DNA of 64,000 nucleotides. Origin: Funiculus sociatus GB2-C1. Lineage in GTDB: Bacteria > Cyanobacteriota > Cyanobacteriia > Cyanobacteriales > FACHB-T130. A program made the translations under genes and the position numbers. The notes under the pieces were generated by a model. It was not told where the DNA came from and did not search any database. It saw only the letters and a list, made by a program, of their open reading frames with translations. Each line of letters starts with the position of its first letter. The first letter of the stretch is position 1. The DNA is taken from positions 186,001 through 250,000 of the forward strand of contig NZ_JAMPKJ010000001.1 in the NCBI RefSeq assembly GCF_039962115.1, written 5' to 3'. Shown here piece after piece: positions 1-64,000 of this stretch.

Positions 1-969
1 CAAGCGATCGCGCAAATTTGGGTCAGCATCATCAACATCTGCCTCGTCCATTAAGCGCAGGAACAAGCGTCTAGCGTCAATATTGGAGATTACCCCACGT
101 TTTGCTCGGTATTCGGTGCCACCTGCCACCCTAACGCCCACCGCACGACCATCATCCACTAAAACGCGCTCAACGGTCTGGTCAGTCAGCACCACCCCGC
201 CCTTACTATGCACTAACTTTAGCAAAGCATCCACAAGTGCGCCGCTACCACCTTTGGGCCGTGCCATACCAGGATCGTGGCGCATTGCCATCATAATCGC
301 TCCCACAGAAATTGTTTTTTGGGAAGGCGGTGCGCCAAGTTCTGCGGCTAGTCTAGCAAGGGGGGCTTTGAGAAATTCCGAATCAAACCACTCATTGAGA
401 ATATCTTCTGGGCTAGTGATCATATTCCGAATTAGATCCAGGGTCTTATTCGGGCCACCTAGCACTGAGAATAAATCTTTAATTTTTTTTAGGTCGTAGT
501 TGCCAGCGATGTCAATGATAGATTTTGGCGGTGCATTGAACATCGGAATCATTGCACCAATTAGCCGTTGCCAGTAATCCGTGTATTCGGCGTATTTTTT
601 GGCATCGCGCTCATTATACCGGGCAATTTCCGCACAAGTTTTTTCTACTGACTTGTGGCCTAAAAAGTATTTGCCGTCCGGGTGGGGACAAAAAACTACT
701 GGATCGCAATAAAGATATTCCAAGCCATATTTAGTAAGTTCTAACTCTTCAACTACTGGCCCCAAGTGAATGAACTCGTGGTCAATTGAGCAGAGATTGA
801 ACTTAAAACCTGGTGCCTCTTCAGGTAAAATTTCTTCAGTTGTCGCGCCGCCACCGGGAATTGAACGCTTCTCCAACAGCAGGACGCTGTACCCTGCTTT
901 TAGAAGATATGCAGCACACACTAACCCATTGTGACCAGCACCAATAATAACGACATCGTACTCTTGCAT
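1..969 (-). CDS. crtO: CrtO-type beta-carotene ketolase (partial, C-terminus off the window)
   Basis: FAD-dependent oxidoreductase of the phytoene-desaturase superfamily. The CrtO branch adds keto groups to beta-carotene to make echinenone or canthaxanthin at the membrane. The start is the ATG complement at 967-969 and 323 codons are visible before the window edge. The protein opens with the Rossmann dinucleotide motif VVIIGAGHNGLVCAAYLL. CrtO-like stretches follow, such as IDHEFIHLGPVVEEL, NEWFDSEFLKAPLARL and GVISNIDARRLFLRLMDE. From memory these match Synechocystis CrtO (slr0088) closely; no alignment was run. The complete family is about 530-560 residues, so roughly 40 percent is missing on the left. 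A ketolase is more likely than another desaturase-like paralog because of the IDHEF and NEWFDSE blocks. Confidence 0.82.
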   Translation of the reverse strand, partial: MQEYDVVIIGAGHNGLVCAAYLLKAGYSVLLLEKRSIPGGGATTEEILPEEAPGFKFNLCSIDHEFIHLGPVVEELELTKYGLEYLYCDPVVFCPHPDGKYFLGHKSVEKTCAEIARYNERDAKKYAEYTDYWQRLIGAMIPMFNAPPKSIIDIAGNYDLKKIKDLFSVLGGPNKTLDLIRNMITSPEDILNEWFDSEFLKAPLARLAAELGAPPSQKTISVGAIMMAMRHDPGMARPKGGSGALVDALLKLVHSKGGVVLTDQTVERVLVDDGRAVGVRVAGGTEYRAKRGVISNIDARRLFLRLMDEADVDDADPNLRDRL

Positions 970-1335
970 GGACAATTCTCGCGAAACCCGTATATATATT
1001 CCCCGATTCTAAAAAAGTTAAGAAGTTTAAAGGGTCTATCACTCGAAAGAGATTGCTTCTCCTACAGACAACAAAGCTTGTAGAGGAGGGAGTTAGCAGG
1101 GCGTGGGGGAAGCTGTCCTATACAGGCAGAAATCTTTCACTTCCGTAGAAGCGGGGTAGCTGGAATTGGCGGTTTACTTGTCCTCAGACAGCAGCGATCG
1201 CAACTAAACCTAGCCTTGCTCCCTTAATTGGAGAGATTTTCTTAAATCTTACCCGCTAAAGCCTAGCTGAAATCTACCTTCACAGTTATACTGTCTAGGT
1301 CTAGCTCGTCGTTCAAAGGGTCCGCGCTACAGAAT
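970..1335. other. Intergenic region, divergent promoters expected
   Basis: This 366-base gap separates the divergent crtO and STAS genes, so both promoters should lie here. A TATACT hexamer at 1287-1292 is a possible -10 element for the STAS gene, but no convincing -35 sits at the right distance. One HIP1-type site (GCAGCGATCGCAAC) lies near 1190-1203. No open frame here looks like a protein. Confidence 0.4.
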
Positions 1336-1656
1336 ATGAGTCCTGTTGTTAAAATTGTTCAACCCTCTGGAATTTTAGACGGTATGAAAGCGGGTCAGTT
1401 TCGTCAAGAAATTAGCGATATTGTGGAAAATGGAGCCGATATTGTGCTAATTGATTTTAAGGATGTTACCTTTATGGATAGTTCTGGGTTAGGGGCGCTG
1501 GTTCTAGCTCTCAAAACTGTTCGAGCTTCTGGTGGAAAACTCTTTATTTGCTCTATCAATGAGCAAGTAAAAATGTTGTTTGAACTCACCAGTATGGATC
1601 GTGTGTTTGAAATCTTTGCTAATCGAGACGACTTTTCTAACCAAGTTACTTCATAG
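1336..1656 (+). CDS. STAS-domain anti-sigma factor antagonist (RsbV/SpoIIAA-like)
   Basis: This 106-residue single STAS domain is the normal length for SpoIIAA/RsbV proteins. It carries the diagnostic phosphorylation loop FMDSSGLG at about residues 47-53, and the serine after Asp48 is the expected phosphoacceptor. Family role: in its unphosphorylated form it binds and sequesters an RsbW-like kinase, and a PP2C phosphatase reactivates it. Both partner types lie within 3 kb: a response regulator with PP2C domain converging from the other side (1735-2874) and an ATP-binding kinase domain at 3613-4053. That makes a complete partner-switching module likely. The downstream target, a sigma factor or other effector, is not visible. 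Confidence 0.9.
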   Translation: MSPVVKIVQPSGILDGMKAGQFRQEISDIVENGADIVLIDFKDVTFMDSSGLGALVLALKTVRASGGKLFICSINEQVKMLFELTSMDRVFEIFANRDDFSNQVTS

Positions 1657-1661
1657 TGATT

Positions 1662-1689
1662 TGCTAATTGCTAATTGCTAATTGCTAAT
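1662..1689. repeat. Short tandem heptamer repeat (TGCTAAT x4)
   Basis: Four perfect copies of TGCTAAT, followed by degenerate inverted versions (ccattagcgattagccattagcc) up to about 1725. This is the STRR type of repeat common in filamentous cyanobacteria. It lies between the convergent STAS and PP2C genes, and the forward and inverted versions could fold into a weak hairpin. Confidence 0.8.
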
Positions 1690-1734
1690 AATCAACGAGC
1701 CATTAGCGATTAGCCATTAGCCAACGACTAAGGA

Positions 1735-2874
1735 CTAAGGAAAATTGATTTGCAACAAAGACAAATCATCATCAAAATAGTCTTTAGGGTTTACAACTTG
1801 AACGGAACGCAATACCCGGTCTAAATTACTCTCGCTCTTGTCGCGGCAGTTTGTAAGCAGTTGGACAAACGCATCAAGCCCCCAAATGTTGCCGTCTGGC
1901 TGGTTAATTTCATAAATTCCATCGCTAAAAATGTACAGGGTGCTGGATTTTTCCACTTCGCAGAAATCATCGGTAAATTCTACATCCGGAAACATCCCAA
2001 CTGGTAAGCCTGGGGTTTTCAGACGTTTTACTTGGGTAAAGAATGGAGCTTTGGCGGAGATTAAAACTGCTGGTGGATGTCCAGCACTAGCGTAAACCAG
2101 GGTGCGCTTTATTCTGTTATAAACACCGTACCAAATGGTAAAGTATTTATCATTGCGCTGAGTCATCTGGAAAGTTTCATTTAACCCCTTGAGAACATCG
2201 CTGGGCTGATAGTAATTAATCTTAGCCATCACTTGGTTCTTCAGCAGATTCATCACCGAAAGAGAGGGTAAGGCAGCCCGCAATCCATGTCCAGCTACAT
2301 CCAGCAAATAAATGACTAAATGATCCTTATCTAGCCAATAGTAATCAAATCCATCGCCTCCCAGCTGTCGCGAGGGAATAAACCGCGAGTCGATGGTTAC
2401 AGGTGGATCACACAGGGGCGAGGGCAAAATGGAACACACATACTCGGCAGCTTCGGCTAATTCGTCTTCCAGCAACTGTTTTTGGTGCTTCAAATCCCGG
2501 CTGAGTTGGTGCAGCCTCAAGCCCGACCTCACTCGCGCCTTCAATTCATTCATTTCAATGGGTTTGCACAAGAAATCATCCGCGCCAGCATCCAACCCTT
2601 TAACGCGATCATCGACGGAACCCATCGATGTCAGCAAAATAAAGAAGGTGGTAGAAAGTTCTGGCGTTGCCTTGATTCGACGGCACACCTCCAGTCCGTT
2701 CATGCGCGGCATGATCCAGTCGCAAATTACCAAAGCGGGGCTTAACTCTTGGGCTTGAATTAACCCGGCTTCGCCATCGCTTGCTACCGTCAAATCGTAC
2801 CCTTCGCTTTTGAGTGTTCTTTTCAGCAATAGCTGAATCGCAGGGTCATCATCAATAATCAAAACTTGAACCAT
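1735..2874 (-). CDS. Response regulator with PP2C (SpoIIE/RsbU-type) phosphatase output
   Basis: 379 residues in two domains. Residues 1-120 are a receiver with acidic pocket IIDDDP, phosphoacceptor Asp52 in ICDWIMP and conserved Lys in FLCKPIE. A short coiled-coil linker (about 125-150) leads to a SpoIIE-type PP2C phosphatase domain (about 165-379). Metal-binding features there include GGDGFDYYWLD, YLLDVAGHGLRAALPS, and IFSDGIYE near the C-terminus. Family role: phosphorylation of the receiver controls dephosphorylation of a STAS antagonist, and the STAS protein at 1336-1656 is the obvious substrate candidate. It resembles HmpU-like phosphatases of hormogonium partner switching, but orthology is not shown here. 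The ATG is well placed and no shorter start is needed. Confidence 0.9.
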   Translation of the reverse strand: MVQVLIIDDDPAIQLLLKRTLKSEGYDLTVASDGEAGLIQAQELSPALVICDWIMPRMNGLEVCRRIKATPELSTTFFILLTSMGSVDDRVKGLDAGADDFLCKPIEMNELKARVRSGLRLHQLSRDLKHQKQLLEDELAEAAEYVCSILPSPLCDPPVTIDSRFIPSRQLGGDGFDYYWLDKDHLVIYLLDVAGHGLRAALPSLSVMNLLKNQVMAKINYYQPSDVLKGLNETFQMTQRNDKYFTIWYGVYNRIKRTLVYASAGHPPAVLISAKAPFFTQVKRLKTPGLPVGMFPDVEFTDDFCEVEKSSTLYIFSDGIYEINQPDGNIWGLDAFVQLLTNCRDKSESNLDRVLRSVQVVNPKDYFDDDLSLLQINFP

Positions 2875-3612
2875 GAGACAGAGAGACTAAAGGTCGATTA
2901 AGATGGACATCAGGCAGATTAAACTTCAAAGATGACACCTGAAACTCAGTTGAGTTTTAATAAACTTAACCAAAAACATGGACAATCATAAACAAGTATA
3001 GTCATTGGCTACCAAAGTCTTCCTTTGCTTTCCACAAGTGACTGACTCGCATTATGATAATTAACATCACTATTAGACTCAAAAATGTCCATGCAGGTAA
3101 GAAAGAGACACATCATCACTAAATCTAACAAGTTATACCAACAAAGCAATGCCTTCTGTTTCCAGTTTAATAACCTTGTGTAAGAACTAAGCACATACAG
3201 CATTATCTAAGTAAAGGTTTGTTTACAGAAAGGCTGTGCTGTACGCCGTTATAACCTATTTAGCTTGTCTGACGCAATGCGCGATCGCTTGCCGCACAAC
3301 AACACTTACGCTCCCACCACCCTTTACATCAACTTGTCATGTATTCCTTAGTATAGAGAGAAAGGGAAATGCAGCCCACCAGCAATAAATTTTATGGCTA
3401 CAGCAACTGTTATATCGAAATTTAACTTTATTAGAAAAAATGGTGTGTTGCTGCTTCTAAAACATTGCTTTAAAAGAAAAGATAAATTATGTATTTAATT
3501 ATATTAGTGGTTGTATAATATCTAGCGATTAATCCAGTTTAAAAAAAATTTGAAAAGCCATTAGTTTGAAATAATCAGTTAAAATGTTGTTAATTTAAAG
3601 GACTTTGAACAG
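2875..3612. other. Gene-poor 738-base gap
   Basis: AT-rich sequence between the divergent PP2C regulator and the ATP-binding kinase gene. No open frame has coding character. A tiny ORF of 18 codons (ATG at about 3369) follows a purine-rich stretch (gagagaaaggga) and could be a leader peptide, but nothing supports translation. No stable long hairpin was seen. Confidence 0.35.
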
Positions 3613-4053
3613 TTGAACGAAATCAAGAAAATCTGTTTACAAGTTACCACAGACCTCAAGGCTTTAGACAGTGTTTTGTCAGGGTTTGAGAGTATAAATC
3701 AACCATTTATTCCCAAAAAAGTTTGGTTGCAGTGCCAATTAGCACTAGCAGAAGGGTTTACTAACGCTGTTCGCCACGCCCACAAAGGTAAACCTTCAGA
3801 CGTGCCTATTGATATCGAAGTTACTCTGTTTGCAGAACGTTTAGAGATCCGGATTTGGGATGAAGGGCCGCCATTTGATTTAGAAAAACGACTCAAGACT
3901 CTACCCGAAGTAGCGAATAAAGAATCTGGCGGTGGGCGGGGAATCGCAATTTTGCATAAAATAGCGGATTCTTTGAGTTACAGCCGCACTATAGATAATC
4001 GGAACTGTCTGTTTATTATTAAACATTTCTCCAGTTGTTTTGAGCCTAAGTGA
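3613..4053 (+). CDS. RsbW-like ATP-binding serine kinase / anti-sigma regulatory factor
   Basis: 146 residues forming a single HATPase_c_2 domain. The Bergerat-fold boxes are visible: N box EGFTNAVRHAHKG, G1 box IWDEGPPFD, G2 box GGGRGIAIL. Family role: proteins of this type phosphorylate a STAS antagonist and bind the released target, often a sigma factor. The start is a TTG, chosen because the purine-rich AAGGA (3598-3602) sits about 10 bases upstream and no in-frame ATG or GTG lies between it and an upstream stop. It stands close to the STAS protein and PP2C regulator and completes a partner-switching trio. The true partner should be tested, because cyanobacteria carry several such kinases. 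Confidence 0.85.
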   Translation: MNEIKKICLQVTTDLKALDSVLSGFESINQPFIPKKVWLQCQLALAEGFTNAVRHAHKGKPSDVPIDIEVTLFAERLEIRIWDEGPPFDLEKRLKTLPEVANKESGGGRGIAILHKIADSLSYSRTIDNRNCLFIIKHFSSCFEPK

Positions 4054-4330
4054 AAATTAACCAATAAGTATAAGTTGTATTTCTAACAAGGGTTTAATAT
4101 TTAAAATTAAAAGTTGCCGAGGATTTTATATGCCTATAAGGCTGTAGGATCAAAGGTTAAGTGACTAATGAAGCAGAGACTTCGTATAGCTTACGAAAGA
4201 AAGTTGTTTTTGGTTTAAGTTAAATCAAAACAAGCCCAGAGATTCGATGTGCGCGACGCGATCGCGTGTTGCGTAGTACATTGCGTTTAGAACTTCAAGC
4301 GCAGTTAATTTAGCAAAGGTATCTGTAATT

Positions 4331-6541
4331 ATGACAGCAATTCAAGAGGCAATTGTTAATAAGCCTGCTTTTTGCGATGGAATTCAATATTTTGGTGAAG
4401 AAATGCCAGAATTTGAGAAATTTGGGAAATCCCCTGCAATAGAAGAGGGGAAAGATGCGATCGCATCCACCACAGATCCGGCTGCTGTCTTCCAAACTTT
4501 ACTTTATGCCGACGCTTTGCGGTATCTTATCCTGCAAGTTACAGCCTCTAAAGCATCAGGACACCCTGGAGGTTTCGCTTCTCAAGCGGAAGCTTATGCC
4601 TCTTTGGTGATGCTGGGTCACAAGAATATCATCACCGAAGTTGGACATCACGCCCCTGGATTTTATAGTGCCATGTTTCTCGATCGGTCGCTAGAAGACA
4701 TGGGGATAGAAACAGTACAACAATTGCGCGATCGCTTCCGAGAAAAACACGGACTCCTGGGACACCTTTCCGGCTACATTCCCGGCATTTTAGCCCCCGC
4801 AGGTCCCCTCGGACAAGGGCAACACTTTGCAATGGCAGCAGCTTTACTCCACCGCGACAAACTTTTCCCCTTTACTCTCGGTGACGGCGGTTTAGGTGAA
4901 CCATACATTATGAGTGGGATGGGACACTTCCACACCGCTTATCCGGATGTCACCAACTTTTTACCCGTGTTGGTTTGGAACGGCTACAGCCAGGAACACC
5001 ATAGCATGGTGTCCACCAAATCCAACGAACAGATGATTAACTACTGGCGCGGTAACGGGTTTGAAGAAGTTATCTTAGTCAACGCTAAAGACTACGACGA
5101 TCAAAATCAACCGGGAGATTACGTCGATAGTACCGCCTTCTCCTTCGAGAAGCGCTTGGAATTTACCAAAGCTGTTCTCGTCGGCGTGGATAAAGCTGCA
5201 AAATCTGCCCTTGGCGGCAAACTTACAGTATTTATCATCAAACAGCTAAAAGGTGCAGGTGTCCACGCACTAGGGGCAAAATCTCACAACCTCTATCCCA
5301 AAGATACCCTGGATGCTCCCCATATTATCAGTGCCTTAAAAACGCGCGCTTTGTCACCTGCTGCATGGGAATTAGTAAGGACAAATTGCGTCAACGCCGG
5401 CGGTGGCCCGGCGGCGAAAACAGCCGTGACAGAATTTGAATTACCTTTACCAGACTTAGGCGAACTTCCCTTAGAAGAATATCCCGTGGGTGGAGATGCT
5501 AAAGTTTCCACAACCGCAATGGGACGTTTAGTGGGAAAAGTCGGAGAAATAGACAAAAACTATCTTGTCACCAACGCCGACGGTAACGAAGCTTCTGGTA
5601 TCGCCAACATCAACCAAGCGCTGAAAATTATCCACCCCACAGTTGACGACTTGTATAACCAAGCACCAGGCGGACAAGTTTACGAACCCCTAAGTGAAGA
5701 TGCTTGTGCAGGCTTAGCTGCTGGTATAGCTTTGATGGGAGGACGTACCCTGTGGTGTTCCTACGAATCCTTCGCCATCAACGGTGTACCGATTTGGCAA
5801 ACCGTGACGCAAGCGATCGCAGAATTGCGCCGTCCGACTCCCTCTACTATTACCTTATACACCGCCGGAGCATTAGAGCAAGGGCGCAACGGATGGACGC
5901 ACCAACGTCCAGAAATTGAAGCTTATTTCGCCGCCATGATGCGGAATGGCAACGTTTTCCCCCTGTTTCCCCCCGACGCTAACAGCATCCAAGTTTGCTA
6001 TGACTGGGCGCTAACAACTAAGAATAAGGGAGTTGTCATTACTGCTAGTAAGTCGCCACTACCAATTCGCACCACCTTTGAACAAACCCGTCAAGCTTTG
6101 CGCGATGGTGCCATTGTGCTGCATGAAATCCCCGGTGACAAGATGGTAGTCTTTGCCGTAATTGGCGACATGACGCTAATGCCTGTTTTTGAAGCCGCCG
6201 CCTTCCTAGAAACCGAACAAATTGGCGTGCGAATTGTCTCCGTTATCAATCCTCGCCGTTTGTACCGTCCCTCTGATGTGTTATGGGATACCTGTTCTCA
6301 AGCTGATGACGGTTTCTTAGATGATGCTGCATTTGCCAAGCTATTTGATGGCGATGCACTGGTTGGTGTCACGGGGGGCGCTTCCGGGATGCTGGAACCG
6401 ATCATGTTGCGGAGTAACTGCAAGCGCGACACTTTCGCCTGGAAGCGTGGAGAAACTACAGCCAGTGCTGGTGAATTGATGGCGTTTAATGGTTTAACCG
6501 CCCAAGCGTTGACAAAACGCGCTCAGGAGTTGCTGCATTAA
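4331..6541 (+). CDS. TPP-dependent enzyme of the transketolase/phosphoketolase superfamily
   Basis: 736 residues, a cytosolic sugar-phosphate enzyme. The N-terminal half carries a TPP-binding region with LGDGGLGEPYIMSG (the GDG motif). The middle pyrimidine domain includes LVTNADGNEASGI and LWCSYESFAINGVPIWQ. The C-terminal part holds GRNGWTHQRPEIEAY and FPPDANSIQVCYDWAL, the latter phosphoketolase-like. The length fits neither family cleanly: transketolases are about 670 residues and phosphoketolases about 790-810. The classical phosphoketolase GHGGP block is replaced by VGHHAPGFYSAMF. Cyanobacterial databases call such proteins transketolase or phosphoketolase; the ordinary Calvin-cycle transketolase is a different gene. 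Substrate is therefore open: xylulose-5-P or fructose-6-P cleavage to acetyl-P is plausible but unproven. Confidence 0.75.
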   Translation: MTAIQEAIVNKPAFCDGIQYFGEEMPEFEKFGKSPAIEEGKDAIASTTDPAAVFQTLLYADALRYLILQVTASKASGHPGGFASQAEAYASLVMLGHKNIITEVGHHAPGFYSAMFLDRSLEDMGIETVQQLRDRFREKHGLLGHLSGYIPGILAPAGPLGQGQHFAMAAALLHRDKLFPFTLGDGGLGEPYIMSGMGHFHTAYPDVTNFLPVLVWNGYSQEHHSMVSTKSNEQMINYWRGNGFEEVILVNAKDYDDQNQPGDYVDSTAFSFEKRLEFTKAVLVGVDKAAKSALGGKLTVFIIKQLKGAGVHALGAKSHNLYPKDTLDAPHIISALKTRALSPAAWELVRTNCVNAGGGPAAKTAVTEFELPLPDLGELPLEEYPVGGDAKVSTTAMGRLVGKVGEIDKNYLVTNADGNEASGIANINQALKIIHPTVDDLYNQAPGGQVYEPLSEDACAGLAAGIALMGGRTLWCSYESFAINGVPIWQTVTQAIAELRRPTPSTITLYTAGALEQGRNGWTHQRPEIEAYFAAMMRNGNVFPLFPPDANSIQVCYDWALTTKNKGVVITASKSPLPIRTTFEQTRQALRDGAIVLHEIPGDKMVVFAVIGDMTLMPVFEAAAFLETEQIGVRIVSVINPRRLYRPSDVLWDTCSQADDGFLDDAAFAKLFDGDALVGVTGGASGMLEPIMLRSNCKRDTFAWKRGETTASAGELMAFNGLTAQALTKRAQELLH

Positions 6542-6568
6542 ACTCTGTAGCTGAATGTGACGTGATAT

Positions 6569-6599
6569 CCCTGCCTAGTTTTCTATCAGCTAGGTAGGG
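6569..6599 (+). terminator. Hairpin after the TPP enzyme gene
   Basis: CCCTGCCTAG pairs with CTAGGTAGGG (ten pairs, one G-U) around an 11-base loop, 28 bases after the stop codon. There is no clear T tract, so it may stabilise the 3' end rather than terminate alone. Confidence 0.4.
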
Positions 6600-6629
6600 G
6601 TCAACTTAAAACTAAAATATTTTGCAGCT

Positions 6630-7238
6630 ATGCGGCCTGATTTAGAAGCTTTGGAAATTAGCCAAGGAGAACTCAAAAGGCTAACTGGCGTAGACTTCGA
6701 TCTTGATGTATGTTGCTTACTTGGTAACTTACTTACAAGCGTTGCTGTATATATTCCTTTTGTTATTCTCGGCTACTTTATTGAGTTTCCCAAAATAATA
6801 CCAGTTGTAAAAATTACAACTGCTATAGGTAGTATTACATGGGCAATTAAGTCTATTGAGAACGAAGATAGAAAAAAGCTGATAAATTTGCTCAACGAAG
6901 TTAATAAATATAATGCAGTTATTAAAGCTATAAATGTTAGTGATGAGCTAGAAGAAGCAGGAAATCTAGAAATAAAAATAGATAACCGAAGAAAACTAAT
7001 AAATGCCTTGAAAATCACGAGAGCAGATGTAGTCCGAGCGCTGAAAACAGAAAAAATTTTGCGGCTAAATAAGGATTTTATTGCTAGTAATTAAGACCTG
7101 TTTACCAATAACCTCCTATCGCTGACAGAAATGAAAATTAGCGCCCAATCAAGTCAGGAAGGGCGGTTAATTGATGAAGAATTACAGATTGCAGTAAACG
7201 TACAAGAGGAAATGAGAAAGTTACAAAATAGTCGTTAA
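6630..7238 (+). pseudogene. Conserved membrane protein gene interrupted by one in-frame TAA
   Basis: The first part (6630-7091, 154 codons) encodes an N-terminal soluble stretch, one or two membrane segments (about residues 27-75, including VYIPFVILGYFIEFPKIIPV) and a charged helical C-terminal region. It ends at TAA 7092-7094. The same frame then stays open for 47 more codons, reading DLFTNNLLSLTEMKISAQSS and then EGRLIDEELQIAVNVQEEMR, to a TAA at 7236-7238. The two parts read as one protein of about 202 residues in which a codon such as Lys, Gln or Tyr became a stop. The family is not recognised beyond a helical, membrane-anchored hypothetical. It may still be translated as a 154-residue product, or the short 3' part may start at ATG 7131. 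A sequencing error is also possible. Confidence 0.6.
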
Positions 7239-7388
7239 AGTCATTGGAGCGATCGCATCCCTTCTATACCCTCTTAAATGCGTAAAGAGAAGGGTTGGGG
7301 AGAATGCGATCGCATTCTATTACAATTAAATTTAGATTTGCTGGTGCGCTGTGTTTTAATCCCCTCAAGACTGGAAGCGAGAAAAGAG

Positions 7389-7488
7389 TTTCTGTAGGGG
7401 ATTCGCCTTCCGCATTGATGGAACCCTTGCAGAGGGGTCAGGGAATTGCCAGCTTACCTGCCCTGGCGATCCCCAGCAACTACAGAAC
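7389..7488 (+). ncRNA. Possible structured RNA or leader (cloverleaf-like fold)
   Basis: The strand can form a closed multibranch fold. The outer stem is CTGTAG (7392-7397) with CTACAG (7480-7485). The next stem is GGGATTCGCC (7398-7407) with GGCGATCCC (7465-7473), with one bulged U. Inside are three small hairpins: TTCC/GGAA (7408-7411 with 7419-7422), CCCT/AGGG (7424-7427 with 7433-7436) and CAGGG/CCCTG (7439-7443 with 7461-7465). It ends 71 bases before the GTG of the DUF2007 gene. It matches no RNA class I know, including 6S, SRP, tmRNA and RNase P. It could be a leader regulating the DUF2007-accD genes or an independent small RNA. The fold was found by eye, without energy calculation. 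Confidence 0.3.
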
Positions 7489-7559
7489 AGTGGTGGTAAA
7501 ATCTTTGGATATCATTAAAGCATTCCATACACCAAAAGATAGCAAAATGGGATGAAACA

Positions 7560-7769
7560 GTGTCTTGGATTACTCTGAGAACCAACTGCGCCCGCTGGGA
7601 AGCCGAATTAATGCAGCAAATGCTGCTCGGTCATCAAATCCCTAGTCGGATTATCGACCTCGGTGTGGCACCTTATTTTGGTGCTGGGTGTCCTACTGCC
7701 TTACAAGTGCGATCGCAAGATCAGTGGGAAGCCCTGCTAATATTAAGTCCAGTTGAGGAACAGCCTTAA
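7560..7769 (+). CDS. DUF2007-type putative signal-transducing protein
   Basis: A 69-residue soluble protein starting with GTG. It has the family pattern of small alpha/beta proteins that begin WITLRTNCARWEAELMQQML and continue with GHQIPSRIIDLG and ALQVRSQDQWEALLIL. DUF2007 proteins have no firm biochemical function. The gene lies 43 bases upstream of accD on the same strand, so co-transcription is likely. Whether it influences acetyl-CoA carboxylase is unknown. The start is weakly supported, because no strong ribosome-binding site precedes the GTG. Confidence 0.7.
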   Translation: MSWITLRTNCARWEAELMQQMLLGHQIPSRIIDLGVAPYFGAGCPTALQVRSQDQWEALLILSPVEEQP

Positions 7770-7812
7770 GGCGCAAGAGAATTAATTTTTTAATAAGGAT
7801 TTAACGGTCTTC

Positions 7813-8724
7813 ATGTCTTTATTTGATTGGTTTGCAAATCGACGAAAATCAGAGCCAATTAGTCAACAACCACAAGAGCGAGAAATTGCGGATGGGCTGT
7901 GGACGAAGTGCGAGGCTTGTGGTGTACTGGCTTATACCAAAGACTTGCGCGCTAACCAAATGGTTTGCCTAGAGTGCAACCATCACAGCCGTGTATTCAG
8001 CGATGAGCGCATCCGCCAGCTAATTGATGCTAATACCTGGATGGCAATTGACGATCATCTGTCTCCCAGCGATCCGCTGAAGTTCCGCGATCGCAAACAA
8101 TATAGCGATCGCATCCGCGAAATGCAAGAAAAAATCGGTCTGCTGGATGCCGTGCAAACAGGGATGGGGCAACTAGAAGGCTTGCCCATCGCCCTTGGTG
8201 TCATGGACTTTCGCTTTATGGGCGGTAGCATGGGTTCTGTAGTAGGGGAAAAACTCACCCGCCTAATTGAACGAGCGACTTGGGAAAGTAAGCCAGTAGT
8301 GATAGTCTGTGCTTCCGGCGGTGCCAGGATGCAAGAAGGAATGTTAAGTCTGATGCAGATGGCGAAAATCTCTGGCGCACTGGAGCGTCATCGAGAAGCC
8401 AGACTGCTCTATATCCCCGTTCTCACCCACCCCACCACAGGCGGCGTTACAGCTTCTTTTGCGATGTTGGGAGACATCATACTGGCAGAGCCAAAAGCAA
8501 CCATCGGCTTTGCAGGGCGGCGAGTGATTGAGCAAACCCTGCGCGAAAAGCTACCAGATGATTTTCAGACATCGGAATATTTACTACAGCACGGCTTTGT
8601 AGACGCAATTGTGCCTCGCACCGGGTTAAAGAAAACTCTGGCGCAGCTAATTAGCCTGCACCAACCCATCTCCCCTGTACCGTCGATGATGCCAGTACCA
8701 GAAGCACTCAGAGTGGGTTTCTAG
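7813..8724 (+). CDS. accD: Acetyl-CoA carboxylase carboxyltransferase subunit beta
   Basis: 303 residues, the usual length for bacterial AccD. The N-terminal zinc ribbon is complete (CEACG near residue 34 and CLECN near 53), followed by the crotonase-like carboxyltransferase core with [38 protein letters not shown] and [14 protein letters not shown]. It works with AccA to transfer the carboxyl group from carboxybiotin-BCCP to acetyl-CoA, making malonyl-CoA for fatty acid synthesis in the cytosol. accA, accB and accC are not in the window, which is normal because acc genes are scattered in cyanobacteria. A purine-rich AATAAGGAT precedes the ATG at a suitable distance. Confidence 0.97.
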
Positions 8725-8829
8725 GTAAGCGAAGCGATTCTCAACAGAACCAGTTTTTCCTTTTGAGAGGAAAGCGATCGCGCCAGATGGGATGATATTG
8801 ATATTAGATCGGCTCATCTAAGCACCATC

Positions 8830-9024
8830 ATGGGGTTTGCAGACCTGTCAATTGCAGAAATCGCCGCAGACTACAGCTTCCCAGTAGAGGAGGTCTGTAA
8901 TCTGTGCCAACAGTTGGGAATCGCCTATAAAACCCCCCAGACTCGTCTAGCTCTGGAGGATGCCAAGGCTATTATTTCTAAGATTCTGTCTCAAAAACGG
9001 GGATCGGGTGCTGACGAAGGGTAA
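8830..9024 (+). CDS. Small conserved cyanobacterial protein, helix-turn-helix-like
   Basis: A 64-residue soluble protein with no signal peptide or membrane segment. The stretch IAEIAADYSFPVEEVCNLCQ resembles the three-helix N-terminal subdomain of IF-2 or a small HTH, that is, a possible nucleic-acid-binding fold. The rest, LALEDAKAIISKIL, is helical. It lies between accD and psbV on the same strand, 105 bases after accD. I do not recognise a named family, and the function is unknown. Confidence 0.6.
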   Translation: MGFADLSIAEIAADYSFPVEEVCNLCQQLGIAYKTPQTRLALEDAKAIISKILSQKRGSGADEG

Positions 9025-9209
9025 AATTAATCCCGACCAACCACCCTAAGCCTCTACTGTCGATTTTCTTTTTGACAACGGACAAAGCTTCTAATCGCCC
9101 TTTTTGATGGGTCAGCACTTATGCACCCTTCTTAAGAGCGGTTTATAAGGTTGAGTCCTTAGCTTGTGTTGTGGAACAAAAACTCGCGCAAAACTTTTTA
9201 AGGAGAACC

Positions 9210-9701
9210 ATGCTTAAGCGATACATAAGTCTGGCTATAACCACTGTATTTTGCACTTTTGTGCTACTTGTCGGTCGAGCGATGGCAGTAGAACTGAACC
9301 CAGACGTTCGCACCATACCCTTGAATGGTCAAGGGGAACAGGTGACATTGAGCCTGAAACAAGTTGCAGAAGGCAAACGTTTATTTAACTATGCCTGCGC
9401 TCAGTGCCATGCTGGAGGTGTCACGAAGACCGATTTTAACATCGGTCTGTCACCAGACGACCTAGCTGGTGCAACCCCACCACGTGACAATATTGCCGCT
9501 CTGGTGGATTATATGCACCATCCCACGACCTACGACGGAGAAACACCGATCTCTGAGCTGCACCCCAGCACAGAAAGCTCCGATATTTACACAGTGATGA
9601 GAAATCTCACGGAAGATGACCTGTATGCGATCGCTGGTCACATCCTCCTCCAGCCGAAAATTTTAGGCGAACAGTGGGGCGGCGGTAAAGCCGTGCGCTA
9701 A
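9210..9701 (+). CDS. psbV: Cytochrome c-550 of photosystem II
   Basis: 163 residues from ATG 9210, preceded by AAGGAGA at a good distance; an in-frame GTG further upstream has no such site. A signal peptide of about 26 residues ends at AMA before VELNPD, sending the protein to the thylakoid lumen. One c-type heme site CAQCH (Cys63, Cys66, His67) is present. Conserved features GATPPRDNIAALVDYM and HHPTTYDGE, the axial-histidine region, follow. PsbV is an extrinsic subunit that stabilises the oxygen-evolving Mn4CaO5 cluster together with PsbO and PsbU. It heads a cluster of lumenal electron carriers with psbV2, petE and petJ. Confidence 0.97.
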   Translation: MLKRYISLAITTVFCTFVLLVGRAMAVELNPDVRTIPLNGQGEQVTLSLKQVAEGKRLFNYACAQCHAGGVTKTDFNIGLSPDDLAGATPPRDNIAALVDYMHHPTTYDGETPISELHPSTESSDIYTVMRNLTEDDLYAIAGHILLQPKILGEQWGGGKAVR

Positions 9702-9714
9702 GAGAAAATTTGTT

Positions 9715-9738
9715 CAAGACACGATTTATCGCGTCTTG
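9715..9738 (+). terminator. Hairpin after psbV
   Basis: CAAGACACGAT and ATCGCGTCTTG form an 11-base stem with one mismatch and almost no loop, 13 bases after the psbV stop. It lacks a T tract. A pentamer-like inverted repeat region (GAGTTA/AACTC copies, 9738-9822) follows directly and can fold into a second long imperfect hairpin, so psbV2 may be separated from psbV transcription. Confidence 0.4.
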
Positions 9739-9822
9739 AGTTAAGAGTTAGGAGTTATGAGTTATAAATTTTAAATTAACTCTCAACTCCCAACTCTTCT
9801 CAACTCAAAAGCCTCTCAACTC
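9738..9822. repeat. GAGTT/AACTC inverted short repeats between psbV and psbV2
   Basis: The left half contains repeated GAGTTA-like words and the right half repeated AACTC words. This is the same kind of short-repeat hairpin filler seen elsewhere in the window. No gene is present. Confidence 0.6.
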
Positions 9823-9834
9823 CACGCTCCTATC

Positions 9835-10326
9835 ATGCTGCGTCAATTACTCTCACTTCGCCGTCTATTTTTGATTTTGGGTATCTGCCTTTTGGTCTTC
9901 ACGGTCAGCTTACCAGCGTTTGCCGCAGACACCTACATTCGGCAGTATCTGCGCGTTACTGAGTCAATCTCGTTAGACTTAGATGAGCAAGGTCAGACTC
10001 GCCAATTCTCCCCTGAAGATTTATCCGCAGGTAAGCGACTGTTTGAGCAGCACTGTCTAAATTGTCACGTCGGCGGCGCTACCTTACCAGATCCCACAGT
10101 GTCTCTGTCCCTAGCAGACTTGCATGGTGCCACTCCACCCCGCGACAATATCAACAGTTTAGTTGCCTTTCTGCGGGAACCAATGACCTATGACGGCAGC
10201 GAAGAAACCTTTTGGTGTCGTCAAGTGCCGGAAAGCTGGATGCCGCGTCAGGATGTGGAAAATATAGCCGGATTTATACTCAGGGCAGCGCAGAAGGCAC
10301 CGGGATGGGGTACAAATAATTTTTGA
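9835..10326 (+). CDS. psbV2: PsbV2, cytochrome c-550-like protein
   Basis: 163 residues: a signal peptide (LILGICLLVFTVSLPAFA, cleaved before ADTYIR) and a single heme site CLNCH (Cys74, Cys77, His78). It shares GATPPRDNINSLVAFL and MTYDG with PsbV. Where PsbV carries its axial histidine context, this protein has FWCRQVPESWMP with Cys128. In Thermosynechococcus PsbV2 a cysteine is reported as the unusual sixth heme ligand, so Cys128 is the candidate here. Function is uncertain: PsbV2 can partly substitute for PsbV, but a separate redox role is possible. The gene follows psbV by about 130 bases of repeat sequence. Confidence 0.9.
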   Translation: MLRQLLSLRRLFLILGICLLVFTVSLPAFAADTYIRQYLRVTESISLDLDEQGQTRQFSPEDLSAGKRLFEQHCLNCHVGGATLPDPTVSLSLADLHGATPPRDNINSLVAFLREPMTYDGSEETFWCRQVPESWMPRQDVENIAGFILRAAQKAPGWGTNNF

Positions 10327-10384
10327 CCCCCGCTTCCTTTAAGGATGCAGCCATCTATTGCACAATTATGAAAAAAAAATAGTA

Positions 10385-10397
10385 TGACAGCTTGTCA
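10385..10397. promoter_or_regulatory. Palindrome TGACAgctTGTCA upstream of petE
   Basis: A perfect 5-3-5 inverted repeat, 57 bases upstream of the petE start, followed by TAAAAT at 10409-10414 as a possible -10. Its form (GACA/TGTC half-sites) suits a dimeric winged-helix repressor of the BlaI/PetR type, which controls petE by copper in Synechocystis. Assignment to PetR is inference. Confidence 0.4.
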
Positions 10398-10453
10398 AAG
10401 ATAAAGGTAAAATATTGATAAAGAAATTAAATTGTTAATTTTGGGAGGAAACG

Positions 10454-10873
10454 ATGAAATTGAAAATGACATTTTCACGAAGCATAGGTTTACTAATTTG
10501 CACAGTTATGCTAGTAATCTCTAGCTTTGTGATGTCAGTTTCTCCTGCATCAGCAGACAGCTACACCGTGAAAATGGGTACTGACCAAGGGCTGCTGAAG
10601 TTTGATCCGGCTAATATTACGATTAAGCCCGGTGACACAGTTAAGTTTGTTAATAATAAACTTGCTCCCCACAATGCTGTTTTTGATGACAAGGGAGTGC
10701 CAACTGGAGATAAGGCACTAGCAACTAAACTGACTCACACCAAGTTACTCTACTCTCCTGGTGAGTCCTACGAGGCAACTTTCCCAGCAGATACACCACC
10801 AGGTACTTATACGTACTATTGCCAACCTCACCGTGGCGCTGGAATGGTTGGTAAAATCACAGTTGCTGGGTAA
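10454..10873 (+). CDS. petE: Plastocyanin
   Basis: 139 residues with a Sec signal peptide of about 34 residues ending in PASA before DSYTVKMG. Type-1 copper ligands are all present: His73 (APHNAVFDD), Cys123 and His126 ([10 protein letters not shown]), Met131. Plastocyanin carries electrons from cytochrome b6f to photosystem I or terminal oxidase in the thylakoid lumen. GGGAGGAAACG precedes the ATG, a strong ribosome-binding site. petJ, the heme-based alternative carrier, follows directly. In many cyanobacteria the two are expressed reciprocally with copper, and the palindrome at 10385 may serve that switch. Confidence 0.98.
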
Positions 10874-10951
10874 GATAGCCTTACCATCCACGTGATGCTC
10901 GTTATTCAGAATTGCCGCTGAGGTTTAAGTTTTCTTCTCCTCCTTGGTAAC

Positions 10952-10996
10952 AAAAAAGCCTTGCAGAATCTTAGAATAGTTTTGCAAGGCTTTTTT
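10952..10996 (+). terminator. Strong hairpin with T tract between petE and petJ
   Basis: AAAAAAGCCTTGCA pairs with TGCAAGGCTTTTTT around a 17-base loop, ending in six T residues. It fits an intrinsic terminator for petE. Only 36 bases then remain before the petJ start, so any petJ promoter must overlap or precede it. Confidence 0.8.
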
Positions 10997-11032
10997 GTAT
11001 TGACTTGCTCCATTAAAAATAGGAGAACCAAG

Positions 11033-11359
11033 TTGAGGAAACTGTTATCGGTTGTACTGATGGTTACGCTTGTGTTGATTGCCTTGACTCGTCCAGTAGC
11101 AGCTGATACAGTAGATGGTGCAAAAATCTTCAGCGCCAACTGTTCTGCTTGTCACATGGGCGGCGGCAACGTTATTATGGCTAATAAAACTTTGAAAAAA
11201 GATGCCCTAGATAAGTACAGTATGAACTCAATGGAGGCGATTGTAACCCAAGTAACGAATGGCAAAAATGCTATGCCAGCCTTCAAGGGGCGTCTAAACA
11301 AAAAACAAATTGAGGACGTTGCCAGCTATGTTATGGAAAAGGCAGAAAAAGGCTGGTAA
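11033..11359 (+). CDS. petJ: Cytochrome c6 (c553)
   Basis: 108 residues from TTG 11033, chosen because AGGAGA (11021-11026) is ideally placed; the in-frame ATG further upstream lies inside the terminator stem. A signal peptide ends at PVAA before DTVDGAKIF. The heme site is CSACH (Cys37, Cys40, His41), and the axial Met is in NAMPAFKG. Cytochrome c6 is the lumenal carrier from b6f to PSI that replaces plastocyanin when copper is scarce. It stands last in the psbV-psbV2-petE-petJ array and has its own downstream terminator. Confidence 0.95.
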
Positions 11360-11391
11360 TCTTCCCAGGCTTTCATCGTAACCCCATAACT

Positions 11392-11426
11392 AGACCCCTT
11401 TAGAAAGTGCGAGGGGTCTTTTGTTT
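11392..11426 (+). terminator. Terminator of petJ
   Basis: AGACCCCT (11392-11399) pairs with AGGGGTCT (11412-11419), followed by TTTTGTTTT. It lies about 30 bases after the petJ stop. Confidence 0.8.
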
Positions 11427-11559
11427 TCAGGAGTTCATCAGCGATCCATATCCCTAGAGATGGAGTTTAATCCTAGATATCTATCCAGAGGTCAAAAGAC
11501 AGCAACAAAGAAATTAAGTTATGTTATTTCCAGTCTTTGGATAGTTAGGAAAAACGCTT

Positions 11560-12273
11560 GTGGTTCCTTTACGCGATGATAATCCCACACGCATCACTCC
11601 ATATGTTACTTATGGACTGATTGCTGCGAATATTTTGGTTTTTTTATATGAGCTGACTTTAGAACCGCAACAGTTGGAGGGATTTTTCCGCGTCGCCGCT
11701 GTCGTTCCCTGCCAACTCTCAAGCACCTGTCCCAATACAGTAGGGTATCAGCAAATACCAGAGTGGCTGACGCTTGTAACGTCCCAGTTCCTGCACGGTG
11801 GTTTTTTACACTTGGCGGGAAATATGTTGTTTTTGTGGATTTTTGGTAACAACGTTGAAGACAAACTCGGTCACGTTAAATACTTAATTTTTTACATTAC
11901 TTGCGGCGTTTTGGCATCTTTAAGTCAGTGGTTTTTTTCCGCTAACTCTGCTATTCCTTCCTTGGGGGCGAGTGGCGCGATCGCAGGCGTTCTAGGAGCC
12001 TACGTTCTCAGATTTCCTCAAGCAAAAGTTCTGACCTTAGTTCCCCTCGGCATTTTCATAACCACTTTTCGCATCCCCGCTCTTTTCTTCCTGGGTTTTT
12101 GGTTTTTGCAGCAAGCTTTATATGGCGTTGCCAGCTTAAATGCACCAACTAACATCGGCATGGAAAGTGGTGGAATTGCTTACTGGGCGCACGCTGGGGG
12201 TTTTGTTTTTGGGGCAATCTTAGGGCCACTGCTGGGATTGTTTTCCTCAGATCCAGAAACAAATTCTTACTAA
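11560..12273 (+). CDS. Rhomboid-family intramembrane serine protease
   Basis: 237 residues with about six membrane helices. The catalytic dyad is visible: Ser138 in SLGASGAIAG and His211 in AYWAHAGGFVFG. The loop motif HGGFLHLAGNMLFLWIFGNN carries the conserved His and Asn that support the oxyanion site. Rhomboids cleave transmembrane substrates within the plasma or thylakoid membrane; the substrate cannot be read from sequence. The start is GTG 11560 with a purine-rich TTAGGAAAA upstream. It converges on the exopolysaccharide block, with a shared terminator between. Confidence 0.93.
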   Translation: MVPLRDDNPTRITPYVTYGLIAANILVFLYELTLEPQQLEGFFRVAAVVPCQLSSTCPNTVGYQQIPEWLTLVTSQFLHGGFLHLAGNMLFLWIFGNNVEDKLGHVKYLIFYITCGVLASLSQWFFSANSAIPSLGASGAIAGVLGAYVLRFPQAKVLTLVPLGIFITTFRIPALFFLGFWFLQQALYGVASLNAPTNIGMESGGIAYWAHAGGFVFGAILGPLLGLFSSDPETNSY

Positions 12274-12290
12274 CGACGCTTACATTAGGC

Positions 12291-12323
12291 AAAAGGCAAC
12301 AAGAGTCTTTCTTATTGCCTTTT
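12291..12323. terminator. Bidirectional terminator between rhomboid and Wzc-like genes
   Basis: AAAAGGCAA (12291-12299) pairs with TTGCCTTTT (12315-12323) around a 15-base loop. T-rich on both exits, it serves the convergent genes on either side. Confidence 0.7.
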
Positions 12324-12336
12324 AGCTTTTATGTAG

Positions 12337-14511
12337 TTAACGCTTTATAACCTGGGGTGGTACTTTTTCTCGCGCAGGGGTAGGAGACTCTAATTCTTCT
12401 TCTTGTTCGATCTCGCTTTCATCCTCCTCCGGCGTCACATCTGCAACCTCAATTGGCTTATCTACACCATTGATAATCGCTCCCAACAGCGGCAGTTCGT
12501 CTTCGCTCAACTGATCGATTGCCTCTGCTAGGATACTTTCCTGAGTAAATCCTGGTCTAGTCACCAGAACCATGCCATCTACATAAGGTTCTAGTATTAG
12601 GGCATCATTACACTGGGTAAGAGGAGGAGAGTCGAGAATCACCATGTCAAAACGACCCCGCGCATCTTCGATCAGCCGTCTAAGTTCGCTAGATTCAAGA
12701 ATAGCCGCAGGGTTACGCACGGGGCCGGGAGTAGGTACGATGTACAGATTCTCAATGTCTGGAACCAAACGGATGCACTCGCTTAGTTGGGCATAGTAGC
12801 GGAGAGGTTCGGCGCTGGCGGCGGGATCGGGCGAGACCTTAAGAAACTTGGAGCTAGAAGGCGATCGCAAATCCGTTTCTATAATCAAGGTACGCTTGCC
12901 AGCACAAGCTGACGCGATTCCCAAATTATAAGCACTCACCGTTTTACCTTCAACAGCGATCGTGCTGGTCAACAACACCACTTTGGCTGGTTTTTCACTC
13001 GCCCGCCGCAGATTACTGCGGAACCGCTCGTAATACTCGTGATAAACAGAATCTTGCTTGAGCAAAATTGGGGTTTCGCCCAGCTGCGGATCGAGGATAG
13101 CCACAAAAGGCAATTCGCCCAGCAGCGGCACATCCCGGTTTTTCAAGGCTGCGCGCACTTCCTCGACCGTGTAGAATGTACCATCTAGCATAGCCAGCAG
13201 GAAAATCAAGCCACCGCTGACCAACACGCCCACCAAAGCTCCTATTAACATCGTTATCGGTAAGCCTTGGCTTCCCCCTTCGCCAGCAAGGACTTTTGGC
13301 GATCCGGCAATGCTGAGACTGGGTACAGTCTCAGCTTCTGCTGCCCTAGCATCTACTAAAGCCGCCTGCATCTTATCAAATAGACCTTGTTTCAGCGCCA
13401 CCTGCTGTTGTAGCCGCGCTTGCTCCAGCTGCTTATTGGGAATTTTCACATACTCAGCACGCAGTTGCTGCTCTGTTTTGCGGCTAGCCAAGAGTTGCTG
13501 TGTGAGGGTTTCGCGCTGAGTTTGTAAATTTACCAAAGTGTTGGCCAGCTGTTGCCGTGCTGGGTCGAGGCTGCTGTCTTGGCGAATTCTGGCACTAGGT
13601 AGAGGTGCTACCACACCGTTTCCACCCATTACTTCAGCTGCTCTTGACGATAGCAGTTGCTCGTAGGCTTGTAGCTGTTGTCTGAGCTGAATTATTTGTG
13701 GGTGTTCTGCTCGCAAATCCCCCTGGAGAATTTTTAGCTGCGTCTCAGTTTGATAAATTTGCGATCGCAAGTTGCCAATAATCGGATCGGCGCTCAGGGC
13801 AGAAGACGTGTAAGCTTGCTCTGGCGTTAACCCCAACTTGTTTTGGATGCTACGAATTTGGGTGTCCACCCCCTCCAACGTCATCTGAATCTGACGTTGC
13901 TGCCCTTCAGATCCAGTAATCCCCCCTAATGTAGTGCCATCCTGAGCCGCCAAGATCGCTGGACCTTCAACTCGGACATACCGCTCTAGTTCCTGTTCAG
14001 CTTCCCGGAGTTCCTGCTTAACCTTCGGCAACCGCGCCTCTATAGATTTAATAATTTCTAGTAACCGTGCGCTATTAATCGCACGGCTCTGCTCCACCAT
14101 TTTCTGCCTCAGCGCTTCTACCGTTTCCCCTGCTCGCTTCTCGTCATTATCGACATAAACAACTTGAATTACGTTTGGCCCATCTTCCTTGGGTAGTTTG
14201 ACCTCTACATTTTTAGCAATTTGGTTCGGATCGACCTTCACTCGCGCTGCTGCCCCTTTGACAACATTCTCAGCTAGCAGCATCTCCGCAGTCAGTTCCT
14301 TCCCCTGCTGCTGAATCGTTTGCGTGGTCGTCGAAAACGGTGCAATCGGCCCGTTATATGCTAGAACCCCTGTAGCCCTGTAAAGGGTAGGTGGTGGTGG
14401 CTGCATACCCACTACAGCCGAGGCAGCTACAATGATCGAAAAGCTAGTTAATCCAATCAATTTATGTTGATCGAGAGCAATCAAATAACGTTTGACAATG
14501 GGAGGAGTCAT
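12337..14511 (-). CDS. Wzc-like exopolysaccharide chain-length regulator / tyrosine autokinase
   Basis: 724 residues. An N-terminal membrane segment (about 19-38) begins a Wzz-type periplasmic region with long coiled coils (about 150-380), closed by a second membrane helix (about 415-440, LIGALVGVLVSGGLIFLLAML). The cytoplasmic BY-kinase domain follows: Walker A-like STIAVEGKTVSAYNLG, Walker A' LIIETDLRSPS, Walker B VILDSPPL. The P-loop has VEGKT where many BY-kinases have GEGKS. The C-terminal tail is acidic and proline-containing and lacks the usual tyrosine cluster, so autophosphorylation is doubtful. It acts with the Wza-like protein encoded just upstream in the same direction to export polysaccharide. 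Confidence 0.88.
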   Translation of the reverse strand: MTPPIVKRYLIALDQHKLIGLTSFSIIVAASAVVGMQPPPPTLYRATGVLAYNGPIAPFSTTTQTIQQQGKELTAEMLLAENVVKGAAARVKVDPNQIAKNVEVKLPKEDGPNVIQVVYVDNDEKRAGETVEALRQKMVEQSRAINSARLLEIIKSIEARLPKVKQELREAEQELERYVRVEGPAILAAQDGTTLGGITGSEGQQRQIQMTLEGVDTQIRSIQNKLGLTPEQAYTSSALSADPIIGNLRSQIYQTETQLKILQGDLRAEHPQIIQLRQQLQAYEQLLSSRAAEVMGGNGVVAPLPSARIRQDSSLDPARQQLANTLVNLQTQRETLTQQLLASRKTEQQLRAEYVKIPNKQLEQARLQQQVALKQGLFDKMQAALVDARAAEAETVPSLSIAGSPKVLAGEGGSQGLPITMLIGALVGVLVSGGLIFLLAMLDGTFYTVEEVRAALKNRDVPLLGELPFVAILDPQLGETPILLKQDSVYHEYYERFRSNLRRASEKPAKVVLLTSTIAVEGKTVSAYNLGIASACAGKRTLIIETDLRSPSSSKFLKVSPDPAASAEPLRYYAQLSECIRLVPDIENLYIVPTPGPVRNPAAILESSELRRLIEDARGRFDMVILDSPPLTQCNDALILEPYVDGMVLVTRPGFTQESILAEAIDQLSEDELPLLGAIINGVDKPIEVADVTPEEDESEIEQEEELESPTPAREKVPPQVIKR

Positions 14512-14666
14512 AATCGTTTTAGAAGAAGCTATTTAGGAAATAGGGATTAAGAAATAGAATCTATGAAGTAGAAATTAAGAATCAACCTCAATAATTTTTA
14601 GTACCTTTACCTTTATTAGTTAAGCATTTTCCCTTCTCCTTTCTTAATAAAGTTGCAATTTTTCAC

Positions 14667-16181
14667 CTAATTTCCTGAGTCCGAATTGTTCCCACCCGGA
14701 CCAAATAGGATAGTGGTTTCTTCTCCAAATTGCCTTAGAAACAAGAAAAATTGCAATATATCTCGGAAGGGTGCAGTATAGGTAGTTAAAGCATAGGAAA
14801 TTTTACCTAAAAGGCTGCGACCTACGACGATAACATCGTTATTCTGGAGGGGGACATTTTGAGAAACATCTCCCATTAAAGCTGCTTTCCCGTCTATTTT
14901 CTGGGTGACAGCTTTGCCGCGTTCCTGATCGAAGCGAATCAAGGCGATTTCTCGCAAATTCGCATTGTCTGGATTTGGGACGAGTGCGCTTAAAGCATCA
15001 ACAAAGTTACTACCATTAGCCAAGGTAATATTCCCAATTCCCCTACCAGCGTAGCTCAAAACTCGGATGTTGATCTGCTGCTGGGATATTGTGGAGCGAG
15101 AAACCAGCGTGCGGTCATAGGTTTGCTCGGTGCCGACTTCTATTCTCGGTACAATTACAGCATCGCCATCCTGTAGGCGCAAATTCGGTAAAGCCTGTCC
15201 ATTAGCCAGTGGTGTAAACAAATCAACCCTTTGCTCAATAATCGAGCCATCAAAGAGCGATCGCCGCACCAAAACCGAACGCAAATCTGCTTGATTAGTG
15301 CTTCCCCCGGCAGTCAGCAACGCTGCCGTCAGTACAGAACCTGGGCCTAGTGTGTAGTAACCAGGTTTCACTACCTCGCCGCTAATTGTGACTTGGGTTG
15401 GACGTGCAGAAGCTAAAGTTAAAGTTACATCAGGATCAATATAAAAACGGTTGAAGCCCAAGCGAATTTTTTCTTGTGCTTCTTCCAAGGTAAGACCTTG
15501 TACTGACACCCTTCCCACTTGCGGCACTACAATATCGCCTTGTTGATTAACTTGGGCTTGAAAATTCAATTCCGGACGAGGCGTAGAGAGTGAGAGGGTC
15601 ACAGCCGGATCTACCACAAAGCGGTTTAAGCCCAAGCGAATTTTTTCTTGTGCTTGTTGCACAGTTAAACCTTTGAGCGATACTCTTCCCAGTAGCGGCA
15701 CTATTATGTTGCCGTCTAGATCAATAGCGGTTTGAACATTCAAATCTGGAAAACGCTGAACTAAAAGGCTAACTACATCTCCTGTTCCCAAGCGGTAGGC
15801 ACCTGGAGGGCGCTGAACTACAACGTTAATTACATCTCCAATCCCTAACTGGTAGCGGCTAAACTGCGGCGACGGAGTTCCCTCTAAGAGGGGTTGCTGG
15901 GTAGGATAGCCTACAGGGGGTGGCGGACTCGTGGGATCAACGGGAGCAGGAGGCACTACCACAGGAACCTGCGGCAGCTGCGGACTCGTGGGATCAACGG
16001 GAGCAGGAGGCACTACCACAGGAACCTGCGGCAGCTGCGCCTGAGCGTTAGGGTGTGCAGTCACAGGTGTTGCCGATGCCTGTCGAGTCCATAGGAAGAC
16101 ACCACCCAACAGCGTGTAAGCACTCGTTTGGAGACTGAGTAGGGAGAGGGCTGTAAAGCGGCGCAACGGAATTTTAGTCAT
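14667..16181 (-). CDS. Polysaccharide export protein (Wza-like, SLBB domains)
   Basis: 504 residues. An N-terminal membrane/signal segment (about 10-35) is followed by a proline-valine linker (about 45-100) holding a perfect 19-residue duplication. The Poly_export domain appears as two similar copies (about 130-205 and 206-260): GNIIVPLLGRVSLKGLTV and GDIVVPQVGRVSVQGLTL. SLBB domains lie at about 270-345 and 375-455. A C-terminal region (about 465-495) may anchor the protein. This family forms the outer-membrane channel for Wzx/Wzy polysaccharides together with Wzc. It precedes the Wzc-like gene by 155 bases on the same strand. Confidence 0.9.
   Translation of the reverse strand: MTKIPLRRFTALSLLSLQTSAYTLLGGVFLWTRQASATPVTAHPNAQAQLPQVPVVVPPAPVDPTSPQLPQVPVVVPPAPVDPTSPPPPVGYPTQQPLLEGTPSPQFSRYQLGIGDVINVVVQRPPGAYRLGTGDVVSLLVQRFPDLNVQTAIDLDGNIIVPLLGRVSLKGLTVQQAQEKIRLGLNRFVVDPAVTLSLSTPRPELNFQAQVNQQGDIVVPQVGRVSVQGLTLEEAQEKIRLGFNRFYIDPDVTLTLASARPTQVTISGEVVKPGYYTLGPGSVLTAALLTAGGSTNQADLRSVLVRRSLFDGSIIEQRVDLFTPLANGQALPNLRLQDGDAVIVPRIEVGTEQTYDRTLVSRSTISQQQINIRVLSYAGRGIGNITLANGSNFVDALSALVPNPDNANLREIALIRFDQERGKAVTQKIDGKAALMGDVSQNVPLQNNDVIVVGRSLLGKISYALTTYTAPFRDILQFFLFLRQFGEETTILFGPGGNNSDSGN
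15924..16037. repeat. Perfect 57-base tandem duplication inside the export gene
   Basis: Two identical 57-base copies (15924-15980 and 15981-16037) encode PVVVPPAPVDPTSP-type linker units. In-frame and exact, so recent or actively homogenised; copy number may vary between strains. Confidence 0.95.
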
Positions 16182-16236
16182 TAATCAGTAGCCAGTACTT
16201 AATTGCTAATGGCTAATTGCTAATTGTCAATTGCCA

Positions 16237-17010
16237 TTAGCGATTAGCTGGATGTAAAACGTCTGCCATTAAGGCAGCTTGAACCGTTTGACCGAGTGAT
16301 TCAGCTAGAGGCTTAGCGGTTTCTAAGTCAGCCAAAGGTTCCATTGGAATCAGGATGCTAACAGCAGTCCAAGGCAAGCGGTGGCGTTGCAACTGAGCCA
16401 TTTGATCCGCCCAGAACCAAGTACTGGGTGCAGGGTTACCCCCTCCAGGCCAAGCGTACCACTGTAGAACAGCGAAGGTTTGCTGCTGAGTCCAACCGCG
16501 AAAGAAACGGGCTTCCACTTTGGCATCTGCTGACGACGTAGAACTGGATTTTACAGTAAACGGCAACTGGCGGTATGAGTCTGTATCCCAGCTAAACTGA
16601 AACCGACGATTAGAATTCTTATCTGTTTGCGAAAGCTTCCTATACTGAAACTCCCTTGCCATAAAGCCGTTAACATCCATCCACTCTACCTCTGGCTGAT
16701 CCTTTTGACTGATTTGAGGTAAAAGCAGTAAAGTTACCTGACTCTTTTCATCCCCCTGGAGTTCCTGAATAGACCATTTATGGCCGCCAATGGTTTCGAC
16801 CTGCTGTTGTTTAGTTTGCCATCCGGGAAGCGCTAGCCCATTCTGTCGTAAGCTTTTGAGTTGTTTGAAGTTGGTAACTTGTGGAGGATTTACCCAAGCC
16901 CAATTTCCGCTCAAGTAACTGGGAACTGCTCCAATTGCAATCAGCACGATGAGAAAACACAGCAAGACGACTTGGGAAACTGGAAGGTGCAATAACTTGG
17001 GCAGTCTCAT
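16237..17010 (-). CDS. Cyanoexosortase B system-associated protein
   Basis: 257 residues with an N-terminal membrane helix (about 12-32, VVLLCFLIVLIAIGAVPSYL) and an extracytoplasmic domain with the conserved-looking GWQTKQQQVETIGGHKWSIQ. It overlaps the upstream cyanoexosortase gene by four bases (ATGA, 17007-17010), a sign of translational coupling. The family is known only as a constant companion of cyanoexosortase B. Such partners resemble EpsI-type proteins of exosortase loci that act in exopolysaccharide production. No catalytic motif is recognised. Confidence 0.8.
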   Translation of the reverse strand: MRLPKLLHLPVSQVVLLCFLIVLIAIGAVPSYLSGNWAWVNPPQVTNFKQLKSLRQNGLALPGWQTKQQQVETIGGHKWSIQELQGDEKSQVTLLLLPQISQKDQPEVEWMDVNGFMAREFQYRKLSQTDKNSNRRFQFSWDTDSYRQLPFTVKSSSTSSADAKVEARFFRGWTQQQTFAVLQWYAWPGGGNPAPSTWFWADQMAQLQRHRLPWTAVSILIPMEPLADLETAKPLAESLGQTVQAALMADVLHPANR

Positions 17011-17891
17011 GCTTCATCCTTGAGAGGTTCATCTGGGATAAATTTTTCGATGGCATTTAGTAGAAGCACGATTAAACCCAACATACAGGCAGAATAAACG
17101 TCACCGCCCCACCCTTCGTGCAGCCACTCAAAAGCGTGGTCTTGACCTGTGCCATGAAAGAAAGTCAGCAGGGTATTGCGGACGATATTACCACTGACGC
17201 TGATGGCGATCGCACCAACTAACAACAACATTGTCGTCCGGCGAGAAATCCATGCACCAGTCCAGTACAGCAACAACATAGCTACATAAAGACTGGTGAA
17301 CAACATCTTAAGCCCCGCACAAAAAGGCGCAACTTCCACAATTCGTCCACCGACGTACAAGTAAATTTGCTCGACGGTGACATTCATCCCAAATTGATTC
17401 AGAATAAAGCCAGCTGTCCCAGCAATAAATTCCTGTAAGGGCAAGGTATAGGGAGCAAGCAGGTAGGGAATTTGGGTTGGTGTTGCTAGAAAGATGAACA
17501 ACAGTGGGAAACTTTGAAGTTTCAAGCCTGGTACTCCTTTCAGCCACAGGCAAAGCCCGGTTAATACAGCCGGAAAAGATAAATTTACCAGGTCAGGTAT
17601 CCTACTGAGATACAATGCTCCTCCCAATCCCAGCAATGCGGCACCGAAGAGATTATTTTTGTCTGGCAATTGTTGCCACTGCTGTCGTTGCGTCCAGATA
17701 ATATAGGCGGCGAAAGGTAAACCGATTAGACCGTGGCTGTAATATTCATGTTCAATGCTGATGTTTTTGTGCAGCCAGCCATCGTACCAGTACCAGATTA
17801 GGGGAGCGTACAATATCACCAGTAGACCGATGATGGCTGTCTCTACTAAGTAGCGTTCGATGGCAATGGGATTTTTTCGTTCAATGTGCAT
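17007..17891 (-). CDS. Cyanoexosortase B
   Basis: 294 residues with about eight membrane helices. The exosortase/archaeosortase catalytic triad is present: Cys191 in EVAPFCAGLKM, Arg238 in SGNIVRNTLL, His258 in AFEWLHEGWGGDVYS. Exosortases cleave proteins at C-terminal PEP-CTERM-type sorting signals and probably attach them to surface polysaccharide. The adjacent associated protein and the export genes downstream are the usual setting. No protein with a PEP-CTERM tail is encoded in the window, so substrates lie elsewhere. A- versus B-type is judged from the neighbour and remembered similarity. Confidence 0.85.
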   Translation of the reverse strand: MHIERKNPIAIERYLVETAIIGLLVILYAPLIWYWYDGWLHKNISIEHEYYSHGLIGLPFAAYIIWTQRQQWQQLPDKNNLFGAALLGLGGALYLSRIPDLVNLSFPAVLTGLCLWLKGVPGLKLQSFPLLFIFLATPTQIPYLLAPYTLPLQEFIAGTAGFILNQFGMNVTVEQIYLYVGGRIVEVAPFCAGLKMLFTSLYVAMLLLYWTGAWISRRTTMLLLVGAIAISVSGNIVRNTLLTFFHGTGQDHAFEWLHEGWGGDVYSACMLGLIVLLLNAIEKFIPDEPLKDEA

Positions 17892-17920
17892 GATTTTACT
17901 TTGTTAGTTATTTTCTTTTT

Positions 17921-17979
17921 TTTTAACGCAAAAAATGCAAAGTTATTCTCTGCCTACCTTTGCATTTTTTGCGTTAAAA
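17921..17979. repeat. Perfect 22-base inverted repeat between aminotransferase and exosortase genes
   Basis: Positions 17921-17942 and 17958-17979 are exact reverse complements around a 15-base loop. The stem has T and A runs at both ends and could terminate transcription from the aminotransferase gene, which ends 14 bases away. Confidence 0.75.
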
Positions 17980-17992
17980 TTCATGATTTTTT

Positions 17993-19132
17993 CTAAACAC
18001 AGAGGCTGTGCAAGGCATCAACGACTTGATGGATTTGGGTGTCGCTTATGCCGGGATACATGGGTAAGGATAAAATTTCTTGGGCTAGGGTTTCGGCTTG
18101 GGGGAAGTCTCCCATGCGATAACCCAAATTCTCAAAGGCTGGTTGAAGATGGCAGGGTATGGGGTAGTGGATTCCAGTTTGAATGCCGATGGCTGCTAGT
18201 TTGTCTTGGATGGTTTGCCTGTCGAGGGGGCAGGGTTCGGTAATCCGGACGACGTAAAGGTGATAAATGTGACCTTTGCCGCTTTGGTTTTGCATGGGGA
18301 AAATTCCCATGCTACGCAGTGGTTCCAGTAAGGTGTCGTATTTGGCAGCAGCTTGGTTGCGTGAGGAGTTCCAGTCGGCAAGATGGGGGAGTTTGATGTT
18401 GAGTACGGCTGCTTGTAGGGTATCGAGCCGGCTATTGGTTCCCGGTTCGGTGTGATAATATTTGCGGGGGGAACCGTAGTTGCGGAGACTTCGCATTTTC
18501 TGCGCCACTGCTTCATCGTTAGTAATAACCATGCCTCCATCCCCCAATGCGCCTAAGTTTTTACTGGGGTAGAAGCTAAAGGCTGCTGCTTTGCCAACGG
18601 AACCACCGCGATAACCTTCTCTTTCAGCTAGGTGTGCTTGGGCTGCGTCTTCAAATACGATTAGGTTATGGGCATCGGCAAAGTCTAGCAATTGGCGCGG
18701 CGATACCATTTGTCCGTAGAGATGTACAGGAATTATTGCCTTGGTTTGGGGAGTAATGGCTTTTTCTGCGGCTTTGAGGTCAATTAAGGCGGTTTGGGGG
18801 TCGCAATCAACTAAAATCGGTTTGGCACCAGCGCGGATAACGCCAATCAAGGTGGCGATGAAGGTGTTGGTAGGTAAGATTACTTCGTCACCAGTACCAA
18901 TGCCACAGGCTTCTAATCCGAGAGCGATCGCATCTGTTCCCGAAGCTACCCCAATACCATAAGATACTCCGCTGTGTGACGCAAACGCCGCCTCAAACTC
19001 AGCTACAGCCTTACCTAGTATAAAATCTCCCCGCTGGATTACACCCCGCACTGCCTCTTCCATCTGAGTTTGAATTGGCTGGTGCTGAAGCTGAAGATCC
19101 ACAAAGGGAATTGTTGTAGTTGTAATGTTCAT
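17993..19132 (-). CDS. DegT/DnrJ/EryC1/StrS-family PLP aminotransferase
   Basis: 379 residues, full length. These enzymes transfer an amino group from glutamate or glutamine to a keto-sugar nucleotide. The PLP lysine is Lys191 in SFYPSKNLGALGDGG; other marks are GVASGTDAIALGLEA (phosphate-binding loop), ILPTNTFIAT and VFEDAAQAHLA. It probably supplies an amino-deoxy sugar for the surface polysaccharide made by neighbouring genes; the exact sugar is unknown. It lies about 100 bases upstream of the cyanoexosortase on the same strand, separated by a strong hairpin. Confidence 0.9.
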   Translation of the reverse strand: MNITTTTIPFVDLQLQHQPIQTQMEEAVRGVIQRGDFILGKAVAEFEAAFASHSGVSYGIGVASGTDAIALGLEACGIGTGDEVILPTNTFIATLIGVIRAGAKPILVDCDPQTALIDLKAAEKAITPQTKAIIPVHLYGQMVSPRQLLDFADAHNLIVFEDAAQAHLAEREGYRGGSVGKAAAFSFYPSKNLGALGDGGMVITNDEAVAQKMRSLRNYGSPRKYYHTEPGTNSRLDTLQAAVLNIKLPHLADWNSSRNQAAAKYDTLLEPLRSMGIFPMQNQSGKGHIYHLYVVRITEPCPLDRQTIQDKLAAIGIQTGIHYPIPCHLQPAFENLGYRMGDFPQAETLAQEILSLPMYPGISDTQIHQVVDALHSLCV

Positions 19133-19390
19133 GGCGTTGGGGAATTAATGTTAGGGGTAGTTCTAGAAACAATTTTCCTGAAGATCCCTGATAATCTGCC
19201 ATACTAATGCGTTTGGCTGTATCTATAGCGCTTGTTGAGCGGAAGGCTTACTTTTTTAGAGTAAGTTTTTTACTGTTTGCTCAGCTAAATACCAGTTTAA
19301 GCCATACTCCTACTTCATAAATGAAGATAAAGTAAAGCTTTTTACATTGACAAGATTAACCAAATCAGCATTAAATCATCTCAACTAATT

Positions 19391-20359
19391 TTAATCAATA
19401 TTTATTTTCGAGGTATTTAAAGATATTTTCCAAATATAAAAAGGGCTAATTAGACTATTAGTAAGAAGCTCCATCTGACAAGCTGCTATAAGATCGTCTT
19501 TTATTGCCATTTTGTATTTTATTGAATGGAATAATATTTTACGAATATCGTTAAGCATATAGGCAAAAAAAGCTAGAGGTCTTTGCCAAGGTTTAACGCT
19601 GAGCATCCGAGTCCGGTGGCGACTCAAACCAATGCCGCGACATAGTTTGATGAGATATTCTTTCTCTAAACGCCAGTGAGGTATGCGATGGTAAAGACAC
19701 ATTTGGGGGTTATACCAAATTTCCCATCCAGCTTGTTGAATATGTAACAGCGCTTCCAAATCTTCTCCGGCAAGCATACTATCTCCAATTCGCCCATGAA
19801 GAATAAACTCCTGGGGAACATTTTCCAGCCAAGCTTGGCGACGTACAACTAATCCAGCCCCAGGCGGCAATAACTTTTTGTGTGGTTCGTATAGCAGAGC
19901 ATTTGCACCTCTGTCAGTTACTGCCAGTAGTGGCGCAATTCTCTCAAAGTTTTCTGGGGGTGTAATTTCAAATTCGCCATAAATGCGGCTGCCATAACCG
20001 CCAACTTTCGGGCGATCACGCCCAAAATTGTAGGCTCCCCAAACCCATGTCGGTGTCGGTAAGTTATCGTCATCCAGAAACCCAACAAATGTGCCTTTGG
20101 CTTCTTGGACTGCACGTTGGCGGGCAAAAGCTAATCCTTGGCGGGGTTCAAAACAATACTTCAAAGGAAAAACTTCTATCCAGTTGGATTGGTAGTCTTT
20201 AACGACTTTTGCTGTATTGTCAGTGCTGTTATTGTCAATAACCAGAATTTCCCAGATAAAGTTCTGGGTGTGAGTTTGCGATCGCAATCTGTCCAGAACT
20301 TCCGGTAAGCGGGTTTCCCCGTTATAGGTCGGGATGGCGACTGTAAAATCAACTAACAT
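19391..20359 (-). CDS. hpsE: Family 2 glycosyltransferase, HpsE-like
   Basis: 322 residues, GT-A fold: VAIPTYNGETRLPEVLDRLR at the start, the nucleotide-sugar-binding DNNSTDNT, the metal-binding GFLDDDNLP, and an acceptor-region AGEDLEALLHI (ED catalytic-base position). The C-terminus is basic and amphipathic, consistent with membrane association. Length and motifs fit HpsE, a glycosyltransferase for the polysaccharide secreted by motile hormogonia in Nostoc. Other hps genes are not in the window, so the symbol is tentative. It may equally serve the local exopolysaccharide. Confidence 0.6.
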   Translation of the reverse strand: MLVDFTVAIPTYNGETRLPEVLDRLRSQTHTQNFIWEILVIDNNSTDNTAKVVKDYQSNWIEVFPLKYCFEPRQGLAFARQRAVQEAKGTFVGFLDDDNLPTPTWVWGAYNFGRDRPKVGGYGSRIYGEFEITPPENFERIAPLLAVTDRGANALLYEPHKKLLPPGAGLVVRRQAWLENVPQEFILHGRIGDSMLAGEDLEALLHIQQAGWEIWYNPQMCLYHRIPHWRLEKEYLIKLCRGIGLSRHRTRMLSVKPWQRPLAFFAYMLNDIRKILFHSIKYKMAIKDDLIAACQMELLTNSLISPFYIWKISLNTSKINID

Positions 20360-20949
20360 CCTCTTTCAGAAAATCTCATATAAGGGGTCTTCCTTCAGAG
20401 GTATTACATCCCTCTGCTGGGTGATGTTCCTCTATGTCTCTAAGTATGCCCGAAAATAATGGTTAAAGTAGCAACCCGATGAGTAAAAATCTAGCAATGC
20501 AAATTGCCAACATTGTAGACAATTGCTGCCCCCCGCCCAGGAAACCGCAGTAACTTAAAACAAATCTTAAATATCTTTAGACAGCACTTCTCAATTTCAA
20601 AGATCAATCGCGATCGCCATCGGTCGCAAATCGACCCTCAAAATGTGGCTGGGAGGTTGAAGGAAATTGATGCCACGATTAAACTGAGTCTTGTTATTCA
20701 CCTAGAGGCGTTAGGTAAGCTTAGGGTATGCTTCGGACGCGACACGTTTAACCGAGTGTAACTGGACTGATGGCGGCGGAAATTCCAGATTGCGATCGCC
20801 AGAACTGCACAAGCGATCGCAGTACGATTCATCACAATCCCTCTATGGCAACTTATGGCGAGATAATCGCACCATTAAACTCAGTAAAGCGGGCAGCATC
20901 AGCTAATCATCTGGGTGAGGGTGTCTGTTGAAAACCCTAAAACTAAACC
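20360..20949. other. 590-base intergenic region
   Basis: Divergent spacer between the glycosyltransferase and carbamoyltransferase genes. Several GCGATCGC-type sites occur (about 20605, 20795, 20815). No coding frame, long hairpin or recognised promoter was found. Confidence 0.4.
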
Positions 20950-21891
20950 ATGAGCATTCAGGTGGAAACGACTGTAAATAGTATTCTCTCCGTTTTGCAG
21001 CTTCCGATGCAGCAGGTAGAAGAAATTGTTGCCCTTGCACATAGGATTCTAGAAAATAATTTGCTTCCTCAGCAATTTAACCTACAGCCTAAGCGAATTG
21101 TTGGCTTAATCTTTGAACAGCCTAGTCATCGAACTAAAAATTCCTTTTCTTCAGCAGCTATGTGGCTGGGTGCTAATATTCTTGATTTATCCGACAGCTA
21201 CAGAGATAGCCGCTTAAGGGGTGAATCTCTCAGTGATTTTTGCCATACAGCTGAATGTTATGTCGATTGTTTAGTGGTTCGTTCTTCCAACTCGGAATTA
21301 ATTACCCAAATCAACGAACTGGTAAAAATTCCGGTCATCAATGCTGGAAATGGCCATAACGAACATCCGACTCAGGCTATAGCAGATTTTTCCGTAATCC
21401 AGAAGAATTGTCCTGACCTCAAAAATTTAAAAATATCTTTGATTGGTTGCTTACAAACAAGCCGTTGTGCTAATTCACTTGCTTTATTGTTAGCACCATT
21501 GCAACCTAGAATTTTGATGATTTGTCCCAGTGAGTTAGCACTGAAGCAAGAATATCAATCCATTGCCCAAAATCGCGGTGCTACATTTCAGCACAGCCTT
21601 AGCCTGTCAGATGCACTAAATGATGACGTACTATATTTTACTGGCGGTACATTCTTAGAGGATTTCACCGATATTTCAGAATATGAACGCTATCATCAAT
21701 GGTTTACCTTCCCATTGGCATTTCTCAAGGATTTGTCACCCCAAGCAACGATCCTTCACCCTTTACCTCGTGGGTGTGAGTTGTCAAGTGATGTAGATAA
21801 TGACAGGCGAGTAGGCATATTCGATCAGGTACGCCACGGGCTTGCGGTTCGCAAAGCGATTCTTGCTAATTTGCTGGGCGCGATGCCATAA
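20950..21891 (+). CDS. Aspartate/ornithine carbamoyltransferase-family protein, divergent
   Basis: 313 residues, the full length of a catalytic chain. The carbamoyl-phosphate site is present as FEQPSHRTKNSF (residues 55-66), with HPTQAIAD (139-146) and HPLPRG (270-275). The C-terminal GLAVRKAILANLL resembles ATCase rather than ornithine transcarbamylase. Departures: His60 follows the Ser of the SxRT motif, and the 80s loop that supplies Ser and Lys in PyrB reads DSRLRGESLSD. No pyrimidine or arginine genes are nearby. It is either a divergent PyrB or a carbamoyltransferase for another amine; the second-substrate site cannot be assigned by eye. Confidence 0.75.
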   Translation: MSIQVETTVNSILSVLQLPMQQVEEIVALAHRILENNLLPQQFNLQPKRIVGLIFEQPSHRTKNSFSSAAMWLGANILDLSDSYRDSRLRGESLSDFCHTAECYVDCLVVRSSNSELITQINELVKIPVINAGNGHNEHPTQAIADFSVIQKNCPDLKNLKISLIGCLQTSRCANSLALLLAPLQPRILMICPSELALKQEYQSIAQNRGATFQHSLSLSDALNDDVLYFTGGTFLEDFTDISEYERYHQWFTFPLAFLKDLSPQATILHPLPRGCELSSDVDNDRRVGIFDQVRHGLAVRKAILANLLGAMP

Positions 21892-21956
21892 AAAAATCGC
21901 ATTGAAGAGAATTGAATTGCGTGATTTGGATGGCTCACCCGCGCGCCGAAAGCACT

Positions 21957-22523
21957 TCACCAAACTTTATTCAAATTCAACTCAAATCCTGGCAACACAT
22001 CCTCGCCAGATACAGTTGTGGGAGAGTGGAACACCTGTACATTTTGCCCTGGACGATAAATTTCCACTTGCTTAGTTTTCGGGTCAATCAGCCATCCTAA
22101 GCGAACGCCGTTGTCAATATATTCCTGCATCTTTTCTTGCAGCTTTTTGAGAGAATCACTACTAGAGCGCAATTCCACCACAAAATCAGGGGAAAGGTGG
22201 GAAAACTCTCGCTGCTCCTCTTCAGTCAGAGCTTCCCACCGCTCATTACTCACCCAGCTGGCATCCGGCGACTTGACAGCTCCATTAAGCAGGGTAAACC
22301 CGGTTGAGGACTCAAAAGTTACACCCAAGCCCGTCTCTCGATTCCACAGCCAAAGTTCGCCATAAAGGTCGCCGTTCCGCTTGCCTGTCCAGGGAGTTGT
22401 TGGGGGCATGAAAATGACTTCTCCAGTAGCTGCGCGTTCCATTCGCAAGTCTTGATTCGCTTGACAAAGTTCAACAAACCCCTCAGATGTCAGGTGGGGA
22501 ATATTCAGCGTGATGGCGTTCAT
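21957..22523 (-). CDS. Uma2-family (DUF820) endonuclease-like protein
   Basis: 188 residues with the PD-(D/E)XK-like fold typical of this family, hugely expanded in cyanobacteria. Visible motifs: SPDASWVSNERWEAL (catalytic Asp), DFVVELRSSSDSL (catalytic Glu), LGWLIDPKTKQVEIYRPG (strand with Lys). Full length with no frameshift. Function is unproven; suggestions include DNA cleavage linked to mobile elements. It is the convergent neighbour of the carbamoyltransferase gene. Confidence 0.9.
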   Translation of the reverse strand: MNAITLNIPHLTSEGFVELCQANQDLRMERAATGEVIFMPPTTPWTGKRNGDLYGELWLWNRETGLGVTFESSTGFTLLNGAVKSPDASWVSNERWEALTEEEQREFSHLSPDFVVELRSSSDSLKKLQEKMQEYIDNGVRLGWLIDPKTKQVEIYRPGQNVQVFHSPTTVSGEDVLPGFELNLNKVW

Positions 22524-22768
22524 AGGCTTTCCGGGTTATGCCTGAGTCTGTGAACTCAATTATAAAGGTTGCACAATTTCAGATAACAGTCTCGCCAGGG
22601 AGATGCGATCGCATTTTCACTTCATTCATCAAGCAAAAGTGCGATCGCACTTTGAATTTTTGAACCGCTCTTTAGATGCAAAGGACAAGGCAGAAAGAAA
22701 AAAGAGGCGCGATCACATCTGCAACTTATCCCGCACAGTTTGAGGAAGAGTTCAGTGCGATCGCGTTT

Positions 22769-24766
22769 TTAATGACCTAGCAGTTTATCTCGCAGATGCT
22801 TGATGCGATCGCGATATTTCGCCGCTTCCTCAAATTGCAAATTTTTTGCCGCATCTTTCATCTGTGCTTCCAGTTGAGTAATCAACTCTGGAATATTCTC
22901 TAAAGGCAAATCGTCCGCCTGTTCGTAAATTTCTTCCAACTGTTGAGAATTCAGCCGCCGCGAGACATCTAGGTAAGCCAGAATTGAGTTATTGACTTTT
23001 TTGATAATCGGTTGGGGTGTAATATTGTGCATTCGATTGTACGCACTCTGAATTCCCCGCCGCCGATCAGTTTCGTCAATGGCTTTCATCATGCTATCGG
23101 TGAAATTATCAGCATAGAGAATAGCTTGACCCCGGACGTGACGCGCCGCACGACCAATAGTTTGAATAAGCGATCGCTCTGCGCGTAAGAAACCCTCTTT
23201 ATCAGCATCCAAAATCGCTACCAGAGAGACTTCTGGCAAATCCAAACCCTCTCGCAGCAAGTTAACCCCAATCAGCACATCAAACTTACCCTCTCGCAAA
23301 TCCTGCAAGATTTCGATCCGCTCAATTGAGTTAATCTCCGAGTGCAAATATCTTACCCGAATCCCCCGATCTTGCAGATACTCCGTCAAATCTTCCGCCA
23401 TCCGCTTAGTTAAAGTGGTGACTAACACCCGTTCGCGCTTGTCAATCCGATCTTTAATCTCACCCAGCAAATCGTCAATTTGTCCTTCCGTTGGACGCAC
23501 AAAAATTTCTGGATCGAGTACGCCAGTCGGACGGATCACCTGTTGTACTACCCGATCCTCTGACTGTTCCATCTCCCAGTTACCGGGAGTCGCAGAAACA
23601 AAAATACACTGATTCACCTTCTCCCAGAACTCCTCTGACTTCAGGGGACGGTTATCAGCAGCGCTGGGGAGGCGAAAACCATGCTCAATCAGCACCTTTT
23701 TTCGTGCTTGGTCGCCATTGTACATCCCCCGGATTTGCGGGACGCTAACGTGAGATTCATCCACCACCAACAGCCAGTCTTTGGGAAAATAATCAATCAA
23801 AGACTCTGGCGGTTCTCCCGCACGACGACCTGCTAAATGTCGGGAGTAGTTCTCAACGCCGTTGCAATATCCTACTTCCCGTAACATTTCCAAATCGTAG
23901 CGAGTGCGCTGATCTAATCGTTGCGCCTCTAGTAATTTCCCGGCTTTTTCTAATTCTTCCAGCCGATCCTTGAGTTCTTGTTCAATATCGTTGCAAGCTG
24001 CTTCGAGTCTGTCTTCTGGGGTGACAAAGTGACGCGCTGGATATACATTCAAAGCATCCATGCTCTGAAGAATTTCGCCTGTCACCGGGTCAACGTAGCG
24101 AATCGCATCAATCTCATCCCCAAAAAATTCTACCCGGATAATTCGGTCTTCGTAAGCGGGGCCAATTTCCAAGACATCACCCCGAACGCGGAAACGTCCT
24201 CGTCCGATTTCCATGTCGTTGCGACTGTATTGCACTGAGGCTAAGTCTCGCAACAACTCGCGTTGATTGACTTCCATTCCCATTTTTAGGGGAATCGCGG
24301 CTTTCAGGTATTCCGAGGGAATCCCCAAACCATAAATACAGCTGATGGAAGCAACGACGATAACATCTCGGCGTTCAAAAAGCGATCGCGTCGCCGAATG
24401 TCGCAGCATATCAATCTCGTCGTTGATCGCCGCACTCTTCTCTATATATGTGTCGGTTACGGGAATATATGCTTCTGGCTGATAGTAGTCGTAGTAACTG
24501 ACGAAATACTCCACCGCGTTATGGGGAAAGAATTCCCGCAACTCATTACACAGTTGTGCGGCTAAGGTTTTGTTGTGCGCCAGCACTAGCGTTGGCTTGG
24601 CTACTTTGTCAATAACCGCTGCTACTGAGAATGTTTTTCCGGTTCCCGTCGCTCCCAGTAGGGTTTGGAAGCGATCGCCTCTTTGTACGCCTTGAGTCAG
24701 TTGCGCGATCGCTTGCGGCTGATCGCCTGTCGGTTTAAAGGGAGCTTCCAGACAAAATTGCGCCAT
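22769..24766 (-). CDS. uvrB: Excinuclease ABC subunit B
   Basis: 665 residues, the standard length. The DEAD-like helicase core is complete: Walker A GATGTGKT near the N-terminus, beta-hairpin [12 protein letters not shown], Walker B VVDESHVS, motif [18 protein letters not shown], motif [15 protein letters not shown] domain at the C-terminus (about 625-660) includes [16 protein letters not shown] for contacts with UvrA or UvrC. UvrB verifies damage and loads UvrC in nucleotide excision repair. It is a stand-alone gene, as is usual in cyanobacteria. The upstream 245 bases toward Uma2 hold several GCGATCGC sites and no gene. Confidence 0.98.
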
Positions 24767-25112
24767 ACAGTGTTAAAAAAATCACTTTTTGTGCAAAGGG
24801 AGTCTTAGCGATCGCTAGACACCACTCTCTTATGGTAGCTATTTGCTCAGTCGATGCTGGGAAGTGGAAGGGACTGGGGATTAGGAACTGGGGACTGGGG
24901 ATTGGGAAAAAGCCTTACTTCCTCACCAATTCCTCATCCTCAGTCCTTTTTTAATAATTTTTTACCATTGATATTTTCTATGTACAACCATCAAAATATC
25001 TATAGTTTTCTATGTTTTTTTAAATTAAACTCAGATTAACAGGATGAATCCAAACTTCGGAATTTTTCTACATTATTGGCGCAGTCACTTAACAATTGAG
25101 AGGCGTGGAATC
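24767..25112. repeat. Intergenic region with GGGGACT/GGGGATT short repeats
   Basis: About 24865-24910 contains GGGACTGGGGATTAGG-type heptamers, mirrored by CCTCACCAATTCCTCATCCTCAGTCC at 24918-24945, forming a weak hairpin. The rest is AT-rich and probably holds the promoter of the next gene. Confidence 0.6.
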
Positions 25113-25580
25113 ATGAGCATTACCAGCACTGCTAAAGTGAAAAATCCTACCCAACCTAAGATTGCCAATCCTAAACTTAACGAAGAAACCACAGTTCAAG
25201 TCGATAATGTTAAAATTCAGGAAAGCCAAAATCTGAATAGAGACAATAAGACGAAAGTCATTCCTTTACCCGCGTCAGGCGAATCCTCAGATTCCAATCA
25301 CCTAACAATTCCAGGTAACTTTCAAATTTCTGACACAATTAATCTGGCGGGTATTCGTCCAATTGCTTCCAGCGATTTGCGAGTTCTTGAAACAGTCAAT
25401 CTGGCGGGAGTTCGTCCAATTGCGTCAAGTAACCTGCAAGTTTCTGAAACCATCTCCTTGATGGGACGTCCAATTACCTCCAGTAACCTGCAAGTTTCTG
25501 AAACGATTTTAATGTCTGGTCTTCGTCCAATCGCTTCAAACTATAGCGAGGATGACATTCTTATTGGTTATCTGGATTAA
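25113..25580 (+). CDS. Unrecognised repeat protein with RPI(A/T)SSNLQV units
   Basis: 155 residues from ATG 25113, preferred because GAGAGGCG lies upstream; an in-frame ATG at 25044 would add 23 residues. The N-terminal half is polar and low-complexity. The C-terminal half has four tandem units of about 18-19 residues, each ending in RPI: NLAGIRPIASSDLRV, NLAGVRPIASSNLQV, LMGRPITSSNLQV, MSGLRPIAS. There is no signal peptide or membrane segment. The tail SEDDILIGYLD is acidic. I recall similar repeats in other cyanobacterial hypotheticals but no named family. A good terminator follows. Confidence 0.6.
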   Translation: MSITSTAKVKNPTQPKIANPKLNEETTVQVDNVKIQESQNLNRDNKTKVIPLPASGESSDSNHLTIPGNFQISDTINLAGIRPIASSDLRVLETVNLAGVRPIASSNLQVSETISLMGRPITSSNLQVSETILMSGLRPIASNYSEDDILIGYLD

Positions 25581-25604
25581 ACCAGAAAGTAATAGTTACC
25601 TCTT

Positions 25605-25638
25605 TAAAAACCCGGTTTGCTAAAGAAACCGGGTTTTT
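25605..25638 (+). terminator. Intrinsic terminator
   Basis: AAAAACCCGGTTT pairs with AAACCGGGTTTTT around a 7-base loop, 25 bases after the repeat-protein stop. Strong stem and T tract. Confidence 0.9.
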
Positions 25639-25891
25639 AATATCTACAATTGAATAATTATGCAGACGCTGCTGTGTGAGAATTGAGCTGACATCTATCT
25701 TGGGAAATATTAATTAATCAGCCTTTGAGCATATATAAAGAGTAAGAAATATTGATCCCCACCTAGTATGTCTGGCGACAGAAGGCTATGTAAAAATTTT
25801 CAGATACATTTAATACATAAGCAAAAAGATAGCGGTGTAAAATCAACGCATCTTCAAATAAAAGCTGTAAAAAAAAATAGGGAGAAGGAAA

Positions 25892-26080
25892 ATGAGTGTA
25901 GAAGATAGAGCAAAAGCAACTGGCAAAAATATTGAAGGGAAAGCCCAAGAAGCACTAGGCAATATCACTGGCGATCCAGAAGATAAAGCCGAAGGTAAAT
26001 CTAAGCAAGCTGAGGCTGAAGTTCGCCACACTGGTGAAGACCTCAAAGATAAAGCTAAAGATCTGATCGACCGGGCGTAA
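25892..26080 (+). CDS. CsbD-family stress protein
   Basis: A 62-residue, highly charged, soluble protein with the CsbD pattern: DRAKATGKNIEGKAQEALGN followed by GDPEDKAEGKSKQAEAEVRH and DLKDKAKDLIDRA. CsbD proteins are general-stress proteins of unknown mechanism. A strong GGGAGAAGG precedes the ATG. It begins a run of three small same-strand genes (CsbD, lipoprotein, conserved protein), which suggests a stress-related set. Confidence 0.9.
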   Translation: MSVEDRAKATGKNIEGKAQEALGNITGDPEDKAEGKSKQAEAEVRHTGEDLKDKAKDLIDRA

Positions 26081-26198
26081 GTCTTACTGATGCAGGGTTT
26101 AGGTAGCTGCAAAATTATCTAAGCCCTGCAACAGGATTACCGCCAAGAAAACAACCGATAATTCTTTTAAAACAGCCATTTTTTTTGAGGACAAGCCT

Positions 26199-26639
26199 AT
26201 GAATTTATTTCAAAAAAGCCGAAATTTTTTGACTGCATTAGCCTTGGTATTGGTTCTTACCATTACCACTTCTTGTGCTGGTGCAACTCAGGCTAAGCAA
26301 CCAACTTTACCATCTGCTGCTAATAGCCAAGCCAGTTATCAACTGTTAGAACGCGGTAGCACAGCAGCAGGCCAAGATTTCGGAAATTGGGTTGTGCAGA
26401 CTGCTAAAGGATTGGTTAATGATGCTTACGTGCGAGATAACAACAAATTAGGAGTTGTAATTTCGCCGCAAGTGCGTCCAAATGAAGTTAAGGATTTATC
26501 CAAGTCTTTAGTTCAAGGATTCCACAAGAATTTCCCAAACCAAGATTTAACTGTGTTGATGTATGCCCCTGATAAAAAACTGATTTTGACTGCAAAATAT
26601 GACGTTCAGTCAAAGCAGATTCAGTATCAAGGCGCATAG
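26199..26639 (+). CDS. Putative lipoprotein of unknown function
   Basis: 146 residues. The signal peptide FLTALALVLVLTITTSC ends in a lipobox (TTSC, Cys at about 26), so the mature protein should be lipid-anchored in the periplasm. The mature part (about 40-146) looks like a small alpha/beta domain with LLERGSTAAGQDFGNWVVQT and PDKKLILTAKYDVQSKQIQY. No family is recognised. TGAGGACAA upstream of the ATG is a plausible ribosome-binding site. It lies between the CsbD gene and another small gene. Confidence 0.7.
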   Translation: MNLFQKSRNFLTALALVLVLTITTSCAGATQAKQPTLPSAANSQASYQLLERGSTAAGQDFGNWVVQTAKGLVNDAYVRDNNKLGVVISPQVRPNEVKDLSKSLVQGFHKNFPNQDLTVLMYAPDKKLILTAKYDVQSKQIQYQGA

Positions 26640-26739
26640 TCTAACAGGACATCAAAAACCATCCTTATAGACGCTATAAACCGCGTCTCGACTCAAAATT
26701 TAATAAGTTTTTTCGTGATTGAACCAGGAGATAACAAAA

Positions 26740-27264
26740 ATGACCAGCAGCGAACAATATAAGCGTCAAGTAATGAACGATTTAGCTGGGGGTAACAGCG
26801 AATCTCTTGAAGATGCTCCTAGCGATCCAACAAAGGATTACCAAAGTTTTGATGATTTTGCTCAACGTTCCTCAAGAGATGAGCGTCGTCAACTGTTCGG
26901 ACGTTCCCTGCATCCAAACAGCATTCCACCAGCGCAGATGGAACCCGAACTGCAAAAAGCGATCGCGCAAATTAAACCCAACGAACGCGATGATGTAGCC
27001 AAGGAATTCTTCAAGCATTTGAAGCAAAGGGGATTAAGCGATCGCCAACTTGAGCAACAGTTGGGACTCTCTACCCATAACCCCAAGCACATGAGTGCTG
27101 ATGATGTCAGCAAACTGGCTTCCTTTACCTATCACAGCCACCCGGATATCTTCCAAGAAGTGTTAGCAGATCAGCCTGCGGTTGTCAAGTTTTTGAGCAA
27201 TCCAATGGTTGCAGCCGTCTTTGGTATTGTGGCTGCTAAGTGGCTAAGCGATCGCAAGCACTAA
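26740..27264 (+). CDS. Conserved hypothetical protein
   Basis: 174 residues from ATG 26740, with CAGGAG ten bases upstream; an in-frame TTG seven codons earlier is less likely. The protein is soluble and charged for most of its length (DDVAKEFFKHLKQRGLSDRQ), with a short hydrophobic C-terminal stretch (FLSNPMVAAVFGIVAAKWL) that may anchor it to a membrane. No catalytic motif or named family is recognised. It is the last gene before a terminator in the CsbD-lipoprotein run. Confidence 0.7.
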   Translation: MTSSEQYKRQVMNDLAGGNSESLEDAPSDPTKDYQSFDDFAQRSSRDERRQLFGRSLHPNSIPPAQMEPELQKAIAQIKPNERDDVAKEFFKHLKQRGLSDRQLEQQLGLSTHNPKHMSADDVSKLASFTYHSHPDIFQEVLADQPAVVKFLSNPMVAAVFGIVAAKWLSDRKH

Positions 27265-27304
27265 AGCAATCTAAAACTGAATTAAACGTTGGTTGTTGAA
27301 ACTT

Positions 27305-27334
27305 AGGCGATCCGGAAGCGATCGCCTTTTTTTG
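27305..27334 (+). terminator. Intrinsic terminator made with a HIP1 site
   Basis: AGGCGATC pairs with GATCGCCT around a short loop, followed by a run of seven T, about 40 bases after the preceding stop. Confidence 0.8.
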
Positions 27335-27349
27335 TTTATTATAAATCTT

Positions 27350-27589
27350 TCATAGTGCCAGTTTAATCTCGGAAGATTCTCCCAAAGCTTCATTTACTAC
27401 AATCAACTTTCCCTGATTATCGGCTCCTAATTGTTGATTTGCATTAAGTAGTTCAATTCCATAAATAGTGCCGTCTGGCGCTATATCCACATTCATTTCA
27501 TCACTTACCTGGATGGTTTCTACCTGTACTATTTTTTCTTGTAGGTAGATATAAGCAATGTTGTATCTTGGATCGTAAGTAAGTTTCAT
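27350..27589 (-). CDS. DUF2283-family protein
   Basis: 79 residues starting MKLTYDPRYNIAYIYLQ, the standard opening of DUF2283 proteins; an upstream TTG would add four residues. The pattern YIYLQ, VNVDIAPDGTIYGIELLNA (here MNVDIAPDGTIYGIELLNA) is diagnostic. These are small soluble proteins often found near toxin-antitoxin or mobile genes, without known activity. No partner gene adjoins it here. Confidence 0.85.
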   Translation of the reverse strand: MKLTYDPRYNIAYIYLQEKIVQVETIQVSDEMNVDIAPDGTIYGIELLNANQQLGADNQGKLIVVNEALGESSEIKLAL

Positions 27590-28047
27590 AAAATAACGCA
27601 AGTTGTTAGTTCTAAATATAGACAGTTTTATTCCTCCTAACCCCCTGAAAAAGCGATGCTGGAACTCGGAGGGAATCTCCTTTATTAGGAAGCATCAAGA
27701 CGGTGGGAAGATTCAAAATCCCCCTTTTTAAGGGTAGGGCTGTTTTATTCTGCCCTCACCCGCCAGGGACTTAAGTCCCTGGCTAATAGCCCAAGTCGTC
27801 TCAAGACGACTATAAAGAGTATATTTGAGTCGTCTTCAGACGACTTTCGCTATGAGACAGCGATTTCAATCGCTGGCGGATTTTCTGGGAATGAAACAGT
27901 CCTATCTTTTTAAAGGGGATGCCAGGAGGAGAGAAAAAGTATGAGCGCATCACTAGCAACTTAGGTTAGATTATTATGCCTTACACACTTAACCCACAAT
28001 CTCAACCCCAACTTAAAACAAGCTCTTTTCTCCTTCTTTTACCTTCC
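27590..28047. repeat. Intergenic region with a cluster of four palindromes
   Basis: Within 112 bases there are four near-perfect palindromes: a 22-base one at 27762-27783 (arms GCCAGGGACTT), AGTCGTCT/AGACGACT at 27794-27811, the same arms again at 27828-27845, and GCGATTtcAATCGC at 27860-27873. This looks like a REP-type non-coding element. Positions 27700-27740 also carry C-rich/A-rich filler (CCCCCTTTTTAAGGG). Confidence 0.75.
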
Positions 28048-29466
28048 TCAATCCCGCCGCCAAATCTTGATAGTGTTGTCCTCACTGCCACCACTAGCGA
28101 GTAGCTGCCCATCCGGGCTAAAGGCGACGGAATTAACACAGTTGGAATGACCAGTGAGAGTGCGGATTTCTTCGCCCGTACCCGGATGCCAAAGTTTGAT
28201 AGTCTTGTCGTTACTGCCACTAGCGAGTAGCTGCCCATCCGGGCTAAAGGCAATGCAAGAAACCCAGTCGGAATGACCAGTGAAAGTGCAGATTTCTTCG
28301 CCCGTACCCGGATGCCAAATCTTGATAGTGTCGTCCCCACTGCCACTAGCGAGTAGCTGCCCATCCGGGCTAAAGGCAATGCAAGAAACCCAGTCGCAAT
28401 GACCAGTGAAAGTGCAGATTTCTTCGCCTGTACCCGGATGCCAAATCTTGATAGTGTCGTCCCCACTGCGACTAGCGAGTAGCTGCCCATCTGGGCTAAA
28501 GGCGACGGAAGCAACCGAGTCAGAATGACCAGTGAGAGTGCGGATTTCTTCGCCTGTACCCGGATGCCAAATCTTGATAGTCTTGTCACCCCTGCCACTA
28601 CTAGCAAGTATCTGCCCGTCCGGGCTAAAGGCGACGGAAGAAACATAATTGGAATGACCAGTGAGGAGAGTGCGGATTTGTTCGCCTGTACCCGGATGCC
28701 AAAGTTTGATAGTCTTGTCAGCACTGCCACTCGCGAGTAGCTGCCCATCCGGGCTAAAGGCAATGCAAGAAACCCAGTCGGAATGACCAGTGAAAGTGCA
28801 GATTTCTTCGCCCGTACCCGGATGCCAAATCTTGATAGTGTCGTCCCCACTGCCACTAGCGAGTAGCTGCCCATCTGGGCTAAAGGCGAAGCCAGAAACC
28901 GAGTCAGAATGACAAGTGAGAGTACAGATTTCTTCGCCTGTACCCGGATGCCAAAGTTTGATAGTGTCCCAACTGCCACTAGCGAGTAGCTGCCCATCTG
29001 GGCTAAAGGCGACGGAGCAAACACGATCGGAATGACTGAGCATCTGTACGCATCGCCAAGATTGATGCGGCTCCAGCGATTTGTCTAACTTGGCAGGCTC
29101 CAGCGATTTGTCTAACTTGGCAATTAGTTCATCAAGTTTGTCATTTACTTCCGTTACTGTGGTACGCAGATCGCCGACCTCGCGGATGATATTTTTTTCC
29201 ATATTATCCAGCCGACTCTCAAGCCTATCAGCCCAATCACCCATTTCGTCACGAATTGCGCCGCTGATATTTTTTTCCATCTCACCCAGCCGACTCTCAA
29301 GCGCATCAGCTACATGAGCCATTTTGGTGTGGAACTCCTTGATGTCGGAACTGTCCCTGTGTAACGAAACTACAAAGCTTTGGGGATTACTAATCTGTTC
29401 TGTAAGGTTCTCTACCGCAGCCTTTAAATCCGGTAACTCGTCTTCACTGCGTGGCATTAGCTTCAC
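28048..29466 (-). CDS. WD40 beta-propeller protein with coiled-coil N-terminus
   Basis: 472 residues. Residues 1-135 are helical and charged with coiled-coil character (ADALESRLGEMEKNI and DRLESRLDNMEKNI, a small internal duplication) and include the exact tandem AKLDKSLEP x2. Eight WD40 repeats of about 42 residues follow, nearly identical: FSPDGQLLASGS, DDTIKIWHPGTGEEI, TGHSD. No signal peptide or enzymatic domain is seen, so it is probably a scaffold. The DNA repeats are about 126 bases and so similar that the copy number is likely variable. Eight units can close one propeller or leave one unit spare. Confidence 0.9.
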   Translation of the reverse strand: MKLMPRSEDELPDLKAAVENLTEQISNPQSFVVSLHRDSSDIKEFHTKMAHVADALESRLGEMEKNISGAIRDEMGDWADRLESRLDNMEKNIIREVGDLRTTVTEVNDKLDELIAKLDKSLEPAKLDKSLEPHQSWRCVQMLSHSDRVCSVAFSPDGQLLASGSWDTIKLWHPGTGEEICTLTCHSDSVSGFAFSPDGQLLASGSGDDTIKIWHPGTGEEICTFTGHSDWVSCIAFSPDGQLLASGSADKTIKLWHPGTGEQIRTLLTGHSNYVSSVAFSPDGQILASSGRGDKTIKIWHPGTGEEIRTLTGHSDSVASVAFSPDGQLLASRSGDDTIKIWHPGTGEEICTFTGHCDWVSCIAFSPDGQLLASGSGDDTIKIWHPGTGEEICTFTGHSDWVSCIAFSPDGQLLASGSNDKTIKLWHPGTGEEIRTLTGHSNCVNSVAFSPDGQLLASGGSEDNTIKIWRRD

Positions 29467-29575
29467 CTAAAATTACGATCGGCGGGGATTGATTGTGATC
29501 ATCTCTGTCTTAACTTACAAGATACCTTTTGGCATACAGGAGAAGAAGGCGATCGCATTCTCCCCCATCTAACAA

Positions 29576-29601
29576 CAAAAAAAGCCTGCGATCGCAGGCT
29601 T
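29576..29601 (-). terminator. Terminator of rpe (minus strand)
   Basis: A 20-base perfect palindrome (AAGCCTGCGA/TCGCAGGCTT, 29582-29601) is followed on the minus strand by a run of T, 48 bases after the rpe stop. Confidence 0.75.
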
Positions 29602-29648
29602 CGTTAGCGTAGCCGCACCCTTCGAGGATGCAGGCATAATTAATTAAA

Positions 29649-30344
29649 TTAAACCTTAGCCAACTCAGGAGTCGGACGCTTACTATTACGAATACCTTCA
29701 ATTGCTTCAGCGTAATCCTTCGCCTTAAACACAGCAGAACCCGCCACAATTGCATTAGCGCCAGCTTCCAAAACCTGCCAAGTATTGTTACCTTTCAAAC
29801 CCCCATCCACTTCAATCCAGGGATCTAAACCGCGTTCATCGCACATCTGGCGCAGCTTCCGGATTTTTGGCACCATCTCTGGGATAAAACTTTGACCGCC
29901 GAAACCGGGGTTAACGCTCATAATTAATACCAGATCGCAAAGCTCCAGCACATACTCAATCAAATCCAAAGGAGTAGAAGGATTGAGAACGACACCAGCC
30001 TTTTTGCCCAGTTCCTTAATTTGTCCTAGAGTCCGGTGCAGATGCGGTGAGGCGTTGTGTTCCGCATGAACGTAGATATGATCGGCCCCCGCCTTAGCAA
30101 AATCTGCGACATACTTTTCTGGTTCCACGATCATCAGGTGGACATCCAGCGGCTTTTGTGTAACAGGACGAATAGCTTCTACAATCAGCGGGCCAATGGT
30201 GATATTGGGGACAAAGCGACCATCCATCACATCAATGTGAATCCAATCTGCACCAGCGGCATCTACCGCCCGGATTTCCTCTCCCAGCCTACTGAAATCA
30301 GCTGATAGGATTGATGGAGCTACAACAATCGGCTTCTGGCTCAT
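29649..30344 (-). CDS. rpe: Ribulose-phosphate 3-epimerase
   Basis: 231 residues, a TIM-barrel. It interconverts ribulose-5-phosphate and xylulose-5-phosphate in the Calvin cycle and pentose phosphate pathway. Family motifs: [17 protein letters not shown], the metal-binding [16 protein letters not shown] and [12 protein letters not shown], and the C-terminal [13 protein letters not shown] with GSAVF. Complete and colinear with other cyanobacterial Rpe proteins as I remember them. Stand-alone gene with its own terminator. Confidence 0.97.
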
Positions 30345-30460
30345 GGCTATTAATACTCTTTTGCGTCCTTGGGTTGTAATAAGTTTAACAAAAGATGTCG
30401 CAAGTCTTAAAAAATTGTGAAGTAATGCAATGCGTAATTTTATAGATTAGAACGCAGATT

Positions 30461-30690
30461 CAGAACCTCCCTAAAAAACGGGGGCAGTGGGGATCAAAAC
30501 CTAAGTTCCATCATGTTATATCCCCCCACATCAGAACCCCCTTTTTAAGGGGGCAGGGGGATCAAAACCTAAGTTCCATCACGTTTTTACAGATTAGAAC
30601 TCCCCATAAATTAGGGTTGGGGGGATCAAAAACTGAGTTCCATCACGTATTGATCCCCCCAACCCCCCTTTTTAAGGGAGGCTAAGAAAA
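30461..30690. repeat. Three degenerate tandem repeats of about 67-70 bases
   Basis: Each unit begins CAGAAC-C-CCC, continues with a TTTTTAAGGGGG-like block and GGGGATCAAAAC, then CTAAGTTCCATCA. Copies start near 30461, 30530 and 30595. The last joins a C-rich end, AACCCCCCTTTTTAAGGGAGG. They lie in the shared upstream region of rpe and the S8 peptidase gene (30345-30748), which contains no gene. Confidence 0.7.
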
Positions 30691-30748
30691 AATTGCACCG
30701 AAGCGTAAGTATCAATCAACCCTTCACACATTCATTGGAGAAGTTTCC

Positions 30749-32356
30749 TTGACGCAGCAGCAAATTGTCAAAAAACTGGCATGGCTTGTTTGGGGAATCA
30801 GTATTCCACTGATTACTGCACCTTCCTCACTGGCTAAAGATACGTCATCACTCGGAGAATCTGGCATTGATGTCCGCAAGCTGCACGCCCCTCCTTATAA
30901 TTTATTGGGACGAAAGATTGCTATTGGTCAGGTGGAAATTGGCAGACCGGGGCAATTTGGGTTAGATAAAACTGCGTCCAAGAAGCGAACATTCTCTCTA
31001 ATGCGAGTCTTTTATCGCGATACCCCAGCTAAAGCTGATAGCAATGTCGATGCTCATGCGGCAATGGTAGCGGCTGTGATGATTAGCTCGGATAAAGCTT
31101 TACCGGGAGTGGCACCGGAGGCACGGCTATATTCTTCTGCTGTTGGCTCACCCCAAAAAGCAGGACAACCGGAGGAGTGTTTATCTGCTCAACACGTAGC
31201 ACTGCAAAATGGGGGCGATGTCCGAGCGATTAATTTTAGTTTTGGCGAATCTTTGGAACGAGACTCGCGAACCGATCCGGTTTTGGATGGCAATGCTTTG
31301 TTAACACAATGTATTGACTGGTCTTCGCGGGTTCACGACGTGATTTATGTAATTGCTGGTAATCAAGGCAATGGCGGCATTCCCATTCCCACTGACAATT
31401 TTAATGGTGTGAATATTGCTTACACAACGCGCCGCCAGGATGTTTTTACTAAAGTGGACTTTGGCAATTTGAGTGCTGCACCCGTTGGTATTGGCAGGCG
31501 TTTGATTAACCGCGAAATTAATGTCGGGCCCCGCCGTTCGATTAATTTAGCAGCGCCGGGGAGCAATATTGATTTATTGAATCTGGAAGGAAAGGTTGAT
31601 AGTGTCACGGGGACGAGTTTTGCCGCTCCACATGTTACAGCTTCTGTGGCTTTGTTACAAGAATATGGCGATCGCCAGCTGCGAGCAAAACAGTCTAACT
31701 GGAGTTTAGATTCCCGCCGCCACGAAGTGATGAAAGCGGTGCTGTTGAACTCGGCGGAGAAAATCAAAGATAGTGGCGATGGTTTACGCTTGGGAATGAG
31801 CCGCGATATTTTGACCAAAGATAATCGCAATTGGTTAGAATCTGATGCCTACAAAGACCAAAAAATACCGTTAGATTTCCAAATGGGTACGGGACAATTG
31901 AATGCTTTTCGAGCTTACCAGCAATTTAGTCCTGGCCAGTGGAAACCTGATGCTGCACTCCCGCCGATAGGTTGGGATTACCAGACTGTAAAAGAGTCAT
32001 CGTTTCAAGATTATGTGTTAGAACAACCGCTGCAACAAGGCAGTTTTGTCTCAGTTACGCTTGCTTGGGATCGCCTGGTGGAGTTGCAAGATAAAAATAA
32101 GAACCAGCGGTATGATGTTGGGGAAAGTTTTAGCGATCGCGGTTTAAACAACCTTGACATTTACTTGATGCGCGTCGAAGACGATGACATCAGCAAAAGT
32201 ATCTGGTCTTCACAAAGCGATGTTGACAGTGTAGAACACATTTTTCACGAAATTCCCGCCACTGGTCGCTACAAAATCCGCGTCCAGTATCGTCAGAAAG
32301 TTAATGAAGATACCCAGCCTTACGCTTTGGCTTGGTGGACTGTACCGAAAAAATAA
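30749..32356 (+). CDS. Exported S8 (subtilisin-like) peptidase with altered catalytic triad
   Basis: 535 residues starting at TTG 30749, with TTGGAGAAG upstream. A signal peptide (about 1-29, ending SSLA) predicts export. The subtilase core (about 50-330) retains His103 in DAHAAMVAAVM, Asn205 of the oxyanion hole in IAGNQGNGG and Ser290 in GTSFAAPHV. At the expected catalytic Asp strand the sequence reads IAIGQVEIGRPG, so Glu63 seems to stand where Asp is normal. The rest (about 360-535) is a beta-rich C-terminal domain with SVTLAWDRLVEL and GRYKIRVQYRQK, similar to P-like domains. A serpin gene lies 250 bases downstream on the same strand. Activity is uncertain. Confidence 0.75.
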   Translation: MTQQQIVKKLAWLVWGISIPLITAPSSLAKDTSSLGESGIDVRKLHAPPYNLLGRKIAIGQVEIGRPGQFGLDKTASKKRTFSLMRVFYRDTPAKADSNVDAHAAMVAAVMISSDKALPGVAPEARLYSSAVGSPQKAGQPEECLSAQHVALQNGGDVRAINFSFGESLERDSRTDPVLDGNALLTQCIDWSSRVHDVIYVIAGNQGNGGIPIPTDNFNGVNIAYTTRRQDVFTKVDFGNLSAAPVGIGRRLINREINVGPRRSINLAAPGSNIDLLNLEGKVDSVTGTSFAAPHVTASVALLQEYGDRQLRAKQSNWSLDSRRHEVMKAVLLNSAEKIKDSGDGLRLGMSRDILTKDNRNWLESDAYKDQKIPLDFQMGTGQLNAFRAYQQFSPGQWKPDAALPPIGWDYQTVKESSFQDYVLEQPLQQGSFVSVTLAWDRLVELQDKNKNQRYDVGESFSDRGLNNLDIYLMRVEDDDISKSIWSSQSDVDSVEHIFHEIPATGRYKIRVQYRQKVNEDTQPYALAWWTVPKK

Positions 32357-32384
32357 AAAGAAAAAATTGCGCTCAGTCTAAATG

Positions 32385-32504
32385 GCGCTACGCAAACAAA
32401 GCCCGGATGGTGTGCGGATTTTATTATAGTCCGCGCACCATCCGGACTTCGTTTGTGTAGCCGCGTCCAATCTCCGGGTAATAATGCTTCGTTTGTGTAG
32501 CCGC
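32385..32504. repeat. Long imperfect inverted repeat plus direct repeat
   Basis: Positions 32385-32418 and 32430-32464 pair along about 34 bases with a few mismatches (CCCGGATGGTG against CACCATCCGGA) around an 11-base loop. The end word CTTCGTTTGTGTAGCCGC recurs directly at 32487-32504. It could act as a terminator for the peptidase gene, or be a remnant of a palindromic element. Confidence 0.7.
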
Positions 32505-32602
32505 AATTTTTAATCGCCGGGTGATCATGCTTCTCAATCAGTTACTAAAACTGTAACAGATGGAACGTTTGTGTTTTTTGTCCGTCATTCTAGATATAAA
32601 GA

Positions 32603-33895
32603 ATGTTATGGCAAAAAAGCAACAAAATGAATCCGCAAATATTAAATCAAGTAAAAGCGATCGCATCTGCAAGTATCATCGTTTTGGGTTTAGTTGGATG
32701 GTCATCACTAAAAAATCCTAATATAGCGATCGCTCGTCCCAATCAAGTGCAGGCACAAGTGTCTAAGAATAGTTCTGTAGATCAAAAGCTGGTTGCTGCT
32801 AATACTAAATTTGGTTTCAAGCTGTTCAAGCAAATTCTGAAAAAAGACAGCGGCAAGAACGTTTTTATTTCGCCTTCTAGTGTAGCGATCGCTCTTGCCA
32901 TGACCTACAACGGTGCCAGCGGCAAAACTCAACAAGCAATGGCGAACACCCTGGAAATCCAAGGAATGAGTTTACAGGAAGTAAACAGCTCCAATGAAGC
33001 TTTAAAAGCAATCCTAGAAAATCCAGACCCCCAAGTACAATTGACTATCGCGAACTCCCTTTGGGCAAGACAAGGAGTTTCTTTTAATCCAGACTTTCTC
33101 CAGAGGAATCGGCAATTTTATCAAGCAAAAATTACCGATTTAGATTTTAATAACCCTGATTCCCCATCTGTTATGAATAATTGGGTAAAGGAGAATACTC
33201 GCGGCAAAATCAATCAGATTGTCAATGGTCTAAGTTCAGATCACGTGCTTTTCTTAATCAATGCTATTTATTTTAAAGGCATCTGGACAAATGAATTTGA
33301 TAAAGCAAATACAGTTAATAAACCCTTTTACTTAACAAATGGCGCTCAGAAACAACATCCAATGATGTCGCGAAACGGAAAATATAGATACTATGAGACA
33401 GACCAGTTTCAGGCAATAAGTATTCCCTATGGTCAAGAAAGGCTGAGTTTTTATATTTTTCTGCCAAAACAAAATTCTAATCTGACAGCTTTATATCAAC
33501 AACTCAACACTGAAAACTGGGAGCAATGGATGAACAAGTTCACAATGCGACCAGGATTGATTCAAATGCCTCGCTTTAAAATGGAGTACGAAACTTCCTT
33601 AGCAGAGTCCCTAAAAGCGTTAGGTATGGAGTCTGCTTTTGACTCAAAAGCCAATTTTACTCAAATGAGTTCTATTCCACTCCAGCTTAACCAAGTCAAG
33701 CATAAAACCTTTGTAGAAGTAAACGAAGAAGGCACCGAAGCAGCAGCAGTAACTGCCGTAGGCGTAGTGACCTCATTGGCGCGCAGGCCAGAAGAACCGT
33801 TCCGAATGATTGTAGACCGCCCGTTCTTCTCTTGCATTAGAGATAATCAAACTGGAACCGTTCTATTTATGGGGTCTATTGTGGAACCGCAATGA
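32603..33895 (+). CDS. Serpin-family protease inhibitor, inhibitory type
   Basis: 430 residues; start ATG 32603, or ATG 32627 (eight codons shorter). An N-terminal hydrophobic segment (AIASASIIVLGLVGW) predicts export or membrane anchoring. The serpin fold is complete: KDSGKNVFISPSSVAIALAM, NWVKENTRGKINQIV, FLINAIYFKGIW, and the C-terminal FMGSIVEP. The reactive-loop hinge EEGTEAAAVTAVGVV (from about residue 375) has the small residues required for loop insertion, so it should inhibit. P1 lies in the following TSLARRPEE stretch, about five residues longer than in alpha-1-antitrypsin, so the target is uncertain. It overlaps the next gene by four bases and follows an exported S8 peptidase. Confidence 0.92.
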   Translation: MLWQKSNKMNPQILNQVKAIASASIIVLGLVGWSSLKNPNIAIARPNQVQAQVSKNSSVDQKLVAANTKFGFKLFKQILKKDSGKNVFISPSSVAIALAMTYNGASGKTQQAMANTLEIQGMSLQEVNSSNEALKAILENPDPQVQLTIANSLWARQGVSFNPDFLQRNRQFYQAKITDLDFNNPDSPSVMNNWVKENTRGKINQIVNGLSSDHVLFLINAIYFKGIWTNEFDKANTVNKPFYLTNGAQKQHPMMSRNGKYRYYETDQFQAISIPYGQERLSFYIFLPKQNSNLTALYQQLNTENWEQWMNKFTMRPGLIQMPRFKMEYETSLAESLKALGMESAFDSKANFTQMSSIPLQLNQVKHKTFVEVNEEGTEAAAVTAVGVVTSLARRPEEPFRMIVDRPFFSCIRDNQTGTVLFMGSIVEPQ

Positions 33896-34290
33896 AAGAA
33901 ATTGACTTGTTGGACAATAAAAACATCAGTAGGGACGAGCTGGAAACCCCACTATACCAACTATTTATTTATTTGATGCCTGTGGTTGGCTTTTTCCCGG
34001 CGCTGTGGACGCTTTACCGACGGGAGGGTAATCGACAACAACAAACCGTGAGCCGACTTTCCGTGACGCTGGCTATGGCTTGGCTGATGGCATACATTTT
34101 GGTGGGTGCTGGAGTTGCCCAAACTTCCGAGTTTTTGACCTTGCGCTTATTATTTATCAATAGCCTGCTGACATCGGGTTACTTTTTAGTCAGTTTATGG
34201 TTGATGGTGCGTCTATGGCAACGTAAATCGGTGCGTCTTCCGGGTATTAGTCAAATCGCTGAGGGTGTTGTTCGCAAACGCTTATCCTAA
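33892..34290 (+). CDS. Small membrane protein coupled to the serpin
   Basis: 132 residues with three or four predicted membrane helices: LFIYLMPVVGFFPALWTLY (about 24-42), LAMAWLMAYILVGAGVA (about 60-76) and LLFINSLLTSGYFLVSLWLM (about 86-105). Its ATG overlaps the serpin stop (ATGA), so it is translationally coupled. The family is not recognised. It may assist the serpin or be a membrane partner of the exported protease system. Cytoplasmic ends are basic. Confidence 0.75.
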   Translation: MKEIDLLDNKNISRDELETPLYQLFIYLMPVVGFFPALWTLYRREGNRQQQTVSRLSVTLAMAWLMAYILVGAGVAQTSEFLTLRLLFINSLLTSGYFLVSLWLMVRLWQRKSVRLPGISQIAEGVVRKRLS

Positions 34291-34631
34291 ATAGCTTTTA
34301 GCCTCATTTTGGAATCAAGCCACCTCCCTGTTTTCGTTTCCAACCAGAGACTGGGGATGAAAAAAGTAGAAGCGATCGCCTGCTTATTATTAACTTGGAA
34401 TCGGGTTATTCTGGTAGCCTAAGTATCTCAAGGGGACAAATTTGAAACTCTTGCCAACCTTTGCCTGATTTATCAACAAATCGGTGGAAAAACTGCTATG
34501 AGTGTTCTAGTGCAATTTGCGTAGGAACGGTATTTTTTTTACCTAAATGTCCGCCCCCCAGATTGCTCGATTATGCGCCCCTGTATTTATGGCAGATTTG
34601 TGCTAATTTTTTAGCGTGTGTGAGGAAGTCA
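34291..34631. other. 341-base spacer before the LCP gene
   Basis: The same frame as the LCP gene stays open upstream to 34461, but the predicted peptide (Cys/Pro-rich, no membrane anchor pattern) does not look real. One GCGATCGC site near 34372. No RNA or repeat is recognised. Confidence 0.4.
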
Positions 34632-36038
34632 GTGTCAGCTCGAAAAATTCCTGAAAACCGCCCTTGGGGGCAAAAAAACGGTCAACAAAGCCCAAGAAAG
34701 CCAGCTCCCAAAGGGAATCAGGTGAGCTGGCTTTGGCTGGGGTTGGGTTTGAGTGGGGTAGCAATGTTGTCAGCGACTGCGGGAGCAATGCTTGCAGTGT
34801 CGCTTTCAAGTACGCCTTTGCTGCAAAGTCAACTGAGTCCTGATGAAGCGGCTGTATTTGATGGCGATCGCATCTCCCGCACCAGTATGCGATTACCAGA
34901 ACTAACCCGCCCTGTCAATATCTTAGTTATGGGAATAAAGGTTATCTCTTCAGACCTGGATAACCCTCCCCCAGAAACCCAAAATTTGGGATACCACGCC
35001 TTAGTAAACTCTTTCGAGGGTCTGTCGGATACCATGCTGCTGTTGCGGTTTAATCCGGAGGCGCAAAAAATAGCTGTTCTCTCCATCCCACGGGATACCC
35101 GCACCTACGTGGAAGGTGTCGGCATGACCAAGATTAATGCTGCTAATGTTGAAGGGGGGCCAGCACTGAGCGCTAAGACAGCCAGCGAACTCCTTAGCGG
35201 AGTCGGAATTGATCGCTACATCCGAATTAACGTTCAAGGGGTAGAAAAACTGGTAGATGCCTTGGGTGGTGTCACCGTTTACGTTCCCAGAGACATGAAG
35301 TATCAGGATGACTCCCAGCACCTTTACATCAACTTGAAGGCGGGAAAACAACATCTCAATGGCAATCAGTTGCAGCAATTTCTGCGCTTTCGCTATGACA
35401 AGTATGGGGATATTGGTAGGATTCAGCGACAGCAAATGGTGATGAGGGCGCTGATGGAACAAGCACTCAATCCCACCACTCTCGCCCGGATGCCAAAAAT
35501 TCTCTCAGTTATTCAGTCGCATATTGACACCAATTTGACTGTGGAGGAGTTGCTGGCGCTAGTTGGTTTTGGCGTGAAGACAGAACGTTCCCAGGTGCAA
35601 ATGTTAATGGTTCCTGGTGATTTCAGTGGGAACGGACAGCGTGAGGTAAGTTACTGGTTGCCAAATCGCCGTCGCATTCAGACGATGATGGCGCAGCACT
35701 TCGATCAGGGTTTGGACGGCGGCGAAGCAAATGACCCTGCTTATATGCGGGTAGCGATTCAAGATAGCACTGGTAATATGAGGGCCGTCCAATCCTTGAT
35801 CGAAAAGCTCCGGGAAGCTGGCTACCAGAACGTTTATGTGGACGATCCTTGGCCGGAACCGTTGCGGGTGACGCACCTAGTGGCGCAGCAAGGAGATGGC
35901 GACAGCGCTCAAGCTATCAAGCGATCGCTTGGATTCGGAGAAGTGCGCGTAGAAAGCACAGGCAACTTAGTTTCCGATATCACTATCCAGCTGGGTGAAG
36001 ACTGGTTACAAAGGCAATCTCGTCGAGATTCATATTAA
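34632..36038 (+). CDS. LytR-CpsA-Psr (LCP) family protein
   Basis: 468 residues from GTG 34632, preferred because GAGGAAG sits directly upstream; an upstream extension to 34461 lacks support. A membrane segment (about 36-58, SWLWLGLGLSGVAMLSATAG) is followed by the LCP domain (about 95-260): NILVMGIKV, IAVLSIPRDTRTYVEG, KINAANVEGGP, and the pyrophosphate-binding FLRFRYDKYGDIGRIQRQQ. A LytR_C domain at about 365-460 includes GYQNVYVDDPWPEP. LCP proteins attach glycopolymers to peptidoglycan or other acceptors at the outer face of the plasma membrane. It may serve the polysaccharide system encoded at 12-20 kb; that link is inference. Confidence 0.9.
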   Translation: MSARKIPENRPWGQKNGQQSPRKPAPKGNQVSWLWLGLGLSGVAMLSATAGAMLAVSLSSTPLLQSQLSPDEAAVFDGDRISRTSMRLPELTRPVNILVMGIKVISSDLDNPPPETQNLGYHALVNSFEGLSDTMLLLRFNPEAQKIAVLSIPRDTRTYVEGVGMTKINAANVEGGPALSAKTASELLSGVGIDRYIRINVQGVEKLVDALGGVTVYVPRDMKYQDDSQHLYINLKAGKQHLNGNQLQQFLRFRYDKYGDIGRIQRQQMVMRALMEQALNPTTLARMPKILSVIQSHIDTNLTVEELLALVGFGVKTERSQVQMLMVPGDFSGNGQREVSYWLPNRRRIQTMMAQHFDQGLDGGEANDPAYMRVAIQDSTGNMRAVQSLIEKLREAGYQNVYVDDPWPEPLRVTHLVAQQGDGDSAQAIKRSLGFGEVRVESTGNLVSDITIQLGEDWLQRQSRRDSY

Positions 36039-36131
36039 TTGGGGACTGGGGATTGGGGATTGGGGATTGGGAATTGGAAGGACTCTTAGCCAGTCCCTAG
36101 TACCCAGTACCCAGTCCCCAATTCCCAGCCT
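36039..36131. repeat. GGGGATT/CCCCAAT short tandem repeats
   Basis: Left half: several GGGGATT or GGGGACT heptamers (36042-36080). Right half: AGTCCCTAGTACCCAGT-type words. Together they make an imperfect hairpin between the convergent LCP and hydrolase genes and may act as a terminator. Confidence 0.8.
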
Positions 36132-37049
36132 CTAGTCCCCAGCCCCCATTATCCAATCCAGCAAAATCGGATTAACCAACTCAGGGGCTTCATCTTGTGG
36201 ACAATGCCCGACACCTTCGATAGGAATAAATTTTTCCACTTTGGGATAATTAGCCAACTCTCGCCCCAATTCTATAGGCTCCCAAGGGTCTTCCGTTCCC
36301 CAGAGCATGATTGCCGGACAAGGCAAAAGCGGCAGTAAATCTTCAGGTAGGGGCCCTTGGGAATAGCGCGTAAAGGCTACAAAAACGTCCACAGCGCCCT
36401 CATCAAAGGCAGGAGCCATGAGCATATCTACCAGTTCATCTGTGACGGCTTCCGGATGCTTATAGGCTTGCAGGAGAACCTTACGCACTACCTTCGGTTT
36501 GGCAAGTTGACTAAAGAACAGTTTCCCAATCCACTTTACTGACAGTAGTTGTTGAACTATCGGTGCGCCAAAGCTGCGATACCAGGGCAGTTGAGCGCGT
36601 TTACGATCGTGTAGCAGTCGCAGGGAACAGTTAAGTAAAGCAATTTTTAAGGCAATATCCGGGTTATCCACTGCTGCTTGCATGACAACAATACAGCCGA
36701 TGGAGTTACCGATTAAATAAGCCTCTCCTCCCACAACCTCGCGGCAAAAATCAGCGAGTTGCTGTCCCCAGGTTTCAAAGGTGTAGGAAATCGGATTTCC
36801 TGGTGTGGGTTTAGCTGAACCGCCAAAGCCAATTAAGTCAATAGCATAGACGCGGCACGTTTGCGCTAGGACGGGGATGTTTTTGCGCCAGTGTCCCCAA
36901 GATGCCCCAAAGCCATGCACTAGCACAACTGGCGGCCCTTGGGTTCCTTGGGTTTGGTAGCAAATGGGAAAGCCCCGCCAAGTCCAAGTTTTCGTGACGA
37001 TTTTGGCTGTGGTGGGTGCGATCGCGCTAGGATCGGAAGATAAGGTCAT
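36132..37049 (-). CDS. Alpha/beta hydrolase-fold protein
   Basis: 305 residues. The oxyanion region is VVLVHGFGASWGHWRKN; the nucleophile Ser is in LIGNSIGCIVV; the acid Asp in LWGTEDPWEP; the His in GVGHCPQDEAPELV, so the triad is complete. These cyanobacterial hydrolases resemble pheophytinase or haloalkane-dehalogenase-like enzymes. The substrate is unknown. A stand-alone gene next to the TnpB element. Confidence 0.88.
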   Translation of the reverse strand: MTLSSDPSAIAPTTAKIVTKTWTWRGFPICYQTQGTQGPPVVLVHGFGASWGHWRKNIPVLAQTCRVYAIDLIGFGGSAKPTPGNPISYTFETWGQQLADFCREVVGGEAYLIGNSIGCIVVMQAAVDNPDIALKIALLNCSLRLLHDRKRAQLPWYRSFGAPIVQQLLSVKWIGKLFFSQLAKPKVVRKVLLQAYKHPEAVTDELVDMLMAPAFDEGAVDVFVAFTRYSQGPLPEDLLPLLPCPAIMLWGTEDPWEPIELGRELANYPKVEKFIPIEGVGHCPQDEAPELVNPILLDWIMGAGD

Positions 37050-37120
37050 GGGAGGCGTATCTTTAAATTTCCATCCCCGATCGGGATTTATCGGCTTCCT
37101 TTATTTTACCGAAATTAGTG

Positions 37121-38455
37121 GGTTTAAAGCCCCGCACTTCAGGGCGGCTTTTTATTTATTGTGCTTAGAACTACGATATATTTTTTTATATCGAGCGCAC
37201 TAACGTAAATGTTGGTATTTGAAGCCAAGCTAGAAGGAAAAAAAGAGCAGTACGAGCGGCTAGACGAAGCCATTCGTACTGCTCTTTTTATTAGAAATAG
37301 CTGCGTCAGATACTGGATGGATAATAAAGGAGTTGGGCGATACGAGTTAAGTGCTTATTGTGCAATTCTTGCCAAGGAGTTCCCTTGGGCGAACAAACTC
37401 AACTCAATGGCACGACAAGCCTCTGCCGAGAGAGCTTGGTCATCCATCGCTCGGTTCTACGACTTCTGCAAGAAGGGAAAACCCGGAAAAAGGGGATTTC
37501 CTCGTTTCAAGAAGCATAAGACACACGGTTCTGTTGAGTACAAGACCTGTGGGTGGAAGCTTTCAGAAGACAGAAGGAGTATTAACTTCAGTGATGGATT
37601 CAAAGCAGGAAGTTTTAAGTTGTGGGGAACCCGCGACTTACATTTCTATCAGTTGAGCCAAATCAAGCGGGTACGAGTAATTCGTCGAGCCGATGGGTAC
37701 TACGTGCAGTTCTGTCTTGATGTTGAGCGAATTGAGAACAGAGAGCCGACAGGCAAAACTATTGGTATAGATGTGGGACTAACCCACTTCTATACTGATT
37801 CTGACGGGTCTTCCGTTGAGAATCCACGTTATCTGAGAAAGTCCCAAAAAGCACTCAAGAAGCTTAACCGCAGGCTTTCCAGAACCCAAAAAGGCTCTAA
37901 GAATAGAGCTAAAGCGAGGAATCGCCTGAGTAGAAAACACCTCAAGGTAACTAGGCAGCGTAAAGACTTTGCTGTGAAATTGGCAAGGTGCGTAGTCCAG
38001 TCTAACGACTTGGTAGCCTATGAAGACTTGCAGGTGTTGAACATGGTTAAAAACAAAAAGCTCTCCAAGTCGATATCAGATGCGGCTTGGACAGCTTTTA
38101 GGAACTGGGTAGAATACTTCGGTAAAGTATTTGGGGTGGTGACAGTTGCAGTACCTCCTCGCTACACCAGCCAGAACTGCTCTAATTGTGGTCAGGTTGC
38201 CAAGAAATCACTAAGTCAAAGAACTCATCAATGTCCTCATTGTGGTTTTGTCTTAGACCGGGATTGGAACGCGGCGAGGAACATATTAGAACTTGGACTG
38301 CGTACCGTGGGACACGCGGGAACCTCTAACGCCTCTGGAGATATCGACCTCTGCTTGAGTGAGGAAACTCCTTCAAGTAAGCCGAGTCGCAGAAAGAGGA
38401 AGCCCAAGAAGTGATTCTTGGAATCCCTGCGCGTTTACGCCAGGGAGGATGTCAA
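37121..38455 (+). mobile_element. Solo TnpB insertion element of IS200/IS605 (IS1341-like) type
   Basis: The element carries only tnpB; no TnpA Y1 transposase is present. The left end has a subterminal hairpin (AAAGCC 37126-37131 with GGCTTT 37146-37151). The right end has CCCTG/CAGGG (38425-38429 with 38441-38445), followed by GAGGATGTCAA, a common right terminus of such elements. The boundaries are approximate on the left and near 38455 on the right. Mobility would need TnpA in trans. Confidence 0.7.
37209..38414 (+). CDS. tnpB: TnpB, RNA-guided endonuclease of an IS605-type element
   Basis: 401 residues, full length. The RuvC nuclease residues are intact: Asp in IGIDVGLTHF, Glu in VAYEDLQVLN, Asp in LDRDWNAARN. 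The zinc ribbon (CSNCG and CPHCG) lies between the second and third. An N-terminal OrfB helix-turn-helix and the Arg/Lys-rich middle (LNRRLSRTQKGSKNRAKARN) fit RNA binding. Known family activity: TnpB uses an RNA transcribed from the right end of the element to cleave DNA next to a short motif and helps the element persist. The C-terminal tail (KPSRRKRKPKK) is strongly basic. Confidence 0.93.
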   Translation: MLVFEAKLEGKKEQYERLDEAIRTALFIRNSCVRYWMDNKGVGRYELSAYCAILAKEFPWANKLNSMARQASAERAWSSIARFYDFCKKGKPGKRGFPRFKKHKTHGSVEYKTCGWKLSEDRRSINFSDGFKAGSFKLWGTRDLHFYQLSQIKRVRVIRRADGYYVQFCLDVERIENREPTGKTIGIDVGLTHFYTDSDGSSVENPRYLRKSQKALKKLNRRLSRTQKGSKNRAKARNRLSRKHLKVTRQRKDFAVKLARCVVQSNDLVAYEDLQVLNMVKNKKLSKSISDAAWTAFRNWVEYFGKVFGVVTVAVPPRYTSQNCSNCGQVAKKSLSQRTHQCPHCGFVLDRDWNAARNILELGLRTVGHAGTSNASGDIDLCLSEETPSSKPSRRKRKPKK

Positions 38456-38475
38456 TTTCTTCAACTCTTCTATGT
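38400..38475 (+). ncRNA. Probable reRNA/omegaRNA 3' region and guide
   Basis: By analogy with other TnpB systems, the guide RNA overlaps the 3' end of tnpB, forms the right-end hairpin (38425-38445) and reads through GTCAA (38451-38455) into flanking DNA. The guide would then begin TTTCTTCAACTCTTCTATGT (38456-38475). The 5' boundary is not visible. Confidence 0.4.
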
Positions 38476-38741
38476 ACTTACGCACTTTTTAGCAAATAAA
38501 TAAAAAAGATCCGTAAAAACTCTGATGCTATGTGTAGACACAACTGATAATTATGCCGTGTAAGAAAGCAAAGGGGAAACAAGGTAGAGGGAACAAGGCT
38601 TTTACTCTTTTGTCTTGTCTCCAATCCCCAATCCCCAATCCCCGATCCCCTAGTCCCCAATTTTTTCGCTGTGGATGCAGTTAAAGCGGGGAGTATGTCA
38701 GTATCTAGATTGGGGAATCGTTGACGCAATCTATTTTGTTG

Positions 38742-39149
38742 ATGAATATGGTGCAAACTTCTACCTCTGTTCTGCCATTCCTGGGCCCTGATGTAGCAAC
38801 AACCTATGATGCTGCGCGGGTGGTCATTCTCCCAATCCCCTACGAGGCGACAACAACCTATCACCGGGGATGCGAAAACGGGACAGATTCCATTCTGGAA
38901 GCTTCTCAACAAGTGGAATACTACGATGAGGAGCTAGATGCGGAAACTTGCCGAGACATTGGAATTTACACTTACGAATCTATCGCGGACACACGCAATG
39001 GTAGCTCGGTTTCATCCGAGGCAATGCTAAAAGTCAACCGTGATACTGTGTCTAAGCTGATTGGGGATGGTAAGTTTGTCATATCCCAATTTACGGCAGC
39101 CAAATTGGTCTATAAACTTATAGGTTATAAGGCATTGCAAACCGGCTAG
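38742..39149 (+). pseudogene. speB: Agmatinase gene with a large internal deletion
   Basis: The product starts like cyanobacterial agmatinase (FLGPDVATTYDAARVVILPI, PYEATTTYHRGCENGTDSIL, YYDEELD). After DGKFVIS it jumps directly to QFTAAKLVYKLIGYKALQTG, which matches the extreme C-terminus of agmatinases. About 135 residues remain of a usual 300-340. The missing middle holds all Mn-binding motifs (GGDH, DAHxD, DxD), so the protein cannot be an active ureohydrolase. The reading frame was kept across the junction. It lies 290 bases downstream of the TnpB element. A function for the remnant is unlikely; another speB may exist elsewhere. Confidence 0.75.
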
Positions 39150-39224
39150 AAGCTACTGCTAACTAGCTACATTCCTTTTCTAATCTGTTGTGTTCCAATT
39201 GTTGATTCATTAAGGCTTGTGCAA

Positions 39225-39776
39225 ATGAGTGTGATGGAAAAAACTGGCACTCCCATTGGTAGTTATGCTCCGGATTTTGAACTGCCAGGGATCGATGATA
39301 AAGTACACCATTTATCCCGTTATTTAGAGAGATATCGGGCTATAGGTGTCGTTTTCATGTGCAATCACTGTCCTTACGTGCAGTTGTATCTCGATAGGCT
39401 AATAGAGATTCAAGCCGAGTTTCAAGAGCGAGGATTTACGCTAATTGGCATCAATGCTAATGATGCTTTCCAGTATCCTGAAGACAGCTTTGAAAACATG
39501 AAAAATTTAGCAGCAGATCGGCTGAATTTCCCCTATCTGCGCGATACAACGCAGGATGTTGCTCGTTGCTTCGGAGCAACAAAAACACCGGAAGTTTACC
39601 TGATAGACAATGCAGGTATACTCCGCTACAGCGGGGGAATTGATGATAATCCCCAAAAGCCAGAAGCGGTACGGGTGCATTATTTGCGAGATGCGATCGC
39701 CTGTTTGCTGCAAGGCAATACAATTACTCCAGAGTCCACTGATGCCGTGGGTTGCTCGGTAAAGTGGCGTAATTAA
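39225..39776 (+). CDS. Thioredoxin-fold redoxin (AhpC/TSA-like)
   Basis: 183 residues from ATG 39225, with an in-frame GTG two codons earlier. The fold is redoxin: APDFELPGIDDKVHHLSRYL, then FMCNHCPYVQLYLDRL with a CxxC pair at the active site, and the cis-Pro region GATKTPEVYLIDNAG. Soluble and cytosolic. It probably reduces peroxides or disulfides; the exact substrate is unknown. The remaining Cys in DVARCFGATKTP and AIACLLQGN may act as resolving residues. Independent gene between speB and pyrH. Confidence 0.85.
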   Translation: MSVMEKTGTPIGSYAPDFELPGIDDKVHHLSRYLERYRAIGVVFMCNHCPYVQLYLDRLIEIQAEFQERGFTLIGINANDAFQYPEDSFENMKNLAADRLNFPYLRDTTQDVARCFGATKTPEVYLIDNAGILRYSGGIDDNPQKPEAVRVHYLRDAIACLLQGNTITPESTDAVGCSVKWRN

Positions 39777-39892
39777 CCCCCCGCCGCCGGATTGGTGGTA
39801 GTAGCTAACAAGAGTTAAATTTGCCGAATCATATCCCAAACTACTCCGCTACTGCTATCTTATGGTGGAGGTAATTGGAGTGAGAAAATAGT

Positions 39893-40627
39893 GTGTGCAT
39901 GGGGATAACTTATCGACGAATTTTACTCAAGCTTTCCGGTGAAGCTTTGATGGGCAACCTGGGCTACGGAATCGATCCGATGGTGGTTCAGGAAATCGCG
40001 ACCCAAGTCGCAGAAGTGGTGGCAAGTGGCGTTCAGGTAGCTATTGTCGTGGGTGGCGGCAATATCTTTCGCGGCGTGAAAGCAGCATCGGCGGGGATGG
40101 ATCGGGCGACAGCAGACTACATTGGCATGATTGCCACAGTGATGAATGCGATGACCTTGCAGGACTCTCTAGAGCAAATTGGGGTGCCAACGCGAGTGCA
40201 AACCGCGATCGCTATGCAAGAAGTCGCAGAGCCTTACATCCGGCGGCGTGCTATTCGCCATCTCGAAAAAGGACGGGTGGTGATTTTTGGGGCTGGATCG
40301 GGAAACCCCTTTTTCACCACCGACACCACAGCTGCCTTGCGAGCAGCGGAAATTGATGCGAATGTAATTTTTAAGGCGACTAAAGTAGACGGGATTTATG
40401 ATTCTGACCCCAAGCTGAACCCGCAAGCTCATCGCTATCAGAGCATTACCTACGGACACGTTTTAGCTAACGATCTGCGGGTGATGGATAGTACAGCGAT
40501 CGCCTTATGTAAAGAAAACAATATCCCGATTATGGTGTTTGATTTATCGGTTCCGGGAAATATTCGCCGAGCCGTTATGGGAGAATCTGTCGGAACAATT
40601 GTCGGAGGTTTTTGTGAAGTTATCTGA
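39893..40627 (+). CDS. pyrH: UMP kinase
   Basis: 244 residues from GTG 39893; ATG 39899 is an alternative, but the TTGGAG site is better spaced from the GTG. It phosphorylates UMP to UDP as a hexamer in pyrimidine synthesis. Motifs of the amino-acid-kinase fold: [55 protein letters not shown]. Its 3' end overlaps frr by 14 bases, the standard pyrH-frr arrangement. Confidence 0.97.
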
Positions 40628-41162
40628 CGCTGAAAGCAACATGAAAAAGGCAGTTGAATCAACTCAACGGTCTTTTAATACCATTCGGACGGGACGAGCC
40701 AATGCTAGTCTCCTCGACAAAGTAATTGTGGAATACTACGGTTCCCCAACTCCTATCAAATCCTTGGCCAACATTAGTACGCCGGATGCGACTACGATTA
40801 CAATTCAACCTTTTGACCGTAGTAGCCTAAACTTAATTGAAAAAGCCATTTCGCTGTCGGATGTAGGCTTAACGCCAAACAACGATGGCTCCATGATTCG
40901 GCTGAATATTCCCCCATTGACAAGCGATCGCCGCAAAGAATTGGTGAAAATAGCAGCAAAGTATGCCGAAGAAGGCAAAGTCTCTATTCGCAACATCCGC
41001 CGCGATGCCGTTGACTCGATTCGCAAACAGGAAAAAAATAGTGAACTTCCCAAGGATGAAGCGCGAGATTTGCAAGAAAGCGTTCAGAAGTTGACTGACA
41101 AGTACATCGCCAGAGTTGACGAACTGCTAGCAGAAAAAGAGAAAGATATCACCACTGTTTAA
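40614..41162 (+). CDS. frr: Ribosome recycling factor
   Basis: 182 residues from GTG 40614, chosen because GGAGG (40604-40608) sits five bases upstream. The start lies inside the end of pyrH. RRF, with EF-G, splits post-termination ribosomes. Motifs: [56 protein letters not shown], and [17 protein letters not shown]. Length is normal (about 182-185). Confidence 0.97.
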
Positions 41163-41164
41163 AG

Positions 41165-41258
41165 TTATTAGTCATTAGTCATTAGTTATAGTGAAGGACT
41201 AAAGACTAAATTTAATTAGTCAAAAGTTCTAGCAAAAAACTAAGGACTAAAGACTAAA
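41165..41258. repeat. Short repeats after frr
   Basis: TAGTCATTAG repeated (41167-41190) and GGACTAAAGACTAAA twice (41197-41211 and 41242-41256). STRR-like filler between convergent frr and the small minus-strand gene. No clear terminator stem. Confidence 0.6.
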
Positions 41259-41260
41259 AC

Positions 41261-41437
41261 TTATGCAGGCACAAACACTTGTCCATCTACACTCCTCGGA
41301 CGGACAAGGTAGGCAACGTGCATGGGGTAGCCTTGGGAATAAATCGCATCCACGTACCGCAGGGCAGTTTCTCGGTTCGTGCAGGCGCGTAAAATTTTCT
41401 CGTTACCGTTGGCGTATTGGATGCGTACTTCCCACAT
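41261..41437 (-). CDS. Small conserved cyanobacterial protein
   Basis: 58 residues from the ATG at 41437 (GAGGT upstream on the minus strand); an in-frame GTG at 41452 is less likely. Sequence MWEVRIQYANGNEKILRACT then ALRYVDAIYSQGYPMHVAYL: a soluble alpha/beta mini-protein with no membrane segment. I recall close homologs of similar size in other cyanobacteria but no function. Confidence 0.6.
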   Translation of the reverse strand: MWEVRIQYANGNEKILRACTNRETALRYVDAIYSQGYPMHVAYLVRPRSVDGQVFVPA

Positions 41438-41517
41438 AAGTCTTGACCTCACAGTAGTAAATGCACAGCTTTATCTTGTTTTTAATTTTATGAAGCTTTC
41501 ATGAACCAATCCTATAA

Positions 41518-41745
41518 ATTATAGGCAATTTTGCACTCAGTGAAATTGATGAATTTATTAAAGATGGCGATCGCGTTGCCTATTGGCAAGTTTAAGAGCA
41601 ATTAATCGCTTACGTAGTTGAAAACACGGAATTGATTGGGCAAATAAAAGCACAATATAATATCCGAACAGCGATCGCTATGCTAAAAAGCTTGAAAGCA
41701 TTAGATTGTAGGCTTTTAACTGGAACGGGGAAATTACGCAAATAG
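41518..41745 (+). pseudogene. Degraded gene fragment with one in-frame stop
   Basis: The frame reads NFALSEIDEFIKDGDRVAYW, QV, stop (41593-41595), then EQLIAYVVENTELIGQIKAQ and NIRTAIAMLKSLKALDCRLL before TAG 41743-41745. The two parts have protein-like composition and one stop between them. No start codon is clear. The source family is not identified. It lies in a 570-base gap (41438-42007) otherwise without genes. Confidence 0.4.
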
Positions 41746-42007
41746 CCAGTTAGCACCCAAAGCAACTAAGCTTTAAACCAGTGAGTACAAGAGTGAGGAT
41801 GGAAATTCCATTGCGTGCCAATATACTCCTACGGGCTACGCTAACCAAGTCTGCTTAGGCAGGCTAAAATTCTTAAGACCGTGCAGGCGATATTTGCTTG
41901 CCTCGCATCGGCTCTTTAGAGTGTCCAAAAGTGGGATGCACCTATGAGAATCTAAATTCTCCTTCCAGCCTCAAATTTAAGTGCGTTCAGGAGCAAAAAT
42001 TAATACG

Positions 42008-43141
42008 ATGTTTGACTGTATTATTGTCGGCGCTGGCCCAGCAGGCGGAACCGCAGCTTATCACTTAGCGAAGCGGGGACGCTCAGTTTTAGTTATAGAA
42101 AAAGAATCTCTGCCTCGATACAAACCTTGTGGAGGTGGCGTTTCGCCAGCAGTTGCCGAGTGGTTTGATTTTGACTTCTCCCCCGCCATTTCCCTGAAGG
42201 TGAACACGATTCGCTGCACATGGAATATGAAAGATCCGGTGGAAACAGAACTGAATACACCAGAACCAATATGGATGGTGCGGCGAGACGTTTTCGACCA
42301 CTTTCTTATCCAGCAGGCGCAGCAACAGGGCGCAGAACTTAGAGACAATACGGAAGTGACGGGAATTGAGTTTAAGAACGACGCTTGGCAAGTCAACACG
42401 GCAAACGGCCCGGTACAAGGTCGTTATTTAATTGCTGCCGATGGAGCCAAAGGGCCAATGGCTAAGTGGCTGGGCTTTAAAGAGCGCAAACGCCGTCTGG
42501 CTGGCGCTTTGGAGGCAGAACCAAAGGCACAAGTAGAAAACGGTCACATCGCTCATTTTGAATTTGGGATGGTCAAAAATGGCTATATCTGGAATTTTCC
42601 CAAAGCCGACGGCTATTCTATCGGGATTGGCAACTTCCGAGGCAGCGACCCGCAAGACTTTAAGAGCCTCCTAGCTGAGTATGCCACACTGTTTAATGTT
42701 GATGTCAAAACCAGCAAGCAGTACGGTCATCCTTTGTGCTTGTGGGACGGCGATCAAAAGCTGCATACCCAAAATGCAGTTTTAGCTGGAGAAGCTGCTT
42801 GTGTCGTCGATCCGTTTACGGCTGAGGGAATTCGTCCCTCGATGTTTAGCGGTTTGAAGGCAGCAGAAGCAATTGACAAAGCTGTGGGAGGCGATCGCAA
42901 TGCTTTGGAAGGATACACCAATGCGATCGCTCAAGAATGGGGATCTGACATGGTGTGGGCGCAACGTTTAGCAGGAATTTTCTACAGAATTCCTGGTATC
43001 GCTTATAAAGTTGGTGTTAAGCGCCCTGGAGCTGCTGAAAAAATGGGTCAACTGCTATGCGGGGAAAGCCGTTACTCAGAAGTGGCTGATCGTGCCATTA
43101 AGCGACTGAGTAAAAGTATGATCCCCGGTATGGGCGGCTAA
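42008..43141 (+). CDS. Geranylgeranyl reductase family FAD-dependent oxidoreductase
   Basis: 377 residues from ATG 42008; an in-frame GTG at 41981 would add nine residues. The Rossmann motif is DCIIVGAGPAGGTAAYHLAK, followed by KPCGGGVSP (substrate-site Cys-Gly motif of the family), GRYLIAADGAKG and GEAACVVDPFTAEGIRPSM (FAD-binding). The family saturates isoprenoid double bonds. ChlP, the chlorophyll phytyl-chain reductase, is about 405 residues with a different N-terminus, so this is a paralog with unknown substrate. Stand-alone gene. Confidence 0.85.
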   Translation: MFDCIIVGAGPAGGTAAYHLAKRGRSVLVIEKESLPRYKPCGGGVSPAVAEWFDFDFSPAISLKVNTIRCTWNMKDPVETELNTPEPIWMVRRDVFDHFLIQQAQQQGAELRDNTEVTGIEFKNDAWQVNTANGPVQGRYLIAADGAKGPMAKWLGFKERKRRLAGALEAEPKAQVENGHIAHFEFGMVKNGYIWNFPKADGYSIGIGNFRGSDPQDFKSLLAEYATLFNVDVKTSKQYGHPLCLWDGDQKLHTQNAVLAGEAACVVDPFTAEGIRPSMFSGLKAAEAIDKAVGGDRNALEGYTNAIAQEWGSDMVWAQRLAGIFYRIPGIAYKVGVKRPGAAEKMGQLLCGESRYSEVADRAIKRLSKSMIPGMGG

Positions 43142-43165
43142 ATTTTTTTTTGCGGTCGTATTTTT

Positions 43166-43200
43166 TATGGCTGATGGTTTGCTAGGAACTATCAGCCATA
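43166..43200. terminator. Hairpin after the oxidoreductase gene
   Basis: TATGGCTGAT and ATCAGCCATA pair perfectly around a 15-base loop, 25 bases after the stop, preceded by a T run (43161-43166). Orientation is unclear; it may terminate from either side. Confidence 0.45.
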
Positions 43201-43265
43201 AACCATGAATAATTTCAATTTGTTCTTGTGTTATATTGGGGCTTTCCTCTAGAAACTCGATAGTT

Positions 43266-44141
43266 ATGTCTTCTAGGACTGCAAATTTATCCAGGTTTGG
43301 GCTTTCGATTGCGGTAGCCGGATTCGTAGGCTTCCTGATGGTGGGTTGTGGCAACCCACAGGCTGATGCCAAAAAGTATGTAGACTCAGGAAATGCTCTT
43401 GTTGAGCAAGGCAAATTATCGGAAGCGATCGCTGACTACAATAAAGCAGTCGAAATTAATCCCAAAGATGCAGAAACTTACGATAAATTGGGAACTGCTT
43501 TGGTTCAAGAAAATAAGTTACCAGAAGCTACAGAAGCTTTCAAAAAAGCTATTGAAGCAAATCCAAAAAAAATAGAATTGTATAGTAAATTGGCATTGAT
43601 TCAGGTCAATCAAAAGAAATTAGATGAGGCATCGGACACTTTTCAAAAAGCCATTGAAGTTGACCCTAAAAATGCAAAACTTTATAATAATTTAGGATTT
43701 ATTCAAGTCAACCAAAAAAAAATACCTGAAGCAACTGATTCTTTCAAAAAATCCCTAGCAATTGACCCGAATAATGCCAAAACTCACAAAGACTTGGGAG
43801 TTGCTTTAGGTGTGCAAAACAATTTAAAGGAAGCAACTGCTGCTTTTAAAAAATCAATTGAACTTGACCCAAAAAGTGCGGATGCACACTACTTTTTGGG
43901 GATTGCTTTAGTCAAACAAGGAAATTTGCCTGAGGGAGTTGCGTCTCTGAAAAAGGCGACGGAAATTGAGCCTAAAGCAGCACAAGCTTACTTTAACTTA
44001 GGGGTGGCTTTAGATCAACAAGGTAAGAAATCTGAGTCAATAGCAGCTATTAAAAAGGCTAGAGATTTACTCAGAGAGCAAGGCAGAACTCAGGACGCTG
44101 ACAAGATCGATGAAGGATTGAAGGCGATGGGACAGAAGTAA
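43266..44141 (+). CDS. TPR-repeat lipoprotein
   Basis: 291 residues from ATG 43266, preferred over an upstream TTG because it starts directly before the signal sequence. The signal peptide ends in a lipobox VGC (LMVGCGNPQ), so it is a membrane-attached periplasmic protein. Seven tetratricopeptide repeats follow of 34 residues each: AIADYNKAVEINPKDAETYD, ATEAFKKAIEANPKKIELYS and so on, ending with an amphipathic helix. TPR proteins bind partners; none can be named. The repeats are partly homogenised. Confidence 0.85.
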   Translation: MSSRTANLSRFGLSIAVAGFVGFLMVGCGNPQADAKKYVDSGNALVEQGKLSEAIADYNKAVEINPKDAETYDKLGTALVQENKLPEATEAFKKAIEANPKKIELYSKLALIQVNQKKLDEASDTFQKAIEVDPKNAKLYNNLGFIQVNQKKIPEATDSFKKSLAIDPNNAKTHKDLGVALGVQNNLKEATAAFKKSIELDPKSADAHYFLGIALVKQGNLPEGVASLKKATEIEPKAAQAYFNLGVALDQQGKKSESIAAIKKARDLLREQGRTQDADKIDEGLKAMGQK

Positions 44142-44254
44142 AAAGCCTGTGAGATAAAAGGTAATAAAAACTGGAAGATAGTCTTGGGAGACACGGACAA
44201 AAAGGGTTGCTTTCTTTGTCCGTGTCTCCCCAATCCCCAATCCCCGATTAGCAA

Positions 44255-44704
44255 ATGACGATTTACTTTTACAAAGTTGACGATCCATATGGATGTTTTT
44301 CCAACTTTTCTCCTCATTGCATTCATCTGCTGGGGCAAGACTGGGCGACGGTAGAGCATTACTATCAAGCGCAAAAATTTGTTGGCACCAAGGATGAAGC
44401 TTTAATTTTAGATATTGCCAGCGCCAAGACACCAATGGAAGCTGCAACACTGGGACGCGATCGCACTCGCCACATCCGTCCTGACTGGGAAAGCCTGAAA
44501 ACTGAGATTATGCACGAAGCTGTGCTTATTAAGTTTCTCACCCATTTAGATATTCAGTCTATTTTGCTTTCTACAGGCGATCGCTTACTTGTCGAAGATT
44601 CCCAAATTGATTATTACTGGGGCTGCGGTAAAGATAAAACTGGTCACAATCATCTAGGCAAAATTCTGATGAGCGTCCGCCAAGAAATTCGGCAACGTTT
44701 GTAA
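44255..44704 (+). CDS. NADAR-family N-glycosidase-like protein (YbiA-type)
   Basis: 149 residues, full length. NADAR hallmarks: CFSNFSPHCI, WATVEHYYQAQKF, the central RDRTRHIRPDWESLK, and the C-terminal DYYWGCGKDKTGHNHLGKIL. Family members remove ADP-ribose from modified bases or process riboflavin intermediates (YbiA). In phages and defence-related loci they act as ADP-ribosylation hydrolases. No associated ADP-ribosyltransferase (DarT) lies in the window, so housekeeping is more likely. Independent gene after the TPR lipoprotein. Confidence 0.9.
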   Translation: MTIYFYKVDDPYGCFSNFSPHCIHLLGQDWATVEHYYQAQKFVGTKDEALILDIASAKTPMEAATLGRDRTRHIRPDWESLKTEIMHEAVLIKFLTHLDIQSILLSTGDRLLVEDSQIDYYWGCGKDKTGHNHLGKILMSVRQEIRQRL

Positions 44705-44995
44705 AAAAGGTTTTTTAAAAATATAAATATTGCAATCTAGATTTTTCTTTAGAACAATACTAACTATTTATTTTTATCTATAATTTTCCTGTCTTCGCCA
44801 GTAATTATTGTATTTTACTTTAGATGTAGCTATCTTACCAGGACTTTATTAAAATATATTAATGTTCCGTTTAATCTTAAATTTTTGATAATTTCAATAG
44901 TTTTACGAATGTGCTAAGGCGCTTTTAATGCACAAAATAGACATATACGACCAAAAGAAAACATTAAAAAATAATAGGCGTGGTGGATAAAGCGA

Positions 44996-47900
44996 ATGGA
45001 ACTCAGTAATAATACGCAGAATATGCCCTCAAAAATAGAACAAGAAGGGTTACTGCATCGAATCACGAACCGGATTCGGCAATCTCTAGAATTGCAAGAG
45101 ATATTAATATCAACAGTCGCCGAGATACGTTCATTTCTAGAAACCGATAGAGTCAAAGTTTATCAGTTTCATGCTGATGGTAGCGGGCAAGTTATTGCTG
45201 AGTCGATTTATAACAACCACCTGCCGTCCCTGCTGGGGTTGAATTTTCCAGCGGATGACATTCCTCCCCACGCCCGCGAAATGTTTATCAAAGCCAGAGG
45301 GCGTTCAATTGTGGATCTTGCCACAGGGAAGATTGGGATCAGTCAACTGGATTGTCCCCAAACTGGTATTCCTTTGGAGACGCAAGGTTTTTACTATCGT
45401 GAAGTAGACCCTTGCCATATTGAATATCTCACAGCAATGGGGGTGCAGTCTTCCTTAGTGGTGCCGATTTTACAGTACGACGTACAAGCACACAAAGTAC
45501 AGCCGCAACTGTGGGGATTATTAGTGTCTCACAATGCCCAAACACGTACTTTTTCCGAAAGGGAACTGCAAATTGTGCAGTTAGTGGCGGATCAAGTTTC
45601 AATTGCGATCGCGCAGTCAAATCTCCTCAGAGGCGCTCGCGAACAAGCAATTATCGAAGCTAAGATTAACCGAGTAGCAACCCTGCTGCATACACTACCA
45701 TCGATTGAGGTACAACAAGCTCTCATAGAGACCGTTGCCGCCTTTAAGGGTTCCGGTGGCAGACTTTACATAGCCCCAGAAAACCCCAGCTTTGGAGGTA
45801 AACAGTTTACCTGCGGCGCTCAGCCGATGCTAGTAGGACTCAAGAAAGATTGCCTGCTCGAAGAGAGTCTTGTATGGCAGCAATACTTTAAATTACAAGA
45901 TACTACCTGCAATAGCCCGGTAGCAATTAGGGATATATATAAAGAACCGGGGCTGCGAGTGCTAGCAGCAGCATTCCGCCCAACAAAGATTCGAGGCATG
46001 ATCGTTATACCCCTGGAGTATCGTCAGGAGTTTCTCGGTTACTTAAGCGTATTTCGAGATGAAATTGAAACAGAAACTTTGTGGGCGGGACGTTTTGATT
46101 CCGATGAGCGACAGTGGCAACCCCGGAACTCGTTTGAAGCTTGGGTAGAGCTGAAAAAAGGTCAAGCTTGCGAGTGGACAAAAGAAGACATTGAACTGGC
46201 TGCTGCCTTAGCCAATCACTTTGCAATGGCAATTGAGCAGTATGAACTGTACAGGCAGGTAAAGACTCTGAATACCAACCTGGAGTGTCAGGTACAGGAG
46301 CGCACACAACAGTTGCAACAATCGTTGGATTTTGCCAAAGTCTTGAAGCAGGTTACAGATCAAATTCGTAGCACCCTCGACTTACAGACCATTCTAAAAA
46401 GCATCGTGCGAGAAGTCCGAGAATTGCTAACCACAGATCGAGTGGTGATTTACCAGTTCACCAGAGGCTACCAAGGGCAAGTGGTTGTAGAAGATGTGAA
46501 AGACAATGGCACCTCAATTCTGGGAGATATATATGACGATAAATGCTTTCCTTTAGACTACGCCTATCGGTACCAGAAGGGAAGAGTTCGGGCTATTAAC
46601 AACGTATTGGAGTCAGATTTAGACCCCTGTCATATAAAGTTTTTACAGAATATTCAAGTTCAAGCTAACTTAGTCGTGCCGATTAGGATGGGCGATCAGC
46701 TGTGGGGACTGCTCATTGCCCATGAGTGCTTTAAAACGAGGATTTGGCAGGAGGCTGAAATAGAGCTACTGCAACAGCTGGCGGATCAAGCAGCGATCGC
46801 TATTCAACAAGCCGAACTCTACCAACAAAGTCGTGCTGCTGCTGACATTGCCACCCAAAAAGCCCAACAACTAGAGCAAGCTGCCGAACAACAGGAAGCA
46901 TTATTTGCGGTTGTTACCAAAATTCGAGAATCCCTTGACCTGGAGACAATTTTCAAGGCAACAACTACTGAAGTTCGACAACTGCTAGAAGCCGACCGAG
47001 TAGCAGTATTTTGCTTATATTCAGCCTCTGGTTCGGAGGATGATGAATTTGTTTCAGAAGACGTGTTGCCAGAGTTTAAGCCTGTTTTAGGAACAAAAGT
47101 TTACGATCGTCATTTTTCCGAATACTATGCTCACCTCTATGAACAAGGTCGGATTCAGGTAGTTGATGACATCTACAACGCAGGCTTAAATGATTGTCAT
47201 ATCCAGCTTCTAGAGCAATTCCAAGTCCGAGCTAACTTGGTAGTGCCGCTCTTGAAAGGGGATTTACTGTGGGGACTGCTATGTATCCATCAATGCTCCC
47301 AACCCCGGCACTGGGATGCCTCCGCTATTGATTTTGTCAATCAGATTGCTGCTCAACTAGGCATAGCAATACAGCAAGCTGAACTCCTAACTCAAACCCA
47401 ACAGCAGACAGAACAACTTTCTTGTACTATCAAAGAACTACAGCAAACCCAAACTCAGCTGATTCAGACAGAAAAAATGTCAAGTTTGGGACAGCTGGTG
47501 GCGGGTGTAGCTCACGAAGTTAACAATCCAGTCAATTTCATTTACGGGAATCTGGCTCACGTTGGTGAGTACGCACAAGATTTGCTAGATTTGTTGCATC
47601 TCTACCAGCGGCGTTATCCCCATCCTGACTCTGAGATTCTCAAGCTGCAAGAGGAAATTGATTTAGAATTTCTGGCTGACGATTTACCCAAAATGCTTTC
47701 CTCGATGAAGGTTGGGGCGGATCGCATTCGGCAACTGGTGCTGTCGCTACGCAATTTCTCTCGCCTAGACCAAGCTGAAATGAAGCTGGTTGATATCCAT
47801 GAGGGTTTAGACAGTACGCTGTTAATCTTGCAACATCGACTTAAGGGGAAGGGTAACGTTCCCAGTATTGAGGTTGTGAAAAGCTATGGTGATTTGCCCT

Positions 47901-48298
47901 TAGTTGAGTGCTATGCTGGTCAGCTCAATCAAGTGTTTATGAACGTCATCAGCAATGCGATTGACGCTCTGGACATGGGGACTCTTGATGATTTGGGACT
48001 CGCAGAAGAGTCTGCCCAATCAGCAATCCCTACGATACAGATTAGTACCAAAGTGCGAAATGGCGATCGCGCAGTCATTCAGATTTCCGATAATGGTTCC
48101 GGAATGCCAGAAGGAGTGCGATCGCAAATCTTCAATCCCTTTTTTACCACTAAGCCAGTTGGTAAGGGAACAGGTTTGGGACTATCCATCAGCTATCAAA
48201 TTGTGGTGGAAAAACACGGCGGTGTCTTCCAGTGTTCTTCCCTACCAGGCAAAGGTACTCAGTTTTGGATTGAGATTCCCATCCAACAAGCAAATTAA
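44996..48298 (+). CDS. Photoreceptor histidine kinase: phytochrome GAF-PHY plus two cyanobacteriochrome GAF domains
   Basis: 1100 residues, cytoplasmic. GAF1 (about 20-210) has phytochrome features: [11 protein letters not shown] and a bilin-type Cys140 in [13 protein letters not shown]-like domain follows (about 225-420) with the tongue WAGRFDSDE and PRNSFEAW. There is no N-terminal PAS, as in Cph2-type phytochromes. GAF2 (about 445-610) has DKCF (Cys517, DXCF motif) and Cys545 in DPCHIKFL, the two cysteines of DXCF cyanobacteriochromes. GAF3 (about 640-800) has Cys734 in NDCHIQLL but DRHF at the DXCF position. The kinase has H box His840 in [12 protein letters not shown] box [12 protein letters not shown], and G boxes [12 protein letters not shown] and [11 protein letters not shown]. 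Up to three bilins seem possible. No response regulator adjoins it. Confidence 0.85.
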
Positions 48299-48304
48299 AA
48301 ATTT

Positions 48305-48338
48305 AGAGGGTCAGCATTTTAATAAACTGCTACCCTCT
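48305..48338 (+). terminator. Terminator of the photoreceptor kinase gene
   Basis: AGAGGGT (48305-48311) pairs with ACCCTCT (48332-48338), and AGCA pairs with TGCT inside; a GGTTTT run follows. It starts seven bases after the stop. Confidence 0.65.
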
Positions 48339-48455
48339 TAGGTTTTATAAACTCTGTTTGTGCAGAACCGATTAGCCCTATTCCTCAACTTATCGCGCTT
48401 CGGCGACTTCCGGCAAAAGTATCAAACAAGAGGCAAATTCGCCTTTAGCTAACTC

Positions 48456-48755
48456 TTAGGCGCTACCTGTGAAGCCAACTTCCGGAAATTTCGCCTGAGC
48501 GTCAGCTATAGAACGGCGTTTGCCTTCCTCTTGCCAGTAGTTAATTACTTCCGTGGCTTTGTTTAGAACCTCGACGCGCTCAACCTCAGAAATCCAGTGC
48601 TTGGCTTCCAGCTCATTTTTTAGCTGTTCCCAAGCATCGTTCCGAGGCCAGAAAAAGTAAGATGTTAGAGGGCTGGTGCCTTTGCCTACTACTTGGTCAA
48701 CGGCTAATGCAACGTTCTCTTCCAGCCAGAGAACCTTTAAAATAAACCTCGACAA
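48456..48755 (-). CDS. 30S ribosomal protein PSRP-3 (Ycf65)
   Basis: 99 residues, starting at TTG 48755 with GGAGG upstream at a good distance. The family is diagnostic: [40 protein letters not shown], then [16 protein letters not shown] and [12 protein letters not shown]-3 is a small-subunit ribosomal protein found in cyanobacteria and plastids. The next gene is divergent. The rare start codon suggests modest translation, odd for a ribosomal protein, but the ribosome-binding site is strong. Confidence 0.93.
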
Positions 48756-48857
48756 TCACACCTCCAGGGAAGTCCCAGCCTTGTTGAATACTGTACAAAC
48801 GACTATTCTACACCCTGGATATAGTGCATGAGCAAAAGATTATAAGGTGCGGTAAGA

Positions 48858-49727
48858 GTGGTGGAACAATCCAGTCCCAGTTTAGTTGTTTTTGATATTG
48901 ACGGTGTAGTGCGCGATGTCGGAGGATCTTACCGCAGAGCGCTTGCTGATACGGTGGAGCATTTTACTGGCGGTGCCTACCGACCGACTCCAGAGGATAT
49001 AGACAAGCTGAAGTTGGAAGGAATTTGGAATAATGATTGGGAAGCGTCGCAAGAGCTAGTTTGTCGATACTTTGAGGCTCAGGGGACAAAGCCATCCCAA
49101 GAGAGCGATACCGCAACGCGATCGCAACTCCAACTCAACTACGACACGCTGGTTGCCTTTTTCCAGTCTCGGTATCGAGGGACAGATCCAGAAAATTGGA
49201 CAGGTTATATCTGCGATGAACCGCTACTCATGCAGCCAAGTTATCTAGAGGAACTGACAGCAGCAGGAATACCTTGGGGCTTTTTTAGCGGTGCTACCCG
49301 TGGTTCAGCGACTTATGTTTTGAGCAAACGCTTGGGTTTGAAGTCGCCATTACTAATTGCGATGGAGGATGCTCCGGGAAAACCCGATCCTACAGGGCTG
49401 TTGGCAGCTGTACAACAGTTAGAACAGCAATTTTCCGTTAACCCCGACACGCCAGTTATTTATGTGGGGGATACGGTAGCTGATTTGTACACAGTAATAC
49501 AAGCACGTAAATGCGAAGCGGCTTCTAGTAAATCGCTTAAATCACAGCGGTGTTGGATTGGCGTGGGTATTTTGCCGCCACACGTTCAAAAAACCCAGGA
49601 ACAAAGTGATGCCTATGCTGATGCTCTTAAGGCTGCTGGCGCTGCGGCAATTTTCAGCAATGTGCAGCAATTAACTCCTGTGCAGATTCGGCAACTTGTA
49701 GATTCAGAAAGTAGTAGTAGGGTTTAA
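48858..49727 (+). CDS. HAD-superfamily hydrolase, subfamily IA, TIGR01548 type
   Basis: 289 residues starting at GTG 48858. The nucleophile motif is VVFDIDGVVRDVGGSYRRAL (the DxD), motif II is GFFSGATRG, and the C-terminal metal-binding motif is VIYVGDTVADLYTV. The DGVVRDVGGSYRRA block is typical of TIGR01548. Proteins of this group are sometimes tied to the histidine or imidazole-phosphate branch, but the substrate is unknown. Soluble and complete. Confidence 0.85.
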   Translation: MVEQSSPSLVVFDIDGVVRDVGGSYRRALADTVEHFTGGAYRPTPEDIDKLKLEGIWNNDWEASQELVCRYFEAQGTKPSQESDTATRSQLQLNYDTLVAFFQSRYRGTDPENWTGYICDEPLLMQPSYLEELTAAGIPWGFFSGATRGSATYVLSKRLGLKSPLLIAMEDAPGKPDPTGLLAAVQQLEQQFSVNPDTPVIYVGDTVADLYTVIQARKCEAASSKSLKSQRCWIGVGILPPHVQKTQEQSDAYADALKAAGAAAIFSNVQQLTPVQIRQLVDSESSSRV

Positions 49728-50151
49728 GCATCTAATTGAGTGGGCATCCTTGGGGCTGAAAAACTGGAAATGTCAGAGGATGTCTAAGAAGTGTCAAAAG
49801 TTGGCTTGAGCCCGCCCAGCCCTACTTTTCAAGGGGGAAGAATCAAGTCTTAGTCTCCCTTTTTTAGTGGGATGCAAGGGGGTTCACCCTCTAAGCGTCT
49901 CGATTATGACTTTTCAGACATCCTCTGAGTTTCACATTTGTTTAAGCCAGCATTTTAGCCGGGACAAGCTACTACAAATTACTGAAATTTCCAATTTTCA
50001 ATTAATCACTTACTTGTAGGTAACGGTTCTTACCTCATCCTAATGGGTGAGTAGTTAAGGTGAGATTAAATACACCTAACAGGGCGAAGGTGTACCTTGG
50101 CTTTCAAAACTACATTGGAAGAGTAGAAACACACCTCAAGGAACATCAATT
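49728..50151. mobile_element. Intergenic region with a 156-base miniature inverted-repeat element
   Basis: TCAGAGGATGTCT at 49773-49785 is the exact complement of AGACATCCTCTGA at 49916-49928 (13 bases). The ends extend imperfectly inward, and the core has no ORF. The internal words CCCTACTTTTCAAGGGGG and TTAGTGGGATGCAAGGGG are C/G-rich. It resembles the element at 54995-55137. The rest of the gap probably holds the promoter for 50152. Confidence 0.6.
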
Positions 50152-50625
50152 ATGCAATCTGCAAAAGAGTTTGAAGCCATGACTCCCCAAGCTGCTGCCG
50201 CTAGTGCTATCCAAAAACCAGTTCTTCGCAGGGGTTCTCGCGGTTCCGCAGTGCTTGAATTGCAACAACTATTAGCACGCTGGGGATATTACGCCACTCC
50301 CTTTGATGAAGTCTTCGATGTGCCAGTAGAAAATGCCGTTAAAGCTTTCCAGCACCGCGTATTCTTAGTAGAGGATGGCATTGTTGGTGCTAAGACGTGG
50401 CAAGGTCTGTTCTCCGGCGCGCCCGTTGATATGCCTGTTCTACAGTTGGGAAGCCGTGGTGAGGCTGTCAAAACTGTTCAGAAAGTCCTACAGTTGAATT
50501 CTGATGGTATTTTTGGCCCGATTACCCAGAATGCTATTAAAACCTTCCAAACTTCTCGTAATTTGGTAGCTGACGGAATTGTTGGTTCTCGCACCTGGTT
50601 CGAGTTGAGCAAGTTGCCTCACTAA
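50152..50625 (+). CDS. Peptidoglycan-binding domain protein
   Basis: 157 residues with two PG_binding_1 units: residues 26-88 (RRGSRGSAVLELQQLLARWG to AFQHRVFLVEDGIVGAKTWQ) and 96-155 (LGSRGEAVKTVQKVLQLNSD to FQTSRNLVADGIVGSRTWFE). There is no signal peptide or catalytic domain, which is unusual for a cell-wall-binding protein; it may be exported by another route or work inside as a carbohydrate-binding module. A CAAGGA site precedes the ATG. Confidence 0.85.
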   Translation: MQSAKEFEAMTPQAAAASAIQKPVLRRGSRGSAVLELQQLLARWGYYATPFDEVFDVPVENAVKAFQHRVFLVEDGIVGAKTWQGLFSGAPVDMPVLQLGSRGEAVKTVQKVLQLNSDGIFGPITQNAIKTFQTSRNLVADGIVGSRTWFELSKLPH

Positions 50626-50726
50626 GGGGATTAGGGAGGAGGTGACTGGGGGAATTAGCGGAATTGTTTCTCCCCTGTCTTCCCGTCGCCCCCAACCCAA
50701 AACTGAATATGGAACTTTTACAGGTA

Positions 50727-50770
50727 GCGATCGCTCTATAACTATAAGGGCGATCGCGCTTTTATTTGTT
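50727..50770 (+). terminator. Weak hairpin from two HIP1 sites
   Basis: GCGATCGC at 50727-50734 and 50750-50757 pair around a 15-base loop, with CTTTTATTTG after. About 100 bases beyond the preceding stop, so only possible. Confidence 0.3.
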
Positions 50771-50923
50771 TATGAATCGGCTTTTTGTGTATCTATCTTT
50801 GGGCATAAAATCAGCACAATTTTTCCAGTACAGTTTTGCTGACCGCGTTTCCCCATGTATATTAGGAAACGACCAGAGAATTGATGTCTAACAATTCTTC
50901 CCGTTACTCGGTAATTAATTTTT

Positions 50924-51970
50924 ATGTTCTCTGCTCAAAAAACAAAAACGATTATTAGTGTTATGGGTGTGGTTGCCACAGCGATCGCTACTGGCGTTAT
51001 GATCCAACTTGGTGACATCAAGACACAAGCAGCCCCAACTGATACAGCTGTTTCAACAATTGCTGATTACTGGCGAAACGCTCAACTAGAACGCACCCTC
51101 AGAGGACATACCGATTGGGTAAACTCCGTCGTCATCACGCCTGATGGAAATAATGTACTCAGTGGCAGTTTTGACAACACAATCAGGATGTGGGATTTTT
51201 CCACAGGTCAGTTAATTCGCACATTTAGCGGACATCCCAAACCTGTTTATGCGATCGCTATCAGCCCAAATGGTCAATTAATTGCCAGTGGTTCTCAGGA
51301 CAACACAATTAAAATTTGGAATCTTGCCACTGGTGAGTTAATTCGCACCTTGAGGGGTCATGCTAGTTCAGTTTTTGGAGTTGCCTTCAGCCCCGATGGA
51401 CAAACCATCGCCAGCGGCAGTAAAGACGATACAATCAAAGTTTGGAATGTTGCTACTGGCGAACAAATTTACAGTCTCACAGGGCATAGAAATTGGGTTG
51501 AAGCTGTTGCTTTTAGTCCCGATGGACAAACCCTTGCTAGTGGATCTCAAGATAAAACCATTAAAATTTGGAATCTTGCTACTGGTCAATTAGTTGGCAG
51601 CCTAAGCGGTCATTCAAATACAATTAATTCTGTTGCCTTCAGTCCAGATGGACAGACCATCGCCAGTGGAGCTTTTGACAAAACGATCAGAATTTGGGAT
51701 CTTTCCAGACGTCGGCTGATTCGCACCGTTAGAGGGCATACAGACATGATTTATTCTGTTGCCTTCAGCCCCGATGGAGATACGCTTGCTAGTGGCTCTC
51801 AGGACAACACAATCAGAATTTGGGACTGGAAAACAGGGAGACAAATTAGCACTCTCTCAGGTGATACAAGCTCGATTTATTCGGTAGCTATCAGCCCGGA
51901 TGGAAAGTCTCTTGCCAGTGGTAGTTATGACAGAACTATTAAAATTTGGCGGACGCAGGGAATTAATTAA
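50924..51970 (+). CDS. Exported or membrane-anchored WD40 beta-propeller protein
   Basis: 348 residues. An N-terminal hydrophobic segment (VVATAIATGVMIQLG, about 14-30) suggests export or anchoring. Seven WD40 repeats (about 55-345) make one propeller: TLRGHTDWVNSVVITPDGNN, FSPDGQTIASGSKDDTIKVW, TLSGDTSSIYSVAISPDGKS. No enzymatic domain is present. It is probably a scaffold in the periplasm or on the cell surface. The repeats are more diverged than those of the protein at 28048-29466, so the two genes are not recent copies. Confidence 0.88.
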   Translation: MFSAQKTKTIISVMGVVATAIATGVMIQLGDIKTQAAPTDTAVSTIADYWRNAQLERTLRGHTDWVNSVVITPDGNNVLSGSFDNTIRMWDFSTGQLIRTFSGHPKPVYAIAISPNGQLIASGSQDNTIKIWNLATGELIRTLRGHASSVFGVAFSPDGQTIASGSKDDTIKVWNVATGEQIYSLTGHRNWVEAVAFSPDGQTLASGSQDKTIKIWNLATGQLVGSLSGHSNTINSVAFSPDGQTIASGAFDKTIRIWDLSRRRLIRTVRGHTDMIYSVAFSPDGDTLASGSQDNTIRIWDWKTGRQISTLSGDTSSIYSVAISPDGKSLASGSYDRTIKIWRTQGIN

Positions 51971-51991
51971 AAGGCAAAACTGAAGAATTAC

Positions 51992-52092
51992 AGCGTTTCT
52001 CAGTTGGGTGGAATATATCGCGGTTCTGACGTTCGGTCTCCCTTGGTAGGGACATGGCATTGCCATGTCCCTACAGATGTATTGCACCCAAC
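51992..52092. mobile_element. Small element with inverted ends and nested palindrome
   Basis: GTTGGGTGGAATATATC (52003-52019) and GATGTATTGCACCCAAC (52076-52092) are inverted repeats with two mismatches. Between them is a 29-base perfect palindrome (arms GTAGGGACATGGCA, 52046-52074). The left segment 51992-52033 recurs at 55242-55283 with three differences. It looks like a miniature inverted-repeat element of cyanobacterial type. Confidence 0.7.
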
Positions 52093-52151
52093 CCTTGAAT
52101 CGTTGTAGTAGTAGGTTGGGTAAGGTTCCAAGGGGCCAGCCTACTAGCTTT

Positions 52152-54572
52152 TTATCGTTCCATATGCGCTTCTAACAACTTTTGCGCTCTTGGCTTGTAA
52201 ATCAAATAGAACAATGCCTCAAGATAACGCAGCAAATCCTCCCGTTTTTCCTTAGAGGTAAAGTTCCAGAAACCATAGATTCGAGCTAGAGATAGCAGCT
52301 TGGTGGTGTGAATTTTCCACGTATAGGTGCTGTAAACTCGATCGATAGCCCGCGTAGAAACTTCATACCAGTAGTTAGGATTCTGGTCGCATTTGGAGAC
52401 AAACTCCAGCATTATTTCTGCCATTTCTTCTAAGTTCGTCGGGTTAATGTAGAAACCGTTAAACTTATTCTGAATAATTTCCAACGGCCCACCAAATTTC
52501 GTGGCAAAAGTTGGTAAACCGGAAATCATTGCTTCCAAAATTGTCAAACCAAAGGCTTCAAACAAAGCTGGTTGAACAAAGACACCTTTACGATCCGCAA
52601 TTACTCGGTAAATTTCCCCAGAGTCGGTTTTCGATAGGCGGACGGCTAACCAGCGAATTTTACCTTGCAAATTGTACTTTTCAATAATTTGGTAAAGCTT
52701 TTCAATTTCGTCGCGTTCTTCGTTGTCGCTGGAATCTTCAACGCGCAATTTACCTGCAACTAAAATTAGGTTGCAACGTTCTTGCAATGCTTCACTTTTA
52801 CCAAAACATTCTGCTAAACCTGTGAGGTTTTTGATGCGGTCGAGACGCGCTATTGAGAAAAGAGGGCGTTTGCTGGGGTCATCAAGTTTACCAAAGGCTT
52901 GCTCTGGGTCTTCAAGGGTAAAGAGCAATTCGTCCAAGCGATCGCGATCGCTCATCACCCGATCTTCCACGCGCGAGTATGGAAAATAGTAACTCTCGTT
53001 TACCCCAGGGGGTACCACGTTGAACTTAGGACTATATAGCTCAATCCCGTTCACCACATGATACAAATCTGGCATTGTGAAACACTTGTAAGACTCATAC
53101 TGTCCTACACTATCTGGCGTTCCCACAATTTCCTGATAGGTACTGCTGATGATAAAATTCGCCGCATTCATCGCAATCAAATCGGCGGTAAACTGTAGGG
53201 AAAAATGATATTTATCATCTAAGTCTTGCCAGTAAAGGTTACTGAAAAGATATTTTGATTTTTCCAGTGCGTGGGCAATGTTACACTGAGTTACTTTCAA
53301 GCGACGTGCTAACAAAAATGCAACTATGTTGCCATCAGTGTAGTTGCCAACTATCAAATCTGGTTTGCCTTGAAATTCTGCAAGCAGTTCTTTTTCTGAA
53401 TCAACGGCGTAGGTTTCCAGATAAGGCCAAAACTCAAACCGGGAAATCCAGTTATTAGTCAACTTGGGATTAAATTCCCGCAAAGGCACCCGCAAAATCC
53501 AGGCATTTTCTGTGCCGTGAACTTTTTCTAACCGTTGGTTACACAGGGTGCCATCACTATTAGGAATCAGACGGCTGAGAATAATTACTTTTGCTTCTAC
53601 ACCCAGGACATCCAACCCAGCTAGCGTGATATCTTCCTGTAGTTGCTGTTCTAAGCTTTTAGCTTGGTCGAGGACGTAAACTACTTGTCCGCCAGTGTCC
53701 GGACGCCCCAAAACTCCTTCTTGTCCAAACCAACCATGAGCAGACACCAGGACGATCCGAAAGACCATCGGGATGCGGGAAACGAAGGCTTCTAGGGTTT
53801 GGTGATCGGGGGAGTCGATGAGTTCATCGAGGATTTCTAGAGTTTCCCGCACACGTCCGGCGGTGTTACCCCATCCGGGTTCAAAACCCAGGACTTGCAA
53901 CTCATAGCGAAATTCTTCGTAAGGTTGCTCGGATGGGCGATCGCTCACAAAGCTGATCGCTTTCTTGATCCCATCTGAGAGTTGTTGCTGCGATTTAATC
54001 CGCCCGTTGATCAGCAGTTGCAGTCCGTTGTAGGAGTGGACGCTAAGAAATTCATACAAACTCTCCAGCCATTGTTTGGGGTCTTGGAAGAGTTTGCTAG
54101 ATAAATATCGGTTGAGATACTCCACCCCCTTCCCAATGTTTTTGGGGTCGCGGATTGTCGGGGTGTAGTCGTAAAACGGTTGAAAATCTAGTTCGAGGAT
54201 ATCGCCTTCGCTGGGATGGAAGCGGTTAACCAAGCGATCGCGCACATCCAGCAATTCCTGCACCGTCATCTGGTCTACGCTCAAATCTTCCGACAGCCGA
54301 TACACTTCTTGAGAAGCAATCGTAGGACGAACAATCAGGCAAAAATTTCCATCCTCCTGAATAATTTCCTGGGTGTAATAAATCAGTTTTCCCAAATGGG
54401 AGGAGTGGTAAAAATGTTCCGGCTTCTGGTGCTTGGTGCAATATTCCCCAAACGCATTAACGATATCGTTACGCAGTAAGTATCGCTTTTCCTGTTGACG
54501 TAACTCGCTGATAAACTGACGGATATCACTTTTTTCATCACTGTCGAGAACGGCCTGGATCAGCTCTGACAT
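52152..54572 (-). CDS. susA: Sucrose synthase
   Basis: 806 residues, full length. It reversibly makes sucrose from UDP- or ADP-glucose and fructose. The N-terminal regulatory region (about 1-260) is followed by two GT-B domains. Motifs: VLVSAHGWFGQEGVLGRPDT, GGQVVYVLDQAKSLE, ARLDRIKNLTGLAE, and FVQPALFEAFGLTILEAMIS (nucleotide-sugar binding with the E-x7-E motif). In filamentous cyanobacteria SusA mainly cleaves sucrose for carbon supply. Monocistronic, with a long upstream region. Confidence 0.97.
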   Translation of the reverse strand: MSELIQAVLDSDEKSDIRQFISELRQQEKRYLLRNDIVNAFGEYCTKHQKPEHFYHSSHLGKLIYYTQEIIQEDGNFCLIVRPTIASQEVYRLSEDLSVDQMTVQELLDVRDRLVNRFHPSEGDILELDFQPFYDYTPTIRDPKNIGKGVEYLNRYLSSKLFQDPKQWLESLYEFLSVHSYNGLQLLINGRIKSQQQLSDGIKKAISFVSDRPSEQPYEEFRYELQVLGFEPGWGNTAGRVRETLEILDELIDSPDHQTLEAFVSRIPMVFRIVLVSAHGWFGQEGVLGRPDTGGQVVYVLDQAKSLEQQLQEDITLAGLDVLGVEAKVIILSRLIPNSDGTLCNQRLEKVHGTENAWILRVPLREFNPKLTNNWISRFEFWPYLETYAVDSEKELLAEFQGKPDLIVGNYTDGNIVAFLLARRLKVTQCNIAHALEKSKYLFSNLYWQDLDDKYHFSLQFTADLIAMNAANFIISSTYQEIVGTPDSVGQYESYKCFTMPDLYHVVNGIELYSPKFNVVPPGVNESYYFPYSRVEDRVMSDRDRLDELLFTLEDPEQAFGKLDDPSKRPLFSIARLDRIKNLTGLAECFGKSEALQERCNLILVAGKLRVEDSSDNEERDEIEKLYQIIEKYNLQGKIRWLAVRLSKTDSGEIYRVIADRKGVFVQPALFEAFGLTILEAMISGLPTFATKFGGPLEIIQNKFNGFYINPTNLEEMAEIMLEFVSKCDQNPNYWYEVSTRAIDRVYSTYTWKIHTTKLLSLARIYGFWNFTSKEKREDLLRYLEALFYLIYKPRAQKLLEAHMER

Positions 54573-55476
54573 GAAAACTCCAAATTGATGAATAGTTTTA
54601 CAAGACTAAATTACATAATCCCATTGGTAGTCATCCTCCCTCTGGAGGATGGAGAGTAAGGAAGTAGGCAGCACCCATATAGTTATAACACCTATCATAG
54701 GGTGTAAATTTTGCTACCAGTCCCAATACTGTTCGCATAGGGTGAGGGGGAGAGTTCCGCATACGGACTCTGGGTCATAGGGTTCGGTTAGAAGCTCAAA
54801 AAACCGACGTTAGCGTAGGGAATGGAAACCACGCTTGTACGCGGGAGCATGGCGTTTGAACAACGGATGCTGTTGGGGTTTTATAAACCTGATTAGTTCG
54901 TAGGAATGGTTAAGTGATTACGAAACCCAACGAATTCATAAGTGTTGTTTAGTTTCACCTTGTTCAACCATCCCTTACTAGGGCGTAAAGGCTAAGAGCG
55001 TGTTTGAAAAGGTATTGTCTGTAATATTTCGCACTCAGCAATCCCCCTTTTTAAGGGGAAACAGCCTCAAAGTCCCTCTTTTCAAGGGGTATTTTATACG
55101 GCTTGATGCAGCCAGTGAGACTTTTAAAATATCCTCTAAAATGCTAGGTTTTTAAAATTCGCGGAATCAAAATTTATTTTTTATAATAGGCATTATTTTA
55201 CCCAACTAATTAGCGTTTTTGGGTTACTTTTACTAAAGTTTAGCGTTTCTCAGTTAGGTAAAATATATCGCGGTTCTGACGTTGGATCTATCAAAATATC
55301 GCACTTTTGTAAGGGCTTTCGGATTGCGGCAATCAATTTGTAGCAAATCCGTAAAATATTGGTTTTGCAAAACAATGGGAAGGCGGTTTTTATCTAAATA
55401 AAGTAACAAAATAGCGATAATAGCCTCCCCTTCGGGCGTTCCGAATCAAGGGATTGGAACCCCAAAGTATGCTTAA
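54573..55476. other. About 900-base gene-free region with repeat remnants
   Basis: It contains a hairpin GAGTTCCGCATACGGACTC near 54752, and a degraded inverted-repeat element 54995-55137: AGAGCGTGTTTGAAAAG at the left and CTTTTAAAATATCCTCT at the right (13 of 17 complementary), with internal CCCTTTTTAAGGGG. At 55242-55283 is a second copy of the left part of the element at 51992. No coding frame was found. The SusA promoter is expected near 54600. Confidence 0.5.
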
Positions 55477-56979
55477 CTATTTAGCAGCTTTAACTGGATT
55501 CATCGAACGCTCTAAGAAACTAAAAGTGCGTGAGGAAAGTAATGTTAATGCCAAATAAATTAAAGCAACAGCAGCGTAAATTTCAAAGGCGCGATAGTTA
55601 TTTGCCACAATTAATCGCCCTTGTTGGAATAATTCCTCAAATCCAATCACCGCTACTAAGCTAGTATCTTTGAGTAAGGTGATAAACTCGTTGCCCAAGG
55701 GGGGCAGCATCCGCCGTAAGGCTTGGGGAAAGATGACATAGCGCATTGTTTCCACTCTTCCCAACCCCAGCGACTGGGCAGCTTCTGATTGCCCGATGTC
55801 AATAGACTGGATACCTGCGCGGACGATTTCAGCAATATATGCGCTGCTATTGAGACTCAACGCTATCACTGATGCTGTTAGTCTTCCCAAATTGAAATTG
55901 ATGCCAAAGCTTTGCATGAGAGCAGGTATGCCAAAGTAAATCATGAAAATCTGCACCAGCAAAGGCGTTCCCCGGAAAAAGTCAATATATGCTCTGGTTG
56001 CCCAACGCAGGGGCGCTATGGTTGAGAGGCGGGCAATTCCTAAAAGTGAACCGCCAATCATTCCTAAAAAGACGGAGAATGCTGTTAGATATAGCGTCAC
56101 GAAAACTCCCTGCAATAAGTAGGGCATTGCGTTTAAGATGACGTTGGTAGCTTTTAGGGGAGTTGTTGATTTATCAAAGTTGAGTGTTTCTGGAAGTGGT
56201 GGGGCTTCGGCATTAAACCACTTCCGATAAAGGCGATTGTAGGTGCCATTTCCCAAGATAATTGCCAGCCCTTTGTTGATGTCATCTAAATAGGGAGAAC
56301 CTTTAGGGGTGGGGATGCCATAGTATTCTTCTGTAAGCAGTTGATTGATAATTTTGATTGACTTGAGGTTGTTTTCTTTGATAGCGTAGAGAGTTACGGC
56401 AGCATCATTAATGGCGGCATCTACATTGCCGTTGATTAGTTCTTGAAGCACTAGCGGTGAAGAATCGAAGGTGCTAATTTTGGCACCAGGTATTTTTGCT
56501 GCTTCGGCTGCGCCAGTGGTGCCGATTTGTACAGCTACCTTCTTGTTTTGGAGACTTTCTAGGGAAGTAATTTCTGTGTTGTCAGCTTTGATGGCGATCG
56601 CTAACCCGGATCTGAAATAAGGACGGGAAAAATCTACCACTTTCTGACGTTCGGCGGTGATCGTCATGGCTGCGATCGCTGCATCGACGGTTTTCGCCTG
56701 CAAAGCTGGAATCATCCCGTCAAATTGCATCGTTACAAATGCAATCTCGAAATCAGACGCTTGCGCGATCGCTTTAAACAAATCTACATCAAAGCCGTCT
56801 ATCTCGTTGTTTTCCCCCAGCAACTCAAACGGCGGATATGTAGGCTCTACTGCTACCTTAAGCGTGGTTTTTGCTTTGGCGAAACTGGCACTCAACAGAA
56901 AAATGCCCAAAATCAGCAGACAACTCAAGCCAAAAACTAAACCTTGGCGTCGCCAACGTGACTGAATGAATCTGTGCAT
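55477..56979 (-). CDS. bgtB: Amino-acid ABC transporter, fused substrate-binding and permease protein
   Basis: 500 residues. The N-terminal membrane/signal segment is followed by a type-II periplasmic binding domain (about 38-260): VAVEPTYPPFELLGENNEID, GFDVDLFKAI, KVAVQIGTTGAAEA. The C-terminal permease domain (about 285-495) has five or six helices and the EAA loop AAQSLGLGRVETMRYVIFPQ. Such fusions occur in cyanobacteria as BgtB, the subunit for basic amino acids and glutamine; the exact substrate is not proven here. The ATP-binding gene bgtA lies divergently 114 bases away. The complete importer is BgtA2-BgtB2. Confidence 0.8.
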   Translation of the reverse strand: MHRFIQSRWRRQGLVFGLSCLLILGIFLLSASFAKAKTTLKVAVEPTYPPFELLGENNEIDGFDVDLFKAIAQASDFEIAFVTMQFDGMIPALQAKTVDAAIAAMTITAERQKVVDFSRPYFRSGLAIAIKADNTEITSLESLQNKKVAVQIGTTGAAEAAKIPGAKISTFDSSPLVLQELINGNVDAAINDAAVTLYAIKENNLKSIKIINQLLTEEYYGIPTPKGSPYLDDINKGLAIILGNGTYNRLYRKWFNAEAPPLPETLNFDKSTTPLKATNVILNAMPYLLQGVFVTLYLTAFSVFLGMIGGSLLGIARLSTIAPLRWATRAYIDFFRGTPLLVQIFMIYFGIPALMQSFGINFNLGRLTASVIALSLNSSAYIAEIVRAGIQSIDIGQSEAAQSLGLGRVETMRYVIFPQALRRMLPPLGNEFITLLKDTSLVAVIGFEELFQQGRLIVANNYRAFEIYAAVALIYLALTLLSSRTFSFLERSMNPVKAAK

Positions 56980-57093
56980 TTGCCTTACCTGAGAGTGGAA
57001 TTTCTACTAATGACGCGAAGCCGATTTGCTAAATCTTACAAAAATTCCGTACCCTAATATAATTTAATAATTACAATTACACCAGAAAAAACT

Positions 57094-57864
57094 ATGGAGG
57101 ATTCCACCCCGGCAATTGTCTTTGAAGGCATTGAGAAAAGCTTTGGTTCTCTCAAAGTCTTACAAGGAATTAGCGGTGAAATCCACCGGGGAGAAGTGGT
57201 GGCGATAATCGGGTCAAGTGGTTGTGGTAAGAGTACGCTGTTGCGCTGCTTCAACCGTCTGGAGACGATTAACGGCGGGCGTTTAGTTGTCAATGGGATA
57301 GATTTGTCGCGTCCGCAACTCAATCAAAAGCAATTGCGGAGGCTACGGGCGCAGGTGGGGATGGTTTTTCAGCAGTTTAATCTGTTTCCTCATTTGAGCG
57401 TGTTGGAAAATTTAATGCTGGCTCCGCGTTTGGTGTTAGGTAAATCTGGCTCTCAGATTGAGGAGCAGGCGCGATTTTATTTAGAGAAAGTTGGTTTAGT
57501 GGAGAAAGCAAAGGCTTATCCAGAACAGCTCTCTGGAGGACAAAAGCAACGAGTAGCGATCGCTCGCAGTTTGTGTATGAACCCCCAGATTATGCTATTT
57601 GATGAACCGACTAGCGCCCTCGATCCAGAATTGGTCGGGGAAGTGCTGGTGGTGATGCAGCAGCTTGCAGAAGAAGGAATGACGATGGTGGTGGTGACGC
57701 ACGAGATGCAGTTTGCTCGCGATGTGGCGCATCGAGTATTCTTTATGGATCGAGGTTGTGTAGCGGAACAAGGTTCCGCAAGGGCAGTTTTGACTCAGCC
57801 AAAAAGCGATCGCTTGCGTACTTTCTTGAGTCGCATGAATTTCGCTGAGAATTTATCAAATTAA
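57094..57864 (+). CDS. bgtA: Amino-acid ABC transporter ATP-binding protein
   Basis: 256 residues, polar-amino-acid (GlnQ/HisP-like) class. Walker A is [13 protein letters not shown], the signature motif [15 protein letters not shown], Walker [15 protein letters not shown], and the switch His in [12 protein letters not shown]. It energises the transporter and pairs naturally with the divergent fused permease bgtB. Most GlnQ-type genes are in operons with permease genes; the divergent order here implies one shared promoter region. Confidence 0.85.
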
Positions 57865-57953
57865 TATACCAGCGTAATTAAGAAACTAACAAATGCTCAT
57901 GTTGTGTTGGGTTTCCCTATTTAGCTCTACCTAATCTAAAATCATTATGTTTT

Positions 57954-57994
57954 GCCCACCATTGCCTACTAATTTCAGCAATGGTGGGCTTTCT
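57954..57994 (+). terminator. Terminator of bgtA
   Basis: GCCCACCATTGC (57954-57965) pairs exactly with GCAATGGTGGGC (57978-57989) around a 12-base loop, followed by TTTCT. About 90 bases after the bgtA stop. Confidence 0.75.
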
Positions 57995-58031
57995 AAACAT
58001 GGTTAAATTGTTACCCAAGCGGGCAACAGCC

Positions 58032-58694
58032 TCATCGCAAATTTTCCGGGATATTCTCAGGTACAGTCCAGTAGTAAATTGTGTGCTGACGAGCAGGCCC
58101 TTGCACCTGTACCACACGCTCAGGTTTCCATTCCCCCATGTCGAAGTCATGGGAAACAATGCGGGTGCCTGGTTTGAGTTCTTTTAACAGCTTGGGCCGA
58201 AGTTTCACGTTAATATCAGGAAGCAGATAGAGCGTCACTACTGTTGCGTCGCTCAAATTAGTTTGAAAAAGGTCTTGTTGTAAAAATCGCACGCGGTCAG
58301 CTACACCCGCTTTTTGGGCATTGTCTTTACTTTGCTGAACCAGCTCTGGATTAATGTCTATGCCAGTGCCACGAGTGCCGAATTGTTTTGCTGCGGTAAT
58401 CACAATTCTCCCATCGCCACTGCCGAGATCGTAGAGTACATCGTCACCTTTGACTTGTCCTACTTTTAGCATTTCGGCTACAACTTCATTTGGCGTGGGT
58501 ACAAATGGTACATCTGCGGCACGTTCTTGGGTTTGAGGGCTGGGAGCAGGTGCTTGGGCTTGAACAGTGGGTTGGGCTTGAACAGTGGGTTGGGCTTGTG
58601 CATCGAATTCTCGTTGTTGGCTACAACTTGCAATGCCCAAGCTGACAATACTCACACTTGCAATTAATAACCTTGTGATTTGTTGTACTTGCAT
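58032..58694 (-). CDS. Methyltransferase-domain lipoprotein
   Basis: 220 residues. The N-terminus has a hydrophobic segment ending in a lipobox (LGIASC, Cys24), so it should be exported and lipidated. A Pro/Gln linker includes the duplicated AQPTVQAQPTVQ. The rest (about 65-220) is a Rossmann-like SAM methyltransferase domain with motif I LYDLGSGDGRIVI, acidic motif II GTGIDINPELV, and RVRFLQQDLFQ. SAM outside the cytoplasm is not expected, so the domain may bind another ligand, or the protein may not be exported. Related secreted proteins of this type exist in cyanobacteria; the role is unknown. Confidence 0.75.
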   Translation of the reverse strand: MQVQQITRLLIASVSIVSLGIASCSQQREFDAQAQPTVQAQPTVQAQAPAPSPQTQERAADVPFVPTPNEVVAEMLKVGQVKGDDVLYDLGSGDGRIVITAAKQFGTRGTGIDINPELVQQSKDNAQKAGVADRVRFLQQDLFQTNLSDATVVTLYLLPDINVKLRPKLLKELKPGTRIVSHDFDMGEWKPERVVQVQGPARQHTIYYWTVPENIPENLR

Positions 58695-58856
58695 AGCATT
58701 TTTCTCCGTTTAAGTTATGTGGAAAACTGCTGGCATTTTGGGTAAGGGAAGCATTTTGAGGAGGGATGAACCGCAAAGATGCTATAGAGCAAGGGAGAAA
58801 ACAGAGGAGAAACTTCAATGTTTCGTCTCTACAGGGGTAAATAGAATTTTGCCGTT

Positions 58857-60215
58857 CTAATGCTGCCACCGATTCCACAGCAATATCGGTACACCTGCTA
58901 TCACTACGGCTACGCCTACAAGCGCCCCAATACCTGTGTAGGCAAGACTGGAATAAAGTAAATAACCGCAGATGAGGCAAAAAAGTAGGGGTGTTAGGGG
59001 ATAGAAAGGGACGTGAAACGGTCGATTTATACCTGGTTCCCGCGCCCGTAAAACTAATAGGGAGACACCTGTCAGCAGGAAGAAGAACCAGAATACAGGG
59101 GCGGTGTAGTCTACCATTGTCTTAAAGCCTTCGCGTGTCAGGGTGCCAAGTAAGACTAAGGCTAAAGCGATCGCGCCCTGGACTAACATTGCATTAGTTG
59201 GCGTGTTGCTGCGACTTTTCCAGGTTCCCAGGAAGGCGAACAGCCCAAAGTCCTTTCCTAGTGCGTAGTTAGTACGCGCACCTGTAAAAATCGTGGCGTT
59301 GATTGCACCCAAGGTAGAAACAGCAATTAGTAAGCTGATAAACCAAGCACCAGTTTCGCCAACCGCATTACGCATCAAATCTGCTGCTACGGCTTCGGAA
59401 TTTGCCATTCCCGCCAGTCCTAGCCCTCTGATGTAAGCGAAGTTGATCGCTAAGTATATCGCCGCGATGATGCCGATACTCCAAAGTAGCGATCGCACCA
59501 TGTTTCGTCTGAGATTCTGCAACTCTGCCGAAATATAAGCTGCTTCGTTCCAGCCGCCATAAGACAACAGCACGAAAATCATCGCTAAGCCCCAATTTGT
59601 TTGCGATGTCGATGCAGCAGGAACCTCAGTAACGGGATTTCCAGCAGAAGTGAGTCCGACGACTATAACTAAGAGTAAGCCGAGGATTTTGGCGACTGAG
59701 AGCAAATTCTGCGCCCACTTTCCTTGCTGAACGCCGATGATGTTTAAACCTGTCAAACTGGCAACTGCGATCGCGGCGTAAAGTGATGGGGAATAATCGC
59801 CTAGTCGAAATAACTGGGAAGCATAATCCCCAAACACGAACGCTAAAAGCGCAATTGAACCTGTTTGAATCACTGTCATCCGCGCCCAAGCAAATAGGAA
59901 GGCAAGGTTTTTGCCGAAGGCACGCATCAGATAATAGTAATTGCCACCTGCGTGCGGATACGCCGTCGCCAACTCTGCATAGCACAAAGCGCCGACTAAG
60001 GACATTCCGCCGCCCAATAACCAAAGCAAAAGGGCGAATCCTGCACTACCTGCATTGGCAGCAACAAGGGCTGGTGTCTCGAAAATTCCTGCACCGATGA
60101 CGATGCCAACAATCAGGGCGATCGCGTCTACAAATGCCAGCGTTGGCTTGGGGGAAGCTGCATTGCTCATTACTAAGGCTTGATTTGTCGAGCTATAGTT
60201 CGCACGTCTGCTCAT
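58857..60215 (-). CDS. APC-superfamily amino acid permease
   Basis: 452 residues from the ATG at 60215; starts at 60230 and 60170 are also in frame. About twelve membrane helices. The first holds IVGIVIGAGIFETPALVAAN, the conserved G(S/A)G(I/V)F substrate-binding loop of APC transporters. Others include HAGGNYYYLMRAFGKNLAFL and SYGGWNEAAYISAEL, near LAT/amino-acid exchangers. Substrate specificity cannot be read from the sequence. Not linked to other transport genes. Confidence 0.88.
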   Translation of the reverse strand: MSRRANYSSTNQALVMSNAASPKPTLAFVDAIALIVGIVIGAGIFETPALVAANAGSAGFALLLWLLGGGMSLVGALCYAELATAYPHAGGNYYYLMRAFGKNLAFLFAWARMTVIQTGSIALLAFVFGDYASQLFRLGDYSPSLYAAIAVASLTGLNIIGVQQGKWAQNLLSVAKILGLLLVIVVGLTSAGNPVTEVPAASTSQTNWGLAMIFVLLSYGGWNEAAYISAELQNLRRNMVRSLLWSIGIIAAIYLAINFAYIRGLGLAGMANSEAVAADLMRNAVGETGAWFISLLIAVSTLGAINATIFTGARTNYALGKDFGLFAFLGTWKSRSNTPTNAMLVQGAIALALVLLGTLTREGFKTMVDYTAPVFWFFFLLTGVSLLVLRAREPGINRPFHVPFYPLTPLLFCLICGYLLYSSLAYTGIGALVGVAVVIAGVPILLWNRWQH

Positions 60216-60267
60216 AAATGGCACTATCATCCTTAAAGAGCGATCGTTGTTTTAAATGAAACTCGCT

Positions 60268-61158
60268 TTAAAATCCGGAGAAAGTGTAACCAACTCCTAC
60301 TAAAAGTCCCACCTCTGTTTCATCAACAAAACCGACATTCACGGCAGCCGTCGCGGTAAATTGTGATGATAGCGGAACATCTACACCACCAGTAATTAGT
60401 GCGCCAATGGTGCTATCGTCACCAGTAGAAATTGCCACACCGCCACCGACATAAGGGGCTACACTAAATCTAGTTTCTTGTACTCCTTGAGTCGGGAAAT
60501 CGACAGTTACGGGAATCAAAAACATTACATCATCGCCAATCAAAGCAGCGGGACGCAAAGACAAAGTTCTGGTAATTCCAATTTTGCTAATGACAGCAAA
60601 GGCACCTTCACTTAAAGTAGTATCGCCGCCAAAACCGATGTTACCAGCCACCCCAATATAACTAGGGCCAGAGCGTGTAGCTCTACCCGGTGTTACATTA
60701 ACTTGAGCGACTTCAGGAGCAGCCGTTTCATTATTCTTGGTGGCTTCTGGGAGTTGAGACTTTGTTGGTTCAGCCCTAAGAGCTGATGCGGAATTGAGAA
60801 CCGTTTTGTCTACAATTTGCTCTGGTTTTACAACATTATCAGCCTTTATTGCTGTTTGTTCAGGATTCAGAGCAATGTCAACTTGAGCTTTGTTAGACTC
60901 TGCTGATGCAGTAGATTCTTGCATATTCTCTGGCAATTCTGTCTGAGTGTTGGCAACAGAATCAACTTTTTGTTCAACAAAATTCGGATCTTGGTCAGAT
61001 TTGAGCGGTGTGATCGCCTCTAGATTTTCAGCGGGTGAGGTAGCGATCGCATCCGTCTTTGGGGTGAAATCGCTAGTTTCAGCTAAAGCTGCAAAACCAC
61101 TACCAACAACAGCTAGAGCTGCCAGACTGATTACGGAAGCAGTGCGTCTGAAATACAT
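60268..61158 (-). CDS. Outer-membrane beta-barrel-like protein
   Basis: 296 residues. A signal peptide (SVISLAALAVVGSGFAALA) is followed by a disordered acidic segment (about 25-155) and a beta-rich C-terminal domain (about 160-296) ending in VGVGYTFSGF, with the aromatic final residue of outer-membrane barrels. Strands alternate polar and hydrophobic (YIGVAGNIGFG, FSVAPYVGGGVAIS, VGLLVGVGYTF). Too short for a typical porin, perhaps an OmpW- or OmpA-like small barrel. Family unknown. It precedes, with its own 5' hairpin, the convergent-side genes. Confidence 0.7.
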   Translation of the reverse strand: MYFRRTASVISLAALAVVGSGFAALAETSDFTPKTDAIATSPAENLEAITPLKSDQDPNFVEQKVDSVANTQTELPENMQESTASAESNKAQVDIALNPEQTAIKADNVVKPEQIVDKTVLNSASALRAEPTKSQLPEATKNNETAAPEVAQVNVTPGRATRSGPSYIGVAGNIGFGGDTTLSEGAFAVISKIGITRTLSLRPAALIGDDVMFLIPVTVDFPTQGVQETRFSVAPYVGGGVAISTGDDSTIGALITGGVDVPLSSQFTATAAVNVGFVDETEVGLLVGVGYTFSGF

Positions 61159-61203
61159 AATACTTTTAGTGAATCCTGAAACAAAAGTGTGTTAAAAAGA
61201 CCT

Positions 61204-61269
61204 TACCCAATCAGAAACGTGAGGGGAAATTGCTGGAGAAACCAGCACCCTCGCGTTCCTTATTGGGTA
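61204..61269. promoter_or_regulatory. Nested 66-base hairpin between rppB and the barrel gene
   Basis: Three stacked stems: TACCCAAT/ATTGGGTA outside (61204-61211 with 61262-61269), a middle AACGTGAGGG/CCCTCGCGTT stem with mismatches, and TGCTGG/CCAGCA inside. It lies 65 bases after the rppB stop and 46 bases before the next start on the minus strand, so it can terminate rppB or structure the leader of the barrel gene. Confidence 0.65.
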
Positions 61270-61334
61270 GGCAATCTCCAATTCCTGCTATTTTTAAGTG
61301 TTAAAAACAAATGTGACTAGAAAGTGACAGAGGA

Positions 61335-62618
61335 TTAGGAATTTAATTTGAGCGGCAGTTCGATTTGAAAAGTTGACCCTTGCCCGACTACACTGGAGAC
61401 ATTGATCCTGCCCTTGTGTGCTGCGACAATTTGTTGAGCGATCGCTAACCCCAAACCAAAACCGCCTTTAGCGCGACGATCGCTATCCGCCCGATAAAAC
61501 CGTTCAAAAATATGGGGCAAATCCGCAGGGGAAATTCCAATCCCAGTGTCGGAAACTTGAATAATAGCCAGACGCGATCGCGTAAACAGTTGCAGTTGAA
61601 CTTGACCACCAGCCGGAGTATATTTACAAGCATTACTCAGCAGGTTCATCACCGCCTGACGTAATAAATCTGCATCCGCTTGCACCTCCACACTTTTAGT
61701 CAGCAAATTACTAACGAAACTGACATTTTGTGCTGCGGCTTGCGTTGCATAGTTGTCTGCTAGATCCTGTAGCAAAATAGTTAGATTAATCTCTTTCACG
61801 CATTCCGGGGACAATGACCCATCATTACGAGCCAAAAACAGCAGATTACTAACCAGAGAACTCATTGATTTAGTAACATCAACAACCTTCTCTAACCGAA
61901 GACGTTGCTGTGAATTATCATCAGACAGCAACCCAACTTGTGCATTAGTCAAAATCGCCGCCAAAGGTGTCCGCAACTCATGAGAAGCATTCGCTGTGAA
62001 ACGTTGTAGTTGGTCATAAGTCTGGCGAATCGGTCGCATCGCCAGTCCCCCCAAAAACCAACCAGCAAGGCTAATTATCCCCAAAGTGACAGGAACCGCC
62101 AGCGTTAAAAATAGCCGAAAATTATCCAGCTTAGCTTGACTGGACAATAGCCCAGTTGCAACCTGGAGATAACCAATTAATACACCTTTCTCGTAAACGG
62201 GTAGCGTTACCTGACGCAGCCCAGGTTTAGTAGCTATTCCCAGCGTCTTGTCGTTGGCGATTTTGATTGTTTCAAATCCAGCTGACACTGACAGCTGCTT
62301 TGTCGGAGGTATGCCAAAAAATTGCACCAGTTGCCCTTTAGCATCGTACCAACGCGCATACACCAGTTCACTATCCTGCGGCTGTAGGTTATTTCCCAAC
62401 AGCGGCACATTTTCTAAATCTACCGCCCACGTACCATCGCGACGCTCATAATTCACGCTGGCTGCCATCACTTTAGTTTGTTTGTAAAGTAATTGATCCA
62501 GAGTTAAGAGCGTATCTGTAACTTCCAGATAGTAAACCACTCCCGCAAAGACAACCAAAATACTCCCCATTGATAGGGTGAACCAACGAGCCAAATTGCG
62601 ACGGCTACGACCAAACAT
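61335..62618 (-). CDS. rppB: Two-component sensor histidine kinase RppB
   Basis: 427 residues. Two membrane helices (about 14-32 and 168-192) enclose a periplasmic sensor domain, followed by a short HAMP-like linker. The kinase core has H box His213 in [16 protein letters not shown] box [16 protein letters not shown], and G boxes [13 protein letters not shown] and [10 protein letters not shown]. It pairs with the response regulator RppA encoded 234 bases upstream on the same strand. In Synechocystis RppA/RppB (NrsR/NrsS) senses nickel or redox state and controls photosynthesis genes; the ligand here is not known. Confidence 0.85.
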
Positions 62619-62629
62619 GAAAAATGAGG

Positions 62630-62850
62630 GGATTGGGGATTGGGGATTGGGGATTGGGGATTGGGGATTGGGAATTGGGGATTGGGGATTGGGGATTGGG
62701 GTTGGGAATTGGGGATTGGGGTTGGGAATTGGGGATTGGGTATTGGGAAAAAGTCTTACCTAGTCCCTATTCCCCAGTCCCCAGCCCCTAGTTCCTAGTC
62801 CCTAGTCCCCAGTCCCCAATACCTAGTCCCCAATCCCAAGCCCCCAGCCC
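62630..62850. repeat. GGGGATT heptamer tract inside the rppA-rppB operon
   Basis: About ten GGGGATT or GGGATTG copies run from 62632 to 62745. They are mirrored by CCCCAGT, CCCTAGT and CCCCAAT words from 62766 to 62846. The two halves can form a long G-rich/C-rich hairpin between rppA and rppB on the minus strand. Confidence 0.85.
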
Positions 62851-62852
62851 CT

Positions 62853-63536
62853 TCATTTTTTACTTCCGGAAGAATTGATACGATAGCCCATACCATATAC
62901 TGTTTCAATCCAGTCGGCTGCGCCAAGTAACTGCAAGCGTTGCCGCAGCCTGCGGACTAGAGTGGTTACAGCGTTGCTTTCCGGTTCTGTACCCCACTCC
63001 CATAAAGCTTGTTCAATCTGGTCGCGAGTTAAGACTTGATGAGGGTGACGTAGCAGGTACTCTAGCAACTGAAACTCGCGGGCTGATAATTGGACAGTTG
63101 TCTGTTCTCGTTCCACTGTCAGGCTATTTAGGTGGAGTTGTAAATCTTCCATGCGAAGGATATCTCCTTGCCAAAGTGGCGATCGCCTTCCCAATGCCCG
63201 CACCCGCGCCAACAGTTCTACAATATCTGTGGGTTTAACTAGATAGTCATCGGCACCAGCATCCAAACCCGTAACTTTATCTGGCGTGGTGTCTTTGGCA
63301 GTTAGCATTAACACAGGCGCGGTTTTACCTAACCGTCGATACTGGCGACAAAGGCTCAACCCACTAACTTTCGGTAACATCCAGTCTAAGATTAACAAGT
63401 CATAGTCTTTTTGAGACAGCAGCCATTGGGCAATTTCCCCATCTTCAATACCATCAACAATATGCCCAGCTTGCAACAAAGCAGCGTGCAGTGGCTCTAA
63501 TTGTGCCGGGTCGTCTTCTACCAATAAGATTTTCAT
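62853..63536 (-). CDS. rppA: OmpR/PhoB-type response regulator RppA
   Basis: 227 residues: a receiver with phosphoacceptor Asp51 in LLILDWMLP, acidic pocket LVEDDP and Lys in YLVKPTD; then a winged-helix DNA-binding domain (about 130-225) with LSAREFQLLEYLLRHPHQVL and AVTTLVRRLRQRLQ. It is the cognate regulator of RppB. The DNA sites it binds are not visible. Confidence 0.9.
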   Translation of the reverse strand: MKILLVEDDPAQLEPLHAALLQAGHIVDGIEDGEIAQWLLSQKDYDLLILDWMLPKVSGLSLCRQYRRLGKTAPVLMLTAKDTTPDKVTGLDAGADDYLVKPTDIVELLARVRALGRRSPLWQGDILRMEDLQLHLNSLTVEREQTTVQLSAREFQLLEYLLRHPHQVLTRDQIEQALWEWGTEPESNAVTTLVRRLRQRLQLLGAADWIETVYGMGYRINSSGSKK

Positions 63537-63723
63537 AAAGAGCTTTAGTGAAAAGTCTGTGCAAAAGAATCACCTACTATGTTGTTCAGGGTAAAGAAAT
63601 TCATGACCTCAGTACGTCTTCCACCAGTCAGAATTTAAGCAACCGCACCAGAAAACAAACTGTTTTCGGTGAATATTCTTTTTCTTTTACTTTTTAACCT
63701 CTCGCCCCCTATCCCCTCTCCCC

Positions 63724-64000
63724 ATGTCCTCGCCCCGCTGGTTACAAAAATTGCATTCTTTAGGGCTAGAATTTTGGTTGCCTTTACCCTTGTTGGGAAT
63801 TGCCTTTTGGGTTGGAGGTGGGATATTGACAGACAAGGTATTGAGTCGTCCCTACGGGACAGTAGACAAGCTGCAAGCTGATACACAACTAGAGGTGCAG
63901 CTTTCGGTAACAGTGCTAGTAATCAAAGCTGAAATTAAAAAGAGTGAAGGGTTTACCAGAGTACAGGTTAAAACCACAGATTCTGCACTCAAAAAGTTGG
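63724..64000 (+). CDS. Membrane-anchored protein, start only (partial)
   Basis: ATG 63724 opens a frame that stays open to the window edge (92 codons visible). It begins MSSPRWLQKLHSLGLEFWLP and has one membrane segment (about 17-37, including LPLPLLGIAFWVGGGILTDK), then a soluble part QLEVQLSVTVLVIKAEIKKS and FTRVQVKTTDSALKKL. The remainder lies off the window. Family not recognised from this part. Confidence 0.6.
   Translation, partial: MSSPRWLQKLHSLGLEFWLPLPLLGIAFWVGGGILTDKVLSRPYGTVDKLQADTQLEVQLSVTVLVIKAEIKKSEGFTRVQVKTTDSALKKL

Follow-up and report, generated by a model that had tools for sequence, protein, structure and literature searches.

Conserved RNA structures predicted within the nuclease gene of a TnpB-only IS608-like element from Funiculus sociatus

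We analyzed a transposon-borne tnpB gene of Funiculus sociatus GB2-C1 and found that, besides a guide RNA predicted at the right end of its element, the gene appears to carry two RNA structures on its coding strand: (i) a three-way junction over the RuvC-II codons and (ii) a hairpin close to the 5' end. Comparison of related genes gives good support for conservation of both structures beyond what the protein requires, and we read the junction as a possible regulatory RNA that would control guide-RNA production or TnpB activity. Taken whole, our explanation of the locus as an IS608-like TnpB-only element with guided cutting and conserved coding-strand RNAs is, we believe, likely to be right. 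TnpB, which is seen as ancestral to Cas12, also serves as a compact tool for editing. The stretch analyzed (the window) is 64,000 nucleotides long, and coordinates are window positions unless given as nucleotides (nt) or codons of tnpB. A sequence-only reading of this DNA had proposed intact nuclease residues, a guide, an empty site and possible domestication; the first three stood up to analysis and the last was not supported, and the two RNA structures within tnpB had been overlooked. The features discussed below are as follows.

37104-37109, + strand: left flank TTTTAC, holding the insertion target TTAC and the predicted target-adjacent motif; the same bases precede the join in the same-species genome G326
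37110-38455, + strand: TnpB-only IS608-like insertion, delimited by the same-species empty site
37126-37151, + strand: left-end guide AAAG and left-end hairpin (sequence, fold and likeness to IS608)
37209-38414, + strand: tnpB, 401 aa (open reading frame list, profile searches and alignment)
37240-37289, + strand: predicted 5' coding hairpin, codons 11-27, with 22-nt arms that are 91% complementary and a 6-nt loop
37770-37772, 38022-38024 and 38262-38264, + strand: codons of D188, E272 and D352 (alignment)
37938-38036, + strand: predicted three-way-junction RNA over the RuvC-II codons, about 100 nt (model R1 matches 37935-38039)
38337-38455, + strand: predicted scaffold of the right-end guide RNA (reRNA, or omega RNA), from a 33-sequence alignment and fold; its 5' limit is that of the structure, not an RNA end
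38421-38445, + strand: right-end guide GAAT and right-end hairpin (sequence, fold and likeness to IS608)
38452-38455, + strand: TCAA right cleavage site (sequence, related loci, IS608 signals and empty site)
38456-38475, + strand: guide sequence in flanking DNA, TTTCTTCAACTCTTCTATGT (follows TTTTAC without mismatch in the empty site of G326)

The limits of the element were fixed by an empty site. In G326, window segments 36132-37109 and 38456-39082 abut directly (98% identity), the 60 bases displayed on each side of the join are all identical to the window, and the site reads exactly TTTTAC followed by TTTCTTCAACTCTTC. Since the flanks are adjacent in G326, the element spans 37110-38455 on the + strand (1,346 bp) and lacks a target duplication. 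The insert is also missing from the syntenic place in the two same-family genomes that were aligned. The sequence-only reading had given the span as 37121-38475, which misses the true left end at 37110 and takes in 20 bases of flank on the right; the right-end hairpin and TCAA boundary it had drawn, with IS608-type signals present, prove exact against the empty site, the search for which it had itself suggested. Among 93 related loci, the right end reads GGATGTCAA in 69. By eye, 13 of the remaining 24 carry GAATGTCAA and 6 another near variant, and 5 loci have no visible right end, being cut off, degraded or beyond the stretch displayed.

Two observations concern the right flank. At 38745-39149, speB (agmatinase) is shortened to about 135 aa; it is likewise short in the same-species genome, the flanking matches lie about 500 bases farther apart in same-family relatives, and the shortening is not due to the TnpB insertion. 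A short CCCCAAT-type repeat at 38607-38664 accounts for 59 of the 63 matches that the locus query gave in the same-species genome.

The ends resemble those of IS608, an IS200/IS605 element of Helicobacter pylori, for which excerpts of the published account give a TTAC target, an AAAG left guide, a GAAT right guide and a TCAA end (PMC5934647). Held in common are the TTAC target with C at +1, AAAG and GAAT located 5' of subterminal left and right hairpins, the TCAA right cleavage site and the absence of a duplication (PMC5934647). Unlike IS608 as described there, the window element contains no tnpA (PMC5934647). Because the Y1 transposase TnpA is absent within it, we class the insertion as a TnpB-only, non-autonomous element with IS608-like ends; the earlier description of a solo TnpB agrees with this, there being no neighboring tnpA open reading frame. 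Sigma-70-type promoters were found inside the element about as often as expected (2 versus 1.7). We note that many relatives show, by eye, an extended -10-like sequence, TGTGCTATAAT, with a dyad, TTACGTCA..TGACGTAA, just 5' of the start codon, and that both are degenerate upstream of tnpB in the window copy (37160-37208). Elsewhere in the same genome (about positions 1285-1340 of locus L055), a left-end-like hairpin, AAGCCCCGTCC..GGACGGCTTTTTATT, directly follows a gene; searching the genome with the TnpB protein gave no match at this hairpin, which could be either a terminator or what is left of a left end.

As a TnpB, the protein is ordinary. It matched the Pfam domains OrfB_IS605 (3.7e-32) and Cas12f1-like TNB (4.5e-22) and, above the cut-off, NCBIfam guided_TnpB (7.5e-84); the narrower IS200_TnpB and IS607_TnpB models scored below theirs. 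Alignment to solved ISDra2 TnpB chains showed that the RuvC residues D188, E272 and D352 and the zinc-ribbon cysteines C324, C327, C342 and C345 (CSNC...CPHC) are all kept, which bears out the intact RuvC D-E-D and zinc ribbon read earlier from the letters. The closest relatives in named genomes, among the best 80 kept of 542 found, belong to Microcoleus, Tychonema and Symploca. The suggested search for further copies in the genome (a 6.47-Mb assembly of 142 contigs) found the window copy as the sole full-length match, the other five matches being partial.

The assembly holds two Y1-transposase matches, both outside the element and with in-frame stops, and since both are interrupted, the window copy is probably immobile in this strain now, while mobilizable in principle; G326 has one uninterrupted Y1 match among three. 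Domesticated TnpBs, including nuclease-dead repressor types, are expected to be fixed in a lineage or to have lost their ends or their RuvC residues. Here the insertion is strain-variable, absent at the locus in one same-species and two same-family genomes, and its ends and RuvC residues are intact. Because it varies within the species, domestication, which the sequence-only reading had offered as a possibility, is unlikely, and we rejected a domesticated nuclease as a candidate on the empty locus of G326. On this idea, the host would keep an immobile TnpB as an RNA-guided nuclease to cut another target. The lack of a stop-free Y1 transposase in the assembly and the intact catalytic residues are in its favor, but the locus is empty in the three genomes named, the transposon ends are intact, and the genome has no second TTTAC-flanked guide match within three mismatches; we hold it to be extremely unlikely. 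Instead, strain variation, intact ends and kept catalytic residues together give the look of an ordinary selfish TnpB-only IS608-like element. Its expected role, by analogy, would be to cut the empty donor site, as has been proposed for ISDra2 TnpB (PMC8612924).

The guide follows from the boundary. As the boundary is exact in G326, the 20 bases that had been named as the guide, TTTCTTCAACTCTTCTATGT, are right, and a matching target preceded by TTTTAC exists in the G326 empty site. Guide matches within three mismatches in the genome of the window copy are two, one exact (its own site) and one with three mismatches and no TTTAC before it; a reversed control pattern also gave one match, and a second chromosomal target was rejected on these grounds. 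The likeness to the ISDra2 TnpB/reRNA system extends to the RuvC triad, the zinc ribbon, a right-end guide RNA with a flank-derived guide and an expected target motif equal to the insertion motif; unlike the TTGAT of ISDra2, the target-adjacent motif here is predicted to be TTTAC (PMC8612924, excerpts).

Structure and boundary together point to a structured right-end RNA that would draw its guide from the flank. The reRNA scaffold overlaps the 3' end of tnpB and is predicted to form a closing stem and three hairpins (window fold z -4.06). Right ends were present in 67 of 77 homologs, and after 29 without the start motif were dropped and 5 near-duplicates left out, 33 sequences remained. For 26 pairs in these 33 sequences, 94.5% of cells were paired versus 83.7 +/- 0.7 in shuffles (0/500 as high), and double-changed cells numbered 100 versus 29.6 (0/500). 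Covariation is confined to the three hairpins; the closing stem was never altered on both sides, and it was favored by the choice of rows, because the start motif used for selection forms one of its sides. We infer reRNA expression and processing, cleavage and use of the target-adjacent motif.

We turn to the structure inside the gene. The junction covers nt 730-828 of the coding sequence and includes the E272 codon (nt 814-816). The 94 loci, the window included, were reduced to 77 sequences by dropping 4 and removing duplicates. Against synonymous shuffles, nt 751-816 stands out from the rest of the gene outside the 5' hairpin (mean Z -1.96 versus -1.12 for the next window). Synonymous diversity reaches its minimum, about -1.05 bits against a mean of -0.37, in windows starting at codons 242-261, and positions of the junction region rank first in mutual information across the gene. 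For 32 pairs in 52 sequences, picked for diversity from 76 usable rows, pairing was 91.3% versus 86.9 +/- 0.3 in shuffles that ignore relatedness (0/500). When partners were slid, pairing fell to 33-45%, a comparison in which the drawn structure is favored because it comes from the same sequences. The window sequence folds unaided into the same shape (z -2.95).

In a strict test of third codon positions (standard pairing of at least 98%, with two Watson-Crick types common), 2 of 48,246 variable position pairs passed across the 77 sequences, and both, 759-780 and 789-804, lie within junction helices. A loose version passed 76 of the 48,246, made up of 6 from the 145 pairs in the junction region and 70 from outside it; because most fall outside the junction, only the strict version was used as evidence. 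The nested pairs are standard. Pair 789-804 occurs as CG 46, GC 22, GT 5, TA 2 and AT 1; pair 759-780 as CG 47, TA 23, TG 5 and AT 2; and pair 738-819 as GC 37, AT 32, AC 5 and GT 2. On a quick tree of the gene with its structured regions left out, these pairs changed state at least 11, 14 and 10 times, respectively (9, 10 and 8 counting only Watson-Crick states), and they are unpaired in 1, 0 and 6 of the 77 sequences.

These same codons could instead be held constant by codon or translation constraint, recent shared ancestry or gene conversion between insertion sequences, which would explain the synonymous constraint at codons 244-276 without an RNA. The sequences are related, two synonymous haplotypes dominate (AGG..GTC..TTG..GCC and CGC..GTG..CTC..GCG), and strong covariation is also found between non-pairing positions. 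Since high-scoring position pairs between the two linked haplotypes are not standard pairs, part of the covariation signal is linkage. However, third-position pairs switch together as standard pairs many times on the rest-of-gene tree, slid partners fail, the G-U preference is strand-specific, and each haplotype makes helix 2 in its own register; an explanation by constraint, ancestry or conversion is thus very improbable. Helix 2 as drawn is paired in 74% of cells, and in 76 sequences it forms in one register in 45 and shifted by one base in 29, with 2 in neither. That 74 of 76 form it in one register or the other strengthens the structure. At codons 249-270, the two linked haplotypes, AGG/GTC/TTG/GCC and CGC/GTG/CTC/GCG, accompany the two helix 2 registers. 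At several junction pairs the sense strand nearly always has G-U, which in the antisense strand would be a mismatch, and the sense RNA is thus probably the form that functions.

Rfam gave no match at gathering score in the window, and of four matches below that score in 37000-38600 none lies over the junction. In the literature searched, which covered few subscription journals, no description of a structured RNA inside tnpB was seen, and one paper alone was relevant (PMC10278001). In AmaTnpB, nt 825-875 of the mRNA, beside the RuvC-II site, lower DNA cleavage in vitro, and that study asked whether mRNA inhibition is conserved (PMC10278001). The possible likeness is that of a tnpB mRNA stretch beside the RuvC-II codon with possible control over TnpB; by each gene's own numbering, the AmaTnpB segment adjoins and differs from nt 730-828 here, and it comes from one Alicyclobacillus TnpB, whereas ours is a covarying junction in cyanobacterial TnpB (PMC10278001). 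Direct pairing with the guide RNA, as proposed for AmaTnpB, is unsupported here, as the junction has no special complementarity to it (PMC10278001). The junction-reRNA duplex is unremarkable (-50.2 versus -48.2 kcal/mol) and is the lowest window in 19% of 67 homologs, which gives such pairing no support. As to possible sequence mimicry of the reRNA, the longest word shared with it averages 2.7 bases for the junction and 1.6 for other windows (words below 8 counted as 0); 48 of 67 homologs share none, and shared ones are mostly GTAAGT-like. Like the haloarchaeal sotRNA/omega RNA, the junction would be a sense RNA overlapping tnpB; the haloarchaeal RNA occupies the 3' guide RNA position, while the junction is internal and belongs to no Rfam family at threshold (PMC12558985, excerpts).

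The junction is found well beyond this gene. Model R1 has one match in the window and three in the genome, all in tnpB, and it misses two of the genome's five TnpB-like loci. Across the phylum it matches 68 of 292 genomes, counting this one, in a scan that applied the stricter filters meant for large genome sets and scored no more than 13 candidates in each. The 32 loci fetched from this genome and the phylum all lie over TnpB coding sequence, and in 31 much more of the protein is present. R1 also matched 28 of another 30 loci, which came from 25 viral contigs, four plasmid records and one phage record, the two misses being TnpB loci of Thermus and Serratia. Among those matched is Anabaena phage A-1(L) (L203), a cyanophage whose TnpB is closely related and holds this RNA too.

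One locus, L165, encodes just codons 243-290 and 364-401. Over about 400 bp it runs from TTTAC through a left end and a TATAAT-like box to the junction RNA and then, after a gap, to the reRNA and TCAA. When 388 genomes of the order were searched with L165, matches covering most of its length came from at least 5 genomes, all of one genus, with at least 8 copies (L238-L245) in all; these are lower bounds, as two candidates were scored per genome. The copies are dispersed mini-elements that keep both ends, the junction RNA and the reRNA but have lost the protein, and their flanks suggest about five insertion sites. Stop-free Y1 transposase matches are present in the genomes that hold them. Model R1 matches all 8 mini-elements, and the frame of the junction contains an in-frame stop in 3 of them. 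Junction pairing is 0.84-0.91, versus 0.72-0.75 when the nearest sampled full-length copy received an equal number of random substitutions, and 4 to 41 of 1,000 simulations reached the observed value; in this model all substitutions are alike, the copies are related and the nearest sampled copy stands in for the true parent. Three of the 8 fold less stably than the mean of the simulated copies. In pairwise comparisons of four mini-elements, junction divergence was below that of the spacer in five of six and above it in one, and the lowest-diverging part was the reRNA in three, the left end in two and the junction in one. The mini-elements, found in one genus, may stem from one deletion history.

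The junction could extend the guide RNA as a 5' domain, needed or used by TnpB in the ribonucleoprotein, with no braking role, and it is true that the mini-elements have a -10-like TATAAT shortly 5' of the junction and keep the junction together with the reRNA. However, known TnpB guide RNAs derive from the 3' end and run from a scaffold of about 106 nt in AmaTnpB (PMC10278001) to a total of about 150 nt in ISDra2 (PMC8612924), and here about 300 nt of coding sequence separate junction and reRNA; we find this unlikely. Alternatively, both coding-strand structures might just tune tnpB translation or mRNA decay, by attenuation or RNase entry, and leave the guide RNA untouched. For the 5' hairpin this is attractive, since its codons are missing from the mini-elements and a T-rich stretch follows it in many relatives, which argues that this hairpin goes with protein expression. 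The junction, however, is kept where no protein is encoded, and we judge such tuning rather unlikely as an account of both structures.

In the window copy the minimum free energy of the 5' hairpin is -31.8 (z -9.39). Across 77 homologs, nt 31-96 has a mean folding energy of -23.7 kcal/mol, where synonymous shuffles average -12.6 (mean Z -3.32, 84% of sequences below -1.5), and the other 17 windows of the same scan range from a mean Z of -0.89 to 0.13. Pair counts across homologs agree with the shuffles; in contrast, RNAalifold found no structure for codons 9-32 (energy 0.0). In L053 and L054, two TnpBs at a greater distance, the pairing is missing when judged by eye. Strand counts are similar, with 1303 of 1694 cells paired in the sense and 1265 in the antisense orientation. 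The 5' hairpin more probably concerns tnpB expression.

Our preferred explanation, an IS608-like TnpB-only element with guided cutting and conserved coding-strand RNAs, would proceed as follows. Insertion of the element 3' of TTAC would depend on a Y1 transposase supplied in trans. Transcription of tnpB would run through the right end, and the 3' part of the transcript would yield a scaffold of about 119 nt with a flank-derived guide. TnpB with this guide would cut the empty allele at TTTTAC-TTTCTTCAACTCTTC, and repair after the cut would restore the element. The 5' hairpin would tune tnpB expression. As part of the tnpB/reRNA transcript, the junction RNA may be a domain that acts in cis to set a limit on, or the timing of, TnpB-guide assembly or processing, a role that we regard, within the overall explanation, as evenly balanced between right and wrong. 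Brake, processing element and guide-RNA domain are all candidates.

The finding bears on the wider family in several ways. The same-species empty site offers a natural, exactly defined substrate for a test of homing or retention. A covarying RNA near the inhibitory place of AmaTnpB, present in dozens of natural elements, makes it testable with synonymous mutants whether tnpB mRNA regulates its own nuclease, a question that the AmaTnpB study had raised (PMC10278001). If the junction regulates TnpB, codon-optimized TnpB constructs would lose a natural control element. More tentatively, and with somewhat more doubt than confidence, we suggest that TnpB elements of cyanobacteria and their phages may carry a second functional RNA within the nuclease gene, the junction over the RuvC-II codons, that acts in cis and in trans on TnpB activity or guide-RNA production, and that the mini-elements, with just this RNA and the guide RNA, may exploit TnpB made elsewhere.
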